Positions 1-64,000 are shown, counted from the stretch's first letter. The stretch is DNA of 64,000 nucleotides from Methanocaldococcus bathoardescens (GCF_000739065.1 NZ_CP009149.1:1116001-1180000); one strand, 5' to 3'. Notes: generated by a model from the sequence alone, not told the origin. Numbers and translations are program-made.

Positions 1-55
1 TATAATGAACTATCAGACAGACCCGGAAAAACTCTTAAAATCAATATCAATTTAA
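1..55 (+). CDS. C-terminal end of a type II/IV secretion ATPase (TadA/GspE-like), partial
   Basis: Reading from base 2, the frame gives a short tail (I-M-N-Y-Q-T-D-P-E-K-L-L-K-S-I-S-I) closed by TAA at 53-55. The N-Y-x-x-D-P-E-x-L-L pattern resembles the extreme C-terminus of PilT/TadA-class secretion ATPases. The next two genes are TadC-like membrane partners, which normally follow such an ATPase. Only 17 codons are visible, so the call rests mainly on context. Another frame is also open to position 69 but has a less typical composition. Confidence 0.45.
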   Translation, partial: IMNYQTDPEKLLKSISI

Positions 56-93
56 TCAATTTAATTTAATACTATATTATTTTGGGGATTTGA

Positions 94-1125
94 ATGGATG
101 AAAATTTGAAAGAGAAAATTAAAAGAATTAAAATAAAGATTGATATACTTTTATATAAATGGGGTCTTAAGGCATTAGATGCCAAACTAATGTCTGAAAT
201 GAAAAAAATGGGTGAAGAGTTAGGAATGAAAATTTCTGAGTTCTATGGCATATATATTGAACCTGAAGACATGTTAACTCTTGAAAAGTACAAAAAATAT
301 GAATTTTTGTTATATGAGGAGGAATTTATTAAAAAACCTGCAGAATCTCTATCAAATATTTTCAAAAACGTGAAAATTCTATCAAGAAACCAACTCAAAT
401 ATATAGGATTTGAAAATGAAATAGAATATTTTAAAAAAGTAATTATTTATATGGCACTTGTTTTCATTGTTTTGTTATTTATGGGAATTTTAGATGAAAA
501 TATTATTGGTGGATTAATAAATGGAATCATTGGCTCAATTATTGTGTTAATATTGTCAATATTTTATCCAAAACTTAGGTTGATATTGTTTAGAGGAGAA
601 ATAAAGTTGCAGGTGCTATTTGCTCTACTGTATATGATATCCATACTTAGGGCAGGAGCTTCCCTTCCTGAAGTTCTTGAAAGGATATCCAAAAGTAATG
701 AATACGGTATTGTAGCGTTTGAAACAAGAACCATAATTAAAGATAATATTTCTGGTTATAGTTTGGCTGAAGCGCTTGAAAGAGCTAAACTAAGAACTGA
801 AATACCACTACTAAAAAAGTTATATGACCAAATGATTATAGGATATAATAAAGGTAATCTACCATTACTATTAGAAAAACTATATGAAGATATCGTTAGA
901 GAATCTATGGTCAAATTAGATTCGTCTAAATTTATGATACAAAACTTAGGAAACTTGGTGTTCGGTGTAGGATTAATTCTTCCATTTAGTGGGATGATTT
1001 TATCAACCATGATAGCAAATCAAGGATTTACTGGGATATTAAATACATTAGACCTTCTATTAACAAAAATTGGTCCATTATTAACATTAATATTTGGAAT
1101 CTTTGTTAAATTAAAGGTCGAATAA
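94..1125 (+). CDS. TadC/GspF-like membrane protein (first of pair)
   Basis: A 343-residue membrane protein with a charged cytoplasmic N-terminal part (about residues 1-115), a first pair of hydrophobic segments (about 118-160), a helical cytoplasmic T2SSF-like domain (about 170-285, with L-R-A-G-A-S-L-P-E-V-L and G-N-L-P-L-L-L motifs) and two C-terminal membrane segments. This is the architecture of the platform protein of archaeal type IV pili or type II-like secretion systems, which works with a cytoplasmic ATPase. The start is ATG at 94 behind GGGGAT. The next gene begins within about 10 bases, so the two are one operon, apparently following an ATPase gene at the window edge. The substrate (pilin or other) cannot be told from here. 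Confidence 0.8.
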   Translation: MDENLKEKIKRIKIKIDILLYKWGLKALDAKLMSEMKKMGEELGMKISEFYGIYIEPEDMLTLEKYKKYEFLLYEEEFIKKPAESLSNIFKNVKILSRNQLKYIGFENEIEYFKKVIIYMALVFIVLLFMGILDENIIGGLINGIIGSIIVLILSIFYPKLRLILFRGEIKLQVLFALLYMISILRAGASLPEVLERISKSNEYGIVAFETRTIIKDNISGYSLAEALERAKLRTEIPLLKKLYDQMIIGYNKGNLPLLLEKLYEDIVRESMVKLDSSKFMIQNLGNLVFGVGLILPFSGMILSTMIANQGFTGILNTLDLLLTKIGPLLTLIFGIFVKLKVE

Positions 1126-1135
1126 AGTGATACCT

Positions 1136-2035
1136 ATGAAAAAATATCTCGAACTCATATATTATCATACCATTAAGAAAAATACTATAATTTTAAAAAA
1201 ACTTGGAAGAAATATTGATGATAAAAAATTCATATTGTTTCTAATATTTATAAGTGTATTATCCGTTATAATTGGATATTATTTGAATTTAACTCTAAAG
1301 GGAATTATAATTTTAACCACTATATATATTGGAGCAGCAATATCTCTACCTTCAATACTCTACGAAAACAAAATAGAAAAACTTGAAAATAATATTCCAC
1401 AAGCCCTCTATATTATGATATTAACTCTTGAATCTGGAAGGTCTATAAATGAGGCGTTAGATGAGGTTGTAAAAAGCAATATAAAAGAAGTCAGCAATAT
1501 TTTTAGGAAAGTTCTCTATTTAATGGAAAAACAAAAAATAAGTTTTGAAGAATCTATGACAGTTGTATCTAATTTATATGATTCTAAAGTTTTAAGGATG
1601 TTAACAAGAATTATGATTGAGAATAGAAAATATGGAGGAGATTTAGCAGATTCCTTAAAAATTTTAGCTAAGACTCTTGAAGATTTTAAACTGTATAAAA
1701 GGCAGTTATTGAGTGTTACAGCTGGAGGTTTGGCAGTTGGTTTTATTATATTATGTGGTGTCATCCCAGCTGTCGCTGGATTGTTGGGAGCTTATCTAAT
1801 AACCATATCAAATATGCTAAGTGGAATGACCCCACTACCTCCAGTTAAACCAGAAGACATATCAAGAGGTTTAGAGATTATACAAACAGGGACAGCAATC
1901 ATAGGGGCTCTATTTGCAATTCCAATATTTGGACTAAAAATTGGAAGGATGTTCTTAATCTCAGCTATAACTATGACTATTGGTATTTTAGCGTATTACT
2001 CAATTCTAAAAATCGCTCCTGGATTCTTTACTTAA
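1136..2035 (+). CDS. TadC/GspF-like membrane protein (second of pair)
   Basis: A 299-residue partner of the preceding protein with the same layout. Two membrane segments lie near residues 40-80, then comes a T2SSF-like helical domain with L-E-S-G-R-S-I-N-E-A-L and E-N-R-K-Y-G-G-D-L-A motifs, then several C-terminal hydrophobic segments. Archaeal TadC proteins often come as tandem paralogues that form a heteromeric platform. A GTG at 1127 is in frame, but GTGAT at 1127-1131 is better read as the ribosome binding site for the ATG at 1136. The gene is co-transcribed with the gene before it. It is followed by a convergent HD-domain gene. Confidence 0.8.
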   Translation: MKKYLELIYYHTIKKNTIILKKLGRNIDDKKFILFLIFISVLSVIIGYYLNLTLKGIIILTTIYIGAAISLPSILYENKIEKLENNIPQALYIMILTLESGRSINEALDEVVKSNIKEVSNIFRKVLYLMEKQKISFEESMTVVSNLYDSKVLRMLTRIMIENRKYGGDLADSLKILAKTLEDFKLYKRQLLSVTAGGLAVGFIILCGVIPAVAGLLGAYLITISNMLSGMTPLPPVKPEDISRGLEIIQTGTAIIGALFAIPIFGLKIGRMFLISAITMTIGILAYYSILKIAPGFFT

Positions 2036-2069
2036 CTTAAAAATTTAATAAGATATTGTTATTTTAAAT

Positions 2070-2579
2070 TTATTTTAAAAGATTATTTATCTCATCATTC
2101 AGTAGAATAATTCTCTTAATTGAAGGATGATTTTTGCCAAGTTTCTTTTCAAATTTTTTTATAACATCATCTATCTCTACCCTTTTAGTCCCAAATATTA
2201 AGTTATCTGCATGAGCTACAATCTTTTCTTCTAATGTTATTGGCACATAATCCTTTGGAGGTAGTCCAAGCTCTATAGCTTCCTCTTTTGTTATTCCCGC
2301 TCCAATATGCCTCTCAGCTATCAATGCAAGTTTCTCATCAAAACCCAACTCCCTTAAAATTTCAGCTCCTACAACTCCATGCTCTATACCATGGGTCTTA
2401 CTTCTTCCAATATCATGCAATAAACCTCCCAATCTAACAAGCTCAACATCAACACTATAGCCATTGTTTCTTATAGCTAAAGCCAATTCATAAGCATATT
2501 CTGAAACTGCCAAACAATGCTCTACCACATTATCAGGACATAAATTTTTTAAAATAGATCGGGCTTTTTCAAACTCCAT
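2070..2579 (-). CDS. HD-domain (HDIG) phosphohydrolase, TIGR00295-like
   Basis: A 169-residue protein with the metal-binding HD pattern. His21 (E-H-C-L-A-V), His55-Asp56 (L-L-H-D-I-G-R), His67, His91 (E-R-H-I-G-A-G) and a late Asp (V-A-H-A-D-N) provide the usual ligands of a metal-dependent phosphohydrolase. The family is common in methanogens (recalled homologue MJ0778) and may act on nucleotides or RNA termini. The substrate is not known to me. It ends convergently with the TadC pair and lies downstream of the TFE gene on the same strand, about 80 bases away. Confidence 0.75.
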
Positions 2580-2659
2580 ATTCCCACTCTATAGTGAATA
2601 TTTAACTAAAAACTCGATACTGGAAAAATTATACACAAGTTAAATTTATTATTTAAAAA

Positions 2660-3217
2660 TTATTTTAAAAAAGGATTGTTCTTTAATTCTTCCTTTAAAA
2701 ATCTTATTTGCTCCTCTAAATCTTTAATTAATTCACTATTGTCAAATTCTTGTAGCATATTTCCACAACCTGGACACGTAAATCCATAATCCATTGCTTC
2801 TTCAAATGTAAATCTTACATTACAATTTGGACAGAAGAAAAACATGTTATTTTTCTCAAACTCTAACTTTTCTTCAAGGTCTTTAATTAGCTCATTTATT
2901 TTCTTTTTTACTACATAAGGAAGTTTTTCAAGTGTTGGTAGCCAAGTATAGGAATACCAATTGGTATCTTCATCTTTCCATCTTTTATAATCAACTAATC
3001 TTGCATCATACAACTTATAAAGTAATTTCCTAACTACGTTAAGCTTTACACCAAGCTCTTTGGCAATCTCTTCCTCTGTTGTTTCACCCTTCTCTAAAAG
3101 GACATCAATAACTTCAAATCCCTTTTCATCTCCTTCAAATATATTAAAGAGAACTTCCTGAATCAAAGGGTCGTTTAGCATTTCATATATCCTCTCTATC
3201 TTCTTTTCTTTTTTCAT
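2660..3217 (-). CDS. tfe: Transcription initiation factor E alpha subunit
   Basis: About 185 residues. An N-terminal extended winged helix (about residues 1-90, with G-E-T-T-E-E-E-I-A-K-E-L) is followed by a four-cysteine zinc ribbon (C-P-N-C ... C-P-G-C, about 128-150) and a charged helical tail. This is archaeal TFE-alpha, which assists promoter opening by TBP/TFB/RNA polymerase. I take the ATG at 3217 (M-K-K-E-K-K) because GGGGAG lies upstream and the first in-frame ATG at 3235 has no ribosome binding site. The start overlaps the end of the ATP-grasp gene by 35 bases, so translation is probably coupled. Confidence 0.92.
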   Translation of the reverse strand: MKKEKKIERIYEMLNDPLIQEVLFNIFEGDEKGFEVIDVLLEKGETTEEEIAKELGVKLNVVRKLLYKLYDARLVDYKRWKDEDTNWYSYTWLPTLEKLPYVVKKKINELIKDLEEKLEFEKNNMFFFCPNCNVRFTFEEAMDYGFTCPGCGNMLQEFDNSELIKDLEEQIRFLKEELKNNPFLK

Positions 3218-4292
3218 ACTCTGCACACTCCCCATAAATACTGTTTATTATTGATTTAATGTTTTCTTTTGCAATTACTGTAGCTATAGGCTCTCCTTTC
3301 TCTATAACTGCATTTTTCTTTGGAATATCATATATAAAGTCTCTTTTTGATATATTCACAATAATTTTTTCTTTAGCAAACAATATTCTCTTTATATATG
3401 ATTCTTTTGGTTTGATTTCTTTAGCATAGTTATTATTTAATAAAGCCTTTGCTAAATTTTGAGACGCACTCATCTCTATAGTTTCAAACGTTCCTAAAAT
3501 TCGTGGGTTTATATCAACAATATATGGCTCACTATCTTTAATTAAAAAATCAATACCGTTCATTCCTTTTAATTCAAAAGTTTCTATAACCTCTCCAAAT
3601 ATTTTAACAAACTTATTTGGCAAATTTAGATATGGTGTTAAATTCCCAGCATACATTCCCTTAATAATAATTTGTTTGTTAAAGGTTATAAATGTATTGC
3701 CTATAAAGTTAGCACTAAAACTTTTCCCTCTAACATACTCTTGAGCAATGATTGGGAACTTAATTCCATAAATTAACCCATCATTAAGATTATTTAAATT
3801 TATCTTTAAAATTCCTCCTCCACTACCGTAAATAGGCTTTAAAATACAAAATTTAAATTCTTCTAAAAATTTATATAACTGAGTTTTATTATTAATTTTC
3901 TTTGTTTCAGGTATATTAAAACCAAGATTTTTTAATTTTTTATATGTTTTATGTTTGTTGCTGATTTCATTTATCTTTTTTGGTTCATTCCCTACAACAT
4001 TGTCCCATTTTGGAATTTTCGAATTTTCGAATTCAAAAACACCTGAAGTTATAAAGACATAATCAACTTCATCAACTAACTCATTAGCTATCTCAATTAA
4101 TCTATTCTCATTATAATTCTCCTTCAATCTTCCATGAGCTAAGGGATTTATCAGATAATATTTTTTATCAGCATTTAAATCTTCTGGGGCATAGTAAGAG
4201 ACAGAGTATACATAGAATCCTAATTTTTTTAAAGAATTAACTATAGGTCTTGTATTAACTCCTAAAACCAAAGCTTTCAAATTCTCCCTCAT
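3183..4292 (-). CDS. ATP-grasp domain enzyme of unknown substrate
   Basis: About 369 residues from the ATG at 4292, where the protein begins M-R-E-N-L-K-A-L-V-L-G-V-N-T-R-P. That is the typical Rossmann-like start of this ATP-grasp group. The grasp core includes the nucleotide-loop lysines (C-I-L-K-P-I-Y-G-S-G-G-G) and the metal ligands in I-D-I-N-P-R. Such proteins form carboxylate-amine bonds using ATP; the substrate cannot be predicted. An earlier in-frame ATG at 4355 would overlap mptA by 16 bases and adds an implausible hydrophobic leader. The gene lies between mptA and tfe in one leftward block. Confidence 0.75.
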   Translation of the reverse strand: MRENLKALVLGVNTRPIVNSLKKLGFYVYSVSYYAPEDLNADKKYYLINPLAHGRLKENYNENRLIEIANELVDEVDYVFITSGVFEFENSKIPKWDNVVGNEPKKINEISNKHKTYKKLKNLGFNIPETKKINNKTQLYKFLEEFKFCILKPIYGSGGGILKINLNNLNDGLIYGIKFPIIAQEYVRGKSFSANFIGNTFITFNKQIIIKGMYAGNLTPYLNLPNKFVKIFGEVIETFELKGMNGIDFLIKDSEPYIVDINPRILGTFETIEMSASQNLAKALLNNNYAKEIKPKESYIKRILFAKEKIIVNISKRDFIYDIPKKNAVIEKGEPIATVIAKENIKSIINSIYGECAEYEKRKEDREDI

Positions 4293-4339
4293 AATAATTG
4301 GTCTGTGGATAAAATAGCTAAAAAAGATAAAATATAACA

Positions 4340-5287
4340 TTAAATTTGAATACATTCAAGTTCTCTCCTTAATTCTCCAAGTGTTGCTACTTTTTCAGCA
4401 AATGCATCATGTCTATGAATACTTTCCATATTTATTTGCCTAATTGAAACCTTTGTTTCATCTGGTAAGTGTTTAAATTTCTCCACCACTCTCTTAGCCA
4501 TCTCTCTAACACAATCCTCAACAAACTTAGGATTTTTATGGCTTTGCTCAACAACATAAGCTTCATCAGCTCTCTTTAATATCCCATAAATCTCAGCACT
4601 CATGGATTTCTTAATTATCTCTATAATATCCATAATCTCAATATCATAACCAGTAGGAACTTCTAATATAATTCTACCAATTCCTCTCTGATTGTGGGTA
4701 GCAAAGATAACAGAATCCAATATTTTCTCAATATCTTCATCAGAGAATCCTTTTTCTTTTAAATTTTTAATAGATATCTCTTTTATTAAATTTTGAGCAC
4801 ATGGGCAAGCAGTGATGCCAACAACTTCAGCCCCAACAATTTTTGTTATTTCAATTTTATCATCTTTCTTTATTCCTTTAGCTCCACCCATGATTTTATG
4901 TATCTCCTGAGAATATTTCTCAGATATTGGGCTTTTCTCCTTAGTCATGAAATCACTAACCATGAAAACCTCTGCCTCTGTAGCGTATTCATGTTTCTCA
5001 AACAATCTCTTAACTATCTCCTCACAAATTGTTTCTATCTCATAACTTTCCATCTCTAATGCTTCATCTATTATTCCCTCTATAACCTCAGGATTTCTTG
5101 ACATGTGAATACCTTTTTGTGAGCTCGGCAGATTAACAAAAACTTCAAAGGTGGATAATAGAATTATTGGTCTTTTATTATTTGTTCTTTTTAATCTAAC
5201 AAGTTTTTTTAGATTTGTAACTCCAACTCTTGTTAATGATATTTTAACATCCGGTTCAAAATTTTGAATATCACATTTCCAATTCAT
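4340..5287 (-). CDS. mptA: GTP cyclohydrolase MptA (Fe(II)-dependent, FolE2 family)
   Basis: About 315 residues of the FolE2/MptA family. MptA converts GTP to 7,8-dihydro-D-neopterin 2',3'-cyclic phosphate, the first step of tetrahydromethanopterin synthesis. Visible signatures are S-L-T-R-V-G-V-T-N near the N-terminus, the conserved cysteine of G-I-T-A-C-P-C-A-Q, F-A-T-H-N-Q-R-G and the C-terminal S-I-H-R-H-D-A-F-A. A GTG at 5296 and ATGs at 5290 and 5287 are possible starts. I prefer 5287, which has the best spacing from GGTGA. The start lies inside the end of the Cdc6-like gene (17-base overlap). Confidence 0.92.
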   Translation of the reverse strand: MNWKCDIQNFEPDVKISLTRVGVTNLKKLVRLKRTNNKRPIILLSTFEVFVNLPSSQKGIHMSRNPEVIEGIIDEALEMESYEIETICEEIVKRLFEKHEYATEAEVFMVSDFMTKEKSPISEKYSQEIHKIMGGAKGIKKDDKIEITKIVGAEVVGITACPCAQNLIKEISIKNLKEKGFSDEDIEKILDSVIFATHNQRGIGRIILEVPTGYDIEIMDIIEIIKKSMSAEIYGILKRADEAYVVEQSHKNPKFVEDCVREMAKRVVEKFKHLPDETKVSIRQINMESIHRHDAFAEKVATLGELRRELECIQI

Positions 5288-6500
5288 CATCTTCACCTAT
5301 TAAGACATCCCTAAGTTCTTTAGATAGTCTATAATACACATTGTTTCCATCCCTTTCTTTATAAATATATCCCATCTCATAAATATCTGATAAGTGTGTT
5401 CCAATAGTGCTTGGTGATTTTTTTAGATATTCTGCAAGTTGAGTTACTGTTGCTGAACCTCCAAGCTCAGCCATTGCTCTAACAATCTCTGATTGAGCTG
5501 GGGTCAAATGATTCAAAATTTGATGCCCTACACTAATCCCAAGAGAATGCATTGCCTCTTTAACAACCTTTTCATCTATCTTAGTTAAACCTTTTCTTAT
5601 AGCTATTGATATTGATTCGGAGCAAGTCATTATTATCTTTCTTGGAATTCCATCACATTCTTCAACAATCTTATGTATGGCTTCTTCAGTAAATGGCTCA
5701 AATTCCTCAGCACCATCTATATGAGCATCTTCCAATCTTCTTCTAATTAAATCATAAGATTCATCTTTTGATAAAGGTGGCATATTTATTATTTTAGGAA
5801 TCCTATCTTTTATTGGCGGGGATATTTTTGTTAAATCATCCATTAATGTTGGTGAACCAGCCATAAAGGTTAATATCCCCTCTTCATATAAAAATGAGTG
5901 GAAAAATTGAAGTAAGCTTAAGCAACTCTTTTTTGCAAATTGGTCTGCTTCATCAATTAAAATTATGCATAACTTATCAGGACTTTTAACTTCATTTATT
6001 AAATATTCTAAATCTCTTTCAATTCTCTCTCTTGGATAATGGATAGGAACTTTATCCCCATAGTTGTTTAACTTCCTATACATATCCAAAATTCTATTTG
6101 AATGTTCCATATAATCAGATTTTATAGTTCCGCTCATAGTTAGAATATTTTCAGTTAATATATTGTATAAAAGTTGTATCAAAAACTGTCTTGGCGTTAC
6201 TTGAGATGCTGTCATTTCAACAACCCAGTGTCCTTGCTTTTTTGTAGCATAGTATATGATGTTAAGCATTGAACTCTTCCCTATCCCTTTAGTCCCGACT
6301 ATTGCGGCATTAGCTACACTACCATGCAAAGCTGAACCCAAAATTTCTCCAATCTCTCTCAACTCACTAACTCTACCAACAAAAAACTTTGTATTCCCCC
6401 TTATTGGCTTCTCAGAAAATGGATTATATTTTAATTTCAATTTATGCATGGTGCTTGCTATAGAGCTTGCAGATTTTTGTATAAACTCTATTGGGTCCAT
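5271..6500 (-). CDS. Divergent Orc1/Cdc6-like AAA+ ATPase with C-terminal winged helix
   Basis: A 409-residue protein. Residues 24-45 (K-Y-N-P-F-S ... F-V-G-R) are an Orc1/Cdc6-type entry motif, Walker A is G-T-K-G-I-G-K-S-S (69-77) and Walker B is I-I-L-I-D-E-A-D (179-186). A lid domain follows. Residues about 335-400 form a winged helix with A-T-V-T-Q-L-A-E-Y-L and S-P-S-T-I-G-T-H-L. This is the plan of an archaeal origin recognition protein. Methanocaldococcus lacks a canonical Orc1/Cdc6, and I recall the homologue MJ0774 being proposed for that role. GGTGG precedes the ATG. Upstream lies a 683-bp repeat-bearing intergenic region. Alternative: a transcription-related ATPase. Confidence 0.75.
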   Translation of the reverse strand: MDPIEFIQKSASSIASTMHKLKLKYNPFSEKPIRGNTKFFVGRVSELREIGEILGSALHGSVANAAIVGTKGIGKSSMLNIIYYATKKQGHWVVEMTASQVTPRQFLIQLLYNILTENILTMSGTIKSDYMEHSNRILDMYRKLNNYGDKVPIHYPRERIERDLEYLINEVKSPDKLCIILIDEADQFAKKSCLSLLQFFHSFLYEEGILTFMAGSPTLMDDLTKISPPIKDRIPKIINMPPLSKDESYDLIRRRLEDAHIDGAEEFEPFTEEAIHKIVEECDGIPRKIIMTCSESISIAIRKGLTKIDEKVVKEAMHSLGISVGHQILNHLTPAQSEIVRAMAELGGSATVTQLAEYLKKSPSTIGTHLSDIYEMGYIYKERDGNNVYYRLSKELRDVLIGEDDELEM

Positions 6501-7183
6501 GTTTCCACCGGTAATAAAATATGAATTAATTTGAATTGATAATTATAATGTTTTGTAGTAGTTTCGAATTTTTGTTCTAAGTGTATTATATAGATTTCGA
6601 AAAATCGAACAATAGATACAATTAATTATTTATTAATTTAAATATTCCATTATATATTTTGTAATTAAATTTTAAAAAATATTATGAATCAAGAAATAAA
6701 ATTAAAAAATATCATGAATCAAATAGTATTTTATAAGATATAAGAGAATATAACTCTCAGAAATAAACTTGAATAAAAATAAAAATAATATATATACTAT
6801 TCTAATAAAATAAAGTTAATTTTAATTCTTCTCGTAGGAATTATTACAACACACGAAAAATAAAATATCGTGAATCAAAACTTATAATTTATAAAATGCT
6901 ATGAATCAAAAATTATATACAAATTAACAGTATATTAAAACTATTTAATATCAATAAAGAAAAATAGATTATAGGCATATAACAGAAATAAATAAATACA
7001 TGCTCTATCAAAACGTATATACAAATAAAAGTTTTCAAAAGGTCAGTAATACTACGATGAAAAATTAGTGGACAAAACTATATCGTGAATCAAAAGATTT
7101 ATAAGTGAGTGTGGTAAATACAATTGAATATTAGTAAGACAACACCACAAAAATAACTAATATTAAAAATAAAGGTGTTATAG
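6501..7183. other. AT-rich repeat-bearing intergenic region, replication-origin candidate
   Basis: This 683-bp non-coding stretch separates the leftward Cdc6-like gene from the rightward wHTH-SWIM gene. It is extremely AT-rich and holds five same-strand copies of a TGAATCAA-centred repeat. I see no ORF or RNA gene in it. A Cdc6-like gene beside a long AT-rich region with iterated sites is the usual archaeal origin layout. I recall a computational (Z-curve) origin prediction near the M. jannaschii homologue. Promoters for both flanking genes must also lie here. Confidence 0.55.
6683..7095 (+). repeat. Five dispersed TATCGTGAATCAAAA-type repeats
   Basis: The copies start near 6683 (tatgaatcaag), 6711 (atcatgaatcaaat), 6866 (atatcgtgaatcaaaa), 6900 (ctatgaatcaaaaa) and 7080 (atatcgtgaatcaaaa). 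The copies at 6866-6881 and 7080-7095 are identical over 16 bp. All are on the same strand. They are candidate binding sites for the adjacent Cdc6-like or wHTH protein. Confidence 0.7.
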
Positions 7184-7711
7184 ATGGAAAGACTACCATA
7201 CGAAATAGTATCCACTATATTTAGAAAAGCCATTTTACATTATGTGTTAATACGTGGCACAACTTATCCACAATCACTCTCAGAAAATTTAAATATATCG
7301 AAAGGTCTTGCAAGCTCTTTTTTAAGGTTGTGCTCAGCTCTAAATATAATGAAGAGGGAAAGAGCAGGGCATAAAGTTTTATATTCATTTACCTCAAAAG
7401 GATTAGCAATATTAAAAAGATTAGCCCCAGAAATATTCGATTTGAGTTTTTCGAGTGTTTTCGAAAAATTACCTAAAAAGAAAATTGCCACTAAGTATTA
7501 CCCAGTGGATAGAATAGGGTTTGAAATTAAATGGAAAGAGGATAAACTTGGTGGAATGATATTTTCATTCTTTGATTCCAATGGAGAGCATTTAGGAGAC
7601 GTTTTTAGAAGCAATAAAGGTCATTGGTGGTGTGTAATTTGTCAGAGTGATAACTGTAAACATATCGATTATCTGAAAAAGCTCTACAATACATTAAAAA
7701 ATCAGAATTAA
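7184..7711 (+). CDS. Winged-helix protein with C-terminal SWIM-like zinc motif
   Basis: A 175-residue protein. Residues about 10-80 form a winged helix (S-L-S-E-N-L-N-I-S-K-G-L-A-S-S-F-L-R, then a basic wing). The C-terminus has V-I-C-Q-S-D-N-C-K-H-I-D-Y-L, the C-x(n)-C-x-H arrangement of a SWIM zinc module, usually involved in DNA or protein binding. It lies between the repeat region and the inverted-repeat element, so it may act on one or both, either in replication or as an autoregulator. No characterised homologue is known to me. The start is ATG at 7184 with a weak GGTGTTATAG upstream. Confidence 0.65.
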   Translation: MERLPYEIVSTIFRKAILHYVLIRGTTYPQSLSENLNISKGLASSFLRLCSALNIMKRERAGHKVLYSFTSKGLAILKRLAPEIFDLSFSSVFEKLPKKKIATKYYPVDRIGFEIKWKEDKLGGMIFSFFDSNGEHLGDVFRSNKGHWWCVICQSDNCKHIDYLKKLYNTLKNQN

Positions 7712-7715
7712 TAAA

Positions 7716-8091
7716 TTTCGAGTTTTCGAGTTGCATGTATGTATATGGTTAGCAGACGAGCAAGAATTTTTTAAAGCGTCGATTATCACAAAAATAAGAT
7801 AGTGGTTACTGTATCTTATTTTGTATAACAAACACTTATCATCAGTGTTTTAAACTGTTTCATCGTTTTTAATTTTTATTTTTTAAAAATAACAATTTTT
7901 TAATGTTATTTTTTATTAATATCTTGTAATATATTATACTAAAATTTAAAACTTAAAGATTTTTTTATTTTTACTTATATAGAGAAAAAAAGTATAATTA
8001 TATAATAATTGTGTTTGTGATAATCACAACCACCATTAGCTCTCGATAAAAGATTTTCTCATATACATACATGCAACTCGAAAACTCGAAA
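7716..8091. repeat. Perfect 32-bp inverted repeat flanking an AT-rich core
   Basis: Bases 7716-7747 (beginning tttcgagttttcgag) are the exact reverse complement of 8060-8091. Inside lies a second perfect 12-bp inverted pair, gattatcacaaa at 7781-7792 against tttgtgataatc at 8015-8026. The core from about 7855 to 8010 is nearly pure A+T. Two hairpins occupy the left side. Possible identities are paired origin-binding sites flanking an unwinding element, a MITE-like non-autonomous element, or a large cruciform. I cannot choose between these from one copy. Confidence 0.75.
7792..7850. repeat. Two adjacent perfect hairpins inside the inverted-repeat element
   Basis: The first has arms 7792-7801 (aaataagata) and 7812-7821 with a 10-base loop. 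The second has arms 7830-7836 (aaacact) and 7844-7850 with a 7-base loop. Either could be a transcription terminator-like or protein-recognised structure. Neither is followed by a classic T-run on the plus strand. Confidence 0.6.
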
Positions 8092-8232
8092 ATCTTATGA
8101 GAAACTAATATTTAAATTAATTTTCTTAAAATACTAATTCTGTATCAAAAAAGAAAACAAGATTTTGTCATAACTTTACACAATCAATAAATATTAATAC
8201 TACACTCGTTTTTAGTATGATTCTTCTTAGCT

Positions 8233-9294
8233 TTATATGTTCTTCGAAAATTCGAAAATCCGTATATTCCATGGTATGCTATCTAACAAAAAAATAGAGA
8301 ACCAATGAGTATAGTTATTTTTAGATTTTTTAATGAGCTCTAAAAGGATGTTTCTATTTAGCCTTATTTTGAATCTAACTTTGCCTCTATACTTTATTTT
8401 TGTTAATATTCCTAACTCAACCAACTCATCTAAATATCTGTATAGGGTTGATAATTTATAATTAACTTTATAAGCAATATTTTCAACTTTAAACTTCCTT
8501 AGTTCAATTATGACTTCAACCAATTTTCGATATTTCGAATCTACTATATATGGTAAAATCTTAAGCCATGGAATTTTTAGCTCTCTAAGATTTCTTATTT
8601 CCCTTTTTGAGTGTCTTAATATTAAATATATTGTTTCTAAGTTTCCATTAGTTGTGTTTAAGAGATATTTAGCTACTCTATCACTTATATAATAACCATG
8701 AACCTTTGCAAAGTATTTTATAGCTGCTTTTGTATTTAAAATACCTTCTGGAAAAAGTTTTTTTATCTCTTCATGGCATTCAATTGGGTATCTTATTACA
8801 ACACTTAAATTATTCTTCCTTAATTCTTTAACAAAGTTTATAAAACTCTTTCCATAATGCCATTTCCTTATATCATGCACATCAAAAACAATTATTGGAT
8901 TTAAAACTCTTAATAGTGAAATTATTTTCCCAACAACTTTTTTGAATTCCCATTTCCTTATATTTTTAAATAAATCACCTATTCCCCTATACCATGCTTT
9001 TTTAGCCTTGTAATAGTTATCAAATTCTATCTTGTTGCTCATATATTCTAAAAGATTTTTTAGCCAATTTGCTTTTTTATGGTCTTTAAAATAGTAATAT
9101 TTGTCTTTAATTTGATAAATAGTCTTTGCTATTGTCTTTTTTAGATTTGGTGTTGCTAAAATTCTAATTATTGGTATATTATCAACTACTTCAAAATTTC
9201 CATTCTCATCTAATTCCAATAAATTCCCTCTGTCTGTTGGAATTAAATATAATCCATTTAAAAATTCTTCGGGAACTGCCCTTACAAGCTTCAT
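8233..9294 (-). CDS. Archaeal protein with degenerate ATPase-like core and C-terminal winged helix
   Basis: 353 residues. I do not recognise a characterised family. The middle contains P-I-I-V-F-D-V-H-D-I-R-K-W, which looks like a Walker B/sensor strand, and N-N-L-S-V-V-I-R-Y-P, but there is no Walker A, so this may be an inactivated AAA-like fold. The C-terminal part (about 265-330) is a winged helix (V-E-N-I-A-Y-K-V-N-Y-K-L-S-T-L-Y-R-Y-L). The protein is lysine/arginine-rich. Its start overlaps the end of cbiL by four bases. A DNA-binding or regulatory role is an inference from the winged helix only. Confidence 0.6.
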   Translation of the reverse strand: MKLVRAVPEEFLNGLYLIPTDRGNLLELDENGNFEVVDNIPIIRILATPNLKKTIAKTIYQIKDKYYYFKDHKKANWLKNLLEYMSNKIEFDNYYKAKKAWYRGIGDLFKNIRKWEFKKVVGKIISLLRVLNPIIVFDVHDIRKWHYGKSFINFVKELRKNNLSVVIRYPIECHEEIKKLFPEGILNTKAAIKYFAKVHGYYISDRVAKYLLNTTNGNLETIYLILRHSKREIRNLRELKIPWLKILPYIVDSKYRKLVEVIIELRKFKVENIAYKVNYKLSTLYRYLDELVELGILTKIKYRGKVRFKIRLNRNILLELIKKSKNNYTHWFSIFLLDSIPWNIRIFEFSKNI

Positions 9295-9974
9295 TTCTTA
9301 ACCCTCTTTATTATAGCTAAGGAAAGATAGTCATTGAATTCATCAAAATTTAACTCATCTAATTTACCAATTGCTATTTTTTCATCTTCAAATGTTACTC
9401 TCTTTACTAAACCAACTATATAATCATCCCTATCTTTTATTTTTTCTAACTTTTCCTTTAAATTCTTTGTTTTCATAATAATTATTGTGTCAAATTCATT
9501 AATATATTTCTCTAAATCTTTCCCCTGTGGAAGAATGCAGAGTTTTTCATCTCCTTCAACTAATGGAATGCCTAAAGCAGATGCAGAGGCAAAGATTGAA
9601 GATATTCCGTTGATTATTTCTATCTCAACTCCTTTCTCTCTTAAAAGTTTCCAAACATAAGAGAATGTGCTGTAAAGTGTGGGGTCGCCAATTGTTATTA
9701 TAGCAACTTCCCCTTCTTCTTTTAAAACTTTTTCCAAAGCATTTTCCCAATATTTTTTTAATTTTTCTTTATCTTTAATCATTGGAAATAAAAGTTCTTC
9801 AACATCCTTTCCATCAACATAGTCTTTTATAATCTCATAGGCGATTGATTTTTTTCCTTCTTTGGATATTGGGACAAATATTTTATCCACTTTTTTTAAA
9901 ACTTCTAAAGCTTTTAAAGTTAGTAGCTTTTTGTCTCCAACTCCCACACCAATGCCATAAACTTTTTTTACCAT
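9291..9974 (-). CDS. cbiL: Cobalt-factor II / precorrin-2 C20-methyltransferase
   Basis: A 227-residue SAM-dependent tetrapyrrole methylase. It shows the opening G-I-G-V-G-V-G-D (residues 7-14), the G-D-P-T-L-Y-S-T-F motif near residue 115 and G-I-S-S-I-F-A-S-A-S-A-L-G-I-P near 140, all typical of CbiL/CobI. It adds the C20 methyl group in anaerobic cobalamin (and related corrinoid) synthesis, needed for methyl transfer in methanogenesis. The length is normal for the family. It lies on the same strand as cofE, about 20 bases downstream. Confidence 0.88.
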   Translation of the reverse strand: MVKKVYGIGVGVGDKKLLTLKALEVLKKVDKIFVPISKEGKKSIAYEIIKDYVDGKDVEELLFPMIKDKEKLKKYWENALEKVLKEEGEVAIITIGDPTLYSTFSYVWKLLREKGVEIEIINGISSIFASASALGIPLVEGDEKLCILPQGKDLEKYINEFDTIIIMKTKNLKEKLEKIKDRDDYIVGLVKRVTFEDEKIAIGKLDELNFDEFNDYLSLAIIKRVKK

Positions 9975-9995
9975 TTAAACTCACCAGATTAATTT

Positions 9996-10745
9996 TTAAT
10001 TCCTAAAAACATCTTCTTCTTTTGGTCTAATTAAATCTTTTCCTTTTCCATCACCAAATGGAACTTTAGCTCCTCTAATTATTACAACAGGGATTCCTTC
10101 ATTAGCTTCTCCCATAACTACATTTGCCATACTTGCTAACTCATCAGCAATAGCGACTTCAGTAGTTTTTAACTCCCTTCCAAATAAATCTTTTTCTCCT
10201 TTTCTATCCCACAATGCTAAGATTCCACTAACGCCAATGGCAATTCCAACAGCTCCTTTTCTAAACGGTCTTCCAACACTATCTGATATTATAACCCCAA
10301 CTTTTTTTCCAGTTAATTTTTCAATCTCTTTTCTAATTTTTTCAGCACTTTCATCAGGATTTTTTGGTAGAGTTTTTATTCCATTATACACATTACTTTC
10401 ATCAACACCGCTATTGGCACAAACAAAACCATGTTTTGTTTCTGTGATGATAAAGTTTTTTCCAACTTTAACTACTTCTTTTGCTTCATCTAATATAATT
10501 TGAACAACTTTTGGGTCCTTTCCAGTTTTTTCAGCTAATTCAATAGCTTCTTTCGAAGGGATTATTTTATCTCTATCTATTACGTTTCCTTCTAATTTTG
10601 AAATTAATGTTTCTGCTATTACAATAATATCCCCATCTTCAATTGGATATTGAGCAATCAACTCAGATAAATTCACATTTTCATTTCCTTTGAATATTGG
10701 TAGTTCTAAGCCAATAACTTCTACTTTTCTTTTTTCTTTAATCAT
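9996..10745 (-). CDS. cofE: Coenzyme F420-0:L-glutamate ligase CofE
   Basis: About 249 residues, the normal length of archaeal CofE, which adds glutamates to F420-0 using GTP. Typical segments are V-I-G-L-E-L-P near the start, G-D-I-I-V-I-A-E-T-L-I-S-K, K-H-G-F-V-C-A-N-S-G-V-D-E-S-N and V-I-I-S-D-S-V-G-R-P-F-R-K-G. A GTG at 10754 is in frame, but the ATG at 10745 behind GATGTGG is more likely. F420 serves the F420H2 oxidases and the F420-hydrogenase-like proteins encoded elsewhere in this window. Confidence 0.92.
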   Translation of the reverse strand: MIKEKRKVEVIGLELPIFKGNENVNLSELIAQYPIEDGDIIVIAETLISKLEGNVIDRDKIIPSKEAIELAEKTGKDPKVVQIILDEAKEVVKVGKNFIITETKHGFVCANSGVDESNVYNGIKTLPKNPDESAEKIRKEIEKLTGKKVGVIISDSVGRPFRKGAVGIAIGVSGILALWDRKGEKDLFGRELKTTEVAIADELASMANVVMGEANEGIPVVIIRGAKVPFGDGKGKDLIRPKEEDVFRN

Positions 10746-10817
10746 ATAAACCACATCTATATGTTTTTGGCTGTTAATTTAGAATCTTATTATATTAAAT
10801 TTTTGCAATTAAAAAGT

Positions 10818-11463
10818 TTAGATTAAAATCCAAATTCCTAACAGTATTAATATTGTCCCTGATATAAGATTTATTATCTTAGGATTAATTTTTGATAATA
10901 TTTCCTTTCCTTCAACACCCAAAGAGCTTAATATAATTATCGGAATCCCAAAACCAATTGCATAAACAAATAATGCAAAAAATCCAAATAATGCATCACC
11001 TTTTGTTGGAAATATATGACAAAATGCTAACTAAAACAGGGTCTGCACAAGTATTTGCTAAAACACCATAACAGAATCCAAATAAAAAAGAACTTAAATA
11101 CTTAAATTTTTTATTTTTATTTATTAGATAAAGAGCTTTATTCCAAATCTTTCCCTTTGTTGTAAAATTAAAGATTTTTATGTTATAGTTTAAAATCATC
11201 AAAACACCAAAAATAATTGCTACAATTCCAGCAACAAACTTTAATTTATATAAATTAAATACTGAGCCAAATAGTGAAAATAAAACACCTAAAATGCTAA
11301 ATATAACTGCCAATCCTAAAACAAAAAATAGAGACACAAAAAATCCATCTTTTTTGTTGTTTGAGATGCTAAATGTGTATGCAAGAGATATTGGCAAAAT
11401 ACTTAAAACACACGGCCCTAATGCGGTAAAAATCCCAGATAAAAAAATTAAAATTAAATCCAT
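10818..11463 (-). pseudogene. CcdA/DsbD-type membrane thiol-disulfide transporter, frameshifted
   Basis: The first 155 codons (to 10996) encode a CcdA-like polytopic protein with the N-terminal G-P-C-V-L-S-I-L-P-I and the second N-T-C-A-D-P-V-L-V-S-I cysteine motif. The frame stops after S-Y-I-S-N-K-R. Removing one A from the A4 run (TTTT at 11001-11004 on the plus strand) restores K-G-D-A-L-F-G-F-F-A-L-F and two more membrane segments to a natural stop at 10818-10820, the family length. It is in an operon with the thioredoxin lipoprotein 10 bases upstream, a logical pair for carrying reducing power outward. This may be a true lesion or a sequence error. Confidence 0.8.
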
Positions 11464-11473
11464 ACTCCCACAT

Positions 11474-11836
11474 TTATTCCTTTAACTGCTTTGCTTTTTC
11501 TTTTATCTCTTCTGGGTTGTATCCAACAGTCATATCAATTATCTTTCCATCTTTCACGTAGAATATTGTTGGTACAGCCCTAATTCCATATTTTTCTGCA
11601 ATGTCTCTATTTTTGTCAATATCTATCTTAATTACTTTATATCCTTCTTTTTCTAATTCTTCAATTGTTGGTTCTAACATTTTACAATAGCCACACCATT
11701 CAGCGGTAAATTCAACAATACATGTCCCATTGAAATCAAATTCTTTATTTCTTACGTTTTCATTAATATTTATGCATCCACTTAATAAAATTCCAATGGA
11801 AATGAATGTTAATATTAATAGTAGATATTTTTTCAT
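11474..11836 (-). CDS. Membrane-anchored thioredoxin-like lipoprotein
   Basis: 120 residues. A signal segment ends in a lipobox (L-L-S-G-C, Cys20) and is followed by a thioredoxin fold with the active site E-W-C-G-Y-C-K (about 46-52) and the cis-proline strand A-V-P-T-I-F. It is probably an extracytoplasmic thiol reductase or oxidoreductase fed by the CcdA-like protein encoded next. The promoter has a TATA-like ATATAAAAT near 11880 followed by an ACACAA/GTTGTG element at 11845-11866. Confidence 0.85.
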   Translation of the reverse strand: MKKYLLLILTFISIGILLSGCININENVRNKEFDFNGTCIVEFTAEWCGYCKMLEPTIEELEKEGYKVIKIDIDKNRDIAEKYGIRAVPTIFYVKDGKIIDMTVGYNPEEIKEKAKQLKE

Positions 11837-11982
11837 TATATCACTGGTTGTGTGTGATTGTGTATTAACTATTTATCTTATTTTATATAAAACTATGTTA
11901 TTAAATTTTAGAAAATTTATCATAAAAATTATATTAAAAATTTAAAAATTTAATATAAAAAATCGAAAAGTTTATATATTAG

Positions 11983-12016
11983 TTGTGTTATATGTTTGTT
12001 CATAGGTGGAACACAA
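11983..12016. promoter_or_regulatory. TTGTGTT...AACACAA inverted repeat downstream of a TATA box
   Basis: Arms 11983-11989 (ttgtgtt) and 12010-12016 (aacacaa) lie in the leader of the TusA-DsrE gene, just after the TATA-like tttatatatt at 11971-11980. The position suits a repressor site or leader hairpin. Similar GTTGTG/CACAAC elements occur at 11845-11866, 18305-18327 and about 39650. Confidence 0.45.
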
Positions 12017-12066
12017 TCGTGAATAATATAATATGGTTGTGCATGATAATGACATAGGTGATAAAA

Positions 12067-12888
12067 ATGATAAGGAAGTTTAAAGTTAAAGGGTTAAGAA
12101 GCCCTTCTTTATTAATAGACATGATTTTAAGTGATACAAAAGATGGAATTTTAGTTGTTGAAACTGATGGGGAAGAGCAAATAAAAGATATTGAAAATTT
12201 ATTGAAAAAATACAACTTAAAATATGAAGTTGATGGAAATATCGTCAAAATCTACGTTGGGGAAATACAGGCAGATAGAACTATTAACGTTGTAGGAGCT
12301 ACATGTCCAGGACCAATAATGATGGTCTCAGATATCTTATCAAAAATGAAGAATGGGGAAATATTAGAGATTATCTGTGGAAAAAATGCTTTAACTGATT
12401 TAACAGAAGGATTAAAAGGAATGGGTAATGAAATAATAAAAGTTGAAGATAAAGGAGATGGAACTTATAGAATATTGCTCAAAAAAGGAGAAAAGAAAGA
12501 AGAAAAAGCAGCAGCAATAACAAAGATTGATGAATTCTTCATCATTAATACAACTGGAACAGGAAACGCTGAAAAGGCTTATGCAACATTCATGATGGCA
12601 GACGTTGCCTTAAAAATGAACTTAAAGCCAACGATATTCTTAATGATGGATGGAGCAAGTTTAGCTTTAAAGGGAGAATGTGATAAAGTTAAACATCCAG
12701 CATTTCCAAAATTAGGAGATTTAGTTAGAGAAATTCTAAAAAGAGGAGTAAAGGTATATGTTTGTGAGTTGAGTGCACAATTTAGAGGAATTAATGAAAA
12801 TAATTTGGAAGAAGGATTTGAAATTGCTGGAGCACCAACATTCTTAAACTACTTATCAAAACCAAATGTTAGGCCTGTTTGGTTGTAA
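12067..12888 (+). CDS. TusA-DsrE family sulfur-carrier fusion protein
   Basis: 273 residues with an N-terminal region (1-75), a TusA-like domain with the sulfur-accepting cysteine in G-A-T-C-P-G-P-I-M-M (about 77-86), and a C-terminal DsrE/F-like domain (about 155-273) with a late V-C-E-L-S and M-A-D-V-A-L-K. TusA passes persulfide sulfur and DsrE-type proteins accept it, so the fusion probably moves sulfane sulfur between partners. The ATG at 12067 behind AGGTGAT is preferred over the GTG at 12058, which is part of the ribosome binding site. It is a single-gene unit. Confidence 0.8.
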   Translation: MIRKFKVKGLRSPSLLIDMILSDTKDGILVVETDGEEQIKDIENLLKKYNLKYEVDGNIVKIYVGEIQADRTINVVGATCPGPIMMVSDILSKMKNGEILEIICGKNALTDLTEGLKGMGNEIIKVEDKGDGTYRILLKKGEKKEEKAAAITKIDEFFIINTTGTGNAEKAYATFMMADVALKMNLKPTIFLMMDGASLALKGECDKVKHPAFPKLGDLVREILKRGVKVYVCELSAQFRGINENNLEEGFEIAGAPTFLNYLSKPNVRPVWL

Positions 12889-13124
12889 GTGTATAATTTT
12901 GGAAAATAAAAATATAATTAAAATAAAAAAATAAAATAATTGTGGCATAGTTGTAGTGGGGGAGGGTTTAGAAAAGTCATTCTGTCTATTTATCTAACTT
13001 TTGTCTTTTGTTTGAAGTATGTATGGATAAAAAATGCACAATGTTAAAGAAAGTAGTTTTTGAAAAGATAAGGGCTAATCTAATATTTAAAAATAAAAAA
13101 TTAAAAATATTAAGGGTGATTAAA

Positions 13125-13457
13125 ATGAATGACATAATAACCTTAGTTTCTCTGTCTGTAATATTTGGTGCAATGCTTTCTGGATTTGCTACATTTAGGC
13201 TAACAGGAATGAGGTTAATGCCACATTTCGCGTCTTTGATAATAGCTTTTATATTAACTTTAGCTTCATTATTCGTAGATAACAATATAGTAGGATATTT
13301 AGCAATAGCTTCCCAAATAATAACTCCTTTAACAATATGTAATACAATATGTAATATATTAAAAACCCAATTCCAAAATACTGGAATCTATTCAGCTCAT
13401 TTAGCATTAATGGGGATGTTAATTATATTGGCATTAGGGAATTTAGTAGTCTTTTAA
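13125..13457 (+). CDS. Small membrane protein of unknown function
   Basis: 110 residues, three or four hydrophobic helices (about 4-20, 32-50, 54-75 and 90-109) and almost no charged residues. I do not recognise the family. The ATG at 13125 has a strong GGGTGAT at 13114-13120; a longer reading frame from 13008 has no ribosome binding site and a non-membrane leader. It is convergent with the NapH-like gene. Confidence 0.6.
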   Translation: MNDIITLVSLSVIFGAMLSGFATFRLTGMRLMPHFASLIIAFILTLASLFVDNNIVGYLAIASQIITPLTICNTICNILKTQFQNTGIYSAHLALMGMLIILALGNLVVF

Positions 13458-13509
13458 ATATACGATTAATGATTTAACTTACTTATTTAACTTTTTTAAA
13501 TGAATTATT

Positions 13510-14187
13510 TTATTTAAAGAAAGGTGAGAAAGTTAGTGATTTTTTTCTACATGCACTCATGCATTCAAAACATCTTATACACTCCATCTGGTCTATCTTT
13601 TCTACATTTGCTATTTTTATTTGCATTGGGCATTTAAATTCACATAATCTACAACCTGTACATTTATTTTTATTAAGTTTTAGTTGGAATATTGAGAATC
13701 TTGCGAATATGCTTAACAACGCTCCTACTGGACAGACATATTTACAGAAGAATCTTGGATAAATAAATCCTAAAACTAAAAATAAAGCCAATAATAAATA
13801 AGCTAACATATATGAATTTAAAAATATATCAGTTCCAAACAAATAAGCTAATACAACAACTAAAACTAATACAAAATACTTAAAATATTTTAATTTGTTG
13901 TGTATATGTTCTGGCATAGTTGGTAATTTTTTTAATTTAGAGATTCTTACTCTTGCTTGATAAACTAAATCAAATAGGAATCCAAAAGGACACATCCAAC
14001 CGCAAAATATTCTTCCAGCAATAATTGCTAATATCATGATTACAATTCTTATATTGGTGTATTTTCCAATACCAAAAATAAATCTTCCAATAAATTCAAC
14101 GATATTTAAATAAAGACCAAGAACAAAAGTTGCTCTTATAAAAAAGAATGTTTGGGAAATTTTTCTTAATATCTGAATCTTATCCAT
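13510..14187 (-). CDS. NapH/YccM-type polyferredoxin membrane protein, copy 1
   Basis: A 225-residue membrane protein. Four or five membrane helices carry two C-x3-C-P pairs facing the cytoplasm (F-C-G-W-M-C-P, about 61-67, and C-K-Y-V-C-P, about 149-154). A C-terminal domain with two 4Fe-4S motifs follows (C-T-G-C-R-L-C-E-F-K-C-P and C-I-R-C-F-E-C-M-S-A-C). Such proteins pass electrons across or along the membrane. Its first 16 residues are identical to those of the paralogue upstream, so it is a recent-looking duplicate. The 228-bp gap before it may hold its own promoter. Confidence 0.82.
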   Translation of the reverse strand: MDKIQILRKISQTFFFIRATFVLGLYLNIVEFIGRFIFGIGKYTNIRIVIMILAIIAGRIFCGWMCPFGFLFDLVYQARVRISKLKKLPTMPEHIHNKLKYFKYFVLVLVVVLAYLFGTDIFLNSYMLAYLLLALFLVLGFIYPRFFCKYVCPVGALLSIFARFSIFQLKLNKNKCTGCRLCEFKCPMQIKIANVEKIDQMECIRCFECMSACRKKSLTFSPFFK

Positions 14188-14415
14188 AATTTCACCATTT
14201 AAAATAGGTTAATTATTATTTAAACCTAATTAATGTCAATTCTAAAGCAAAAATCTGAAAAATGTAAAGCTCTATAATAATATCTTTTAAAATTTTCAAC
14301 TATAAAAAAATTTTTAACCAATTATTTTAAAAAACCAAGATGTAAAAATTAAACGACTTACGATATAATTTTACACAAATATTCATAAAAATAGTTAATT
14401 TATTATTTTGGGATG

Positions 14416-15132
14416 TTAATTTTCCTTTCTGAAGATGTGTGAAAACGATAATCCTCCTTTCCTACATGCACTTTTGCATTCAAAACATCTTATACATTCT
14501 TTTTGGTCAATTTTTTCTGTAATCTTTATCTGCATTGGACATTTAAACTCACATAGCTTGCATTTAACACAATTATTATCAGTTTTTAACTGAAAGAGAG
14601 GTTTTATTGAAAATATTGATAAAAATGCTCCTAATGGGCAGAGATATCTACAAAATGCCATTGGTATAAAGAAGGAAGCGATTAATACGAAAATTAATAT
14701 TATAAAAGATATAACTGTCCCGTAAAGATTTGTTAAAAACCCAATTGGACAAACTTGACAAAATGCATAGGTTAATAGGTAGTAGGTTAAAATTAAAGAT
14801 GCAACCAACACCACATATTTTAGATAAATCAATTTTTTGTGGATTTTTTCATTAACTGTTGGTAGTTTTTTTGTTTTGAATAGCTTAACTCTCAACTTGT
14901 AAGATAATTCGGATAAAAAACCTAATGGACACATCCATCCACAAAATACTCTCCCCAATATTAAAGTCAGAGCTATAATAACAATTAACTTAACAATTAA
15001 CTGCCCAACTGTTCCTTTTAAGATAAACTTCTCAATTACGCCAAAGAAGCATAAACAAAAACTTGTCAAAAACACAAAATAAATAAAAAAGAATGTTTGG
15101 GAAATTTTCCTCAATATCTGTATTTTGTCCAT
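14416..15132 (-). CDS. NapH/YccM-type polyferredoxin membrane protein, copy 2
   Basis: 238 residues, same plan as copy 1: F-C-G-W-M-C-P, an extra C-Q-V-C-P-I-G loop absent from copy 1, C-R-Y-L-C-P-L-G-A, and a two-cluster ferredoxin tail (C-V-K-C-K-L-C-E-F-K-C-P; C-I-R-C-F-E-C-K-S-A-C). Its ATG directly abuts the stop of the secreted calcium-loop protein gene, so the two are translationally coupled. It may pass electrons to or from the secreted proteins encoded in this cluster. The partner and direction are not known. Confidence 0.82.
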   Translation of the reverse strand: MDKIQILRKISQTFFFIYFVFLTSFCLCFFGVIEKFILKGTVGQLIVKLIVIIALTLILGRVFCGWMCPLGFLSELSYKLRVKLFKTKKLPTVNEKIHKKLIYLKYVVLVASLILTYYLLTYAFCQVCPIGFLTNLYGTVISFIILIFVLIASFFIPMAFCRYLCPLGAFLSIFSIKPLFQLKTDNNCVKCKLCEFKCPMQIKITEKIDQKECIRCFECKSACRKGGLSFSHIFRKEN

Positions 15133-15729
15133 TTACAACCACCCAAATAATAAATCTCTTAAATTAATTGTTGAAAATAAAAATGATATTATTTCATCAA
15201 TTATTGAAGTGTTTTTACTGTTGTTGTTGATAATATTTCCATTATCTGATGAATTTTGAGTTATATTCAACTTAATCTTTCCTTCTTCAATCATACACTC
15301 AACAATCGCTTCTTTAACAACACTTGGAGGTATTCCATAAATCTTTTTTATTTCATCAAATGTTGTATCGTCAGAAACATCAATTTTTAATTTTTCTTTT
15401 AAACATTTTGGATTTATTCCATATTTATTGCAAATTTCTTTTATTGTGTAGGATTTTAGTTCTTTACCAGAAATATCTACATATTCATCAATTAACTCTT
15501 CAGTTAATTGAATGTTGTTTGAATCTATAGCTTGAACATTTAAATTTGTATTAGCTTCTGGAGCAGGCTCACTATGGTCGCAAATTCCATTATTGTTTGT
15601 ATCTATATATCTTCCACATTCTCCAGGATAATAGCAAGAAGAGTTTGTTTTCCCAAATGGACAATCATCCCATGCAAAAGATAAATTTAAAAGAGAAAAA
15701 AATAAAAAAATGGCAAAAAATTTCCTCAT
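15133..15729 (-). CDS. Secreted protein with cysteine-rich EF-hand-like loop
   Basis: About 198 residues with a signal peptide (ends near A-W). Next comes [16 protein letters not shown] and a calcium-loop pattern D-T-N-N-N-G-I-C-D. This cysteine/EF-loop module is often found beside NapH-type membrane ferredoxins, matching its position directly upstream of one. The middle has two short helix-hairpin repeats ([10 protein letters not shown] and I-K-K-I-Y-G-I), then an Asn-rich linker and a hydrophobic C-terminal segment that may anchor it. I prefer the ATG at 15729 to the GTG at 15738, which overlaps the ribosome binding site. Confidence 0.65.
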
Positions 15730-15738
15730 ATTCTTCAC

Positions 15739-16503
15739 CTATTGCATTCCTCTTTCCATTGGGCTATTTATTATTTGCTCATATTCTTCTTTGCTTATAT
15801 ACTGTGGGGAGTAATTTGCTCCATAATTATTTAGCATTCTCACAAAAGACCTCATGTGGTTTCTTGAACCTTTCATTAAGTTTTCATAAACGAGTTTTAT
15901 GTCTTCATTGTCTGTTTTGCTTATCCAATGTTCTAAATCAGCTATATCTAAATCCTCAATGGTTGCTCCAACTGTCAATGCATCAACAATTGATTTACTT
16001 CCCTTTTCAACTAAATCTTTATATAATTTCTCAAATTTTGGATTTGAGAATTTTCCAATTTCATCACTTTTAACTGAGTCAGAGATGTTGTATCTATCTA
16101 AGAGGTATTTAACTGAATCCATGTGTGTTTGTTCGCTCTCAGCAATGTTTTTGAATATCTGTAATCCCCACTTATTGTATAGGGTTAGATAAACATCTCT
16201 TGCCAATTTTTCTTCTTCTCTCATTTCAATTAATCCTTCTTTTTCTTCTTCGCTTATTGGCTGTTTTGGTAGGGCGTCAATATTTTCACATATTAAGCTA
16301 ACGTTTATATTTCCATTATTTCCTACTATTTTTCCCCTCCCCACACCCATCTGGTTTTGATGATAAGGAGTTTGATAATCTTGATTTTGAGCATTTTGAG
16401 CATTTTGCACTTGAGCATTTTCAGTATTTTGAGTTACACATCCTGCTAAAAGAACCATTGAAGCTATTAATGATATTAAAGCCAATTTTATTATATTTCT
16501 CAT
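15739..16503 (-). CDS. DUF2202 (ferritin-like) lipoprotein
   Basis: 254 residues. The signal ends in a lipobox (L-L-A-G-C, Cys22), then a Gln/Asn-rich linker, then a DUF2202 four-helix domain with E-x(n)-E-E-K-L-A-R-D-V-Y, E-S-E-Q-T-H-M-D and N-H-M-R-S-F motifs. These could supply a di-metal site as in ferritin-like proteins. It is anchored outside the cell. The linker holds Y-H-Q-N-Q-M-G-V-G, a motif also repeated at the C-terminus of the next secreted protein upstream. The role is unknown; metal or oxygen handling is plausible. Confidence 0.75.
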   Translation of the reverse strand: MRNIIKLALISLIASMVLLAGCVTQNTENAQVQNAQNAQNQDYQTPYHQNQMGVGRGKIVGNNGNINVSLICENIDALPKQPISEEEKEGLIEMREEEKLARDVYLTLYNKWGLQIFKNIAESEQTHMDSVKYLLDRYNISDSVKSDEIGKFSNPKFEKLYKDLVEKGSKSIVDALTVGATIEDLDIADLEHWISKTDNEDIKLVYENLMKGSRNHMRSFVRMLNNYGANYSPQYISKEEYEQIINSPMERGMQ

Positions 16504-16593
16504 GATTTCACCTTATTTTAATAGTTGGGACAGTTATATTAACAACCACTAACTATTAAAAAAATAATGAAAATATGGAGGCTGTTAATTTAT

Positions 16594-17604
16594 TTACTGA
16601 TTTTTATTATACAAATGAGGTGCATTTGCATTTCCTAATTCTGTGTTATTTTCATTCTGATGATAAATGTGTGGAGCGTTTGCTCCTCCGACACCCATTT
16701 GTGAGTTATTGGCATTTTGATGATAAACGTGAGGGGCATTGCCCATGCCTTTTGCCATTCCATGTCCCATTGGTTGTAAATGCAATCTAACCATTGCCAT
16801 CTGTTCTCCTTCTAATTGAATCATCACTCTGTAAGCGTCTTGGTATCTATTTTGTTTTATTAGCTCCTCAACTTCTTTTAATTTTTCTTCTAACTCACTA
16901 ACATTGATTCTCATTCTTTTAAACATGAATATTCTTTTTTCCATTATTTTTATTCTATTTTGCAACATTAATTTGACTCTATCTTCTGGAATCTTCTCAA
17001 TTTCAACATTCAATCCTTTTCTTTGTAATTTCATGGCAATTGCTGAGTGATTACAGAATGGGCAGAATGGGTTTTCAACAATTTCTACTTTGTTTATTCT
17101 TAATTGCAATCTTTCTGGCTCAACAGTTAAATTTACTCCATTAGTTAATAAAACTAAACATGTTCCATTTCTTATTTTTTCCATTGTTTCATTTAATGCA
17201 ATATCATCAAATCCATGGCATACACAGGCAGTTACATTATCTCCATAAGCATATCTAAATTGATGTTGGAATCTTAATGTAACATTTGCATTTGTTTCGT
17301 ATCTTGTTTCCCCACCAATTCTCTCAACACTTATTCCTGCACTTTCTAATGCAGTTGTGTAGTTTTCAACTACTGCCAAAGAACCTCCAATAATTATTAC
17401 TTTATCTGGGTTTAATGCCAATATTTCATTAACTAAGCTTTCGTTGTAAATCCCCCACTCAGTTGTTATTACTGTTGCATTTAACACATTTGCTACCTCT
17501 AAAGCTGTGCACTGATCTGCACAATTATCACTTACTAAAACTACATCTGTTGCAGAAACCATTGGAATTGCCATTAGCAATAGTAATATCAATTTTTTCC
17601 ACAT
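16594..17604 (-). CDS. Secreted CWB2-like protein with C-terminal H/N-rich repeats
   Basis: 336 residues with a clean signal peptide (ends A-T near 19). A domain resembling cell-wall-binding repeat 2 follows (K-V-I-I-I-G-G-S-L-A-V-V, then R-I-G-G-E-T-R-Y-E-T; about 20-115). The middle has C-V-C-H-G-F-D and C-P-F-C-N-H-S, possible metal or redox sites, then a coiled coil (about 205-265). The tail carries three repeats of N-A-P-H-(V/I/L)-Y with H-Q-N in the first two. I infer an envelope-attached metalloprotein; the function is unknown. Confidence 0.6.
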   Translation of the reverse strand: MWKKLILLLLMAIPMVSATDVVLVSDNCADQCTALEVANVLNATVITTEWGIYNESLVNEILALNPDKVIIIGGSLAVVENYTTALESAGISVERIGGETRYETNANVTLRFQHQFRYAYGDNVTACVCHGFDDIALNETMEKIRNGTCLVLLTNGVNLTVEPERLQLRINKVEIVENPFCPFCNHSAIAMKLQRKGLNVEIEKIPEDRVKLMLQNRIKIMEKRIFMFKRMRINVSELEEKLKEVEELIKQNRYQDAYRVMIQLEGEQMAMVRLHLQPMGHGMAKGMGNAPHVYHQNANNSQMGVGGANAPHIYHQNENNTELGNANAPHLYNKNQ

Positions 17605-17646
17605 GTTATCACCCTAAAAAATTTATTGTTTAGATATTATTTAAAT

Positions 17647-17790
17647 TTAACTATATTTATTGCTTCTCTTTGGAATAATAGATAACAGCACATAAATTCC
17701 AATTACTAATACCAATACCCAAATTATCATCCAAAAAAATCTATAAAAGAAAAATGGAAAAAAAGCATAATTATAGTAGCACATTGGCAT
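17647..17790 (-). CDS. 47-residue membrane protein
   Basis: An ATG at 17790 follows AGGGTGTGA, which itself starts right at the stop of the His/Cys-rich gene. It opens a frame M-P-M-C-Y-Y-N-Y-A-F-F-P-F-F ending at 17647-17649. The protein is one aromatic-rich N-terminal stretch, one long hydrophobic helix (W-M-I-I-W-V-L-V-L-V-I-G-I-Y-V) and a basic tail (P-K-R-S-N-K). The spacing and ribosome binding site argue for a real gene in the envelope cluster; the function is unknown. Confidence 0.6.
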   Translation of the reverse strand: MPMCYYNYAFFPFFFYRFFWMIIWVLVLVIGIYVLLSIIPKRSNKYS

Positions 17791-17801
17791 ATCTCACACC
17801 C

Positions 17802-18218
17802 TTATTGTTGCCAGTAGCAACATCCGCAAGGACAACATCCCCCTTTCATTCTATGACCGTAGTAACCATGGCTATAGTAATGACCTGGATGATTGGTAAA
17901 TACGAATCCAACCAACTCTCCGTTGTAGTAGAGAGGATATTTCTCTCCAAATGGTGTATTAAATGGTTCTCCAACAGTTACTTCACCTAAATTAACATCT
18001 TTCCATAAAGTTCCAACTATTTGCCCATCTATCTCTAAGTGGGAGATGTTGTAGCCAAATGGTGTTGTGTGCTGAACAATCTCTGCAGTTTTTAAAATAT
18101 CTGATGGATTTATGTCTATATTTTCAGTAGTTTGAGTTTGGTATGCCATCCATGGTGGGAAGGCATAAACCATACCAATTAAGGCAACTCCCAATATTGC
18201 CAACAATAGTTTTTTCAT
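17802..18218 (-). CDS. Secreted protein with His/Cys-rich metal-binding tail
   Basis: 138 residues with a signal peptide (ends Y-A near 20). A small domain (about 30-115) follows, then a tail H-P-G-H-Y-Y-S-H-G-Y-Y-G-H and K-G-G-C-C-P-C-G-C-C. The alternating His and clustered Cys strongly suggest binding of soft metals such as Cu, Zn or Ni. I do not recognise the domain. Its promoter has a TATA box at about 18287-18299 with a GTTGTG-N11-CACAAC palindrome immediately upstream. Confidence 0.65.
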   Translation of the reverse strand: MKKLLLAILGVALIGMVYAFPPWMAYQTQTTENIDINPSDILKTAEIVQHTTPFGYNISHLEIDGQIVGTLWKDVNLGEVTVGEPFNTPFGEKYPLYYNGELVGFVFTNHPGHYYSHGYYGHRMKGGCCPCGCCYWQQ

Positions 18219-18304
18219 GCTTTCACCTGTATTGTAGTTACATTGTATGTATCTTTTTGACTACATATATTAGGATAAGAAAACAAATATATAAAATTTA
18301 CTTA

Positions 18305-18327
18305 GTTGTGAAAAATTAATGCACAAC
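18305..18327 (-). promoter_or_regulatory. GTTGTG-N11-CACAAC operator candidate
   Basis: A perfect 6-bp inverted repeat (18305-18310 and 18322-18327) sits directly upstream of the TATA-like sequence at 18287-18299 that serves the His/Cys-rich secreted protein. The position fits an activator or a TFB-blocking repressor. The regulator is unknown. Confidence 0.5.
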
Positions 18328-18389
18328 CATGTGGAATAAAAATAAAAAATAAACTAATAAATTAAGAATTCAATTAAAAAATTAAAAAT

Positions 18390-19124
18390 TTATTTTTTTA
18401 TAGCTTTTTCAATGCTTTCAATTGCAATATAACCAGCTTTATGTAAAATAGTGTCTCCTAACTCTTTATCCATTTCCATACTACCTAAGCATGGATAATT
18501 GTGATGAGCATTTGCTATCTCTTCTTTTAAATTGTCTAATGTTTTTCCTTTCAATCTTTTGGCTATATAGTATGTCTCTCCACATGGGGCAGAGATTTTA
18601 ACTTTAATATCTTTAATAACATTATTCTCAACTTCTATTTCTAATTCTGGTTTTCCTATCTTAAAATAATCAATAAATTTGTTTATAAACTCATTATCTT
18701 CTTTTTTCTCTAATGAGCAGAATGGTTTCGGATTTTCGAATTCTATATTATACTCTTTGCAGACTCTCTTTAAATCTCTTCTTAATGCAGGGGATAAATC
18801 ATGTGGAGTTTCAGAAGGAACAATTAAAGCTTTGTAATTTTTTTCTTTTAACAATAAAGGAAGTTCATACAACAAATCTTCATGAAGTTGAGCAATACAA
18901 ACATCTCCTTCTGGAAGTTCTGGGAGATAATCGTAAGGATTGTCTATAAATTCTTCATAAACTTCATCAATGACAATATTTTTTACATTATCTTTGAAGC
19001 TCCAATCCCCTCTGCAGTTGTAGCAATCATCACAAATTCTACAAAAATCTGGTTCATTTAATAAATTTTTATAGAATTTTTCCATTCTCTCATTTCCTCT
19101 GTGATAGATAAATACTGCTTTCAT
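18390..19124 (-). CDS. DUF166 family protein (older name: thymidylate synthase-like)
   Basis: About 244 residues. N-terminal C-R-I-C-D-D-C-Y-N-C-R-G offers four cysteines that could bind a cluster or zinc, and the C-terminal A-P-C-G-E-T-Y-Y-I-A and H-H-N-Y-P-C-L-G are conserved-looking. The homologue was once annotated as a thymidylate synthase, but there is no resemblance here to known ThyA/ThyX active sites, so I keep the neutral name. The ATG at 19124 behind GGTGAT is preferred to an in-frame start at 19136. It is the last gene of a tight leftward trio with a phosphatase-like and a TatD-like gene. Confidence 0.6.
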   Translation of the reverse strand: MKAVFIYHRGNERMEKFYKNLLNEPDFCRICDDCYNCRGDWSFKDNVKNIVIDEVYEEFIDNPYDYLPELPEGDVCIAQLHEDLLYELPLLLKEKNYKALIVPSETPHDLSPALRRDLKRVCKEYNIEFENPKPFCSLEKKEDNEFINKFIDYFKIGKPELEIEVENNVIKDIKVKISAPCGETYYIAKRLKGKTLDNLKEEIANAHHNYPCLGSMEMDKELGDTILHKAGYIAIESIEKAIKK

Positions 19125-19140
19125 AGTAATCACCAAATAA

Positions 19141-19527
19141 TTAAATATCTTTTAAGGAATTTGCGAGTTCCTTAACTTTCTCTTCAATCTCATCTCTAAC
19201 TTTTCTATAGACTTCAATATCCTTCCCTGCAGGGTTTTCAATATTCCAACCTATGTGTTTTTTTGCTGGAACGAAAGGGCAAGAGTTTAAGCAACCCATA
19301 GTAACAACTACATCAAACTCTCCAACTTCTTTCACAACTTCATCTATTGTTTGTGGCTTTTCCTTTGCTTCTAAATTTTTTTCTTTTAAAACCTCAACAA
19401 CTTTTTCATCAATGCCGTCTGTTTTTTCAACTCCAGCACTGAATGCATTTAATCCAAATTTCTTTGCAAATGCTTCTGCCATTACACTTCTTCTTTTGTT
19501 GTGAATACAAACAAATAGAATCTTCAT
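19141..19527 (-). CDS. Low-molecular-weight phosphatase / arsenate reductase family protein
   Basis: 128 residues starting M-K-I-L-F-V-C-I-H-N-K-R-R-S-V-M-A-E. This is the C-x5-R phosphate-binding loop of the LMW-PTP/ArsC fold (C-I-H-N-K-R-R-S). A later V-T-M-G-C and C-P-F-V-P supply the cysteines used by arsenate reductases of the thioredoxin-coupled class. Arsenate reduction or protein-phosphate hydrolysis are both possible; the extra cysteines favour the former. The ATG at 19527 follows GGGGGAGC. Confidence 0.75.
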   Translation of the reverse strand: MKILFVCIHNKRRSVMAEAFAKKFGLNAFSAGVEKTDGIDEKVVEVLKEKNLEAKEKPQTIDEVVKEVGEFDVVVTMGCLNSCPFVPAKKHIGWNIENPAGKDIEVYRKVRDEIEEKVKELANSLKDI

Positions 19528-19534
19528 GCTCCCC

Positions 19535-20293
19535 CTATAACCTATAAAATTCCTTTGCATTTTTATAAACTGAATCAATTATTTTCTCTTCCTCAACACC
19601 ATTTTTTTTCATATATAATTTAGTTCTTGGTAATGCATAGATATCTGCCTTTAAACTTCCTAAATCACTGCTTAAAATGAATCTCTTATTATAATTTTTT
19701 ATTATCTCTGCCGCTTCTTCATGGCTTATTTTCATTGATGGCTGAACAGTTAAACCAACATAAACGTTCCTATCGATTAAATCCACAGTCTCTTTGTTTA
19801 TGTGGTCAATCATAACTAAATCATCCTTTATTTTAACTTCATCTAAAATCTTTAGGATTTCAATTAATGCCTCTTTCTTATTTTTCTCTGGTGTATGAAC
19901 TATTATAGGCATGTTGTAATCTTTTGCTAAAATCAACTGTTCTCTCAAAAGGTTTTTCTCATCCTCTGTTAAATAATGCAATCCTGTCTCTCCAATAGCA
20001 ACGACATTCTCATTCTCTAAAAATTCAGGAAGTTTTTTTATCAAAACTTCCCAATTCTTTGGATATCCCATAGGATGAACACCAACCGCTACCTTAACTT
20101 CAACTCCTGCCATTTTTCCTCTTTTTACTTCTAAATTAATCAACCTATCCCAATGGTCTAAATAAACCTCTGGAACACTCATTTTGTATGGGTCATGGGC
20201 ACAGGTTATAATTGTCTCAATTCCACTCAATGCCATTTTTTCTAAATCCTCAAAACTCCTAACATCTAAATGCGTGTGGGCATCAATCATCAT
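19535..20293 (-). CDS. TatD-like metal-dependent hydrolase
   Basis: 252 residues, amidohydrolase TIM barrel. The first metal motif I-D-A-H-T-H-L-D is at residues 3-10, followed by G-V-H-P-M-G-Y, A-I-G-E-T-G-L-H-Y, I-V-H-T-P, and S-S-D-L-G late in the chain. TatD-type enzymes are metal-dependent DNases or amidohydrolases; the substrate here is unknown. Adjacent in-frame ATGs at 20293 and 20290 both fit GGTGAG. It is the first gene of a leftward trio. Confidence 0.75.
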   Translation of the reverse strand: MMIDAHTHLDVRSFEDLEKMALSGIETIITCAHDPYKMSVPEVYLDHWDRLINLEVKRGKMAGVEVKVAVGVHPMGYPKNWEVLIKKLPEFLENENVVAIGETGLHYLTEDEKNLLREQLILAKDYNMPIIVHTPEKNKKEALIEILKILDEVKIKDDLVMIDHINKETVDLIDRNVYVGLTVQPSMKISHEEAAEIIKNYNKRFILSSDLGSLKADIYALPRTKLYMKKNGVEEEKIIDSVYKNAKEFYRL

Positions 20294-20360
20294 AATCTCA
20301 CCTCAAAGTTTTTAATCAATAAAAAATAAAAATAAAAAATAATTTTTGGTCTTATTTATT

Positions 20361-20702
20361 TTATTTTAGGTAGAAATAGAATCTCTCATCACTTGTAAGG
20401 CAGTGTATTGTTGTCTGTCTAATTCCAAAGGTCATTCCGCTCTCTTTTATAAGCTTTTTCTCTAATTCAATAGTTTCTTTTAATATTTCTTTTATATCTC
20501 CACTTAATTCAACTTTTATATTTGGTTTTTCCCCAATATACATAAGGTATTTTTCATATAATGCTTCCACATCTTTCATTTGACTAACTGCGATATCTTC
20601 ATATAATTCATTTTTATATTGCTCTATTGATTTAAATCTACACATTAAGGAAAGTTTTATTTTATTGGAAATTATTTTTTCCATTAATTCTTTTAACTCC
20701 AT
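20361..20702 (-). CDS. Conserved-looking 113-residue protein of unknown function
   Basis: A small helical cytoplasmic protein with M-C-R-F-K-S-I-E-Q-Y-K-N-E and a C-terminal T-T-I-H-C-L-T-S-D-E-R-F-Y-F-Y. I do not recognise it. Its promoter carries the 18-mer TATAAAAAGATTTTTGAC (plus strand) at 20758-20775, identical to that of the CGGC protein gene and nearly identical to that of hcp, which suggests a shared redox-stress regulator. Confidence 0.5.
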   Translation of the reverse strand: MELKELMEKIISNKIKLSLMCRFKSIEQYKNELYEDIAVSQMKDVEALYEKYLMYIGEKPNIKVELSGDIKEILKETIELEKKLIKESGMTFGIRQTTIHCLTSDERFYFYLK

Positions 20703-20757
20703 ACTTTCACCACTTAAACTAAAAAATTAAACCAAAAGATATTTTTAATTTAAACTG

Positions 20758-20843
20758 TATAAAAAGATTTTTGACATTTTTGATTTAGAAGCTGAATAAA
20801 AAATATTTCTTCAAAAAAGCAATATTGATATAATTAATATGAA
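20758..20843 (-). promoter_or_regulatory. Bipartite promoter element, copy 1
   Basis: The core (plus strand TATAAAAAGATTTTTGAC, 20758-20775) contains the TATA box and BRE-side sequence for the leftward gene ending at 20361. A second block, TATAATTAATATGAA, lies at 20829-20843. The 53-bp gap between them matches the other two copies. Confidence 0.6.
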
Positions 20844-20849
20844 GAGATA

Positions 20850-21206
20850 TTAAAATGTGATTATTTCATCATACTCTTCTAATATGTCTTTTAACTTTTC
20901 AGATTTTATGATTTCAATGCCATCTACAACATCCTCAATTTCTCTCTCTTTTAAATCTTCCTCAATGCAATAAATTTTGCATCCAAATGCCTGCAAATTG
21001 TTTATAATGTCAATGATTGACGGCATCCCTATTGCCTCTGGTTTTTGGTTAGCTTTGGCATTATAAACCCCATCATGCATTAAAACAACATCCGATTTTT
21101 CAATAATCCCACTCGCAATTTGAGAGAGTGCAAACATCAAACCTGCAAATGAGTCCTCACTCCCGTAAGGTGGTTTTAAAATTAGAGTAATTAGCGATTT
21201 AACCAT
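20850..21206 (-). CDS. DsrF/TusC-like sulfur relay protein
   Basis: 118 residues of the DsrE/DsrF fold: strand-rich start M-V-K-S-L-I-T-L-I-L-K-P-P-Y-G-S-E and D-V-V-L-M-H-D-G-V-Y, then I-Y-C-I-E-E-D. The pattern is that of TusC/DsrF, a structural subunit of sulfur-transfer heterohexamers that usually lacks the active cysteine. The start is ATG at 21206 behind GGTGA, just after the stop of the DsrE-like gene. It is the last gene of a ferredoxin-TusA-DsrE-type operon. Confidence 0.7.
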   Translation of the reverse strand: MVKSLITLILKPPYGSEDSFAGLMFALSQIASGIIEKSDVVLMHDGVYNAKANQKPEAIGMPSIIDIINNLQAFGCKIYCIEEDLKEREIEDVVDGIEIIKSEKLKDILEEYDEIITF

Positions 21207-21211
21207 TGTTT

Positions 21212-21568
21212 TCACCTTGTTAAGGTAATAACCCTATCACTGTCTGCTATAAATTGGGATAAATCGTTAGTTAAGCTTCCTATTTTACACCCTTCAATGG
21301 CATCTTCCTCATATATTCCTCTTGCAATTGAGCATGTGCTACATGCAGCAACCTTTAATCCTTTTTCCATAAGATTCCTGCAAATCTTTTCTATATTTGG
21401 AAATCTTTTTGGATTTTGGCCTTTTTTAATAACTGTAACTCCCTCCCCGTAGCAGAATAAATTTACATTATAACCTTTTTTTAAAGCAGCATCAGCCAAT
21501 TTTAAAGCAAAGTTTGGATCCATGTTCATCATAGAACCAGATTTTAGAATAATGGTTAATGTTTTCAT
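21212..21568 (-). CDS. DsrE/TusD-like sulfur relay protein
   Basis: 118 residues. The DsrE fold starts with M-K-T-L-T-I-I-L-K-S-G-S, and the sulfur-binding cysteines lie in V-A-A-C-S-T-C-S-I-A-R-G (about 73-84), the position of the active cysteine in TusD/DsrE. It probably carries persulfide as part of a TusBCD-like complex with its neighbours (DsrF-like downstream, DsrH-like upstream). GGTGA precedes the ATG. Confidence 0.75.
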   Translation of the reverse strand: MKTLTIILKSGSMMNMDPNFALKLADAALKKGYNVNLFCYGEGVTVIKKGQNPKRFPNIEKICRNLMEKGLKVAACSTCSIARGIYEEDAIEGCKIGSLTNDLSQFIADSDRVITLTR

Positions 21569-21578
21569 GATTTCACCT

Positions 21579-21867
21579 TTAAAGTGATATTACTTTTGAA
21601 TACTTCTCCATAATCAAATCTACAGCAGTTTCATAATCAATTAACTCTACATCTTCAATATTATCAAATCCTCTTGCAATAGCATCATCTTGCATCGCAT
21701 ATATCTTATAACCTTTTTTTAACAACTCATCTCTAACTTTATGATACTGTTGCGTAGTATATGGCATCCTCTGCAAGCAAAACTCCATCATCTCCGTCTC
21801 TCAATCTCTCCATAAGCTCAATAGCATTACATTCAAATGGAGATTTTAAAAGGATAAATAAAGCCAT
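21579..21867 (-). pseudogene. DsrH/TusB-like sulfur relay protein, frameshifted
   Basis: From ATG 21867 (behind GGGTGAT) the frame reads M-A-L-F-I-L-L-K-S-P-F-E, which is TusB/DsrH-like, to L-L-A-E-D-A-I-Y-Y-A-T-V-S and a stop. The family sequence continues in the next frame as Q-Y-H-K-V-R-D-E-L-L-K-K-G-Y and ends normally at 21579. Removing one A in GCAACA (around 21750) joins them into a protein of about 95 residues, the family length. The intact neighbours suggest a functional TusBCD-like set, so a sequencing error is as likely as a true lesion. Confidence 0.75.
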
Positions 21868-21871
21868 TTCA

Positions 21872-22288
21872 TCACCCTATAAAAAGTTGAATCTTTGCAT
21901 CCATTGCAATATCTAAAAACTTTGTAGCACCAACAACTTCAACCCCATCAATTAAATCTTCCTTTTTTATTCCCATAACACTCATGGAAGTACTACATGC
22001 ATATAATTTAACTCCCAAATCAATAGCCTGTTGTCTCACTTCTTCAAAACTTCCAATATTCTCTTTTTTCATTTTCTTTTCCATCATTTTTACCCCTAAA
22101 CTTCCAAACAACTTATAAATCCCCGGAAGTTTTGGTTTTGCGTTTTTCTTTAGAATCTCTAATCCAAAAAATGTAAAGAATATATGAACTTCCATTCCCA
22201 TTGTAGCTCCAATAGTTCCAAGGATAAAAGCCATCATTGCCTTATCAAATGTCCCTTCCGAGACAACAAGTGCCATTTTGTCTGCCAT
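21872..22288 (-). CDS. DsrE2-like (DsrE/F superfamily) protein
   Basis: 138 residues: M-A-L-V-V-S-E-G-T-F-D-K-A, a hydrophobic helix with M-G-M-E-V-H-I-F-F-T-F-F-G, and the cysteine-bearing K-L-Y-A-C-S-T-S-M-S-V-M-G. This is the DsrE2/peroxiredoxin-like-of-unknown-role group commonly found next to TusA, where it accepts or gives persulfide. It may associate with the membrane through the central hydrophobic stretch. It is in the operon between TusA and the DsrH-like gene. Confidence 0.75.
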   Translation of the reverse strand: MADKMALVVSEGTFDKAMMAFILGTIGATMGMEVHIFFTFFGLEILKKNAKPKLPGIYKLFGSLGVKMMEKKMKKENIGSFEEVRQQAIDLGVKLYACSTSMSVMGIKKEDLIDGVEVVGATKFLDIAMDAKIQLFIG

Positions 22289-22335
22289 AATATCACCAAA
22301 AAATAGAAAAAAGATTTAATATGGTTTAGAAATCT

Positions 22336-22554
22336 CTATTTTTTCCTAATTTTGAATTTAAAGATACCATTTTCTTCAGTCATTTCAATTAACTCATTTC
22401 CTGTTCTTTTACACCATGCAGGAACATCTTCCTTAGCTCCCGGGTCATCAGCAATAAGCTCTAAAACCTCCCCCTCTTTTAATTCTTTCATTTTTTTAGC
22501 CAACTCTACAATTGGCATTGGACACTGCAAACCTCTTGCATCAAGTGTTTCCAT
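22336..22554 (-). CDS. TusA-family sulfur carrier protein
   Basis: 72 residues with the hallmark L-D-A-R-G-L-Q-C-P-M-P-I-V at the N-terminus (active Cys in C-P-x-P) and A-W-C-K-R-T-G-N-E-L-I near residue 50. TusA proteins carry persulfide sulfur for tRNA thiolation, cofactor synthesis or sulfur metabolism. The ATG at 22554 lies behind GGTGAGAG and just downstream of the ferredoxin stop. Confidence 0.88.
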   Translation of the reverse strand: METLDARGLQCPMPIVELAKKMKELKEGEVLELIADDPGAKEDVPAWCKRTGNELIEMTEENGIFKFKIRKK

Positions 22555-22564
22555 TCTCTCACCT

Positions 22565-22750
22565 TTAATCTTCAACTTTTACAGCATTTGTTGGACATAC
22601 ATCCATACAAACTCCACATCCTGTACAATCTTCTTCTCTTGCAACAACTACTTTATCTCCCTGAATTTCAAAAACTTCCATTGGGCAAGCGTTTACACAC
22701 TCTGCACATTCTGGGCCTTTACACAAGTCGTAGTTTATTGTTACTTTCAC
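22565..22750 (-). CDS. 2[4Fe-4S] ferredoxin
   Basis: 61 residues with two cluster motifs, C-K-G-P-E-C-A-E-C-V-N-A-C-P and C-T-G-C-G-V-C-M-D-V-C-P. The first has an unusual three-residue spacing between the first two cysteines. It begins with GTG at 22750 behind GGTGAT. It is the first gene of the TusA/DsrE operon, so it probably supplies or takes electrons in sulfur transfer. A palindrome that exactly matches the Ptr2 core consensus lies next to its TATA box. Confidence 0.85.
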   Translation of the reverse strand: MKVTINYDLCKGPECAECVNACPMEVFEIQGDKVVVAREEDCTGCGVCMDVCPTNAVKVED

Positions 22751-22798
22751 GGTATCACCAATACTTAATTCTCTTTTTAGTTATTTAACTGTTTTTAT

Positions 22799-22809
22799 AC
22801 GATTTTCGT
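22799..22809 (-). promoter_or_regulatory. Candidate Ptr2 binding site (ACGATTTTCGT) at the ferredoxin-TusA operon
   Basis: The 11-bp palindrome matches the core of the in vitro selected Ptr2 consensus as I recall it (GGACGATTTTCGTCC). It directly adjoins the leftward TATA box (TATAAAAAC on the minus strand). This suggests activation, or repression, of the operon by the Lrp-type protein encoded at 43129-43551. Confidence 0.55.
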
Positions 22810-22819
22810 TATTTTTAGT

Positions 22820-23170
22820 TTATTCGCACTTTATTGCTTCCTCTGGAGCATTTAATTTCTTTGGATGTGGAGCTTTTACTACAAAGAACTCTAATATATC
22901 AGAATTTAAGTTTTGAATGAGCATCTTTACATTAAATGGGACATATACAATAGTTCCTTCTTTGTAGTTGTGTGGTTCTTGGTCTTCTAAGGTTAAAGTC
23001 ATCTCCCCTTTGATAATTATCAAATGTACGTAAGAGTTTGAATAGTGTTTAGGCATTTGCTCTCCTTTTGGCAGTACAATATGGTTGATTTGAACATGCT
23101 CGGTATTGACAATTTTTTCAACAACCTTTGTTGTAGCATCCTTTTTAAATTCATAAACTTTTTCTATCAT
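22820..23170 (-). CDS. Small cupin-domain protein
   Basis: 116 residues of single cupin barrel: I-N-H-I-V-L-P-K-G-E-Q-M-P-K-H-Y-S-N, then V-H-L-I-I-I-K-G and a second conserved stretch G-T-I-V-Y-V-P. One classical metal His is present (K-H-Y); the rest are uncertain. The ligand is unknown. Because hcp lies 70 bases upstream on the same strand, the cupin may be co-transcribed with it. The start is ATG at 23170 behind GGGTGAT. Confidence 0.7.
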   Translation of the reverse strand: MIEKVYEFKKDATTKVVEKIVNTEHVQINHIVLPKGEQMPKHYSNSYVHLIIIKGEMTLTLEDQEPHNYKEGTIVYVPFNVKMLIQNLNSDILEFFVVKAPHPKKLNAPEEAIKCE

Positions 23171-23239
23171 TTGTATCACCCAAAATTTTTGAAAAATTGG
23201 ATTTAAAGTATAGAGAAAGATTTAATGGATGTAGGAAAT

Positions 23240-24886
23240 TTATCCAACTAATCTCTTAATATCTTCATCAACTGTTGAGATTGTTGAAATTCCAAACTTC
23301 TCAACTAATACTTTCACCACATTTGGTGATAAGAATGCTGGTATTGTTGGACCTAATACTATATTCTTAACTCCTAAGTAGAGCAATGCTAATAAGACAG
23401 CAACTGCCTTTTGCTCATACCATGCAATGTTGTAAGCGATTGGAAGGTCATTTATGTCTTCTAATCCAAGAACTTCTTTCAACTTCAATGCAACTACTGC
23501 TAATGAATAGCTGTCATTACACTGCCCAGCGTCTAAAACTCTCGGAATTCCATCAATGTCTCCTAAATCTAATTTAATGAATCTGTATTTTGCACATCCA
23601 CATGTCAATATAACTGTGTCTTTTGGTAATTTCTTAGCAAATTCAGTGTAGTATTCTCTTGTCTTGTGTCTTCCATCACATCCAGCCATTACAACGAATT
23701 TTCTTATCTTTCCGCTCTTGACTGCTTCAATTATCTTATCTGCCAATGCTAAAATTTGATTATGAGCGAATCCTCCAATGATTTTTCCTTCTTCAAGTGG
23801 TGTTGGTGGCTTACACTTTTTAGCGTGTTCAATAACTTCTGAGAAATCTTTAGTTCCATCTTCTCTTACAGGAATTCTCTTCAATCCTGGATATCCTACT
23901 TCATTTGTTACATAAACTCTATCTTTGTATGAATCCTTTGGTGGAACTAAACAGTTTGTTGTCATGATTATTGGGCCGTTAAATTTCTCAAACTCTTCTG
24001 TTTGATGTGGCCATGAACCACCGTAATTTCCAACGAAGTGCTCATACTTCTTGAAGAATGGATAGTAGTGTGCTGGTAACATCTCACAGTGTGTATAGAC
24101 ATCAACTCCAGTTCCCTTAGTTTGCTCTAATAACTGCTCTAAATCTTTTAAGTCGTGACCGCTAATTAATATTCCTGGTCTGTCTCTAACTCCTAAGTTA
24201 ACTTCAGTTATTTCTGGATGTCCATAAGTTTCAGTGTTTGCTTTGTCTAATAATGCCAATGTTTCTACTGCATATTTTCCAGTTTCCATTGCTAAATTGA
24301 ATAACTCATCAGCATCTTTACTATCAACAAGTTTTGTCATTGCTTTAACTATAAACTTATGGATTTCTTCATTGTTGTATCCAAGATGCATTGCATGGCT
24401 TAAATAAGCTCCAATTCCCTTAATCCCATAAGTTATAAGCTCTTTTAAAGACCTTATATCTTCATTATCTTCTGCCAAGACACTGACTTCTTTTGCCTTT
24501 GATAATTCTATTATGTCATCATCATTTTCATAAGTCCATGTAGCACAGTGAGGAAGTTCTTCTTTATTTAAATTAGCTTTTTCAATAACTTTTTCTCTCA
24601 ACTCTACTCCTTTCTTTATCCAACTTATTACATCATTATCGTCAAAGTTGACATTTGTTATTGTTACAAATAACGCCTTTGGTATGTATTCCATAACTTC
24701 ATCATCTAAGTAGTTACCTTTCTCACATGCATAGCATAAACCTTTTATAGTATAAACCAATAAATCTTGAAGGTTTGCTACATTATCTCTCTTCCCACAA
24801 ACCCCCACTACTGTACATCCTTCATTTCTTGCAGCCTCTTGGCACTGGAAACAGAACATATTTGTTGGTCTTGGAGTGTATTCCAT
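23240..24886 (-). CDS. hcp: Hybrid-cluster protein (hydroxylamine reductase / NO-stress protein)
   Basis: 548 residues, full length for Hcp. The N-terminal cluster motif is [19 protein letters not shown]. Hybrid-cluster ligands appear in [37 protein letters not shown] and D-A-G-Q-C-N-D. Hcp reduces NO or hydroxylamine and may act in protein S-nitrosylation control. The leader (24887-24980) holds a GCCAATC/GATTGGC hairpin. The promoter belongs to the bipartite class described here. Confidence 0.95.
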
Positions 24887-24916
24887 ACTTTCACCTATTA
24901 AATTTTTTAATTGTAA

Positions 24917-24948
24917 GCCAATCCTTTACGAGGGCATTTTAGATTGGC
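24917..24948 (-). promoter_or_regulatory. Hairpin in the hcp 5' leader
   Basis: Arms 24917-24923 (gccaatc) and 24942-24948 (gattggc) pair perfectly, and copies of a ctttacga word lie inside and beside the hairpin. Transcription from the TATA box near 24980 would include it. It may be a leader RNA structure or an operator. Confidence 0.45.
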
Positions 24949-24978
24949 ACTTTACGAATAATTTTTTATTTTTAATAA

Positions 24979-25065
24979 TATAAAAAGATTTCTGATAATT
25001 TTCCTTTGGTAGTTTAGACAATTAATATTCATAGTTGTGAGTATGTTAGATATAATTATTATGAA
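24979..25065 (-). promoter_or_regulatory. Bipartite promoter element, copy 2 (hcp)
   Basis: The core at 24979-24996 (TATAAAAAGATTTCTGAT) differs from copies 1 and 3 at two bases. The distal block TATAATTATTATGAA lies at 25051-25065, 54 bp away. It serves leftward hcp. Confidence 0.6.
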
Positions 25066-25082
25066 TAGTTTTAGTTTTAGTA

Positions 25083-25769
25083 TTACTCCAACACTTTTCC
25101 ATCAATTGAAATAACATGCTTTTTTATTTCACAATCAATTCCCTCAAGAGCTTTCTTTACTAAAGCATACAGTCCATGACAGCAAGGAACGCTCATTATC
25201 ACAACATCAACTTTTTTAATGTTGTTTAATTTAACAATTGCTCTTATTTTCTCTATATATCCTGAAGTGTCATCCAATTTAGGACATCCAATAGCTAAAA
25301 CCTTTCCTTTTAAGAATTTTTTGTGGAAATTAGCATAAGCAAATGGAACACAATCTGCTGCTATAAGAAGTTCCGCATTTTTGAAGTATGGAGCAGTTGG
25401 ATTCAATAGATGGAGTTGTATAGGCCAATTCATTAGCTCTGAACTTAGCTCTACATCATCATCTTTTTCTGGTTTTCTATCTCTTTTTAATGTCATTGCC
25501 ATTGAACCAGGGCATTTATGTCCTGAATGTTGATGTTCATTAACTTCAATTTCTTCTTTTGTTATTTTTATTGCATTTACCGGGCATACATCTAAACATG
25601 TTCCTATTCCATCGCAATAAATTTCTTTTTCTTTATTAACCTTAACCTTTTTAGTTTCTGGGTCTGGGATTAGAATATTTTCTTCACACGCTTTAATACA
25701 CAGCCCACATTCTTCATAACCAATACATTTTTCCTGGTCAACTTCAACTCTATATCTCGTTATTTTCAT
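25083..25769 (-). CDS. Ferredoxin-domain protein with CCG-like C-terminal region
   Basis: About 228 residues. The N-terminal two-cluster ferredoxin (C-I-G-Y-E-E-C-G-L-C-I-K-A-C and C-D-G-I-G-T-C-L-D-V-C-P) is followed by a domain with A-A-D-C-V-P-F-A-Y-A-N-F-H, A-I-G-C-P-K-L-D-D and M-S-V-P-C-C-H-G-L. These resemble the cysteine-rich electron-transfer proteins found with Hcp in anaerobes. It is likely to be part of the nitrosative/oxidative response together with hcp and the CGGC protein that flank it. The start is ATG at 25769. Confidence 0.75.
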   Translation of the reverse strand: MKITRYRVEVDQEKCIGYEECGLCIKACEENILIPDPETKKVKVNKEKEIYCDGIGTCLDVCPVNAIKITKEEIEVNEHQHSGHKCPGSMAMTLKRDRKPEKDDDVELSSELMNWPIQLHLLNPTAPYFKNAELLIAADCVPFAYANFHKKFLKGKVLAIGCPKLDDTSGYIEKIRAIVKLNNIKKVDVVIMSVPCCHGLYALVKKALEGIDCEIKKHVISIDGKVLE

Positions 25770-25825
25770 AAATACCACCATTTAAACATTTAAATTTATA
25801 TAAGAATTAAAAAATTAACTTTCAA

Positions 25826-26146
25826 TTAGAAGTGTGAGCCCATAACAACCTTTGCCCCCATCTTTTCAATCTCTTCCTTCATTTCTTCAGCGTATCTACA
25901 TTTTGGTTTTAATGCACTCATGCAAGTTGCAAAGTGAACAACTTCTACTCCATGCTTTTCTATTAATTGTTTTATTTGATTCAATCCTAATCTTCCTGGG
26001 CATCCACCACATGTTATCATGGTTACAAGTTCAACATCCTCATAGTCCTTAAATGTGTCTTTCTTGTTTAATGCTGCTGTCATACAACCTACTGCAGGGC
26101 ATGTCTTTGCTGCACTGTCACATCTTAAAATTGCTACCTTTGTCAC
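25826..26146 (-). CDS. CGGC-domain protein
   Basis: 106 residues, named for M-I-T-C-G-G-C-P-G-R in the middle. Further cysteines lie in A-K-T-C-P-A-V-G-C-M and F-A-T-C-M-S-A, so it is a likely metal- or cluster-binding redox protein. GTG start at 26146 behind GGTGAG. Upstream is the third copy of the bipartite promoter element. It sits about 45 bases upstream of the ferredoxin-domain gene on the same strand, which it probably shares a transcript with. Confidence 0.75.
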   Translation of the reverse strand: MTKVAILRCDSAAKTCPAVGCMTAALNKKDTFKDYEDVELVTMITCGGCPGRLGLNQIKQLIEKHGVEVVHFATCMSALKPKCRYAEEMKEEIEKMGAKVVMGSHF

Positions 26147-26205
26147 AATCTCACCAGCATTTTATTTTTATTTTTAGTTGTCAAATTATATGGTATATTT
26201 AATGA

Positions 26206-26292
26206 TATAAAAAGATTTTTGACCTTTTTAACTCAAAAAAATTGACAATAATTATTTTTTTTGTTAGAGTTTGGTGGTATAATTAATATGAA
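26206..26292 (-). promoter_or_regulatory. Bipartite promoter element, copy 3 (CGGC gene)
   Basis: TATAAAAAGATTTTTGAC at 26206-26223 is identical to copy 1. The distal block TATAATTAATATGAA at 26278-26292 is also identical, with a 54-bp gap. The CopG/NikR-like regulator gene ends just beyond it and is a candidate to bind here, though nothing proves that. Confidence 0.6.
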
Positions 26293-26336
26293 AAAATAAA
26301 AAAAGTAATATTAATTAATCCAAATATTAAAAAAGA

Positions 26337-26744
26337 TTAGAATACGATAACTTTATCATAAATCTTCCCATCAATCTTTGAAATTTCTTCATAAAATTCA
26401 GAAATTTTCTTTGCATCCCCTTCAACAACAAAAATCTCTACCTTCTTATTTTTACCACATGATGTTGTTATATAAGATTGATTTAATGATTTAACCACAT
26501 CATTATATTCAAAATACAACTTACTCATTTTTTCCATCGACTCTTTTGTTGGTGTATAAACAACAATAATAATCCCACTAATGTTTCCTTCCTTATCTAA
26601 CGAGTTACTTTCCAAAATGTGTTTTCTTACAGCATCTCTTATCAATTCACTCCTACTTGAATACCCCTTCTTTTTGACGATGTCGTCTATCTCTTTTAAA
26701 AGATATTTTGAAAACGATATACTAATTCTTTCAACGTTTACCAT
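26337..26744 (-). CDS. CopG/NikR-like ribbon-helix-helix regulator
   Basis: 135 residues. The N-terminal ribbon-helix-helix (V-E-R-I-S-I-S-F-S-K-Y-L-L-K-E-I-D ... S-R-S-E-L-I-R-D-A-V-R) is followed by an ACT-like NikR C-terminal domain (I-S-G-I-I-I-V-V-Y ... V-E-I-F-V-V-E-G-D). The canonical NikR nickel ligands (H-x(n)-H-x-H and C) are not obvious: only C-G-K-N-K remains, so the ligand may differ from nickel. The start of the gene is four bases from the end of ogg, so they share a transcript. Confidence 0.8.
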   Translation of the reverse strand: MVNVERISISFSKYLLKEIDDIVKKKGYSSRSELIRDAVRKHILESNSLDKEGNISGIIIVVYTPTKESMEKMSKLYFEYNDVVKSLNQSYITTSCGKNKKVEIFVVEGDAKKISEFYEEISKIDGKIYDKVIVF

Positions 26745-26748
26745 AATC

Positions 26749-27369
26749 TCACTTTAAAACTTTTCCTGTCCTTAAATACCATATATATAAATCTAATTCA
26801 GAGAGTTTTAAATCCACTTCCTCCCCAATATCTCTCAATATATTTTCAATTTTTAAATATTTTTTCCTATTCAAAGTTTTTGGGATTTCATCAATGTAAT
26901 TATTTTCATAAAGCTCTCTTAGTATGTGCCTGTCAATTATGGCAATATCATCATAACCAACATTCCTCAAAAAATGGCTTGCCTCTTTATACCCAATCCC
27001 TTTTATATTTCTCACTAAAAACTCTCTTGCTATCTTTTCATTTTCAAAACTTTCGACTATATCTTTAATATTTTTAAATTTTCGTGCTAAAACAATATAC
27101 TCTGCCCTTTTTCTATAAAATCTATGCCCTAAATTTTTTAATTTCTCTTCTAACTCTTCTCTTGAAAGTGTTAAAAATCCATCCCCTATTTCTTTTTGTA
27201 TTTTTATTCCTCCTTCAGCTGTAAAATTAGCTGTTAAGATGCAAAAGCATAGTTCTTTAAACCACTCTTCGTTAGATTTATTTTTAAAAGATTTAAATTC
27301 TTGGATTCTTTTGTCAATAATATTTTTAATTTCTGAGTTTTTTAGCTCTTCAATTTTTTTAATTAGCAT
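26749..27369 (-). CDS. ogg: 8-oxoguanine DNA glycosylase/AP lyase, Ogg2 type
   Basis: 206 residues of the HhH-GPD superfamily without the N-terminal domain of eukaryotic Ogg1. The hairpin and catalytic lysine are N-I-K-G-I-G-Y-K-E-A-S-H-F-L and the catalytic aspartate is in A-I-I-D-R-H-I-L. This matches the archaeal Ogg2 group (recalled homologue MJ0724). It removes oxidised guanine, fitting the surrounding oxidative-defence genes. Confidence 0.92.
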   Translation of the reverse strand: MLIKKIEELKNSEIKNIIDKRIQEFKSFKNKSNEEWFKELCFCILTANFTAEGGIKIQKEIGDGFLTLSREELEEKLKNLGHRFYRKRAEYIVLARKFKNIKDIVESFENEKIAREFLVRNIKGIGYKEASHFLRNVGYDDIAIIDRHILRELYENNYIDEIPKTLNRKKYLKIENILRDIGEEVDLKLSELDLYIWYLRTGKVLK

Positions 27370-27466
27370 TATATCACCATTAAAATTATAAAAAACAAAA
27401 AATCTTATTAAAAACCAAATTTATATCTCTTACGGTTAGATATCAAAAATAAAAAAGCATTACATT

Positions 27467-28252
27467 TTAAAAGAGCGCTGGACATACAGCAAAGTATGCA
27501 GAACATTTGTTAATCTCTTCATTTTTCTTCTTAATGTTTTCTAATTTTTCAACTGCTTTAATATCAACTGTCTCTTTAACCTCAATTAATCCTTTCTCAG
27601 TCATTTCATTTATTATATCTTCAACCATCTTATTTCTTATAATTAAAGTGTTCCACCCATCTTCACTTCCCACACTTCCAACTGATACATCTGCGTATTT
27701 TGCTGAGAAATCGGTGCAAACTCTACATCCTAAGTTGCAGAATTTTTCAATCTCTTTTATTGGAATTTCATAAACAACTTTTTCTGAATGGACTAAATCT
27801 GTTCTTTTTAAGGTTTCAACAACAAATTTTCCTTTTGTAATGTTCATTTTAACAACTTCATCCATATCAAGTCCAAATCTCTCTTTTATAATGTTTTTTA
27901 TTGTTTCATAGTGGAAGTTTTTAGTGCAGAACAATCCAACTTTTAAAGCTAAATCAAACTGCAATCCTCCCAATATATGGCAAGGCAAACCAACCAACCC
28001 AACTTTATCATAATTTTCGGTTGCATACTCTAATAACTTGTTGTTTGGTGAGATAGAGTATTTGCTCTTCGGTGATTCCAATAACTCAACTGTGTTTGTA
28101 GCTAAATAAGCAATTGGTTTCCAATTTTTATCTCTAACAACTACTACTGCATCTAATATGCCACTCTCCAAACAATAACCTAAAAAGGTTGTTGTAAATC
28201 CCCCATCCTGTGCTTCAATATTTAATTTTGATTTTACTGAGAGATATTTCAT
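27467..28252 (-). CDS. F420-hydrogenase beta-subunit (FrhB)-like protein
   Basis: 261 residues. FrhB-like core with L-V-G-L-P-C-H-I-L-G-G, F-C-T-K-N-F-H and the cluster region K-F-C-N-L-G-C-R-V-C-T-D followed by Y-A-D-V-S-V-G-S-V-G-S. FrhB proteins bind FAD and a 4Fe-4S cluster and exchange electrons with coenzyme F420. It is encoded with FrhG-like, FrhA-like and CooS proteins, so it may connect CO oxidation to F420. Confidence 0.85.
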   Translation of the reverse strand: MKYLSVKSKLNIEAQDGGFTTTFLGYCLESGILDAVVVVRDKNWKPIAYLATNTVELLESPKSKYSISPNNKLLEYATENYDKVGLVGLPCHILGGLQFDLALKVGLFCTKNFHYETIKNIIKERFGLDMDEVVKMNITKGKFVVETLKRTDLVHSEKVVYEIPIKEIEKFCNLGCRVCTDFSAKYADVSVGSVGSEDGWNTLIIRNKMVEDIINEMTEKGLIEVKETVDIKAVEKLENIKKKNEEINKCSAYFAVCPALF

Positions 28253-28290
28253 TATGCCTCACCTCGAAACTTTAATAAAGTTTTATCAAA

Positions 28291-28935
28291 TTATACAACT
28301 TCTTTTACTCTTATACAGTTGAAGAAGCAAGTTCCACACTTAATACACTTGCTTATATTGACTTTTGGCTTTTCATCAATAGTTAGAGCGTTTGCTGGGC
28401 ATTTAGCAACACATGTTCCACAACCGGTGCAGAACTCATCATTTATTGGCTTATCATCACATCCTAAACATAGCTCTTTATTTGAAGTTAATAAAACCTC
28501 ATTAACTTTCATATAGGCATCAATAAGTGGCTTTCCAGCAATAACCTCGTATGGCTTTAGTATTAAGTATGAATCAACAACTTCCCTATCTTTTTCAATA
28601 ACTGCTTTAACTACTCTTTCAACCTCTTCTTCATCTGGTGGGCAGCCAATTATTGCATAATCTACTTTAACAACATCCCCAACTCTAACAAACCTTTGTG
28701 GAAATCCGTTTTCTAATCCAATAAGCATTCTTTGGAAACCTCCACTTACAGCACAGCTACCAACGGCTATTAATATTTTTGAATTTTTCCTAATTTCTTT
28801 TATTTTTTTAACTTCCTCTTCATCATCTAAATTAACTGCTCCTCCAACCAATGCAATGCCTTTTTCTTTTAATTTGTTGTAATATTTCTTTTCAATATTT
28901 TTGATAATCTTACCACAAGAACCGCATCCGGTCAT
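28291..28935 (-). CDS. FrhG-like hydrogenase small-subunit homologue with ferredoxin tail
   Basis: 214 residues. The small-subunit part has the proximal cluster cysteines (T-G-C-G-S-C-G, A-V-G-S-C-A, I-I-G-C-P-P). The C-terminal ferredoxin domain has C-T-G-C-G-T-C-V-A-K-C-P and C-I-K-C-G-T-C-F-F-N-C, plus an extra C-L-G-C-D. It is shorter than most FrhG proteins at its N-terminus. GGTGAT precedes the ATG. The cluster set looks intact although the large-subunit partner is degenerate. Confidence 0.85.
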   Translation of the reverse strand: MTGCGSCGKIIKNIEKKYYNKLKEKGIALVGGAVNLDDEEEVKKIKEIRKNSKILIAVGSCAVSGGFQRMLIGLENGFPQRFVRVGDVVKVDYAIIGCPPDEEEVERVVKAVIEKDREVVDSYLILKPYEVIAGKPLIDAYMKVNEVLLTSNKELCLGCDDKPINDEFCTGCGTCVAKCPANALTIDEKPKVNISKCIKCGTCFFNCIRVKEVV

Positions 28936-28963
28936 AAAATCACCTCTTTATACTAAAGATACT

Positions 28964-29860
28964 TTATAAATAGTAACATCTTTCACAAAGCTGAATGATT
29001 CTTTTTGCTTCATCGTTATCTACGCTATCTAATACTGCTTTGTTGAAGTTTTCACTTGTTAATATTGTATAATCCAAAATCTCTCTTCCAAGTAGCTCAA
29101 CTTTGTGATAAATAATTCCTTCTCCCCCTTCTATAACAACTTCCCCAACAGCCTTTCCATCCTTTATAATTGGCTCCATGTATGGCTGTGTTAATTTTAA
29201 CTTGTTTAAAAGCACAATAATTTTATTTAATGAGAATTCTATTTCAATCATCCTTGAAGATAACACATCCCATAAGTTTTTTGAATTTATTAGCCCCTCT
29301 TTATACATTCTCGCCAAAGCTCCACTATAAACTACTTTTCCATCATAAAGTGCTGTTTTTGGTAATCCATTTGTTTCTACTTTATTAACATCAAAGCTGT
29401 AAGCGTCAATTAACTTAACATCTGGCAATGGAATCTTTTTCTTTCTCTCATCAACTAACTTAATAAATTCCTTATTAACTAAGTTTAATCCTTCTTTTGC
29501 TAAATTTAGTAATTTTTCTTTTCTTTTGTCACTTATATTTTCTAAAATTCCACCAACACTTAAATATTTTCCTTTTTTTCCTAAAATTGATTTTATTTTG
29601 TTTCCAATATCTGCCAATTTGTCTGTATCTATGAATTCATCTAACTTTATTGCATCTACTTCAACAATCTCTCCCAATCTTGCAATTTCTCTCAAATGCT
29701 GTCCTTCATTTGGGACTGTTATATTATAAGCTTTCTCAACAGCCATAACTCCTGCTAATGCATGGGAAATTTCATTTAAGCAACATAATCTTGCCATTGC
29801 TGGGGGAATAAAATCTATATCTCTCCCCATCATTGAGCTCTCAAATCCTCTAATTTTCAT
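28964..29860 (-). CDS. NiFe-hydrogenase large-subunit homologue lacking the metal site
   Basis: 298 residues, much shorter than FrhA (about 400). The L1 motif R-x-C-G-x-C is replaced by R-L-C-C-L-N, and the C-terminal D-P-C-x-x-C-x-x-H by L-C-E-R-C-Y-Y-L with no processing tail. A-L-A-G-V-M-A-V-E-K-A and G-Q-H-L-R-E-I still mark the family. Loss of two of the four canonical motif features suggests no NiFe centre, as in the NuoD-type subunits of complex I. It probably scaffolds electron flow in the CooS complex. Confidence 0.8.
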   Translation of the reverse strand: MKIRGFESSMMGRDIDFIPPAMARLCCLNEISHALAGVMAVEKAYNITVPNEGQHLREIARLGEIVEVDAIKLDEFIDTDKLADIGNKIKSILGKKGKYLSVGGILENISDKRKEKLLNLAKEGLNLVNKEFIKLVDERKKKIPLPDVKLIDAYSFDVNKVETNGLPKTALYDGKVVYSGALARMYKEGLINSKNLWDVLSSRMIEIEFSLNKIIVLLNKLKLTQPYMEPIIKDGKAVGEVVIEGGEGIIYHKVELLGREILDYTILTSENFNKAVLDSVDNDEAKRIIQLCERCYYL

Positions 29861-29939
29861 AATTCCACCTAATCAAGTTTTTAATATTTTTAAGAGAAAT
29901 TTGTGTAAAATCTATTTTTATTGAAAAAGAATTTAGAAA

Positions 29940-31814
29940 TTAGATTCCAAGCTTTTTCCTCTTCTCCATAATTACTTTCTCTAATATGTCAGCTGCTTTG
30001 TATGGGTTTGGTTCTGGGATTAATTTTCCTCCTGTTAAGCCCTCAACAGCCTCAGTTAAAACCTTTGTTACTAACTCACTGCCAGTAACGAATGGAACTG
30101 GTGAAACGTGGACAGTGAACCCCATATCAATTGCATAGGTTGCATCTGCTAATGCCTGTTCTTCTAACCACTGTGGTGCTGAAGCTGCAACTGGTAAGTC
30201 AGGGATATCAACCCCTAACTCTTCAGCAATTGCAACTGCAACTTGCTCAATTCTCGCAATACTTAGACATGCTCCAAAGTTTAAGACAGGTGGAATTCCT
30301 AAGCTCTTACAGACTTCTTTTAAGTTCTCTCCTGCTAATTCAGCGCTTGCTGGGTCAAATAATCCAGCATGTTTCAATGGACTGTTTACACAACCTCCTG
30401 CTAAGGCTAAGATATCTCTTTTAATGAGTTCTTTTGTTAATGTAACAATTATGTTGTCATGCCCCCCACTTGCTATATTAGAGCAACCAACAACTCCAAC
30501 AACACCCTTAATTTTACCACTAGCAATTAAGTCAATTAATGGCTTTACACTTCCTCCTAAGAACTCAACTAATGAATCTTCTCCAACTCCAACAACTGAT
30601 TTAACTTTTGTATCATAGTAATCTTTTTGAATTCCTTTTCTCTCTTTAAATGCTTCAATTGCTTTCTTAATTATCTCTCTTGCTTTTTCTTTTGCATTTT
30701 CTGGCTCCCATGGGATGTATTCAGCTCCTTCAATGTAAGCCATGTCATCAATACAGATTAATTTTGTCTTTGTTTTCTCTGCAGCGAATTTCAATCCATG
30801 GAATGTACAGTTGAATTCTGAAACTACAGCATCAATTAATCCAGTAGCAACTAATGGCTCAGTTGTGAAGTTGTTTGCTATGTAACCAACAAAGCTTTCT
30901 GGTAAGTGAGCAATTCTTGTTTCCATATCTTGCCCATTACATGTAGCTCCAATAATTTTAATCTCATCAGCTCCAGCTTCCTTTGCCATTTTTATTAAGT
31001 CTTCTTCCATTGCTGCCTCACATAATGGTTGGATTAAAGCGTGCTGATGCCCTGTTATCATAATATTTACGTTGTTTGGCTTAACTGAACTAAACCCATT
31101 TTCAACCACTGTAATCTTTGGTGAGCCAAATAAAATATCATTTAACCAGCAAGTCATTAAAAGCCCTGTAAATCCAGCATGTAATCCTAATCTAAGGCAA
31201 TGAACTAATAAGTCCATTGGATTGCTGTTTAAGTTTGTTGAAGTCTTTGTTAATGCATCAACAATCTCTCCCTTAGCTCCTCCTGGAAGAATATCTAACT
31301 TTTTAAATACTTCCAATCTCTTTTCTGGACAGAGTTTTGGAACTAACTCACTCTTCTCCCATCTTGGTTTGTACATATCTTCTAATATGAACTCAGCAAC
31401 TTCAATAGCTAACTGCTTAGCATCTTTATTTGTATCAAATCCTAATTTTTTTGCTAAGAATCTTAATTTTTTCTCATTTCTTATCTCATAGCTTCCTTCT
31501 CCTTTACCTGCCGATAATAAAGCTCTTGCAGCGTTTTCAGCACAGTGAACATAACATGATGCCCCAGCAGCAACTGCTCTGCATAGATTTCTTGCTACAA
31601 TAACATCTGCTGTTGCTCCACAAACACCGTAAGGAGTTTTTTCTGTTATTCTACAAGGTCCGTTAGCACATAATATACAGTAAACTCCTTTCAATCCATA
31701 AGGACACTTTGGGAATTGGTTTGGAAATCTTGTGTGTGGGGTCTCTATACCCTTTAACTTTGCCTTTTCAACCATCTCTTTAATCTCTGGTATAGCAGCG
31801 ATGCAGTTTTTCAT
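29940..31814 (-). CDS. cooS: Carbon monoxide dehydrogenase catalytic subunit CooS
   Basis: 624 residues from the ATG at 31814 (behind TTGGTGATAGGT); an in-frame start at 31856 lacks such a site. N-terminal B/D-cluster cysteines are visible (C-P-Y-G-L-K-G-V-Y-C-I-L-C-A-N-G-P-C-R and Y-G-V-C-G-A-T), with C-cluster region motifs G-A-T-C-N-G-Q-D, G-V-V-G-C-S-N, G-G-C-V-N-S and G-A-C-L-S-I-A-R. It oxidises CO to CO2 at a Ni-Fe-S centre. The three downstream F420-hydrogenase-like genes suggest F420 or ferredoxin as acceptor. Confidence 0.95.
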   Translation of the reverse strand: MKNCIAAIPEIKEMVEKAKLKGIETPHTRFPNQFPKCPYGLKGVYCILCANGPCRITEKTPYGVCGATADVIVARNLCRAVAAGASCYVHCAENAARALLSAGKGEGSYEIRNEKKLRFLAKKLGFDTNKDAKQLAIEVAEFILEDMYKPRWEKSELVPKLCPEKRLEVFKKLDILPGGAKGEIVDALTKTSTNLNSNPMDLLVHCLRLGLHAGFTGLLMTCWLNDILFGSPKITVVENGFSSVKPNNVNIMITGHQHALIQPLCEAAMEEDLIKMAKEAGADEIKIIGATCNGQDMETRIAHLPESFVGYIANNFTTEPLVATGLIDAVVSEFNCTFHGLKFAAEKTKTKLICIDDMAYIEGAEYIPWEPENAKEKAREIIKKAIEAFKERKGIQKDYYDTKVKSVVGVGEDSLVEFLGGSVKPLIDLIASGKIKGVVGVVGCSNIASGGHDNIIVTLTKELIKRDILALAGGCVNSPLKHAGLFDPASAELAGENLKEVCKSLGIPPVLNFGACLSIARIEQVAVAIAEELGVDIPDLPVAASAPQWLEEQALADATYAIDMGFTVHVSPVPFVTGSELVTKVLTEAVEGLTGGKLIPEPNPYKAADILEKVIMEKRKKLGI

Positions 31815-31886
31815 ACCTATCACCAACATTTTTTTAACTTGATTTACGATAATCATTAGTATAGCAACGAATAAATAACATTAACG

Positions 31887-31901
31887 GTGCGAAAATTGTC
31901 T
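31887..31901 (-). promoter_or_regulatory. Ptr2-like site upstream of cooS
   Basis: On the minus strand the 15 bases read AGACAATTTTCGCAC, matching 11 of 15 positions of the recalled Ptr2 consensus. It lies about 75 bases upstream of the cooS start. A second ATCGTTTT half-site lies near 31925. Confidence 0.4.
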
Positions 31902-31998
31902 TCAAAAATTTTATTGAAAACGATATTCACATTAAAATGAAAAATTTAAATTAATAAATTAAATGTGAAATAAAAAAATAGAAAAAATAGTAAGAAAT

Positions 31999-32571
31999 CT
32001 ATTCTTCTTTTTGTTTTTGTTTTTTCATTTCTATATGCTTTAAAATAACCTTCTCTATATCTTCTGGTTTATCCAAAACTTCAATTCCTTCCATTCTTCT
32101 AATTTTTTCAACATTTTCAACATCAACATCTCTCATGTATAAGGTTAACTTTTTATTACCTGGCAGAATTGTTTCTATTTTTCCTTTTTTGTTATCTGGT
32201 GGGAAAATATAAACAGGAACTTTTGCTTTCATTGCTTGGGCTACTGAGTTAGTTATTAATGTATCAGCAATTCCATAAGCTATTTTTGCAGTTGTGTTTG
32301 CTGTTGCTGGAGCTACCAAAAACAAATCATACTTTCCAGTTTGTAACTTCCCGACTAAAAATGGAGCGTTTGCATTAACTTCAACTCTTAAATCATAAAA
32401 CTCATCTTCTAAAACTTCCCAAAGTTTATACCACTTCACAACAATCTTTGCACTTTTTGATAAATATATATCTACATCCAAATTGTATTTATTTTTTAGT
32501 TTCTTCATTATTTCAACAACTTCTGGTAGTTTATCCCCACATCCAGTTATTCCCCATGCAATTTTTAGCAT
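31999..32571 (-). CDS. Archaeoflavoprotein (AfpA-like)
   Basis: 190 residues of flavoprotein fold: start W-G-I-T-G-C-G-D and D-L-F-L-V-A-P-A-T-A-N-T-T-A-K-I-A-Y-G-I-A-D, the phosphopantothenoylcysteine-decarboxylase-like FMN-binding pattern. AfpA of Archaeoglobus receives electrons and passes them to an iron-sulfur flavoprotein, and here the next gene upstream (12 bases) encodes exactly such a protein. A lysine/glutamate-rich C-terminal tail follows. Confidence 0.8.
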   Translation of the reverse strand: MLKIAWGITGCGDKLPEVVEIMKKLKNKYNLDVDIYLSKSAKIVVKWYKLWEVLEDEFYDLRVEVNANAPFLVGKLQTGKYDLFLVAPATANTTAKIAYGIADTLITNSVAQAMKAKVPVYIFPPDNKKGKIETILPGNKKLTLYMRDVDVENVEKIRRMEGIEVLDKPEDIEKVILKHIEMKKQKQKEE

Positions 32572-32582
32572 ACTCTCCCTCT

Positions 32583-33200
32583 TTATTTATGATATTTAGT
32601 TATTTTAATCCTTTTTTTTTCTTTTAAAACCTCATAAAACCTATTAAGTGTCTTTCTCAAAACTCTCAATCCTTCTTCATCCTCTTCAATTCCTTTCTTT
32701 CCTTTATCCTTTGACCAAAAAGTAGCTCCTAAGTTTGCTCCAAAAGAACCTCCCCCAACTGGAATCATCTCATTTATTATGTAGAAATCATGTATTGTTC
32801 TTAGAGCAATCTCTTGCCCTCCATTTCTATCCCCACCAATAGCAATACCCATTCCAACTTTTCCTCTCAAAACTTTTGGATTTTTTGCCAATATTGCCCT
32901 ACACCTATCCATCAATGTCTTTAACTGTCCAGTAACATTTCCTTGATAAACTGGAGTTCCTATTATAACTCCATCAGCCCAGATAAGGTTTTCATAAACC
33001 TCTTCCATGTCATCTTTATGTATGCATCCCTCTTTTTTCTTTACGCAGTAATCGCAATGGATGCAAAAATTGATAGTTTTTCTGCTAACTGAAAAATATC
33101 TCACTTCTGCCCCCTTATCTTTCAAATATTCTAAGGCATAATTTACTGCAAAATGAGTTCCCTGCAATCTTGGACTTCCGCTAATTCCAAAGACCTTCAT
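32583..33200 (-). CDS. Iron-sulfur flavoprotein (Isf)
   Basis: 205 residues. NADPH-dependent FMN reductase-like start (G-I-S-G-S-P-R-L-Q-G-T) and the compact cluster motif C-I-H-C-D-Y-C-V-K-K-K-E-G-C (about 46-59) that defines Isf; P-V-Y-Q-G-N-V-T is the FMN phosphate region. Isf proteins reduce O2 or H2O2 and transfer electrons in methanogens. It probably works with the AfpA-like protein encoded downstream. Confidence 0.9.
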   Translation of the reverse strand: MKVFGISGSPRLQGTHFAVNYALEYLKDKGAEVRYFSVSRKTINFCIHCDYCVKKKEGCIHKDDMEEVYENLIWADGVIIGTPVYQGNVTGQLKTLMDRCRAILAKNPKVLRGKVGMGIAIGGDRNGGQEIALRTIHDFYIINEMIPVGGGSFGANLGATFWSKDKGKKGIEEDEEGLRVLRKTLNRFYEVLKEKKRIKITKYHK

Positions 33201-33219
33201 AGTTTCACCATTTATAAAT

Positions 33220-33639
33220 TTAAACTGCTTCTTTTACATATTTTTCATAAGGAATAAGCTTAAAAATAATCATTTTCCTTAGATTTCCCTCTATATCATA
33301 ATTTTCTTTGAATTCATAGCCAATGCATACAAACTGCCCAACATATTTTACTTTTCCATTTGACATGTTTTCAAATAGATGAAGCTCATAACCATCTTTT
33401 AAATGGTCTCTAATTGCCTTATTTCCCTTTTTAAACTCCATATCTCCTATTTGCCCTTCTCCACAATAATAAAAAATTCCATTTTTCCAACCATCTTCAT
33501 ATCCATACTTTTTTCCTTTATTTCCATAGAATAGCATTATTATATTGTATTTTGATGATTTGCTTATGCCACTTCTTCTATTCCCTCCGTATTTACCATG
33601 TAATTCTTTTCTTATGTAAATTTTATCTTTTTCAAACAT
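33220..33639 (-). CDS. Stand-alone SRA-like (ScoMcrA-type) modified-DNA-binding domain protein
   Basis: 139 residues. The sequence H-G-K-Y-G-G-N-R-R-S-G-I-S, F-Y-G-N-K-G-K-K-Y-G-Y-E-D-G-W and G-E-G-Q-I-G-D-M-E-F followed by G-N-K-A-I-R-D-H is the signature I know from the N-terminal SRA-like domain of modification-dependent HNH endonucleases such as ScoMcrA. No HNH or other nuclease motif follows. It has its own TATA (TTATATATAAAA near 33680) and AGGT before the ATG at 33639. It lies among oxidative-defence genes; sensing of altered bases is one idea. Confidence 0.7.
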   Translation of the reverse strand: MFEKDKIYIRKELHGKYGGNRRSGISKSSKYNIIMLFYGNKGKKYGYEDGWKNGIFYYCGEGQIGDMEFKKGNKAIRDHLKDGYELHLFENMSNGKVKYVGQFVCIGYEFKENYDIEGNLRKMIIFKLIPYEKYVKEAV

Positions 33640-33814
33640 ATTTTTACCTGTTTTCAATACCATGACAAAGTTTTTTATATATAACAACTCATTCTTTCTA
33701 TTTTTATTTTTAATTCTTTTATTTTATCCCTCCAGATAGAATAACAGTTAAAAATTCTTACGAATAAATAAAAAAAATAGTAATAAAATTAAAGATGTAA
33801 ATTGCCTATAAAAA

Positions 33815-34981
33815 CTACATATCTGCTAACTTATGCCCAAACTCATAACATTTTTTTAGATTTTCTTCTTTTGGAACAAATCTTACTGTTAAACATTCAT
33901 CATCAACTATTTCAAATCCTAAATTCTCAAATACTCTTTTAATTTTTTCAGTAGCACATTCCATCCAACCATAAGAACCAAAGGCAACTCCAATTTTATC
34001 TATTGGCCTTATACATTCCATATACGATAAAAATTTACCTACTTCAGGATATACATTTCTATTTAAAGTCGGTGAGCCAATTAGAACATATTTTGCGTCT
34101 AAAATTTCCCTCATAATTATATTCATTGGAGTTTCTGATATTCTATATAGTTTTACTTTAACACCACTATCTATTAATCCCTCAGCAATTGCGTGGGCAA
34201 TCTTTTTTGTTGAGTTATACATGGTGTCGTAAGCAATAACTGCCTTATTTTCCATTTTGTTATTTGCCCAATCAAAATATTTCCCTATTATTTCATTTGT
34301 ATATTCTTTCCAAATTATTCCATGAGATGGACAGATGAGTTCAATATCTAACTTTTTTACAGAATTTATAACATCTGAAATTAGCATCTTATAAGGCATG
34401 AGTATGTTTGCAAAATACTCTTTAGCATGTTCAAAAATTTCATCTCCAATTTCATAATCAAACCTTTCAGAACTTGCTATATGTTGTCCAAATGCATCAT
34501 TTGAGAATAAAATTTTGTCTTCTTTACAGTAAGTTAGCATATTATCTGGCCAGTGGAGCATTGGGGTTTTTATAAATTTTAAGGTTCTTTTTCCAATACT
34601 TATCTCATCTCCCGTATCTACAACAGTAAAATCCCAACCTTTTATATCATAATAATATGAGAGGTTTTCTTTTCCTTTTTCATTTGTGATAACTGTTGCT
34701 CCACTAATCTCAACTATCTTATCAACACAACCACTGTGGTCTTTTTCTACATGATTTACTACTACATAATCAATATCTTTTGGATTTATTACATTTGAGA
34801 TTCCGTTTATTAATTCATTGAACATATAATCCTTTGCAGTATCAATAAGGACATTTTCTTTATCTTTTATTAGATAAGAGTTGTAAGTTGAACCGTTTGG
34901 TGTTATGTAGCCATGGAAATTCCTAATTTCCCAATCAATTACACCAACCCAAAAGATATCTTTTTTTATTTCAACTGCCAT
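33815..34981 (-). CDS. fprA: F420H2 oxidase (A-type flavoprotein FprA), copy 1
   Basis: 388 residues. The metallo-beta-lactamase domain with the di-iron ligands H-V-E-K-D-H-S-G (about 77-84), a later H-W-P-D and S-H-G-I, is followed by a flavodoxin domain (Y-D-T-M-Y-N-S-T-K-K-I, about 250 onward). The enzyme reduces O2 to water using F420H2. The recalled homologue is MJ0732. It is in a run of oxidative-defence genes and is preceded by a DsrE-like gene. Confidence 0.93.
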   Translation of the reverse strand: MAVEIKKDIFWVGVIDWEIRNFHGYITPNGSTYNSYLIKDKENVLIDTAKDYMFNELINGISNVINPKDIDYVVVNHVEKDHSGCVDKIVEISGATVITNEKGKENLSYYYDIKGWDFTVVDTGDEISIGKRTLKFIKTPMLHWPDNMLTYCKEDKILFSNDAFGQHIASSERFDYEIGDEIFEHAKEYFANILMPYKMLISDVINSVKKLDIELICPSHGIIWKEYTNEIIGKYFDWANNKMENKAVIAYDTMYNSTKKIAHAIAEGLIDSGVKVKLYRISETPMNIIMREILDAKYVLIGSPTLNRNVYPEVGKFLSYMECIRPIDKIGVAFGSYGWMECATEKIKRVFENLGFEIVDDECLTVRFVPKEENLKKCYEFGHKLADM

Positions 34982-35022
34982 AAAATCACCTTAAAAAGAA
35001 ATTAAATTAAAAAAGAATTAAT

Positions 35023-35373
35023 TTAGAGTTCAATTACTCTATAGCCTTCATCTAAGTATTTCTTTAAGCTTATATGTCCAAATAAATCATTTTCTAACTT
35101 TAATTTTCCTTTAATTTCATCTTTGATGTTAAACATAGTTGCGCATGCTTCACAAACTACAAAATCATCTTTTAATTTTTCAAAGTGGTTTTTTAGTGGG
35201 TGATTTTCGCTTAACAAATCTTTAGCCCATAAAACTGCCTCTCCCTCTAATATAATCTTTACTTCATCCCCTTTCTCTTTCATCTCATTTGCAAACAACA
35301 ACGTGTGGAACATCACTGGCATGTTAGGTTTATCTTTATTAGAATATGAAAAAATTAAGAATGCAACTTTCAT
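35023..35373 (-). CDS. DsrE-like small protein
   Basis: 116 residues: V-A-F-L-I-F-S-Y-S-N, L-L-F-A-N-E-M-K-E-K-G-D-E-V-K-I-I-L-E-G-E-A-V and F-V-V-C-E-A-C-A-T-M-F place it in the DsrE/F superfamily with two cysteines at the usual sulfur-carrier position. It is between rubrerythrin and fprA on one transcript. The role could be sulfur or thiol transfer during oxidative stress. Confidence 0.7.
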   Translation of the reverse strand: MKVAFLIFSYSNKDKPNMPVMFHTLLFANEMKEKGDEVKIILEGEAVLWAKDLLSENHPLKNHFEKLKDDFVVCEACATMFNIKDEIKGKLKLENDLFGHISLKKYLDEGYRVIEL

Positions 35374-35396
35374 ATCCCTCCCCCAATTTAGTATTT

Positions 35397-35984
35397 TTAG
35401 TATTTTTCACATTTAACTTCAAAGTATTTCTTTGGGTGGCTACAAGATGGACATTCTTCTGGAGGCTCCTCCCCTACATGAACATATCCACATTTTCTAC
35501 AAACCCATTCTATAGGCTCATTTTTCTTAAATACAGTACCATTTTCAACTTCCTTCAACAGTTTTTTAAATCTCTCTTCATGATGTTTCTCAGCAACTGC
35601 TATAGCCCTTAATCTATCTGCAATATCTTTAAGCCCTTCTTTCTCTGCAATTTCAGCAAACTTTGGATACATCTCTGTGTGTTCAAAATGCTCTCCTTCA
35701 ATTGATGCCTTTAAATTTTCAGCAGTATTTCCTAAAACAATTGGAACTTCCACATCATCAACTTTTATTGAATTCTCATCAATATTGTATTTCTTTTTTA
35801 GTTCAGTTATTAAATAATAAAGCCATTTAGCATGTTCTCTCTCATTTTCAGCAGTTAATAAGAATATCTCTGCTATCTGCTCATACCCTTCTTGCTTTGC
35901 AATTTTTGCATAGCATGTATATCTGTTTCTTGCTAAACTCTCCCCAATATATGCTTTTATTAAATTTACAATGGTCTCTTTCAT
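35397..35984 (-). CDS. Rubrerythrin with C-terminal rubredoxin domain
   Basis: 195 residues. The ferritin-like diiron domain (E-S-L-A-R-N-R-Y, E-N-E-R-E-H-A-K-W, E-G-E-H-F-E-H-T and E-K-H-H-E-E-R-F) is followed by a rubredoxin-like C-W-type iron site (W-V-C-R-K-C-G-Y-V-H-V-G ... C-P-S-C-S-H-P-K). It is an H2O2 reductase using the rubredoxin as electron donor. It belongs to the leftward oxidative-defence operon. Confidence 0.95.
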   Translation of the reverse strand: MKETIVNLIKAYIGESLARNRYTCYAKIAKQEGYEQIAEIFLLTAENEREHAKWLYYLITELKKKYNIDENSIKVDDVEVPIVLGNTAENLKASIEGEHFEHTEMYPKFAEIAEKEGLKDIADRLRAIAVAEKHHEERFKKLLKEVENGTVFKKNEPIEWVCRKCGYVHVGEEPPEECPSCSHPKKYFEVKCEKY

Positions 35985-36010
35985 AAAATTCCCCTTATTA
36001 TTTAAGATTT

Positions 36011-36253
36011 TTATTCATTAAATACTACCCATTCATCTAATGGTTCAAAAGATTCTTTTCCAACCCTCCCCCTACAAATTGGACAAACCCAGTCATCTGG
36101 AAGTTTTTCAAATGGGGTTTTTGGCGGAATGTTTTGACTTGGGTCTCCTTTTAATGGGTCATACACCCATCCACAAACTCTACACTTATATTTTCTATAT
36201 TTTGGTTTTTCACAGGTTCCATCTAATTTGCATGCTATTTTAAGCTCTACCAT
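36011..36253 (-). CDS. Rubredoxin with N-terminal extension
   Basis: 80 residues. The rubredoxin motif [10 protein letters not shown] (about 24-33) and C-P-I-C-R-G (about 57-62) bind one iron. A 22-residue extension with two further cysteines precedes it. It is a likely electron donor to the rubrerythrin and superoxide reductase encoded nearby. The recalled homologue is MJ0735. Confidence 0.92.
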
Positions 36254-36298
36254 AGTATCACACTAAAATTTAAAAATAAAAAATTAAGAATAAGTTTA

Positions 36299-36964
36299 TT
36301 ATAACTTTTTGTAGCAGAACCACCAATCTAAGCACTCAATTTCTCCTTTTTCACATGCCTCTTTTCTCTGCTTTATCTCATCTACTGATGATGCTGGAGG
36401 AATTATAGCTTTATCTCCAATTATATCATTCTCTGGCCAGTTTGCTGGAATAGCTACTCCTTTTTCATCTGAAACTTGGAGGGCTTTAACCAATCTTACG
36501 ATTTCATCCAAGTTTCTACCAACTTCTTGTGGATAGTAGATGATAGCCCTAATTATCCCTTTATTATCTACAACAAACACAGCTCTAACTGTGTTATTTC
36601 CTTTGTATGGACTTATCATTCCTAATTTTTCTGCTAATTCTCCTCTATCATCTGCTATAACAGGGAATTCAATTTCCACATCTAATTTTTCTTTTATCCA
36701 TTCAATCCACTTTAAGTGGCTGAAAACTTGGTCTATACTTAATCCAATTAATTCAGTGTTTAGTTTTCTAAACTCATCGTATCTCTTTTGGAATCCTACA
36801 AACTCTGTTGTACAAACTGGGGTGAAGTCAGCAGGATGACTAAATAAGACAAACCACTTTCCTTTCTCTATATAATAATCTGGTAATTTAATAGTCCCAT
36901 GAGTTGTTTTAACTTCTACTTCTGGAAATTTCTCTCCAATAACTGGCATTTTTCCTTCACACAT
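36299..36964 (-). CDS. Peroxiredoxin (Prx6-type)
   Basis: 221 residues. The peroxidatic cysteine lies in [13 protein letters not shown], and a C-terminal pair in [11 protein letters not shown] matches archaeal Prx6-like thioredoxin peroxidases. It reduces H2O2 and organic peroxides. A strong GGGGGAGGG lies before the ATG at 36964, though many family members begin five residues later at 36949. Confidence 0.92.
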
Positions 36965-37018
36965 AACTATCCCTCCCCCATTTCATTTTTGTGAAAAAAT
37001 AAGATAAGAAGAAAAGCA

Positions 37019-37204
37019 TTAGAATCTACTCTCCTCGTTTGGTCTTCTCGCAACTAATTTTGGGTCATAACCTTGGCATCCACATTCTGGTGTGTAGCAA
37101 GTTACATCATAGAAGGTGCAAATCTCCCCACAGTTTGGACATTTCTCAGGAGGTTTTTCTGCTTCAAAGACATAACCACAGTTTGAACATTTCCACCATG
37201 TCAT
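37019..37204 (-). CDS. Rubredoxin-like four-cysteine protein
   Basis: 61 residues. [10 protein letters not shown] and C-P-N-C-G-E-I-C form a knuckle site resembling the rubredoxin domain of rubrerythrin, with extra cysteines ([10 protein letters not shown]). Probably binds iron or zinc and acts with the ferritin or peroxiredoxin genes either side. The GGTGA site lies just before the ATG. Confidence 0.8.
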
Positions 37205-37222
37205 GTTTTCACCTATAAGGAA

Positions 37223-37739
37223 TTAAATCTTCTCAGTTGTTGGAGGAGTATATATTCTCTGTCCAAGCTCTTTATCAAGCATAAACAAGCCCCTTTTATC
37301 GTCTCCAATTAATTTTAACTTATCCAAAATTTCTGAAAAAGATGCTTCTTCCTCAACTTGTTCATTTACAAACCATTGTAGGAAATTTACTGTTGCGTAA
37401 TCCTTTTCAGAAATTGCCAAATCCATTAAATTGTTTATTGATTCAGTTATAGACTGTTCATGTTTGTATCCATCTTCGAACACTTCAATAATTGATTCCC
37501 AGTCATTTTTTGGCTCTTCTATGGCATATAATCTTACTCTTCCCCCCTCTTTCTATAACATAATTGTATATCTTCATTGCATGGTCTAATTCTTCCTGAC
37601 TTTGAACTTTAAGCCACTGGGCAAATCCCTTCAATCCGATAGATTCTGCATAGGCGGACATAGATAAATAGAGATATGCTGAATAAAATTCCTTATTTAT
37701 TTGTTTATTTAAGGCATCTAAGATATTTTCTTTAATCAT
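37223..37739 (-). pseudogene. Ferritin, frameshifted
   Basis: From ATG 37739 the frame encodes [24 protein letters not shown], a ferritin start, through E-E-L-D-H-A-M-K, then drifts after R-G-G. A G6 run (CCCCCC near 37552-37557, plus strand) has one base too many. With five Gs the protein continues [13 protein letters not shown] and ends G-Q-R-I-Y-T-P-P at 37223, about 172 residues, normal for ferritin. It would store iron and limit Fenton chemistry. This could be a real lesion, phase variation in the G tract, or a sequence error. Confidence 0.85.
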
Positions 37740-37766
37740 CAATATTCACCAAACTTGGCAATAATT

Positions 37767-38048
37767 TTATTCTTTTTCTTTCTTTTCAATTAAGCATTTA
37801 TTTGCTAATTTTATAGCTAAATCTTCTGGGTCTTTTATTGGGAAGTCATTATCAGTTAGCAATTTAACTAATTCTCCAGCCTCTATATTTCCACATGGTA
37901 AAGATAAACCACAAGGTAAAGCTTCTGCCAACTCAACTTTACTTTTTATTGGAAAAACTTTTTTGTCTTTGAAGTATTCAACTAATTTTAGTTTAAAGTC
38001 TTGAATATCCTTTAACGCTTCGTATAGTGGATGGTTTGTTGTTATCAT
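37767..38048 (-). CDS. MTH865-like EF-hand family protein
   Basis: 93 residues. The repeated motif F-P-I-K-S-K-V-E-L-A-E-A-L and F-P-I-K-D-P-E-D-L-A, with G-E-L-V-K-L-L-T-D-N-D between, matches the small MTH865 family I recall from methanogens (EF-hand-like fold). Two cysteines (P-C-G-L-S-L-P-C-G) are unusual additions. The role is unknown; it is located between rubredoxin and ferritin genes. Confidence 0.65.
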   Translation of the reverse strand: MITTNHPLYEALKDIQDFKLKLVEYFKDKKVFPIKSKVELAEALPCGLSLPCGNIEAGELVKLLTDNDFPIKDPEDLAIKLANKCLIEKKEKE

Positions 38049-38064
38049 TTACATCACCAAAATT

Positions 38065-38223
38065 TTATTCTATTTTTCTAAATGCATTTTTCCCCAAACC
38101 ACACTGTGGGCATTTGAATGTATCTGGGAGTTCTTCAAATTTTGTCCCTGGTGGGATATTTTGAGGTGGCTCCCCCACATCTTCATCATAAATCCAACCA
38201 CACATACACTGATATTTTGCCAT
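38065..38223 (-). CDS. Rubredoxin (52 residues)
   Basis: ATG at 38223 opens M-A-K-Y-Q-C-M-C-G-W-I-Y-D-E-D-V-G-E-P and the second knuckle C-P-Q-C-G-L-G-K-N-A-F to a stop at 38065-38067, an ordinary rubredoxin length. It carries electrons to rubrerythrins or superoxide reductase. I believe this corresponds to the Ptr2-activated rubredoxin of M. jannaschii, because a Ptr2-like palindrome lies upstream of its TATA box. Confidence 0.95.
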   Translation of the reverse strand: MAKYQCMCGWIYDEDVGEPPQNIPPGTKFEELPDTFKCPQCGLGKNAFRKIE

Positions 38224-38298
38224 CCATTTTCACCCATTCTTATTTTTTAATTTTTTGTGCAATATTTTTTATGTTGCTATATTATATTTATCATTAAT

Positions 38299-38313
38299 CC
38301 TACTAAATTCGTC
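38299..38313 (-). promoter_or_regulatory. Ptr2-like site upstream of the rubredoxin gene
   Basis: On the minus strand the sequence reads GACGAATTTAGTAGG. With one base of offset it matches 10 of 15 positions of the recalled Ptr2 consensus, and the TATA-like AAATATAATATAG follows by about 10 bases. I recall Ptr2 stimulating transcription of a rubredoxin gene by recruiting TBP from such a position. Confidence 0.5.
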
Positions 38314-38328
38314 AAAAAATTGGTGAGT

Positions 38329-38679
38329 TTATTCTAATTTAATCTCTTTCTCATACTCCCATATACCATGTAAGTTGCATCTCATCAAAGCTTTTAAGGT
38401 GAATTTATCATGTCCCTTTGAAGGGGCTTTTACCATTAACTTTACTTCTGGCTTCATGAATTGGGTAAAATCAACTCTTGCTAAATAAATATCTCCCATA
38501 AACAACTCAATCCATTGGATGAAATGCCCATCTTCCATAGGATGTGGAATTCCTGTTGATATTTTAACTTCAAAATATTCGTCTGCTTTAACGACTTCTG
38601 GGCATTCTATAAACGGAGTGTGCTTTTTTTCAAAATCGGTTTCCTCTTTCATTCTGTTTATTCCACAAAAATAGTTCAT
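38329..38679 (-). CDS. Superoxide reductase (neelaredoxin type)
   Basis: 116 residues with the iron ligands of SOR: E-K-K-H-T-P-F-I near the start, G-I-P-H-P-M-E-D-G-H-F-I-Q-W-I (two His) and the C-N-L-H-G-I-W motif at the C-terminus, which gives Cys and His. No N-terminal desulforedoxin domain, so it is the one-iron neelaredoxin form. It reduces superoxide using rubredoxin. The ATG at 38679 follows GGGGGAGGGG. Confidence 0.93.
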   Translation of the reverse strand: MNYFCGINRMKEETDFEKKHTPFIECPEVVKADEYFEVKISTGIPHPMEDGHFIQWIELFMGDIYLARVDFTQFMKPEVKLMVKAPSKGHDKFTLKALMRCNLHGIWEYEKEIKLE

Positions 38680-38711
38680 ATCCCCTCCCCCTTAAAATAA
38701 AATTTTGATAT

Positions 38712-39026
38712 TTAGAGTTTCTCTAAAATTTTCATTGCTTTCATAAATGCAGGCATTCCACTTGTTAATAAAACAACTCTTAAAACATCTGCAATCTCTT
38801 CTTTTGTAATACCAAGTTCTTTCATTCCACTTCTCATCTGCCTTTCTGTTGCAACTTCATCACATTTTGAAGCAACTATTCCAATAGCTATTAATTTTTG
38901 AGTCTTATAATCTAAAACTTTCCCTGTGAAAGCTGCTTCATTTAATTTAACAATTGCTTCATACAAATCTGGATATTTTTCTTTAACTGCTTTCATCCCC
39001 TCCCCAAAGAAAACTTCATTTTTCAT
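38712..39026 (-). CDS. Carboxymuconolactone decarboxylase/AhpD-like protein
   Basis: 104 residues, the all-helical CMD fold (A-A-F-T-G-K-V-L-D-Y-K-T-Q-K-L-I-A-I-G). The AhpD thiol motif C-x2-C-x3-H is degenerate: only the first cysteine remains (S-K-C-D-E-V-A-T). A disulfide mechanism is therefore unlikely. It adjoins superoxide reductase. The function is unknown. Confidence 0.75.
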   Translation of the reverse strand: MKNEVFFGEGMKAVKEKYPDLYEAIVKLNEAAFTGKVLDYKTQKLIAIGIVASKCDEVATERQMRSGMKELGITKEEIADVLRVVLLTSGMPAFMKAMKILEKL

Positions 39027-39159
39027 TTTAACACCTCAAATAATTTCTAAATTAATTTTTGTTTTTGTGGGTATATATTTTACCAAAAATCTTTTAAACC
39101 AAACTATTAAAAATAACTAAAATTAAATTGATTTCTAAAAATAAAAAAGGATGATACCA

Positions 39160-39522
39160 ATGAAGGTTAAAGAAATCATGAATAAAGACTTTATAAAAAT
39201 TTCTCCAAATGATATTGGGGGTGAAGTTGTTCAATTTCTATATAAAGAAAGAAAAAATCATGCTCCAGTTGTAGAGGATGGAAAGTTGGTTGGATGGATA
39301 ACCGCTTTAGATTTACTTGCAGGATGTAAGCATTCAAAAATTGAAGATTTAATGCTGTTTATTGATGAAATAAAAGTTTTAAAAGAAGATGATGAGATAA
39401 CCGACGAAATTATAGAAGAGATGATTAAAAATGAAGAAATTGCCTATCCTGTTGTTAATGAAAACGATGAAGTTGTAGGGACATTGAGTGTTTTTGACTT
39501 ATTAAAATATTATAAAAAATAA
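39160..39522 (+). CDS. Tandem CBS-domain protein
   Basis: 120 residues, two CBS motifs (I-M-N-K-D-F-I-K-I ... G-K-L-V-G-W-I-T-A-L-D-L and V-N-E-N-D-E-V-V-G-T-L-S-V-F-D-L). Stand-alone CBS pairs bind adenosine nucleotides and often regulate a partner. The ATG at 39160 has GGATGAT at 39149-39155; the ATG at 39151 is part of that site. It is divergent from the AhpD-like gene. Confidence 0.85.
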   Translation: MKVKEIMNKDFIKISPNDIGGEVVQFLYKERKNHAPVVEDGKLVGWITALDLLAGCKHSKIEDLMLFIDEIKVLKEDDEITDEIIEEMIKNEEIAYPVVNENDEVVGTLSVFDLLKYYKK

Positions 39523-39735
39523 TTAATCTTTTTTAAAAATTTTTTTAATTTTTTCGAAATTAGTCTATTTTTTTAAAAATTTATGCGAAAAAATGATGGA
39601 TAAAGTTATTATTTACTTTAAATTATAGGTGTTTATTATATACTTGGTTGTGTTCATAAATGGCATAAGCCATCAATAAAATGAGTTTTACAAATTATTT
39701 TGATTTTTTACAAATCATTAAGTTTTAAAGGTGAT

Positions 39736-40320
39736 ATGTTGCACATACATTTAAAATTGAATAAAGAGATGGGTGAGATTTTTAAAGAAATTATGGAGGA
39801 TAAAGAAAAGAACGATTTGCCAAATGATGATGGGTTGGTTAATGAAGTTGTTGAACATTTAAAGAAAGGGTTTAATAAAGAAAAAATGACGTTTGATGAA
39901 AAGAAATATACTGACAGAAAAATTAAAGAATATATCCCATTAGAGCTTTTTAGAGTTATGATATATATAGTAATAAAGAAAATTAAAGAACGAGGCTCTG
40001 AAATAACACTATATGAGATGGGATATGAATTTGGAAAGTTTTTAGAACCAAAAAATATTAGGGAATTAAAAACATTCTTTAGAAAAAATAATTTAGGAAT
40101 TTTGGAAATTGAAAGTAGAAAGCCATTTATTTTAAAAGTGAGAGAGTGTGCAATGTGTGGAGGTTTGGATATTAATGAACCAATCTGCCATTTTGATGCT
40201 GGGCTGATTGCAGGAGCAATGGAATGCATATTGAAAAAAACAGTTGTAGTTGATGAAATAAAATGCATGGCTCAGGGAGCTGATGCATGTTACTTTAAAA
40301 TTGAAGTTGTAAAAGATTGA
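39736..40320 (+). CDS. V4R (4-vinyl reductase) domain protein
   Basis: About 194 residues. The C-terminal V4R domain has V-R-E-C-A-M-C-G-G-L and P-I-C-H-F-D-A-G-L-I-A-G-A-M-E with a final C-M-A-Q-G-A-D-A-C-Y-F. V4R domains bind small hydrophobic ligands and may act in regulation or tetrapyrrole chemistry. The start is ATG at 39736 immediately after GGTGAT, or a TTG one codon later with better spacing. A GTTGTG element lies in its leader. Confidence 0.75.
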   Translation: MLHIHLKLNKEMGEIFKEIMEDKEKNDLPNDDGLVNEVVEHLKKGFNKEKMTFDEKKYTDRKIKEYIPLELFRVMIYIVIKKIKERGSEITLYEMGYEFGKFLEPKNIRELKTFFRKNNLGILEIESRKPFILKVRECAMCGGLDINEPICHFDAGLIAGAMECILKKTVVVDEIKCMAQGADACYFKIEVVKD

Positions 40321-40356
40321 TATTTCGAATGTGTGATTGTATGTTATATAAGTAAA

Positions 40357-40389
40357 ACGAACATCGAACCGTAAAGATAATATATATGT
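40357..40389 (+). promoter_or_regulatory. Ptr2-like palindrome and TATA box of fprA copy 2
   Basis: ACGAACATCGA (40357-40367) continues as TCGAACC, with the TATA box ATAATATATATG at 40378-40389. The centre-to-TATA spacing of about 19-20 bp is the same as at the hemerythrin and rubrerythrin genes. Confidence 0.6.
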
Positions 40390-40463
40390 AAAGTAAGATA
40401 AAAATATTGTATAAATATTGAACTAAAAATACTTCGAAAATTGGCTATTTGGTGGTGGAATAT

Positions 40464-41705
40464 ATGAAAGCAGATGCAATTAAAATAGCAGATGGTGTAT
40501 ATTGGGTGGGGGTTTTAGATTGGGACATTAGAAAATACCACGGATATACATTAAAAGGAACAACCTACAACGCATACTTAGTCTTTGGGGATGAAAAAGT
40601 TGCTTTAATAGACAACACATATCCAGGGACATCTGCTCAAATGTGGGGGAGGATAAAAGACGCTTTTGAAAAAGAGGGGAGGGAATTTAAAATTGATGTA
40701 ATCGTCCAAAACCACGTAGAAAAAGACCACAGTGGGGCTTTACCTGAAATACACAAAAAGTTCCCAGAAGCACCAATATACTGTACTGAAGTAGCAGTTG
40801 AGGGATTGAAAAAGCACTACCCATCATTAAAGAATGCACCATTCAAAGTTGTTAAATCATTAGATACAGTTGATTTAGGAGGAAAAACATTAACATTCTT
40901 AGAAGCTCCTTTATTACACTGGCCTGACAGTATGTTCACATTCTATAACGAAGGAGGAATTTTATTCTCAAACGATGCATTTGGACAGCACTTATGTTTC
41001 CCAGCACATAAGAGATTTGACACAGATATTCCAGAATACATCTTAATGGATGCAAATCAAAAGTTCTACGCAAACTTAATTACACCATTATCAAAACTCG
41101 TATTGAAGAAATTTGAAGAAGTTATCAACTTAGGATTATTAGAAAAGATAAAAATGATTGCTCCATCACATGGACAGATATGGACAGACCCAATGAAAGT
41201 TATTAAAGCTTATCAGGACTTTGCTACAGGTAAAGCAGCTAAGGATAAGGCAGTTATTGTCTATGACACAATGCACTACTCAACACAAAAAATGGCTCAT
41301 GCATTTGCAGAAGGTTTAATGAGTGAAGGAATTGATGTTGTAATGTACTTCTTGCACGAAGATGAAAGAAGTGAAATCGTTAAGGATATATTAGATGCTA
41401 AGGCAGTTCTCTTTGGAATTCCAACAATCTACGATGAACCATACCCATCAATTGGAGACTTAATTTACTACTTAAGAGGTCTCAAATTCAACAGAACTGG
41501 ATTTAAGAGATTGGCAATAGCGTTTGGTTCAATGGGAGGTAATGGAGGAGCAGTAGCAAGAATTGCTGAAGAATTAGCAAAATGTGGATTTGAGGTTATT
41601 AACCAATATGAGCTTTACTATGTTCCAACAGAGGATGAATTAACAAACTGCTACAACATGGGTAAAGAATTAGCTAAGAGAATTAAAGAAATGAAGATTG
41701 AATAA
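40464..41705 (+). CDS. fprA: F420H2 oxidase (A-type flavoprotein FprA), copy 2
   Basis: 413 residues. Metallo-beta-lactamase di-iron domain ([22 protein letters not shown]) and flavodoxin domain ([13 protein letters not shown]). It reduces O2 with F420H2. The recalled homologue is MJ0748. The start is ATG at 40464 behind GGTGG. It is monocistronic with a TATA box near 40383 and a conserved palindrome upstream. Confidence 0.94.
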
Positions 41706-41877
41706 ATTCCTTCTCTTTTTAGTTTTTTAATTTTTATTTTTAGACATTATTATTTATATATTTTAATATTTGTATTAATGGTATTAAAAAAATTAATATA
41801 CACATAAGAAAAATTAAAATATATAGGAAATAAAATATCTATATTGACAAAAATTTTAGTAATTAATTAAATATGTG

Positions 41878-41906
41878 TCGAATTTCGAACCATTAATGTT
41901 ATATAA
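41878..41906 (+). promoter_or_regulatory. Ptr2-like palindrome and TATA box of the hemerythrin gene
   Basis: TCGAATTTCGA (41878-41888) extends to TCGAACC and is followed by ATTAATGTTATATAA. The palindrome centre is about 19 bp from the TATA centre. The match with the recalled Ptr2 core CGATTTTCG is eight of nine. Confidence 0.6.
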
Positions 41907-42008
41907 ATATCTTAATTTTAAAGTAACTATCGTAAGCTGAAAACGGATATTTTAAAACTAAGTTTGAATTTTAATCTTTATATAATTTGTTAATGTTTGT
42001 ATATAAAC

Positions 42009-42032
42009 AAATATTCATATTGTTGAATATTT
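42009..42032 (+). promoter_or_regulatory. Leader hairpin before the hemerythrin gene
   Basis: Nine-base arms AAATATTCA (42009-42017) and TGAATATTT (42024-42032) with a six-base loop lie about 50 bases before the start codon. They would be in the leader from either promoter. Confidence 0.45.
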
Positions 42033-42083
42033 AATTTAATTATTTTTAAATAATTGTGAAGAGAATTTTAATTGGTGATGGTT

Positions 42084-42524
42084 ATGAGAGAAATAATCAA
42101 ATGGAGTAAAGATTTTGAAACAGGGATTAAGGCGTTTGATGATGAGCATAAATTTTTGGTAAAAACATTAAATGAGATTTATAGTTTGTTGGGAGAAGGA
42201 AAAAAGGAAGAAGCTAAGGAATTATTAAAGAAGAGGGTTGTTAATTATGCTGCAAAGCATTTTAAGCATGAAGAAGAGGTTATGGAAAAATATGGATATC
42301 CTGACTTAGAGAGGCATAAAAAAACTCATGAAATTTTTGTTAAAACAGTTATTGAAAAATTACTTCCAAAGATTGAAGAAGGTTCAGAAAATGATTTTAG
42401 AAGCGCTTTATCTTTTTTAGTTGGATGGCTTACAATGCACATAGCAAAACCAGATAAAGAATATGGAAAGTGGTTTAAAGAGAAAGGTATTGTTATCGAG
42501 GATGAAATGGTTAATATTGATTAA
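42084..42524 (+). CDS. Bacteriohemerythrin-like oxygen-binding protein
   Basis: 146 residues with the hemerythrin ligand set: D-E-H-K-F near residue 22, H-F-K-H-E-E-E-V-M (H-x3-E), H-K-K-T-H and a late H-I-A-K-P-D. It binds O2 at a di-iron site as a scavenger, store or sensor. The ATG at 42084 behind GGTGAT is preferred to the upstream in-frame TTG at 42072. Confidence 0.93.
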
Positions 42525-42551
42525 ATTTGGAATTAATTCATCAAATATATA

Positions 42552-42580
42552 TCGAATCTCGAACCATTAATATTATATAA
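42552..42580 (+). promoter_or_regulatory. Ptr2-like palindrome and TATA box of the second rubrerythrin gene
   Basis: TCGAATCTCGA (42552-42562) extends to TCGAACC and is followed by ATTAATATTATATAA. It is almost base-for-base the same as the hemerythrin promoter about 674 bp away. Confidence 0.6.
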
Positions 42581-42639
42581 TCGTAGTTGCGTATTATTAT
42601 TATGTAAAAATAATAAAAAACAAAAATCAAGGTGGGATG

Positions 42640-43065
42640 ATGGAATTGGACTTAATAAATGAACACAAAATAGGAGTAACAAAAGGAACAGAGTTAGAGA
42701 AAGAGGTTCAGGCAAACTTTGAGGGAGAGTGTAAGGAAGTTGGTTTATACTTAGCTATGGCAAGACAAGCTCAGAGGGAGGGGTTACCAGAAGTTGCTGA
42801 AGTTTTAATAAGAATTGCAATGGAAGAAGCTGAGCACGCTGCACACTTTGCTGAAATGAACGGATTAATTTCAGAGAACTTAAAAGAGAACATTGAAATG
42901 ATGTTAAAAGGAGAATGCATGGCAAACAAAGAGAAAAAAGCTGCTGCAACAAAAGCAAAAGAGCTTGGTATAGACCCTGCTCATGACTTCTTTGATGAGT
43001 CAAGTAGAGATGAAGCAAGACACGCAAGAATGTTAAAAGGAATCTTAGACAGATACTTTAAATAA
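42640..43065 (+). CDS. Rubrerythrin-like diiron protein without rubredoxin domain
   Basis: 141 residues: [22 protein letters not shown] and [10 protein letters not shown] supply the di-iron carboxylate and histidine ligands. It lacks the C-terminal rubredoxin. It is a probable peroxidase that takes electrons from free rubredoxin. Start at the second of two adjacent ATGs behind GGTGGG. Confidence 0.9.
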
Positions 43066-43128
43066 ATTCTCTTAATTCTATTTTTTGACTTTAATATTCT
43101 TTAAATTTTTTTATTTTTAAATTTTAAA

Positions 43129-43551
43129 TTATTTTAACTGCTCTAAAATAATCGCTGGGCAAATCTTTTTTATACCTTCAATCTTTCCAATCTTATTAAA
43201 AATTAAATCTGAGAACTCTTTTCCGTCTTTAGCCCAAATCTCAGCCATAATCATGTGGTCTCCTGTTGATGTAAATACTTTTTTAACTTCTTCAAACTTA
43301 CAAAGTTCTTTGGCAACATTTAAGAACTTATCTGGCTCAGTATCAAACCCAGTTAAAGCTACAACGTTATATCCAATTTTTGAGGGGTTTATTATTGCAG
43401 TATATCCTTTAATAACTCCTTCTTCTTCTAATTTTTTAACTCTCTTTCTTATAGAACTTTCACTCGTCCCTAACTCCCTTGCTATATCAGTGTATGATTT
43501 TCTTCCATTTCTCATAAGAATTTCAATAATTTTTAGGTCTTTTTCATCCAC
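43129..43551 (-). CDS. ptr2: Lrp/AsnC-family transcription activator Ptr2
   Basis: 140 residues. N-terminal helix-turn-helix ([18 protein letters not shown]) and C-terminal ACT-like RAM domain (V-V-A-L-T-G-F-D-T ... [13 protein letters not shown]). It is divergent from fdxA, as recalled for ptr2 (MJ0723), which activates fdxA and a rubredoxin gene by recruiting TBP. GTG start at 43551 behind CGGTGAT. A CCGAAGTTCGG palindrome lies directly upstream. Confidence 0.9.
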
Positions 43552-43558
43552 AATATCA

Positions 43559-43569
43559 CCGAAGTTCGG
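43559..43569. promoter_or_regulatory. CCGAAGTTCGG palindrome between ptr2 and fdxA
   Basis: A perfect 11-bp palindrome of the CGAA-N-TTCG form lies between the ptr2 start and the fdxA TATA region (TATTAATTAT, or ATATATAAA at 43603-43611). It could serve fdxA activation and ptr2 autoregulation; it overlaps the ptr2 ribosome binding site. Confidence 0.6.
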
Positions 43570-43630
43570 ACAATTAATAATATTAATTATAACATAACTT
43601 AACAATATATAAAAATTTTGGAGGAAGAGA

Positions 43631-43858
43631 ATGGCAGTCGAGATTATTGTGGATAGGGAAAAATGTATTGGATGTGGAAGATGCTATGATGTATGTCCAA
43701 AAGGGCCATTAATATGGACAAAAGATGAAAATGGAAAGTATTATGCTTATGATGTTGAATACTGCCATAACTGCAAGTTTTGTGCAGGTAGATGTCCAAC
43801 AAATGCAATATTAATTAAGGTAGTTAAACCAAAAAAGAAAGACGAAAATAAAAAATAA
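43631..43858 (+). CDS. fdxA: 2[4Fe-4S] ferredoxin FdxA
   Basis: 75 residues, two motifs: [12 protein letters not shown] and [12 protein letters not shown]. The lysine-rich tail is common in hyperthermophilic ferredoxins. It is divergent from ptr2 and I recall the homologue as a Ptr2 target. GGAGG precedes the ATG. It ends convergently with argD, 8 bases apart. Confidence 0.93.
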
Positions 43859-43866
43859 CAAGGTAA

Positions 43867-45063
43867 TTACTCATTTATCTCAGCAAATACTTCATCTAAT
43901 GCATTAATTAAATCATCAATATGTTCTTTTTCTACAATTAATGGTGGTAAAAACCTTAAAACAGTATCAGAAGTGCAATTAATTAAAAATCCTTTTTCAA
44001 GCATCTTTTTAACAATTTCTGCCCCATTAAATTCAAGCTCAGAACCAATCATTAAACCTAATCCTCTAACTTCTTTTATGAAGTTGTATTTCTCTTTAAG
44101 ATTTTCGAGTTTTCGAATGAAATATTTTCCTTTTTCTATAACTTTATTATCCTTAATAAGTTCCTCTATAACCTCAATTGATGCCAAAGCAGCAGAGCAA
44201 GCCAAAGGATTTCCACCAAAGGTTGTTCCATGGTCTCCATAACTTAAAGCTTTTGCTATCTCTTCTTTTAAAACAACAGCCCCTATTGGAACTCCTCCTC
44301 CAAGAGCTTTTGCCAATGTTAAGATGTCTGGCTTTACATCATAATGCTCATAAGCAAACATTTTTCCAGTTCTTCCCATTCCACATTGAACTTCATCAAA
44401 AATTAAGACAATGTTTTTATCATCACATAAATCCCTAACAGCTTTTAAATAATCTTTATCAGCTACATGAATCCCTCCTTCTCCTTGAACTGGTTCAATT
44501 ATTATAGCAGAGGTTTTGTTGGTTATAGCTTCTTTTAAAGCCTCTATATCATTGAATGGAACATACTTGAATCCTGGAGGTAGGGGATAAAAGCCCTCCT
44601 GATACTTTGGTTTTGGTGTTGCTGCCAATGTAGTTAAAGTCCTTCCATGAAATGCATTGTACATACTGATTATTTCTCCTCCATCTTTTCCTAATATTTT
44701 TGATGCATATTTTCTTGCAAACTTTATAGCTCCTTCATTTGCCTCAGCTCCGCTGTTGCAGAAGAAAGCTCTATCTAAACCACTAAGCTCAACTAACTTT
44801 TTAGCAAGCTTTATTTGTGGGATTGTGTAGTAGATGTTTGATGTGTGTATTAAAGTTTCAGCCTGCTTTTTTATCGCTTCAACGACCTTTGGATGGCAAT
44901 GCCCTACATTATTTACTCCAATTCCAGCTAAGAAGTCAAGATACTTCTTTCCATCAATATCATAAACCTCCATTCCTTTACCTTCAACCAATACAACAGG
45001 CAATCTTCCATAAATTTGGAGATGATATTTTTTCTCTAACTCTATCCAGTTCTCTTGATTCAT
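43867..45063 (-). CDS. argD: Acetylornithine aminotransferase
   Basis: 398 residues of class III PLP aminotransferase: F-C-N-S-G-A-E-A-N-E-G-A-I-K, N-A-F-H-G-R-T-L, F-D-E-V-Q-C-G-M-G-R-T-G and the PLP lysine in T-L-A-K-A-L-G-G-G. It converts N-acetylglutamate semialdehyde to N-acetylornithine, and may also act on succinyl-diaminopimelate precursors in lysine synthesis. Confidence 0.92.
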   Translation of the reverse strand: MNQENWIELEKKYHLQIYGRLPVVLVEGKGMEVYDIDGKKYLDFLAGIGVNNVGHCHPKVVEAIKKQAETLIHTSNIYYTIPQIKLAKKLVELSGLDRAFFCNSGAEANEGAIKFARKYASKILGKDGGEIISMYNAFHGRTLTTLAATPKPKYQEGFYPLPPGFKYVPFNDIEALKEAITNKTSAIIIEPVQGEGGIHVADKDYLKAVRDLCDDKNIVLIFDEVQCGMGRTGKMFAYEHYDVKPDILTLAKALGGGVPIGAVVLKEEIAKALSYGDHGTTFGGNPLACSAALASIEVIEELIKDNKVIEKGKYFIRKLENLKEKYNFIKEVRGLGLMIGSELEFNGAEIVKKMLEKGFLINCTSDTVLRFLPPLIVEKEHIDDLINALDEVFAEINE

Positions 45064-45185
45064 TTAATCACCAGTAAGATTTATGGGGAAATCTTATATT
45101 AAGTGGTGTATTTATTTTTATTGGAAAAATGTTTTTAAGCAATCGTAGATATTACTATTACCAAACAATAAAAATTGGTGACATC

Positions 45186-46184
45186 ATGCATAAGATATGT
45201 GTTATAGAAGGAGATGGGATAGGGAAAGAGGTTGTTCCAGCAACAATACAGGTTTTAGAAGCAACTGGATTGCCATTTGAATTTGTTTATGCTGAGGCAG
45301 GAGATGAGGTTTATAAAAGAACTGGAAAAGCATTACCAGAGGAAACAATTGAAATTGCCTTAGATTGTGATGCTGTTTTATTTGGAGCTGCAGGAGAAAC
45401 AGCGGCAGATGTTATTGTTAAATTAAGGCATATCTTAGATACCTATGCCAATGTAAGACCTGTTAAAGCATATAAGGGGGTTAAATGCTTAAGACCAGAT
45501 ATTGATTATGTCATAGTTAGAGAAAACACTGAAGGGCTTTATAAAGGAATAGAGGCAGAGATTGATGAAGGAGTTACAATAGCTACAAGAGTTATTACTG
45601 AAAAGGCATGTGAGAGAATATTTAGATTTGCATTTAATTTAGCAAGAGAAAGAAAGAAGATGGGTAAGGAAGGAAAAGTTACATGTGCTCACAAAGCAAA
45701 TGTTTTAAAATTAACTGATGGGCTATTTAAGAGAGTTTTCTATAAAGTTGCTGAAGAATATGATGATATAAAAGCAGAGGATTACTATATAGATGCAATG
45801 AACATGTATATCATAACAAAGCCACAGACATTTGATGTTGTTGTAACCTCTAATTTGTTTGGAGATATTTTATCAGATGGAGCTGCTGGAACTGTTGGAG
45901 GTCTTGGCTTAGCTCCTTCAGCTAATATAGGAGATGAGCATGGTTTGTTTGAGCCAGTTCATGGTTCAGCTCCAGATATTGCTGGGAAGAAAATCGCTAA
46001 TCCAACAGCTACAATATTAAGTGCTGTTTTAATGCTTAGATACTTAGGAGAGTATGAAGCAGCGGATAGAGTTGAAAAAGCATTGGAAGAAGTTTTGGCT
46101 TTAGGTTTAACAACACCTGACTTAGGAGGAAACTTAAATACTTTTGAAATGGCTGAGGAAGTAGCTAAAAGAGTTAGAGAATAA
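45186..46184 (+). CDS. leuB: 3-Isopropylmalate dehydrogenase
   Basis: 332 residues of the beta-decarboxylating dehydrogenase family: V-I-E-G-D-G-I-G at the start, R-E-N-T-E-G-L-Y-K-G and S-D-G-A-A-G-T-V-G-G-L-G, with E-P-V-H-G-S-A-P-D-I-A-G-K. It acts in leucine synthesis; the closely related homoisocitrate dehydrogenase AksF is the alternative, but I recall this locus (MJ0720) as leuB. The ATG at 45186 behind TTGGTGACATC is chosen over an earlier in-frame ATG at 45129. Confidence 0.85.
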   Translation: MHKICVIEGDGIGKEVVPATIQVLEATGLPFEFVYAEAGDEVYKRTGKALPEETIEIALDCDAVLFGAAGETAADVIVKLRHILDTYANVRPVKAYKGVKCLRPDIDYVIVRENTEGLYKGIEAEIDEGVTIATRVITEKACERIFRFAFNLARERKKMGKEGKVTCAHKANVLKLTDGLFKRVFYKVAEEYDDIKAEDYYIDAMNMYIITKPQTFDVVVTSNLFGDILSDGAAGTVGGLGLAPSANIGDEHGLFEPVHGSAPDIAGKKIANPTATILSAVLMLRYLGEYEAADRVEKALEEVLALGLTTPDLGGNLNTFEMAEEVAKRVRE

Positions 46185-46291
46185 ATTTAATCATAATCAA
46201 AAGCTATTTTCTACTTTAATTTAAATTTTTTCAAATTCTTTTATTTTATAAAGTTAAAAACTTAGATTTTTATTTATTAGGAGGTGATTTT

Positions 46292-48058
46292 ATGAGATTG
46301 GCTATCATTGATTATGATAGATGCCAGCCAAAGAAATGTTCTATGGAATGTATGAAATACTGCCCAGGAGTTAGAATGGGAGAAAAAACTATAGAGATAG
46401 ATGAAAACACTGGAAAACCAGTAATATCAGAAGTTTTATGTTCTGGTTGTGGGATATGTGTTAAGAGATGTCCATTTAAGGCAATATCAATTATTGGATT
46501 GCCAGAAGAGTTGAGTGAGGATAAGATAGTTCATTCTTATGGGCAGAATAGGTTTAAGCTATTTGGTTTGGTTATTCCAAGAGACGGAGTTGTTGGGATT
46601 ATAGGGCAAAATGGGATTGGTAAATCTACTGTCTTAAGAATTTTAGCTGGGGAGTTAATTCCAAACTTAGGGAAACATGATAAACAACCAAATTATGATG
46701 ATGTTATAAAATACTTTAGAGGAACTGAGTTACAGGAATACTTTGAAAAATTAAAAAATAAGGGGATAAGAGCAATTCATAAAGTTCAATATGTTGATAT
46801 ATTGCCAAAGGTTGTTAAAGGAAAGGTTGGAGAGCTATTAAAGAAAGTTGATGAAAAAGGTAAATTTGATGAAGTTGTTGAGAAGTTAGAGCTAAAAAAT
46901 ATTTTAGATAGAGAATTAAGCCAGTTATCTGGTGGAGAATTGCAAAGAGTTGCTATAGCTGCTGCTTATTTAAGAAATGGTGATATATACTTCTTTGATG
47001 AACCATCTTCGTGGTTAGATATTAGGCAGAGATTTAACGCTGCAAGATTAATTAGAGAATTAAATAAAGTTGTTGTTGTAGAACACGATTTGATTGTCTT
47101 AGATTATCTATCCGATTATATTCACATCATGTATGGGGTTCCTTCAGCTTATGGTATTGTTTCAATGCCAAAGAGTGTTAGAGTGGGAATTAATGAATAT
47201 CTCTATGGAGAGTTGAGGGAAGAGAATATAAGATTTAGAAAAGAGCCAATTGTATTTGAGAAGAGGGCAGTTATAGATTTCAAAAATAGACCAATCTTAT
47301 TAACATATTCATCAATGAAAAAGACTTTAGGAGATTTTAAATTAGAGGTTAATGGAGGAACTATTTATAAAGGAGAAGTTATTGGTATTTTAGGGCCTAA
47401 CGGTATTGGAAAAACAACATTTGTTAAGTTGTTGGCAGGAGTAATTAAGCCGGATGAAGGAGAGGTTATCAAAGAAGGAGATATAAAAGTTTCATACAAA
47501 CCGCAATATATTACTCCAGATTATGATGGAACTGTTGAAGATTTATTGAGTTCAATAACTAACATTCACACATCTTACTACAAATCAGAGATAATTAATC
47601 CTTTACAGTTAGAGAAGTTATTGGATAGAGAAGTTAAAGAGCTATCAGGTGGAGAGTTGCAGAGAGTTGCTATAGCTGCATGTTTGAGTAGAGATGCTGA
47701 TATCTATTTATTGGATGAGCCATCAGCATTTTTAGATGTTGAGCAGAGATTGAGAGTTTCAAAAGTAATAAGAAGAATTGCAGATGAAAAAGAAGCAGGA
47801 ATGTTTGTTGTTGACCACGACATATTATTCCAAGACTACATCTCAGATAGATTTATTGTATTCAGTGGAGAGCCAGGGAAGTTTGGAGTTGGTAGTAGCC
47901 CAATGAATAAAAGGGAGGGAGCTAACAAATTCTTAAAAGAAATGCAGATTACATTTAGAAGAGACCCGGAGACAGGAAGGCCAAGGGCTAATAAAGAAGG
48001 AAGTCAAAGAGATATTATGCAGAAGGAAAGAGAAGAATATTACTATGTTGATGAATAA
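46292..48058 (+). CDS. Ribosome recycling ATPase ABCE1 (RNase L inhibitor homologue)
   Basis: 588 residues. The N-terminal two-cluster ferredoxin domain (C-Q-P-K-K-C-S-M-E-C-M-K-Y-C-P and C-S-G-C-G-I-C-V-K-R-C-P) is followed by two ABC cassettes with Walker A G-Q-N-G-I-G-K-S-T and G-P-N-G-I-G-K-T-T and signatures L-S-G-G-E-L-Q-R-V-A. It splits post-termination ribosomes. The ATG follows GGAGGTGAT. Confidence 0.97.
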   Translation: MRLAIIDYDRCQPKKCSMECMKYCPGVRMGEKTIEIDENTGKPVISEVLCSGCGICVKRCPFKAISIIGLPEELSEDKIVHSYGQNRFKLFGLVIPRDGVVGIIGQNGIGKSTVLRILAGELIPNLGKHDKQPNYDDVIKYFRGTELQEYFEKLKNKGIRAIHKVQYVDILPKVVKGKVGELLKKVDEKGKFDEVVEKLELKNILDRELSQLSGGELQRVAIAAAYLRNGDIYFFDEPSSWLDIRQRFNAARLIRELNKVVVVEHDLIVLDYLSDYIHIMYGVPSAYGIVSMPKSVRVGINEYLYGELREENIRFRKEPIVFEKRAVIDFKNRPILLTYSSMKKTLGDFKLEVNGGTIYKGEVIGILGPNGIGKTTFVKLLAGVIKPDEGEVIKEGDIKVSYKPQYITPDYDGTVEDLLSSITNIHTSYYKSEIINPLQLEKLLDREVKELSGGELQRVAIAACLSRDADIYLLDEPSAFLDVEQRLRVSKVIRRIADEKEAGMFVVDHDILFQDYISDRFIVFSGEPGKFGVGSSPMNKREGANKFLKEMQITFRRDPETGRPRANKEGSQRDIMQKEREEYYYVDE

Positions 48059-48324
48059 ATTTATCTATAAATTTATCTTATGAATTTTTTATCTTTAATT
48101 TAAAATTTTTAGAGGAGCTATTTTCTAATTTTGAGATTTTTATCTAATTTCTAAAGAGTAGTTTATTTTAGTGTTGAAATAATATCTCTTGGAGGATGGA
48201 AATTTCTTCTATTTTTTTATTTTTTAATAAATCCATATACAAAAATAAATAGATATAAGTTAATTTTTTATTGCTGGTTAAGCTTTAACTATTAATTAAA
48301 AATTTTCTCTTTTTAGGTGAGAAA

Positions 48325-48684
48325 ATGATTTTTAACAACTATGAAGAATTTTGCAAAAAAATGGATGAATATATTGAAAAATACAAAGGGAAATATGGAT
48401 GTGTCGTAACTTTCAATGGATTTGTTAGAGAGTATGATATAAAAAATGGAGAAAAAATCCCTTCAAAAGGAATGCATATAGATGAGAATATCTTAGAAAA
48501 ATTGAAATCAATTATAGAAGATGCAAAGAATAAGTTTGATGTTATTGATATCTTATTTTACCACAACACAGGATTCTTGAATGTTGGAGAGAGAATTGCT
48601 TCAATAGCTGTTTTTGCAAGACATAGAAAAGAGGGTTTTGAAGTTTTAGAATATATAATAAACGAGATGAAAAAATACCACTAA
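48325..48684 (+). CDS. MoaE-like protein lacking the C-terminal active-site tail
   Basis: 119 residues. G-C-V-V-T-F-N-G-F-V-R-E-Y and I-L-F-Y-H-N-T-G-F-L-N-V-G-E, R-H-R-K-E-G-F-E-V-L-E are MoaE signatures (large subunit of molybdopterin synthase). The chain stops at K-K-Y-H, before the usual D-x-L-K ... P-I-W-K-K-E segment that holds the catalytic lysine. I see no continuation in another frame. It may have lost activity or act on another carrier. Confidence 0.75.
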   Translation: MIFNNYEEFCKKMDEYIEKYKGKYGCVVTFNGFVREYDIKNGEKIPSKGMHIDENILEKLKSIIEDAKNKFDVIDILFYHNTGFLNVGERIASIAVFARHRKEGFEVLEYIINEMKKYH

Positions 48685-48689
48685 AAATT

Positions 48690-49136
48690 TTATAAGAATT
48701 TTATTTCAAACTGGCAGAAATTATTTCCTAAACCAGCACAATGGGTTTCTTTTACTCTAACTTTTTTATCCAATATGCTCTCTAAACATCCTGCAATAAA
48801 ACCGCCTTCAAACCAACATAAATTTTCTCCAACATTTGGAAGTCCAGAACAAGAAATACATTCATGTACTCTAATTTGTAATGGTTCTTTATTAACTACC
48901 TCAACTTTTCCAATTTTATATTTTTCACAAAATTTAACAACATCATCAATAGATGAAGGATTTAACGCCTGTCCAAGTTCTTTTCCACATTCATAAATAA
49001 CTCCATGAGCTCCTCTTCCCAAATATCTTTCTAAATCCATAAACCTTATTAATCTAAAAACAGTAATATCTATATCCCTTCCTAATGTATCTCTATCGGA
49101 CTTTGAAATCTCTTCTATTGTAAATTTTAAAGCCAT
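48690..49136 (-). CDS. V4R domain protein
   Basis: 148 residues, essentially one V4R domain: V-H-E-C-I-S-C-S-G-L, N-L-C-W-F-E-G-G-F-I-A-G-C-L-E and the closing H-C-A-G-L-G-N-N-F-C-Q-F. It is a paralogue of the V4R protein at 39736-40320. It is convergent with the MoaE-like gene and lies just downstream of hmdII. Confidence 0.75.
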   Translation of the reverse strand: MALKFTIEEISKSDRDTLGRDIDITVFRLIRFMDLERYLGRGAHGVIYECGKELGQALNPSSIDDVVKFCEKYKIGKVEVVNKEPLQIRVHECISCSGLPNVGENLCWFEGGFIAGCLESILDKKVRVKETHCAGLGNNFCQFEIKFL

Positions 49137-49156
49137 TACTACCCCTCTTTTTTTAG

Positions 49157-50173
49157 TTATTCAAATAATTTGTTTGAGCTTCTTCTAATCATTCCCTCAA
49201 CAGCACTCTGTCCAATTAAAGACACTGCCTCTTTTATCAATGCCTGAGGAGCTACTAAGTATGTTTGATTAACATCTTTCTCTCCAATAGTTGATTTGTC
49301 AAATTCTTCAATTATTTTTAGTGCTAAATCTAAATCTTTCTGTCTTTCATCAATTAACATATTCTTTGCGGATGTAATGAGAGCATCTTTATCAAGAACT
49401 TTCATCAATCCCTCTATTCCAGATGTTTCAATAATTGAGGCGATAGTTTGAAGAGAAACTAATATTTGCTTTTCTATCATATCCTTTGGAGCATTAATAA
49501 GTTCTCTTCCAACTCTATAATGATCTAAAACTCCAACTAAAGCAACTGCTGTTACTAAACTTCCCATGTCAGCAACTGCTGGAACTATATCAGCAGGAGC
49601 TACGTAAGGAATCTTTCCAATGCTTTTTACTAACTCAACCAATTTATTTATCTGCTCTTCTGCTGCATACTCTTTTCCTTCTAAAGCTTTTCCAGCAATT
49701 GTGTAATATTTTTGGGAAGGAGTTCCTGGAACTCCCGTTGGGTGCATTGATGAAATTCCAACATCCTTTCTCTTTAATCTTAAAATTCCTTCTAATGACC
49801 TATATAAAACAGGGGTTGGAAGAGTACAAGTGTTACAAATAACAGAATTTTCAGGAACATGTTCAATAATAGTTTTTACTATATTAAATGTTATTTTACC
49901 GAACGGTGTAAATAATATATGCACTTCTCCATGCTTTGCTGCTTCTATATCATCACTAACAACTTTAACTCCAGCATCTTCAACTTTTTTCCATAAATCA
50001 TCGCTCATTATATCCTTATTTGGTTCTGCTAAAACTACATCATGTCCTGCTTTAGCGAATTCAATAGCCATTCTTGAACCACCGTAAGGTGGCTCCCCTC
50101 CAAACTTTTCTGGAACTTTTAATTTCTCTAAATAGAGTTTCTGATTTCCTGCCCCGTATACTGATATTTTCAT
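49157..50173 (-). CDS. hmdII: Hmd-related protein HmdII
   Basis: 338 residues. G-A-G-N-Q-K-L-Y near the start, C-N-T-C-T-L-P-T-P (the region of the iron-guanylylpyridinol cysteine in Hmd) and S-S-M-H-P-T-G-V-P-G-T. HmdII is the paralogue of the [Fe]-hydrogenase found in many methanogens. It binds the cofactor but has no clear hydrogenase activity; a regulatory role is suspected. Start ATG 50173 behind GGGAGGG. Confidence 0.9.
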   Translation of the reverse strand: MKISVYGAGNQKLYLEKLKVPEKFGGEPPYGGSRMAIEFAKAGHDVVLAEPNKDIMSDDLWKKVEDAGVKVVSDDIEAAKHGEVHILFTPFGKITFNIVKTIIEHVPENSVICNTCTLPTPVLYRSLEGILRLKRKDVGISSMHPTGVPGTPSQKYYTIAGKALEGKEYAAEEQINKLVELVKSIGKIPYVAPADIVPAVADMGSLVTAVALVGVLDHYRVGRELINAPKDMIEKQILVSLQTIASIIETSGIEGLMKVLDKDALITSAKNMLIDERQKDLDLALKIIEEFDKSTIGEKDVNQTYLVAPQALIKEAVSLIGQSAVEGMIRRSSNKLFE

Positions 50174-50216
50174 TTTAAGCCCTCCCATAGCAAATTTTTA
50201 AAGGTTTGGAATTTAT

Positions 50217-50561
50217 TTAGAACATTGCTTTTATCTTCTCTGCAGCTCTTTTCATTGTAATTCTAATTAAACCTAAGTTAACCTTCGCATCAGTTAAAAC
50301 TACCAAAATTCCTTCTCCTGCATCGACCATTAGAGTTTTTCCATGCTCTCCTTCAATCATTGTTTGTTCTAAATTACCCATTCCGATTTCTGCTGCTGTT
50401 CTTTCAGCAGCCCCAAATGCTGCTGAAGCCATAGCCCCAACTAATTCAGCATCAACATTTCCCGGCAATTGGGAAGCTATAACCAAACCATCCTTACCAA
50501 CAACCATTGAACCTTTGATACCTTCGGTTTTATTTAGCTCTAATAAAATTCTATCAATCAT
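50217..50561 (-). CDS. Roadblock/LC7 domain protein
   Basis: 114 residues, one roadblock domain: [25 protein letters not shown], then [15 protein letters not shown]. These proteins usually regulate small GTPases, but archaeal partners are unknown. The ATG at 50561 has GGGGGAT upstream. Confidence 0.88.
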
Positions 50562-50745
50562 ACTATCCCCCAAAAATTTCACATGAGGGTGTTATGAATA
50601 GTATTATATAAACCTTATTATAAATTTTGATGATTATTATTAAAAAAATTAATAATATCAATTAGATTTTCAAAACTACATATTAAAAATTTTAATAATA
50701 ATCAAATTTAAAATAAAATTGGGATATTATTCTTTGGTGTTAAAA

Positions 50746-53016
50746 ATGGGAGTAAAGATTAGAGTTAAAGGTATAGTTCAAGGGGTAGGATTTAGACCTT
50801 TTGTTTATAGAATAGCTAAGAAAAATAATTTAAAAGGCTACGTAAAAAACATGGGAAATTACGTAGAAATATTTGTTGAAGGAAAAAAAGAAGATATAGA
50901 AAATTTTATCAATGATTTAAAAAATAAAAAACCACCATTATCAAGAATTGATAAATTGGACATTAAAGAGATTAAAGAAACAAAAGAATTTGATGATTTT
51001 TATATTATAAATAGTGAAAATACTAAGGAAGAGGAAGAAGGAACCATCCCAGCTGATGTGGCAATATGTGATGATTGTTTAGCTGAAATGCTTGATAAAA
51101 ATAATAGAAGATATAGATATCCATTTATTGCTTGCACAAACTGTGGGCCGAGATTTACTATAGTTGAAAAACTTCCCTATGATAGGGAAAATACTTCAAT
51201 GAGAGACTTTCCTCTATGTGGAGAATGTTTAAAAGAATATAAAAATCCATTAGATAGGAGATTTCATGCTCAAGCTACTTGTTGCCCAATTTGTGGACCT
51301 AAAGTATTTTTGAGTGATGGAAAAGATATTATAGCTGAGAAGGATGAGGCAATTAGAGAGGCGGTAAAATTATTAGAAGAAGGAAAAATCTTGGCTATAA
51401 AAGGAATTGGGGGAACACATTTAGCTTGCAAGGTTAGTGAAGATGAGCCAGTATTAAATTTAAGAGAGAGATTGGGGAGACCAACACAACCATTTGCGGT
51501 GATGAGTAAAGTAGAATATATAGAGCTGTTTGCTGAAATTGATAAAGATGAAAAAAATGCTTTGGTATCTTTAAGAAGACCTATAGTTGTTTTAAGAAAG
51601 AATCAAGATTATGATAAATATTTTTCAAAGTATGTTTCTAATTTGGATACTATTGGAGTTATGCTTCCATATAGTGGGTTGCATTATCTTTTATTTGATA
51701 AAGAGATTGCCTATGTTATGACCTCTGCCAACTTACCTGGCTTACCAATGGTTAAGGATAATGATGAAATATTAAAAAAGCTCAATGACATTGCTGATTA
51801 CTTTTTATTGCATAATAGAAGGATAGTAAATAGATGTGATGATAGTGTTGTTAAAAAGGTAGCTAATAGATTGGTTTTTTTAAGAAGGTCGAGGGGATTT
51901 GCCCCAGAGCCGATAAAGGTTGATATTGAGAATAATAAAAATATTCTATGTGTTGGTGCTGAGCTAAATTCAACCGCTTGCATTGTAAAGAGAAATAAGT
52001 TTTATTTAACTCAATATATTGGTAATACATCAAAGTATGAAACATTTTGCTATTTGAGAGACGCTATAAATAACATTTTAAGATTAACAAACACAAATAA
52101 AATTGATGCTATTGTTTGTGACTTACACCCTCAGTTTAATTCAACAAAATTAGCTGAGGAATTAGCAGAAAAATTTGGGGTTGAGGTTTTTAGAGTCCAG
52201 CATCACTTTGCACATGCTTATAGCTTATTAGGAGATAACAACTATTTTGATGATGCAATAATTTTATCGTTAGATGGTGTTGGTTATGGGTTGGATGGAA
52301 ATATATGGGGAGGGGAAGTTTTATTATTTAAAGATTGCAAGATGGAGAGAGTAGGGCATTTAGAAGAGCAGTATCAATTAGGGGGAGATTTAGCAACTAA
52401 GTATCCTTTGAGGATGCTTTTGTCCATATTATATAAAGCCATTGGTGAGGATGTATTTGATTTTATAAAGGGATACAATTTCTTTTCAGAAAAAGAACTT
52501 AAGCTATTAAAATTTCAACTTGAGAAGAAGCTCAACTGTCCAATAACAACATCTACTGGTAGGGTTTTGGATGCTGTTTCATCATTATTAGGGGTTTGCT
52601 TTGAAAAAACCTATGATGGAGAGCCAAGTATAAGATTAGAGCCAGTGGCAAATAGATTTAAAGGAGATATCGAGGTAGAGCCAAGGATAAAAAATAATGT
52701 ATTGAACACTACAGAACTTATTTACAAATCCTATGAGATGCTATTAAATAATGAAAGTAGAGAAAAAATAGCATACTTTGCTCATATTTATATAGCAGAT
52801 GGTTTATTTGAGATTGCTAAGAAAATAGCGAATAGATTTGGAATAAATGCTATAGGCATTACTGGGGGAGTTTCATATAACAAAATAATAACTGAAAGAA
52901 TTATGGCTAATGTAAAAAAAGAAGGTTTTAATTTTATTTATCATCAAAGAGTCCCTAATGGAGATGGGGGAATTAGTTTTGGGCAAGGTATTTCTTATTT
53001 ATTTAGAGAGGGGTAG
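50746..53016 (+). CDS. hypF: Hydrogenase maturation factor HypF (carbamoyltransferase)
   Basis: 756 residues: acylphosphatase-like domain (about 3-90, [11 protein letters not shown]), two zinc finger pairs (C-D-D-C ... C-T-N-C-G and C-G-E-C ... C-P-I-C-G), a YrdC-like domain (about 200-380) and a Kae1-like domain (H-H-F-A-H-A-Y, then L-S-L-D-G-V-G-Y-G). It makes the CN ligands of NiFe-hydrogenases with HypE. The ATG at 50746 follows TTGGTG. Confidence 0.95.
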
Positions 53017-53017
53017 G

Positions 53018-54022
53018 ATGATAATTATAACGCCAAGATATACAATTATAGAAAATGGAGCGATTAATAAAATAGAAGAAGTTTTAAAAAAGCTCAACTT
53101 AAGAAATCCACTAATTGTGACTGGAAGAAATACAAAAAAATACTGTAAATTTTCCTATGATGTTGAATATTACGATGAAATCTTAAATTCTCAAATAATT
53201 GAGCAGAAATATATTGGCTATGATTGTATAATTGGTGTTGGAGGGGGGAGGGCAATAGATACTGGGAAATATTTGGCTTATAAATTAAGAATTCCATTTA
53301 TTAGTGTGCCAACAACTGCATCAAATGATGGTATAGCATCACCAATTGTATCTATAAAACAACCTTCTTTTATGGCAGATGCACCAATAGCTATTATTGC
53401 TGATACTGAGATAATAAAAAAATCCCCAAAGAGGTTATTGAGTGCTGGAATGGGAGATATTGTTTCAAATATTACTGCAGTTTTAGATTGGAAATTAGCT
53501 TATAAAGAGAGAGGGGAGAAATATAGTGAGAGCTCTGCTATATTCTCAAAAACAATAGCCAAGGAATTAATAAGCTATGTTTTAAATTCTGACTTGTCAG
53601 AGTATCACAACAAACTTGTAAAAGCATTAGTTGGGAGCGGAATTGCTATTGCTATAGCTAATTCATCTCGCCCAGCTTCTGGAAGTGAGCATCTCTTTTC
53701 ACACGCTTTGGATAAGTTAAAAGAGGAATATAATTTAGATGTTAATTCCTTACATGGGGAGCAATGTGGAATAGGAACAATAATGATGAGCTATCTACAT
53801 GAGAAAGAGAATAAAAAATTATTTGGATTGCATGAAAAGATTAAAATGAGTTTAAAAAAGGTTGATGCTCCAACAACTGCTAAAGAACTTGGATTTGATG
53901 AAGATATTATTATTGAGGCATTAACCATAGCTCATAAAATAAGGAATAGATGGACTATATTAAGAGAGGGGTTAAGTAGAGAAGAGGCAAAAAAATTAGC
54001 TGAAGAAACAGGAATTATTTGA
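53018..54022 (+). CDS. egsA: sn-Glycerol-1-phosphate dehydrogenase
   Basis: 334 residues of the iron/zinc-dependent dehydrogenase family: [29 protein letters not shown] and H-G-E-Q-C-G-I-G, with the Asp and two His zinc ligands. It makes the stereospecific glycerol-1-phosphate backbone of archaeal lipids. The ATG at 53018 is directly after the hypF stop at 53014-53016. Confidence 0.93.
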
Positions 54023-54991
54023 TTAAACAATTTTTGCTAAAGCTAAAATTATTTCTAACAGTATTAAAGCAACAATTGTGCCTTCTAAGAGTAGTCCATA
54101 AAACTCTGTTAAATGTTGCCTTGTCATTGTGTATATATCACTAATCATTTCCATTTTTTTCTCTACTCTTTTAATCCACTCTGAGACATGGAATATTTTA
54201 CACAATCTTTCATACAATTCGGCATAGTATCTATCCCCATATAACATAAGGACATTTTCAATGCTATCAAAATATGATATATAGCTAATTCTCTGTAAGT
54301 ATAAATCCTTAGATAATTTTTTCAACCTAAAATATCCAAGCTTTTCCCACTGTAATCTTGTGGAATATTGGATTGCCTCACTTAGCATACTGTCAAATAC
54401 TCTTAAATTCAAAACCCTAATACATGCAAGCTCAATAATATCAACTTCTTCCCAGAAATCTTCATTTTTATCTAGGATTATTCCATTGTCCCAATCTAAG
54501 ATAATTAAATCTTTTGTAGAATATTTTATCTTGTTCATTAATAATTCATTTATATATTCTTCTGGAACATCTTCGTACTGATTTCTAAGAAGTTTTGTTA
54601 ATATACTCTTGTTTTCTTTGATAAATGAGTCAGGGTCTGAGTACTCACTAAAGCAGTATAAAGTGTAGCTTTCTAAAAATTTATCTGCATCATATTTTTT
54701 TAAATAGCTTAAAGCTTCATCAAATAACTCTTCTTTAAGTTCAAACAGGTCTATTAAATCCTTATTTTTAAAATCTTTGACAATCTCTACGATAATATTT
54801 TTTTCATATACTTTTATTGCTATCTCTTTATTTTCTTCGGTAATCCTTTCTATTAATGAGTATGTTGGTAAAAATTCTTCATAACTACAAATTCTCTTCA
54901 TCCTAAGTTTCATCATCTGTTCAGAGTAAATATTTTCTTTTAAATACCCCACAATTATTTGGACAATCTTACCACTTAGAATAGTATCCAT
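54023..54991 (-). CDS. RMD1/DUF155-like protein with C-terminal membrane anchor
   Basis: About 322 residues. The centre (I-L-D-W-D-N-G-I-I, R-V-L-N-L-R-V-F-D, T-R-L-Q-W-E-K-L-G-Y-F-R) matches the eukaryotic RMD1/DUF155 pattern, and the last 22 residues (G-L-L-L-E-G-T-I-V-A-L-I-L-L-E-I-I) form a tail-type membrane helix. The function in archaea is unknown. The ATG at 54991 follows GGGAGA. It ends convergently with egsA with no gap. Confidence 0.75.
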   Translation of the reverse strand: MDTILSGKIVQIIVGYLKENIYSEQMMKLRMKRICSYEEFLPTYSLIERITEENKEIAIKVYEKNIIVEIVKDFKNKDLIDLFELKEELFDEALSYLKKYDADKFLESYTLYCFSEYSDPDSFIKENKSILTKLLRNQYEDVPEEYINELLMNKIKYSTKDLIILDWDNGIILDKNEDFWEEVDIIELACIRVLNLRVFDSMLSEAIQYSTRLQWEKLGYFRLKKLSKDLYLQRISYISYFDSIENVLMLYGDRYYAELYERLCKIFHVSEWIKRVEKKMEMISDIYTMTRQHLTEFYGLLLEGTIVALILLEIILALAKIV

Positions 54992-55128
54992 GATTTCTCC
55001 CAATTTTTAATTTCTTTTTTAAATTTAATTTTACTTTTTGATATATAAAAACCTTAATTTTAGATAAAGATAGTTTATATTTATTAATTTAAGTTTATTA
55101 ATCAATAAGTTAAAAAAATAAAAAATAG

Positions 55129-55397
55129 TGCGGGTATGGGGGCTATAGCCCGCCTTCTGTAATTTCGGTGACATTCGGCTAAGCGCCGAGACCGGCTTGC
55201 ACCCCGGGCAGGGGAGATGCCCGTTTCACCGGTTCTCCGGAAGTCCTCAACTTTCACTATCATCGTCATCTCTTCCGGAGCCGTGTCGTTTCTGCTGCAC
55301 CTCCCGCCCCTTCTCAGGGGACGCTGCCCATAAATGGGGTGGGCGGAACTTCCTCCCCTCTTAAAGAGGGGAAAGTCACCAGCCCCCTTACCCGCTT
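55129..55397 (-). ncRNA. rnpB: RNase P RNA (archaeal type M)
   Basis: The minus strand opens AAGCGGGTAAGGGGGCTGG, whose P1 stem pairs with AGCCCCCATACCCGC at the 3' end. Conserved elements are GGAGGAAGTTCCGCCC near the 5' end (CR-I), AGAAACGACACGG and the 3' ACAGAAGGCGGGCTATAG (CR-V). The compact layout fits the M type known from Methanococcales. It processes tRNA 5' ends. It lies about 62 nt downstream of 5S. A tandem 12-bp repeat (actttaagattt twice, 55399-55422 region) precedes it and may carry its promoter. Ends are approximate. Confidence 0.9.
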
Positions 55398-55458
55398 AAC
55401 TTTAAGATTTACTTTAAGATTTAAATTTTTCGATATTTTATTCAAAAATAATAAAAAG

Positions 55459-55577
55459 TGGCCGGCGGCGTCGCCCCTTTCCCGCCAGATGGCAGTACTC
55501 GGGGCATCGCTGGGGGGCTTAACTTCCGAGTTCGGGATGGGTTCGGGTGTGGCCCCCCCGCTATGACCGCCGTACCA
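55459..55577 (-). rRNA. rrf: 5S ribosomal RNA
   Basis: The minus strand begins TACGGCGGTCATAGCGG, contains CCCGAACTCGGAAGTTAAG and ends GACGCCGCCGGCC, which pairs with the start, the standard archaeal 5S. A U-rich stretch follows directly, a likely terminator. Ends are good to a few bases. Confidence 0.95.
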
Positions 55578-55607
55578 AGAAATAAATGGTGGCCTTTTTT
55601 AGGCCAT

Positions 55608-55624
55608 GCATAGGCTTCCACATC

Positions 55625-55630
<6 letters not shown>
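55608..55630 (-). repeat. 3' half of the 23S processing stem
   Basis: Plus-strand ccatgcataggcttccacatc pairs exactly with gatgtggaagcctatgcatgg at 58667-58690. This forms the bulge-helix-bulge stem cut by the archaeal splicing endonuclease during rRNA maturation. Confidence 0.8.
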
Positions 55631-58680
<3,050 letters not shown>

Positions 58681-58746
58681 GCATGGCCCTCATGTTTTTC
58701 AGGCCCTTCACCTGCAACTCTTTAGAGTTGCAGGTTGCATATATAG

Positions 58747-58819
58747 TGGACCCGGTGGGATTTGAACCCACGGCCTCCGGCTTGCAAGGCCGGCGCTCTC
58801 CCAGCTGAGCTACGGGCCC
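58747..58819 (-). tRNA. tRNA-Ala (anticodon TGC)
   Basis: The minus strand folds as GGGCCCG...CGGGTCCA with D-arm AGCTCAGCTGGGAGAGC, anticodon loop CTTGCAA (TGC) and T-loop GGTTCAAATCC. It lies in the 16S-23S spacer, the usual place in euryarchaea. CCA is not encoded (the genome continues CT). Confidence 0.97.
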
Positions 58820-58830
58820 ACTTTCCCTAT

Positions 58831-58870
58831 GAGGCAAGCCCACGACTGGTTTGGTGCCCCACAGCAACCA
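58831..58870 (-). repeat. 3' half of the 16S processing stem
   Basis: gaggcaagcccacgactggt and the following gccccacagcaacca pair with 60408-60448 (tggttgctgtgggg and accagtcgtgggcttgcctc), leaving a small central mismatch. This is the bulge-helix-bulge stem around 16S. Confidence 0.8.
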
Positions 58871-58883
58871 GCGCTTTTTTCTC

Positions 58884-60362
<1,479 letters not shown>

Positions 60363-60507
60363 TAAGTAGGAGTACGGTCGCAAGAAAGGATAAACCTTTC
60401 TTGCGGCTGGTTGCTGTGGGGTTTCACCACCAGTCGTGGGCTTGCCTCAGCCCCAACCCCTTCGGATTGGGGACGCATCCTTCGAGTGCACCCTATAGTG
60501 AGAAGTT

Positions 60508-60519
60508 GTTATATGTAAT
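60508..60519 (-). promoter_or_regulatory. TATA box of the rRNA operon
   Basis: The minus strand reads ATTACATATAAC, followed 25 bases later by TATAGGGTGCAC, the probable initiation region. A GC-rich leader with two hairpins leads to 16S. Confidence 0.65.
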
Positions 60520-60560
60520 GTTTTTAGGATTAGAACAATAAGGGTTAAAAAAATAAAAAA

Positions 60561-60634
60561 GGGCCGGGACCGGGAATTGAACCCGGGTCAGGGGATCCAC
60601 AGTCCCCCAGGATGGCCACTACCCCACCCCGGCC
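60561..60634 (-). tRNA. tRNA-His (anticodon GTG)
   Basis: Minus strand GGCCGGGG...CCCGGCC with anticodon loop CTGTGGA (GTG) and T-loop GGTTCAATTCC. The discriminator base is C73, as expected for His, but the base at -1 is T, so G-1 is not encoded and must be added. No CCA is encoded. Confidence 0.93.
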
Positions 60635-60644
60635 ACTTTACCTA

Positions 60645-60732
60645 TGGTGCAGGGGCAGGGATTTGAACCCTGGAACCCCTACGGGACTGGGTCCTAGGCC
60701 CAGCGCCTTTGGCCAGGCTTGGCGACCCCTGC
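60645..60732 (-). tRNA. tRNA-Leu (anticodon TAG), CCA encoded
   Basis: Minus strand GCAGGGGTCGCCAAGCCTGG, anticodon loop CCTAGGA (TAG), a long variable arm (TCCCGTAGGGGTTCC) typical of class II tRNAs, T-loop GGTTCAAATCC, acceptor CCCCTGCA and encoded CCA. Confidence 0.95.
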
Positions 60733-60772
60733 ACATATAACATCTTAATTATCTTTAAAATAGGACAAATGA

Positions 60773-60847
60773 TGCTCCGGCCGGGATTTGAACCCGGGTC
60801 GCGGGCTCGAAAGGCCCGCATGATTGGCCGGACTACACCACCGGAGC
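60773..60847 (-). tRNA. tRNA-Glu (anticodon TTC)
   Basis: Minus strand GCTCCGGTGGTGTAGTCCGG, anticodon stem CGGGC/GCCCG with loop CTTTCGA (TTC), T-loop GGTTCAAATCC and acceptor CCGGAGCA. CCA is not encoded. Confidence 0.95.
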
Positions 60848-60864
60848 TAATTAGTGATTTTATA

Positions 60865-60942
60865 TGGTGGGCCCGAAGGGATTTGAACCCTTGACCACTC
60901 GGTTATGAGCCGAGCGCTCTGACCAGGCTGAGCTACGGGCCC
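60865..60942 (-). tRNA. tRNA with CAT anticodon (elongator Met or Ile2), CCA encoded
   Basis: Minus strand GGGCCCGTAGCTCAGCCTGG, anticodon loop CTCATAA (CAT), T-loop GGTTCAAATCC and acceptor CGGGCCCA with CCA. It is not the initiator (which starts AGCGG). The GGGCCCG acceptor resembles archaeal tRNA-Ile, so a tRNA-Ile2 with agmatidine-modified C34 is a serious alternative to elongator tRNA-Met. Confidence 0.85.
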
Positions 60943-60970
60943 ATATCGGACATAAAAAAATAAAAATTAA

Positions 60971-61046
60971 TGGCGCCCCCAGCAGGACTCGAACCTGCGA
61001 CCTACGGATTAACAGTCCGTCGCTCTACCATCTGAGCTATGGGGGC
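60971..61046 (-). tRNA. tRNA-Asn (anticodon GTT), CCA encoded
   Basis: Minus strand GCCCCCATAGCTCAGATGG, anticodon loop CTGTTAA (GTT), T-loop GGTTCGAGTCC, acceptor TGGGGGCG and encoded CCA. Confidence 0.96.
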
Positions 61047-61054
61047 ACATAAAA

Positions 61055-61131
61055 TGGTGCCGCGGGGGTGATTTGAACACCCGACAACTGGATCTTCAGT
61101 CCAGCGTTCTCCCAGGCTGAACTACCGCGGC
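61055..61131 (-). tRNA. tRNA-Phe (anticodon GAA), CCA encoded
   Basis: Minus strand GCCGCGGTAGTTCAGCCTGG, anticodon loop CTGAAGA (GAA), T-loop TGTTCAAATCA, acceptor CCGCGGCA and encoded CCA. It is the first tRNA of the leftward cluster. Confidence 0.96.
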
Positions 61132-61166
61132 ACCCAATGTTTGCATAATTATGCATTACATTTCAG

Positions 61167-61182
61167 ATATATAAACTTTTCG
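61167..61182 (-). promoter_or_regulatory. Promoter of the tRNA cluster
   Basis: The minus strand reads CCGAAAAGTTTATATATCTG, a textbook archaeal BRE plus TATA box. A TGCATAATTATGCA palindrome lies about 20 bases downstream, at the likely initiation point, just before tRNA-Phe. Confidence 0.75.
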
Positions 61183-61263
61183 GTTAGGTATTTAAATATT
61201 TGACTTACAATTTAATTGATTTTTCATAAATTTTCATAAATATTTTTAGTAAATGTAGTAACA

Positions 61264-62319
61264 TTAGATTTTCTTATAAACATGGATGTGTCTAATCAGC
61301 CCCTTATGGATATATACCTTATAAAGTCCCTCTAATTTCATATCAAGCTCAATCTTTTTTGGATATGCAAAAACAAAGTATCCATTTTCTTTAACAACTT
61401 CAGGAAGAATTTCTAATATCTTTTCAATTTCACCTTTTTTTGCTGTCGATATCCCATAAGGAGGGTCTGTTACGATAGCATCAACTTTTTCTATGTTTAA
61501 TTCATTTAAGAACTCTTTTACGTATTTGGCATCTAATCTCTTAACCTTTATTACTTTATCTAATAGGTTGTATTCTTCAAGGTTGATTAAAGTTCCAGAA
61601 GCCATTCTCCAATCTATATCACAACCAATAAGCTTAGCCCCAATTAAACCAGCTTCAATTAAAAATCCTCCAGTTCCACAAAATGGGTCTAAAACAACAT
61701 TTCCTTCTTTAACTCTCGCCAAATTTACCATAGCTCTCGCAAGTTTTGGTAGCATACAACCAGGATGGAAGTATTTTCTTAAATGTGGCCTATTCTTTTG
61801 GAAATATTCTCTATCCCTCATCTCTAATACATTAGAAATGAAAAATGTGTTTTCTAAGATAACCACTCTAACTAATATATCTGGTTTTGTTAAATTTACT
61901 TTTGCATTGGTTTTTAATTTTATAATCCCTCCAATTTCTCTCTCAATCTTTAATGAGTCTATGGATTTTGTAAACTCATCTTTATGTAGCTTTAAAACTC
62001 TAACTGCAAATGATTTACTCCCATCAATGTCAGGATAGTCTTTATTTTTTATAAACTCTTTAAATGAGTTAATAAAGTCATTTGTAATCTCATCTATCAA
62101 ATTTATATCTTTCTCTTCTAAATTGTATCTGAATATTATCCTATGCCCCTCATCTATATATCCACTTCTTTTAACAACATCTTTAGCTGGACTATCTTCA
62201 GTTATAACGTATCTTTTTAACCTCTCAACACTTCCATTATAGTTAAAAATTTCCAATAATGCCATTAATTCTCCAAATGGAATTTCTTCATGCTCTCCAT
62301 TTAAAACATATCCAATCAT
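61264..62319 (-). CDS. tRNA (guanine10-N2)-methyltransferase, Trm-G10 type
   Basis: 351 residues with an N-terminal THUMP-containing half and a C-terminal Rossmann methyltransferase: V-L-D-P-F-C-G-T-G-G-F-L-I-E-A (about 215), G-C-D-I-D-W-R-M and catalytic T-D-P-P-Y-G-I-S. This is the archaeal enzyme that mono- and dimethylates G10 of tRNA. The gene sits directly upstream of the tRNA cluster on the same strand, with the cluster promoter between them. Confidence 0.9.
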   Translation of the reverse strand: MIGYVLNGEHEEIPFGELMALLEIFNYNGSVERLKRYVITEDSPAKDVVKRSGYIDEGHRIIFRYNLEEKDINLIDEITNDFINSFKEFIKNKDYPDIDGSKSFAVRVLKLHKDEFTKSIDSLKIEREIGGIIKLKTNAKVNLTKPDILVRVVILENTFFISNVLEMRDREYFQKNRPHLRKYFHPGCMLPKLARAMVNLARVKEGNVVLDPFCGTGGFLIEAGLIGAKLIGCDIDWRMASGTLINLEEYNLLDKVIKVKRLDAKYVKEFLNELNIEKVDAIVTDPPYGISTAKKGEIEKILEILPEVVKENGYFVFAYPKKIELDMKLEGLYKVYIHKGLIRHIHVYKKI

Positions 62320-62347
62320 AATTATCCCTCAAAAATATTTTTTAGTT

Positions 62348-63709
62348 TTAATTTATTTTAGAATATTTGATTAATGTTTTTACTGTTAAAATTCCAAACA
62401 AAAATGCAAACATTCCTGCCGTGAAATCACCAATCACTAAACCACCATATATTCCAAACATCCCTAATCCTAAAATTACTGCAAATATGTAAGCATAGAA
62501 TATGTGGCATATTAAAGACCTAAATATGGCTATTATCAATGATTTTTCCCCTTTACCAATTCCTTGGAACATTGCGGATGTTGTTAAAATAAATGGTGTG
62601 AATAATAAATATAATGGAACTATTCTTAAAGCTCCAACAAGTTCTTCATGAATTCCCATAGAAACTTTAGTGTAAGTAAATAAGTAAGCCAACATTGGAG
62701 CTAAAAGCATTATTAAAGCAACTATAATAATTTCCATTAAAACCCCAATTTTTATTGTGTAAAAATAAGCTGTTTTTAATTTTTCAAAACTCTTTGCTCC
62801 GTAAGTAGCTCCTATAACTGATGTTGCTCCACTTGCCAAACCTAACATTGGAATAAAACCAAACTCAGTTATCCTTAAAGCTCCAGTATAGACAGCTAAA
62901 CCTCTACTATCCCCAACCATCATAATTATTGAAGTCATTATAAAAAATGATACTGCAACAGTAATCTCTATAAATGTTGATGGAATGCCAACTCCAATTA
63001 AATCAGTAATAATCTTTAAATCAGGTTTAAATTTTGATAATTTAACAGTAACATAACATGATTTTTTTATAAACAGTTCATAAGCTAAAATTAAGAGAGA
63101 TACAACTATAGCTATTAACGTTGCATAACTTGCCCCACTTATCCCTAAGTTTAATAAGTAGATGAATATTGGGTCTAAGATGATGTTTGTTAAAGTTCCT
63201 AAAACACTTGCTATCATAACTATCTTTGTATTCCCCTCCCCCCTAAATATTCCATACAACGCATCGCAGATTGTAAATATAACAGTTCCTAAAACCAGTA
63301 TTTTAGAATACTCTATAGCAAGATTTTTACATAATCCGTAAGTTCCCATTAAGCTAAATAGCGTATCAAGATTTGGATATACAGCTATAATATACAAAAT
63401 TCCAGCAATCAATGCCAATATAATTGCATGATTTGCAACTTTATCAGCTTCTTCTTTATTTTTTGCTCCAACTCTCCTTGCTATTCCGGAGCTAATCCCA
63501 ATACTCAAACCCCAACTGACAGCATATAAGCTGATTAATATTGGAAAACTCGCTCCCACAGCAGCTAATGCATCTGCCCCTAATCCAGAAACCCAGATAC
63601 TATCAACTAAGCTGTAAATTGATTCAATAAATGTGGCAACAATTATAGGTTTTGATACTTCAATTACTGCTTTTTTTGGGTCATCCAACAATATTTCAAC
63701 ATTTTTCAT
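62348..63709 (-). CDS. MATE-family multidrug/cation efflux transporter
   Basis: 453 residues, twelve hydrophobic helices. MATE motifs include [24 protein letters not shown] (split across helix 1) and G-A-S-Y-A-T in the first half, repeated in weaker form in the second. It exports cationic compounds using a Na+ or H+ gradient; the substrate is unknown. GGTGATAG precedes the ATG. Confidence 0.9.
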
Positions 63710-63793
63710 CGTCTATCACCACAATAACAGTAAAAAATAAATACTACTTATACAACTTAATTTTCTTTACCATTTCACAAAATTGTGATAACA

Positions 63794-64000
63794 ATGCCGA
63801 AGCTTTTCATATATCATGCAAATCAGTGCAATCCAAAAAAATGCACATCCTTAAAAATGGCTAAGATGAATAAAGCCATTTTGTTAAAAAACCCTTATAA
63901 AGTTCCAAAAAACTCAATAATTCTAAATCCTTACGCTGAAAAAGCTTTGTCTCCAGAAGATAAAAAGATAGTGAAAAAATTTGGCATAACGGCTCTTGAT
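63794..64000 (+). CDS. tsr3: rRNA aminocarboxypropyltransferase Tsr3, 5' part
   Basis: ATG at 63794 behind TTGTGATAA opens 69 codons to the window edge: M-P-K-L-F-I-Y-H-A-N-Q-C-N-P-K-K-C-T-S and L-N-P-Y-A-E-K-A-L-S-P-E-D. This is the start of the Tsr3/DUF367 family, which transfers the aminocarboxypropyl group from SAM to a hypermodified uridine in small-subunit rRNA. The gene is truncated by the window end only. Confidence 0.88.
   Translation, partial: MPKLFIYHANQCNPKKCTSLKMAKMNKAILLKNPYKVPKNSIILNPYAEKALSPEDKKIVKKFGITALD

Follow-up and report, generated by a model that had tools for sequence, protein, structure and literature searches.

The locus described here is most probably the chromosomal replication origin of the Methanococcales, to which we assign a probability of roughly 0.8, and it would carry a dedicated initiation module composed of an AAA+ ATPase, an array of five sites, a 175-aa winged-helix protein, a dyad of about 376 bp and a 353-aa protein whose gene ancestrally stood beside that of one MCM helicase paralogue, mcm-A. 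It lies in the 64-kb stretch of DNA that was analysed as a whole (hereafter the window; G000:C1:1116001-1180000), part of a Methanocaldococcus genome of 1,607,556 bases. An earlier note had seen an initiator and its origin at 5271-7183. This is still the best reading and the comparative evidence strengthens it; at the same time, the idea is not new, the ATPase is not closest to Orc1/Cdc6, and the locus is larger, with that interval taking in the array and the ATPase gene, or half of the locus, and the dyad and the 353-aa gene lying beyond it.

The gap upstream of the ATPase gene is orthologous to G003:C1:694540-695226; we take G003 to be M. jannaschii, and this stretch to be the one that Zhang and Zhang 2004 reported. 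The predicted oriC of M. jannaschii (Zhang and Zhang 2004; Ori-Finder 2/DoriC ORB) occupies the orthologous gap, and its repeat motif is identical, the array repeat being the reverse complement of the Ori-Finder 2 ORB motif for the Methanococcaceae, TT[TA][GT]ATTCA[TC][GA]AT[AT]T[AT]T[AT] (PMC4164010). For the canonical ORB sequence the sole match, in another part of the window, is no better than chance. The Z-curve prediction lacking experimental proof that the earlier note had mentioned is borne out as well: Z-curve work placed a single oriC in M. jannaschii, which reviews call not experimentally validated (PMC5333045). The origin idea has thus already been published as an in silico prediction. 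In the accessible portions of the published accounts, that prediction is confined to the array, and the dyad, the boxes, the linkage of the 353-aa gene to mcm-A and the loss of the module are not described. As for the initiator, one review describes the Methanococcales as having no recognisable Orc1/Cdc6 and initiation as an intriguing unknown (PMC3984812), another states that a highly divergent Orc1/Cdc6 is present in the order (PMC5333045), and in M. maripaludis a 2008 study reported a Cdc6-like homologue, akin to that of M. jannaschii, near genes for MCM and DP2 (PMC2643942).

The candidate initiator, an Orc-like AAA+ ATPase of 409 aa, is encoded at 5271-6500 on the minus strand, next to repeats and AT-rich DNA. 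Its motifs confirm the FVGR-type entry, Walker A/B and C-terminal winged helix noted before: FFVGR stands at residues 39-43, GTKGIGKS forms Walker A and IILIDEAD Walker B, and the winged helix matches PF01022 (E=1.4e-12, residues 334-381), scoring as ArsR/MarR type. The protein thus combines an AAA+ core with a C-terminal winged helix, as Orc1/Cdc6 does. GTKGIGKS is unchanged in 18 orthologues, in whose alignment IILIDEAD takes the Walker B position, and identity over the Methanococcales ranges from 69 to 99%. The gene is found in 23 of the 27 genomes with completeness of at least 90%, in a single copy per genome, with a vertical pattern within the order and conserved neighbours, including mptA.

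Likeness to Cdc6, which the earlier note had asserted, holds at the superfamily level only. Against the Orc1/Cdc6 model TIGR02928, the ATPase scores 40.8 bits, below the cut-off of 181.3 (a canonical plasmid Orc gives 427.7 bits), and no canonical Orc1/Cdc6 above the cut-off was found in the Methanococcales. Compared by hhalign with eight plasmid Orc1/Cdc6 proteins, a narrow and mostly haloarchaeal set, its profile gives E=8e-9; with a bacterial AAA/winged-helix family it gives E=6e-18, collinear over 346 profile columns, and is closer. This bacterial family of AAA_16/ATPase_2 plus winged-helix 'ATP-binding proteins' (e.g., Pantoea WP_013512264) has the NPF start, Walker motifs, lid and winged helix in common with the ATPase; it is uncharacterised, has no known array or MCM linkage, unlike the ATPase, and its bacterial hosts use DnaA. 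Because the profile lies closer to that family, we do not file the ATPase under Orc1/Cdc6, a sequence-based assignment that is not final, since the Orc set was narrow and mostly haloarchaeal, and the protein may still work like Orc1/Cdc6. Its AlphaFold model is of low confidence (pLDDT 59.5, with a poor AAA+ core); the top Foldseek matches of the model are Drosophila ORC and archaeal Orc1/Orc2 (E 7e-7 to 1e-6), and RuvB scores close to these. A search for relatives at the phylum level returned only Methanococcales, and the comparison covers this order. As a separate observation, strong PF01637 (ATPase_2) proteins give 12 matches in the genome of the window and 24 in G003, and none in a clade that lacks the module, described below.

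These comparisons bear on two alternatives. According to the first, the ATPase is a canonical though divergent Orc1/Cdc6 and the direct-repeat array is by itself the origin. The Orc-like motifs, the array alongside and the earlier Z-curve and DoriC-based predictions would all fit such an arrangement, which we nevertheless regard as unlikely, given that the ATPase falls below the Orc1/Cdc6 cut-off and nearer another family, and that the locus also holds a second conserved element and an Orc-like 353-aa protein. According to the second, the module is the domesticated replicon of an integrated element, acquired from a plasmid or virus, and does not serve as the chromosome's main origin. The closest profile to the ATPase is indeed that of a bacterial family seen on plasmids (the search covered plasmids and phages only, and none of the phage records matched the ATPase), and extra MCM copies in the Methanococcales have been attributed to mobile elements (PMC3984812). 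A domesticated replicon would, however, hardly be expected to occur once per genome with a vertical pattern and conserved neighbours such as mptA, or to have boxes clustered along a chromosomal stretch exceeding 100 kb, and the odds that the module is one appear slim in the extreme.

The main reading, a chromosomal origin, draws on the 683-bp gap between the ATPase gene and the next gene, which starts at 7184. The gap is 81.0% AT, against 66.7% for the window, and contains TGAATCAA five times, every copy on the plus strand: at 6685-6692 and, 30 bp after it, at 6715-6722 (the first doublet), 156 bp further at 6871-6878, 31 bp further at 6902-6909 and 184 bp further at 7086-7093. Over 20,000 dinucleotide-shuffled versions of the gap, TGAATCAA occurred 0.045 times on average and twice at most, and in 5,000 shuffles any 8-mer using all four letters reached three copies or fewer. 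Two of the sites have the 16-mer ATATCGTGAATCAAAA in common, so that the five same-strand repeats, two of them identical over 16 bp, which had been reported for this gap stand as described. Across the window TGAATCAA is itself common, with 12 copies against 6.3 expected, and the signal is therefore the local array. The spacing of 30/31-156-30/31-184 bp is repeated across Methanocaldococcus and, slightly shifted, in the four other genera, and in none of these was a reverse-strand site found. The core varies among genera, with TGAATCTAA or TGAATATAA taking the place of TGAATCAA, and conservation is 0.90 at the core sites versus 0.68 in the remaining gap. The doublet pattern is almost exclusive to the locus in each genome, and a reversed control pattern gives few matches. 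Between the doublets, an AT-rich block at 6765-6841, with AACTT...AAGTT arms around TATATATACTAT, is conserved in alignments of 13 Methanocaldococcus arrays and of the order, in most of which it is recognisable; its role may be that of an unwinding element or of a promoter for an unannotated RNA.

One Methanocaldococcus genome, G002, separates the array from the ATPase gene. There, the ATPase gene and mptA lie together at ~297 kb (G002:C1:290000-305000), behind an unrelated 262-aa gene and with no array sites upstream of the relocated gene, and the array, the dyad and the 175-aa and 353-aa genes have stayed at ~106 kb (G002:C1:98000-114000), some 190 kb away. All five sites are kept, at spacings of 31/156/31/184 bp, with no ATPase gene alongside. 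The array as an operator of the ATPase gene is accordingly ruled out, because both sites and spacing have outlasted the departure of the gene. In the same genome, the array sites have partly changed to TGAACC, and the ATPase has a Y-to-C substitution (DIC vs DIY) beside the recognition helix that does not occur in 17 other aligned orthologues; co-variation between the two is possible, as a single event.

A second cis element occupies 7716-8091, where the 175-aa and 353-aa genes converge. It is a dyad of about 376 bp, in which the 32-bp left arm TTTCGAGTTTTCGAGTTGCATGTATGTATATG (7716-7747, plus strand) is followed, after about 310 bp, by its exact reverse complement (8060-8091, minus strand). 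The arms enclose an AT-rich centre at 7869-7968, a candidate unwinding element of 7% GC and the second-lowest-GC 100-bp stretch of the window. This inverted pair, with an outer distance of 360-388 bp, is present in members of all five genera; at the threshold used, some genomes gave one arm only. Archaeal origins are usually laid out as inverted sites around an AT-rich core, as this dyad is, and the core may therefore be where the DNA melts. An Rfam scan of 5000-10000 returned no match.

The dyad arms contain a 14-bp TTTCGA box, TTTCGRNTTTTCGR, that recurs around the locus. A copy with one mismatch lies at 6597-6610 on the minus strand, in the 683-bp gap and directly ahead of where the ATPase gene begins, with TTTCGAAAAATCGAA at 6595-6609; exact copies lie at 4017-4030, 18726-18739 and 44103-44116 on the plus strand and at 8244-8257 on the minus strand, the last in the 353-aa gene, at its 3' end. 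Counts within 100 kb of the locus gave 19 exact copies in four genomes (588 kb sampled), namely 6 in the genome of the window, 6 in G003, 4 in G033 and 3 in G002, all of them no further than about 40 kb away. None was found in a further 1.23 Mb sampled at greater distance in these genomes, nor in 400 kb of G028, which lacks the module. The counts are lower bounds, since sampling was partial, and with a consensus derived from the locus itself two dyad-arm copies per genome are expected and the other copies are not. In G002 the boxes stay beside the dyad and not beside the moved ATPase gene. The boxes at 18726 and 44103, ~11 and ~36 kb out, have counterparts in G003:C1 at 681756 and 656082, ~12 and ~38 kb out; given the matching distances, these outlying boxes may be positionally conserved between the two genomes.

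With both elements in hand, ordinary regulation can be weighed. The array would then serve the ATPase and 175-aa genes, which diverge from it, as an operator, and the dyad would act as the terminator for a convergent gene pair, as might be suggested by the position of the array between two divergent genes and by box copies close to where the ATPase gene begins and at the ends of genes. We consider this very improbable: G002 keeps five sites and their spacing with the ATPase gene gone, a geometry of ~400 bp fixed across five genera is not operator-like, nor are boxes within coding sequence and tens of kb away, and 32-bp arms about 310 bp apart make no terminator hairpin.

The main rival is a centromere or segregation locus, in which the TTTCGA boxes would be parS-like loading sites and the ATPase, 175-aa and 353-aa proteins would organise or segregate the chromosome and not initiate its replication. 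Boxes spread over about 60 kb either side of the locus and nearly absent elsewhere do resemble bacterial parS near oriC, whose clusters of short boxes likewise lie within tens of kb of the origin, and several proteins of the locus have winged helices. Yet the bacterial sequences are unrelated to the box, neither a ParA nor a ParB gene was seen adjoining the module, the modelled folds resemble Orc, the 353-aa gene stands beside mcm-A in four genera, and module and mcm-A were lost jointly. Segregation in place of initiation is thus an improbable account of the locus as a whole. A centromere role for the boxes could, however, be compatible with an origin, because centromeres usually lie near origins and the two roles can coexist.

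The remaining two genes tie the proposed origin to the replication machinery. The 175-aa protein (7184-7711, plus strand) has a winged-helix-like N-terminus and a CxxC-x4-CxH C-terminus. Its identity falls to 21-23% in G018-G020, where the array sites are kept, and the winged helix of the ATPase is nearly invariant among orthologues; this divergence where the sites persist hints, at the level of sequence, that the ATPase rather than the 175-aa protein is the array binder. The 353-aa protein (8233-9294, minus strand) is predicted to be an Orc-like AAA+ protein with a C-terminal winged helix and without Walker A, which is absent from 20/20 homologues. Its model (pLDDT 85) finds Aeropyrum ORC1 (E=5e-4) and Sulfolobus Orc1 as best Foldseek matches, with low TM-scores, and VIA-align recovers an AAA+ fold (TnsC, MuB) over residues 1-186, with a Z of 9.7 over 143 residues for TnsC, and a winged helix over residues 241-325 with a Z of about 10. 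As its profile gave no AAA+ alignment with plasmid Orc1 profiles, the Orc likeness is one of modelled structure only. The 353-aa gene has mcm-A as a same-strand neighbour, 11-150 bp away, in 12 genomes of the other four genera; a 13th has the two ~1.4 kb apart. The MCMs adjoining the 353-aa gene form one clade, MCM-A, an ancient paralogue; in Methanocaldococcus, mcm-A is elsewhere in the genome, away from the locus.

The loss of these components is likewise concerted. The ATPase, the array and the 175-aa and 353-aa genes are all missing in five genomes (G021, G024, G025, G028 and G032) that are monophyletic on the MptA tree, four of them at least 96% complete and G028 a single contig; G026, G027 and G031 also lack the module genes and are incomplete. 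MCM-B is kept in all five and MCM-A in none. The mptA gene is retained and adjoins a 617-aa gene in both genomes read, G028 and G021. No ATPase_2 protein was found in G028, and those of its weak matches that were inspected in a search for Orc1/Cdc6-type proteins are of PAN, NifH and Mg-chelatase type, plus another AAA+ ATPase. A dedicated initiation module would show this very pattern, in which initiator, cis element and one MCM paralogue disappear together in one event. Since a clade that includes a single-contig genome lives without the module, the module is not indispensable in the order.

GC, AT, third-codon and gene-orientation skews give no clear two-replichore pattern in the portions sampled (about a quarter of the genome of the window and 27-31% of G002 and G028), and the fits on these stretches, often equalled by permutations, yield no decisive breakpoints. 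We propose the following course of initiation. The winged helix of the ATPase would bind the array, on which the protein would form an ordered assembly that depends on ATP, and the ATP-dead, Orc-like 353-aa partner, probably sitting at the TTTCGA dyad, would help to open the AT-rich core and to load MCM-A bidirectionally, with the 175-aa protein perhaps acting alongside it at the dyad or close by. Further TTTCGA boxes, up to about 60 kb away, might raise the local level of these proteins at the origin, or else aid in its organisation and segregation.

The orc1/cdc6-linked origins of Sulfolobus, Pyrococcus and haloarchaea have in common with this locus an initiator gene by an AT-rich region, inverted sites around an AT-rich core, and nearby replication genes. 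Unlike them, however, it has other site sequences, an additional same-strand array with fixed spacing, and two Orc-like proteins, one of which lacks Walker A. A bolder interpretation, which we hold tentatively and at somewhat less than even odds, is that the origin is bipartite and relies on a new pair of initiators, a bacterial-type AAA/winged-helix ATPase and an ATP-dead Orc-like protein with its own MCM, and that the TTTCGA box serves as a dedicated signal of the origin domain or centromere, the whole system having been discarded by one clade that replicates without it.

Finally, the locus supplies parts that can be tested, namely two cis elements, two Orc-like proteins, a small winged-helix protein and one particular MCM, together with two natural experiments: in one species the ATPase gene has moved away from the proposed origin, and one clade is without the module and its MCM. 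Should replication in that clade begin at no fixed site, the clade would be nature's equivalent of the laboratory origin deletions in other archaea. The loss of the module in one lineage offers a direct route to studying initiation in these archaea without the usual initiator.
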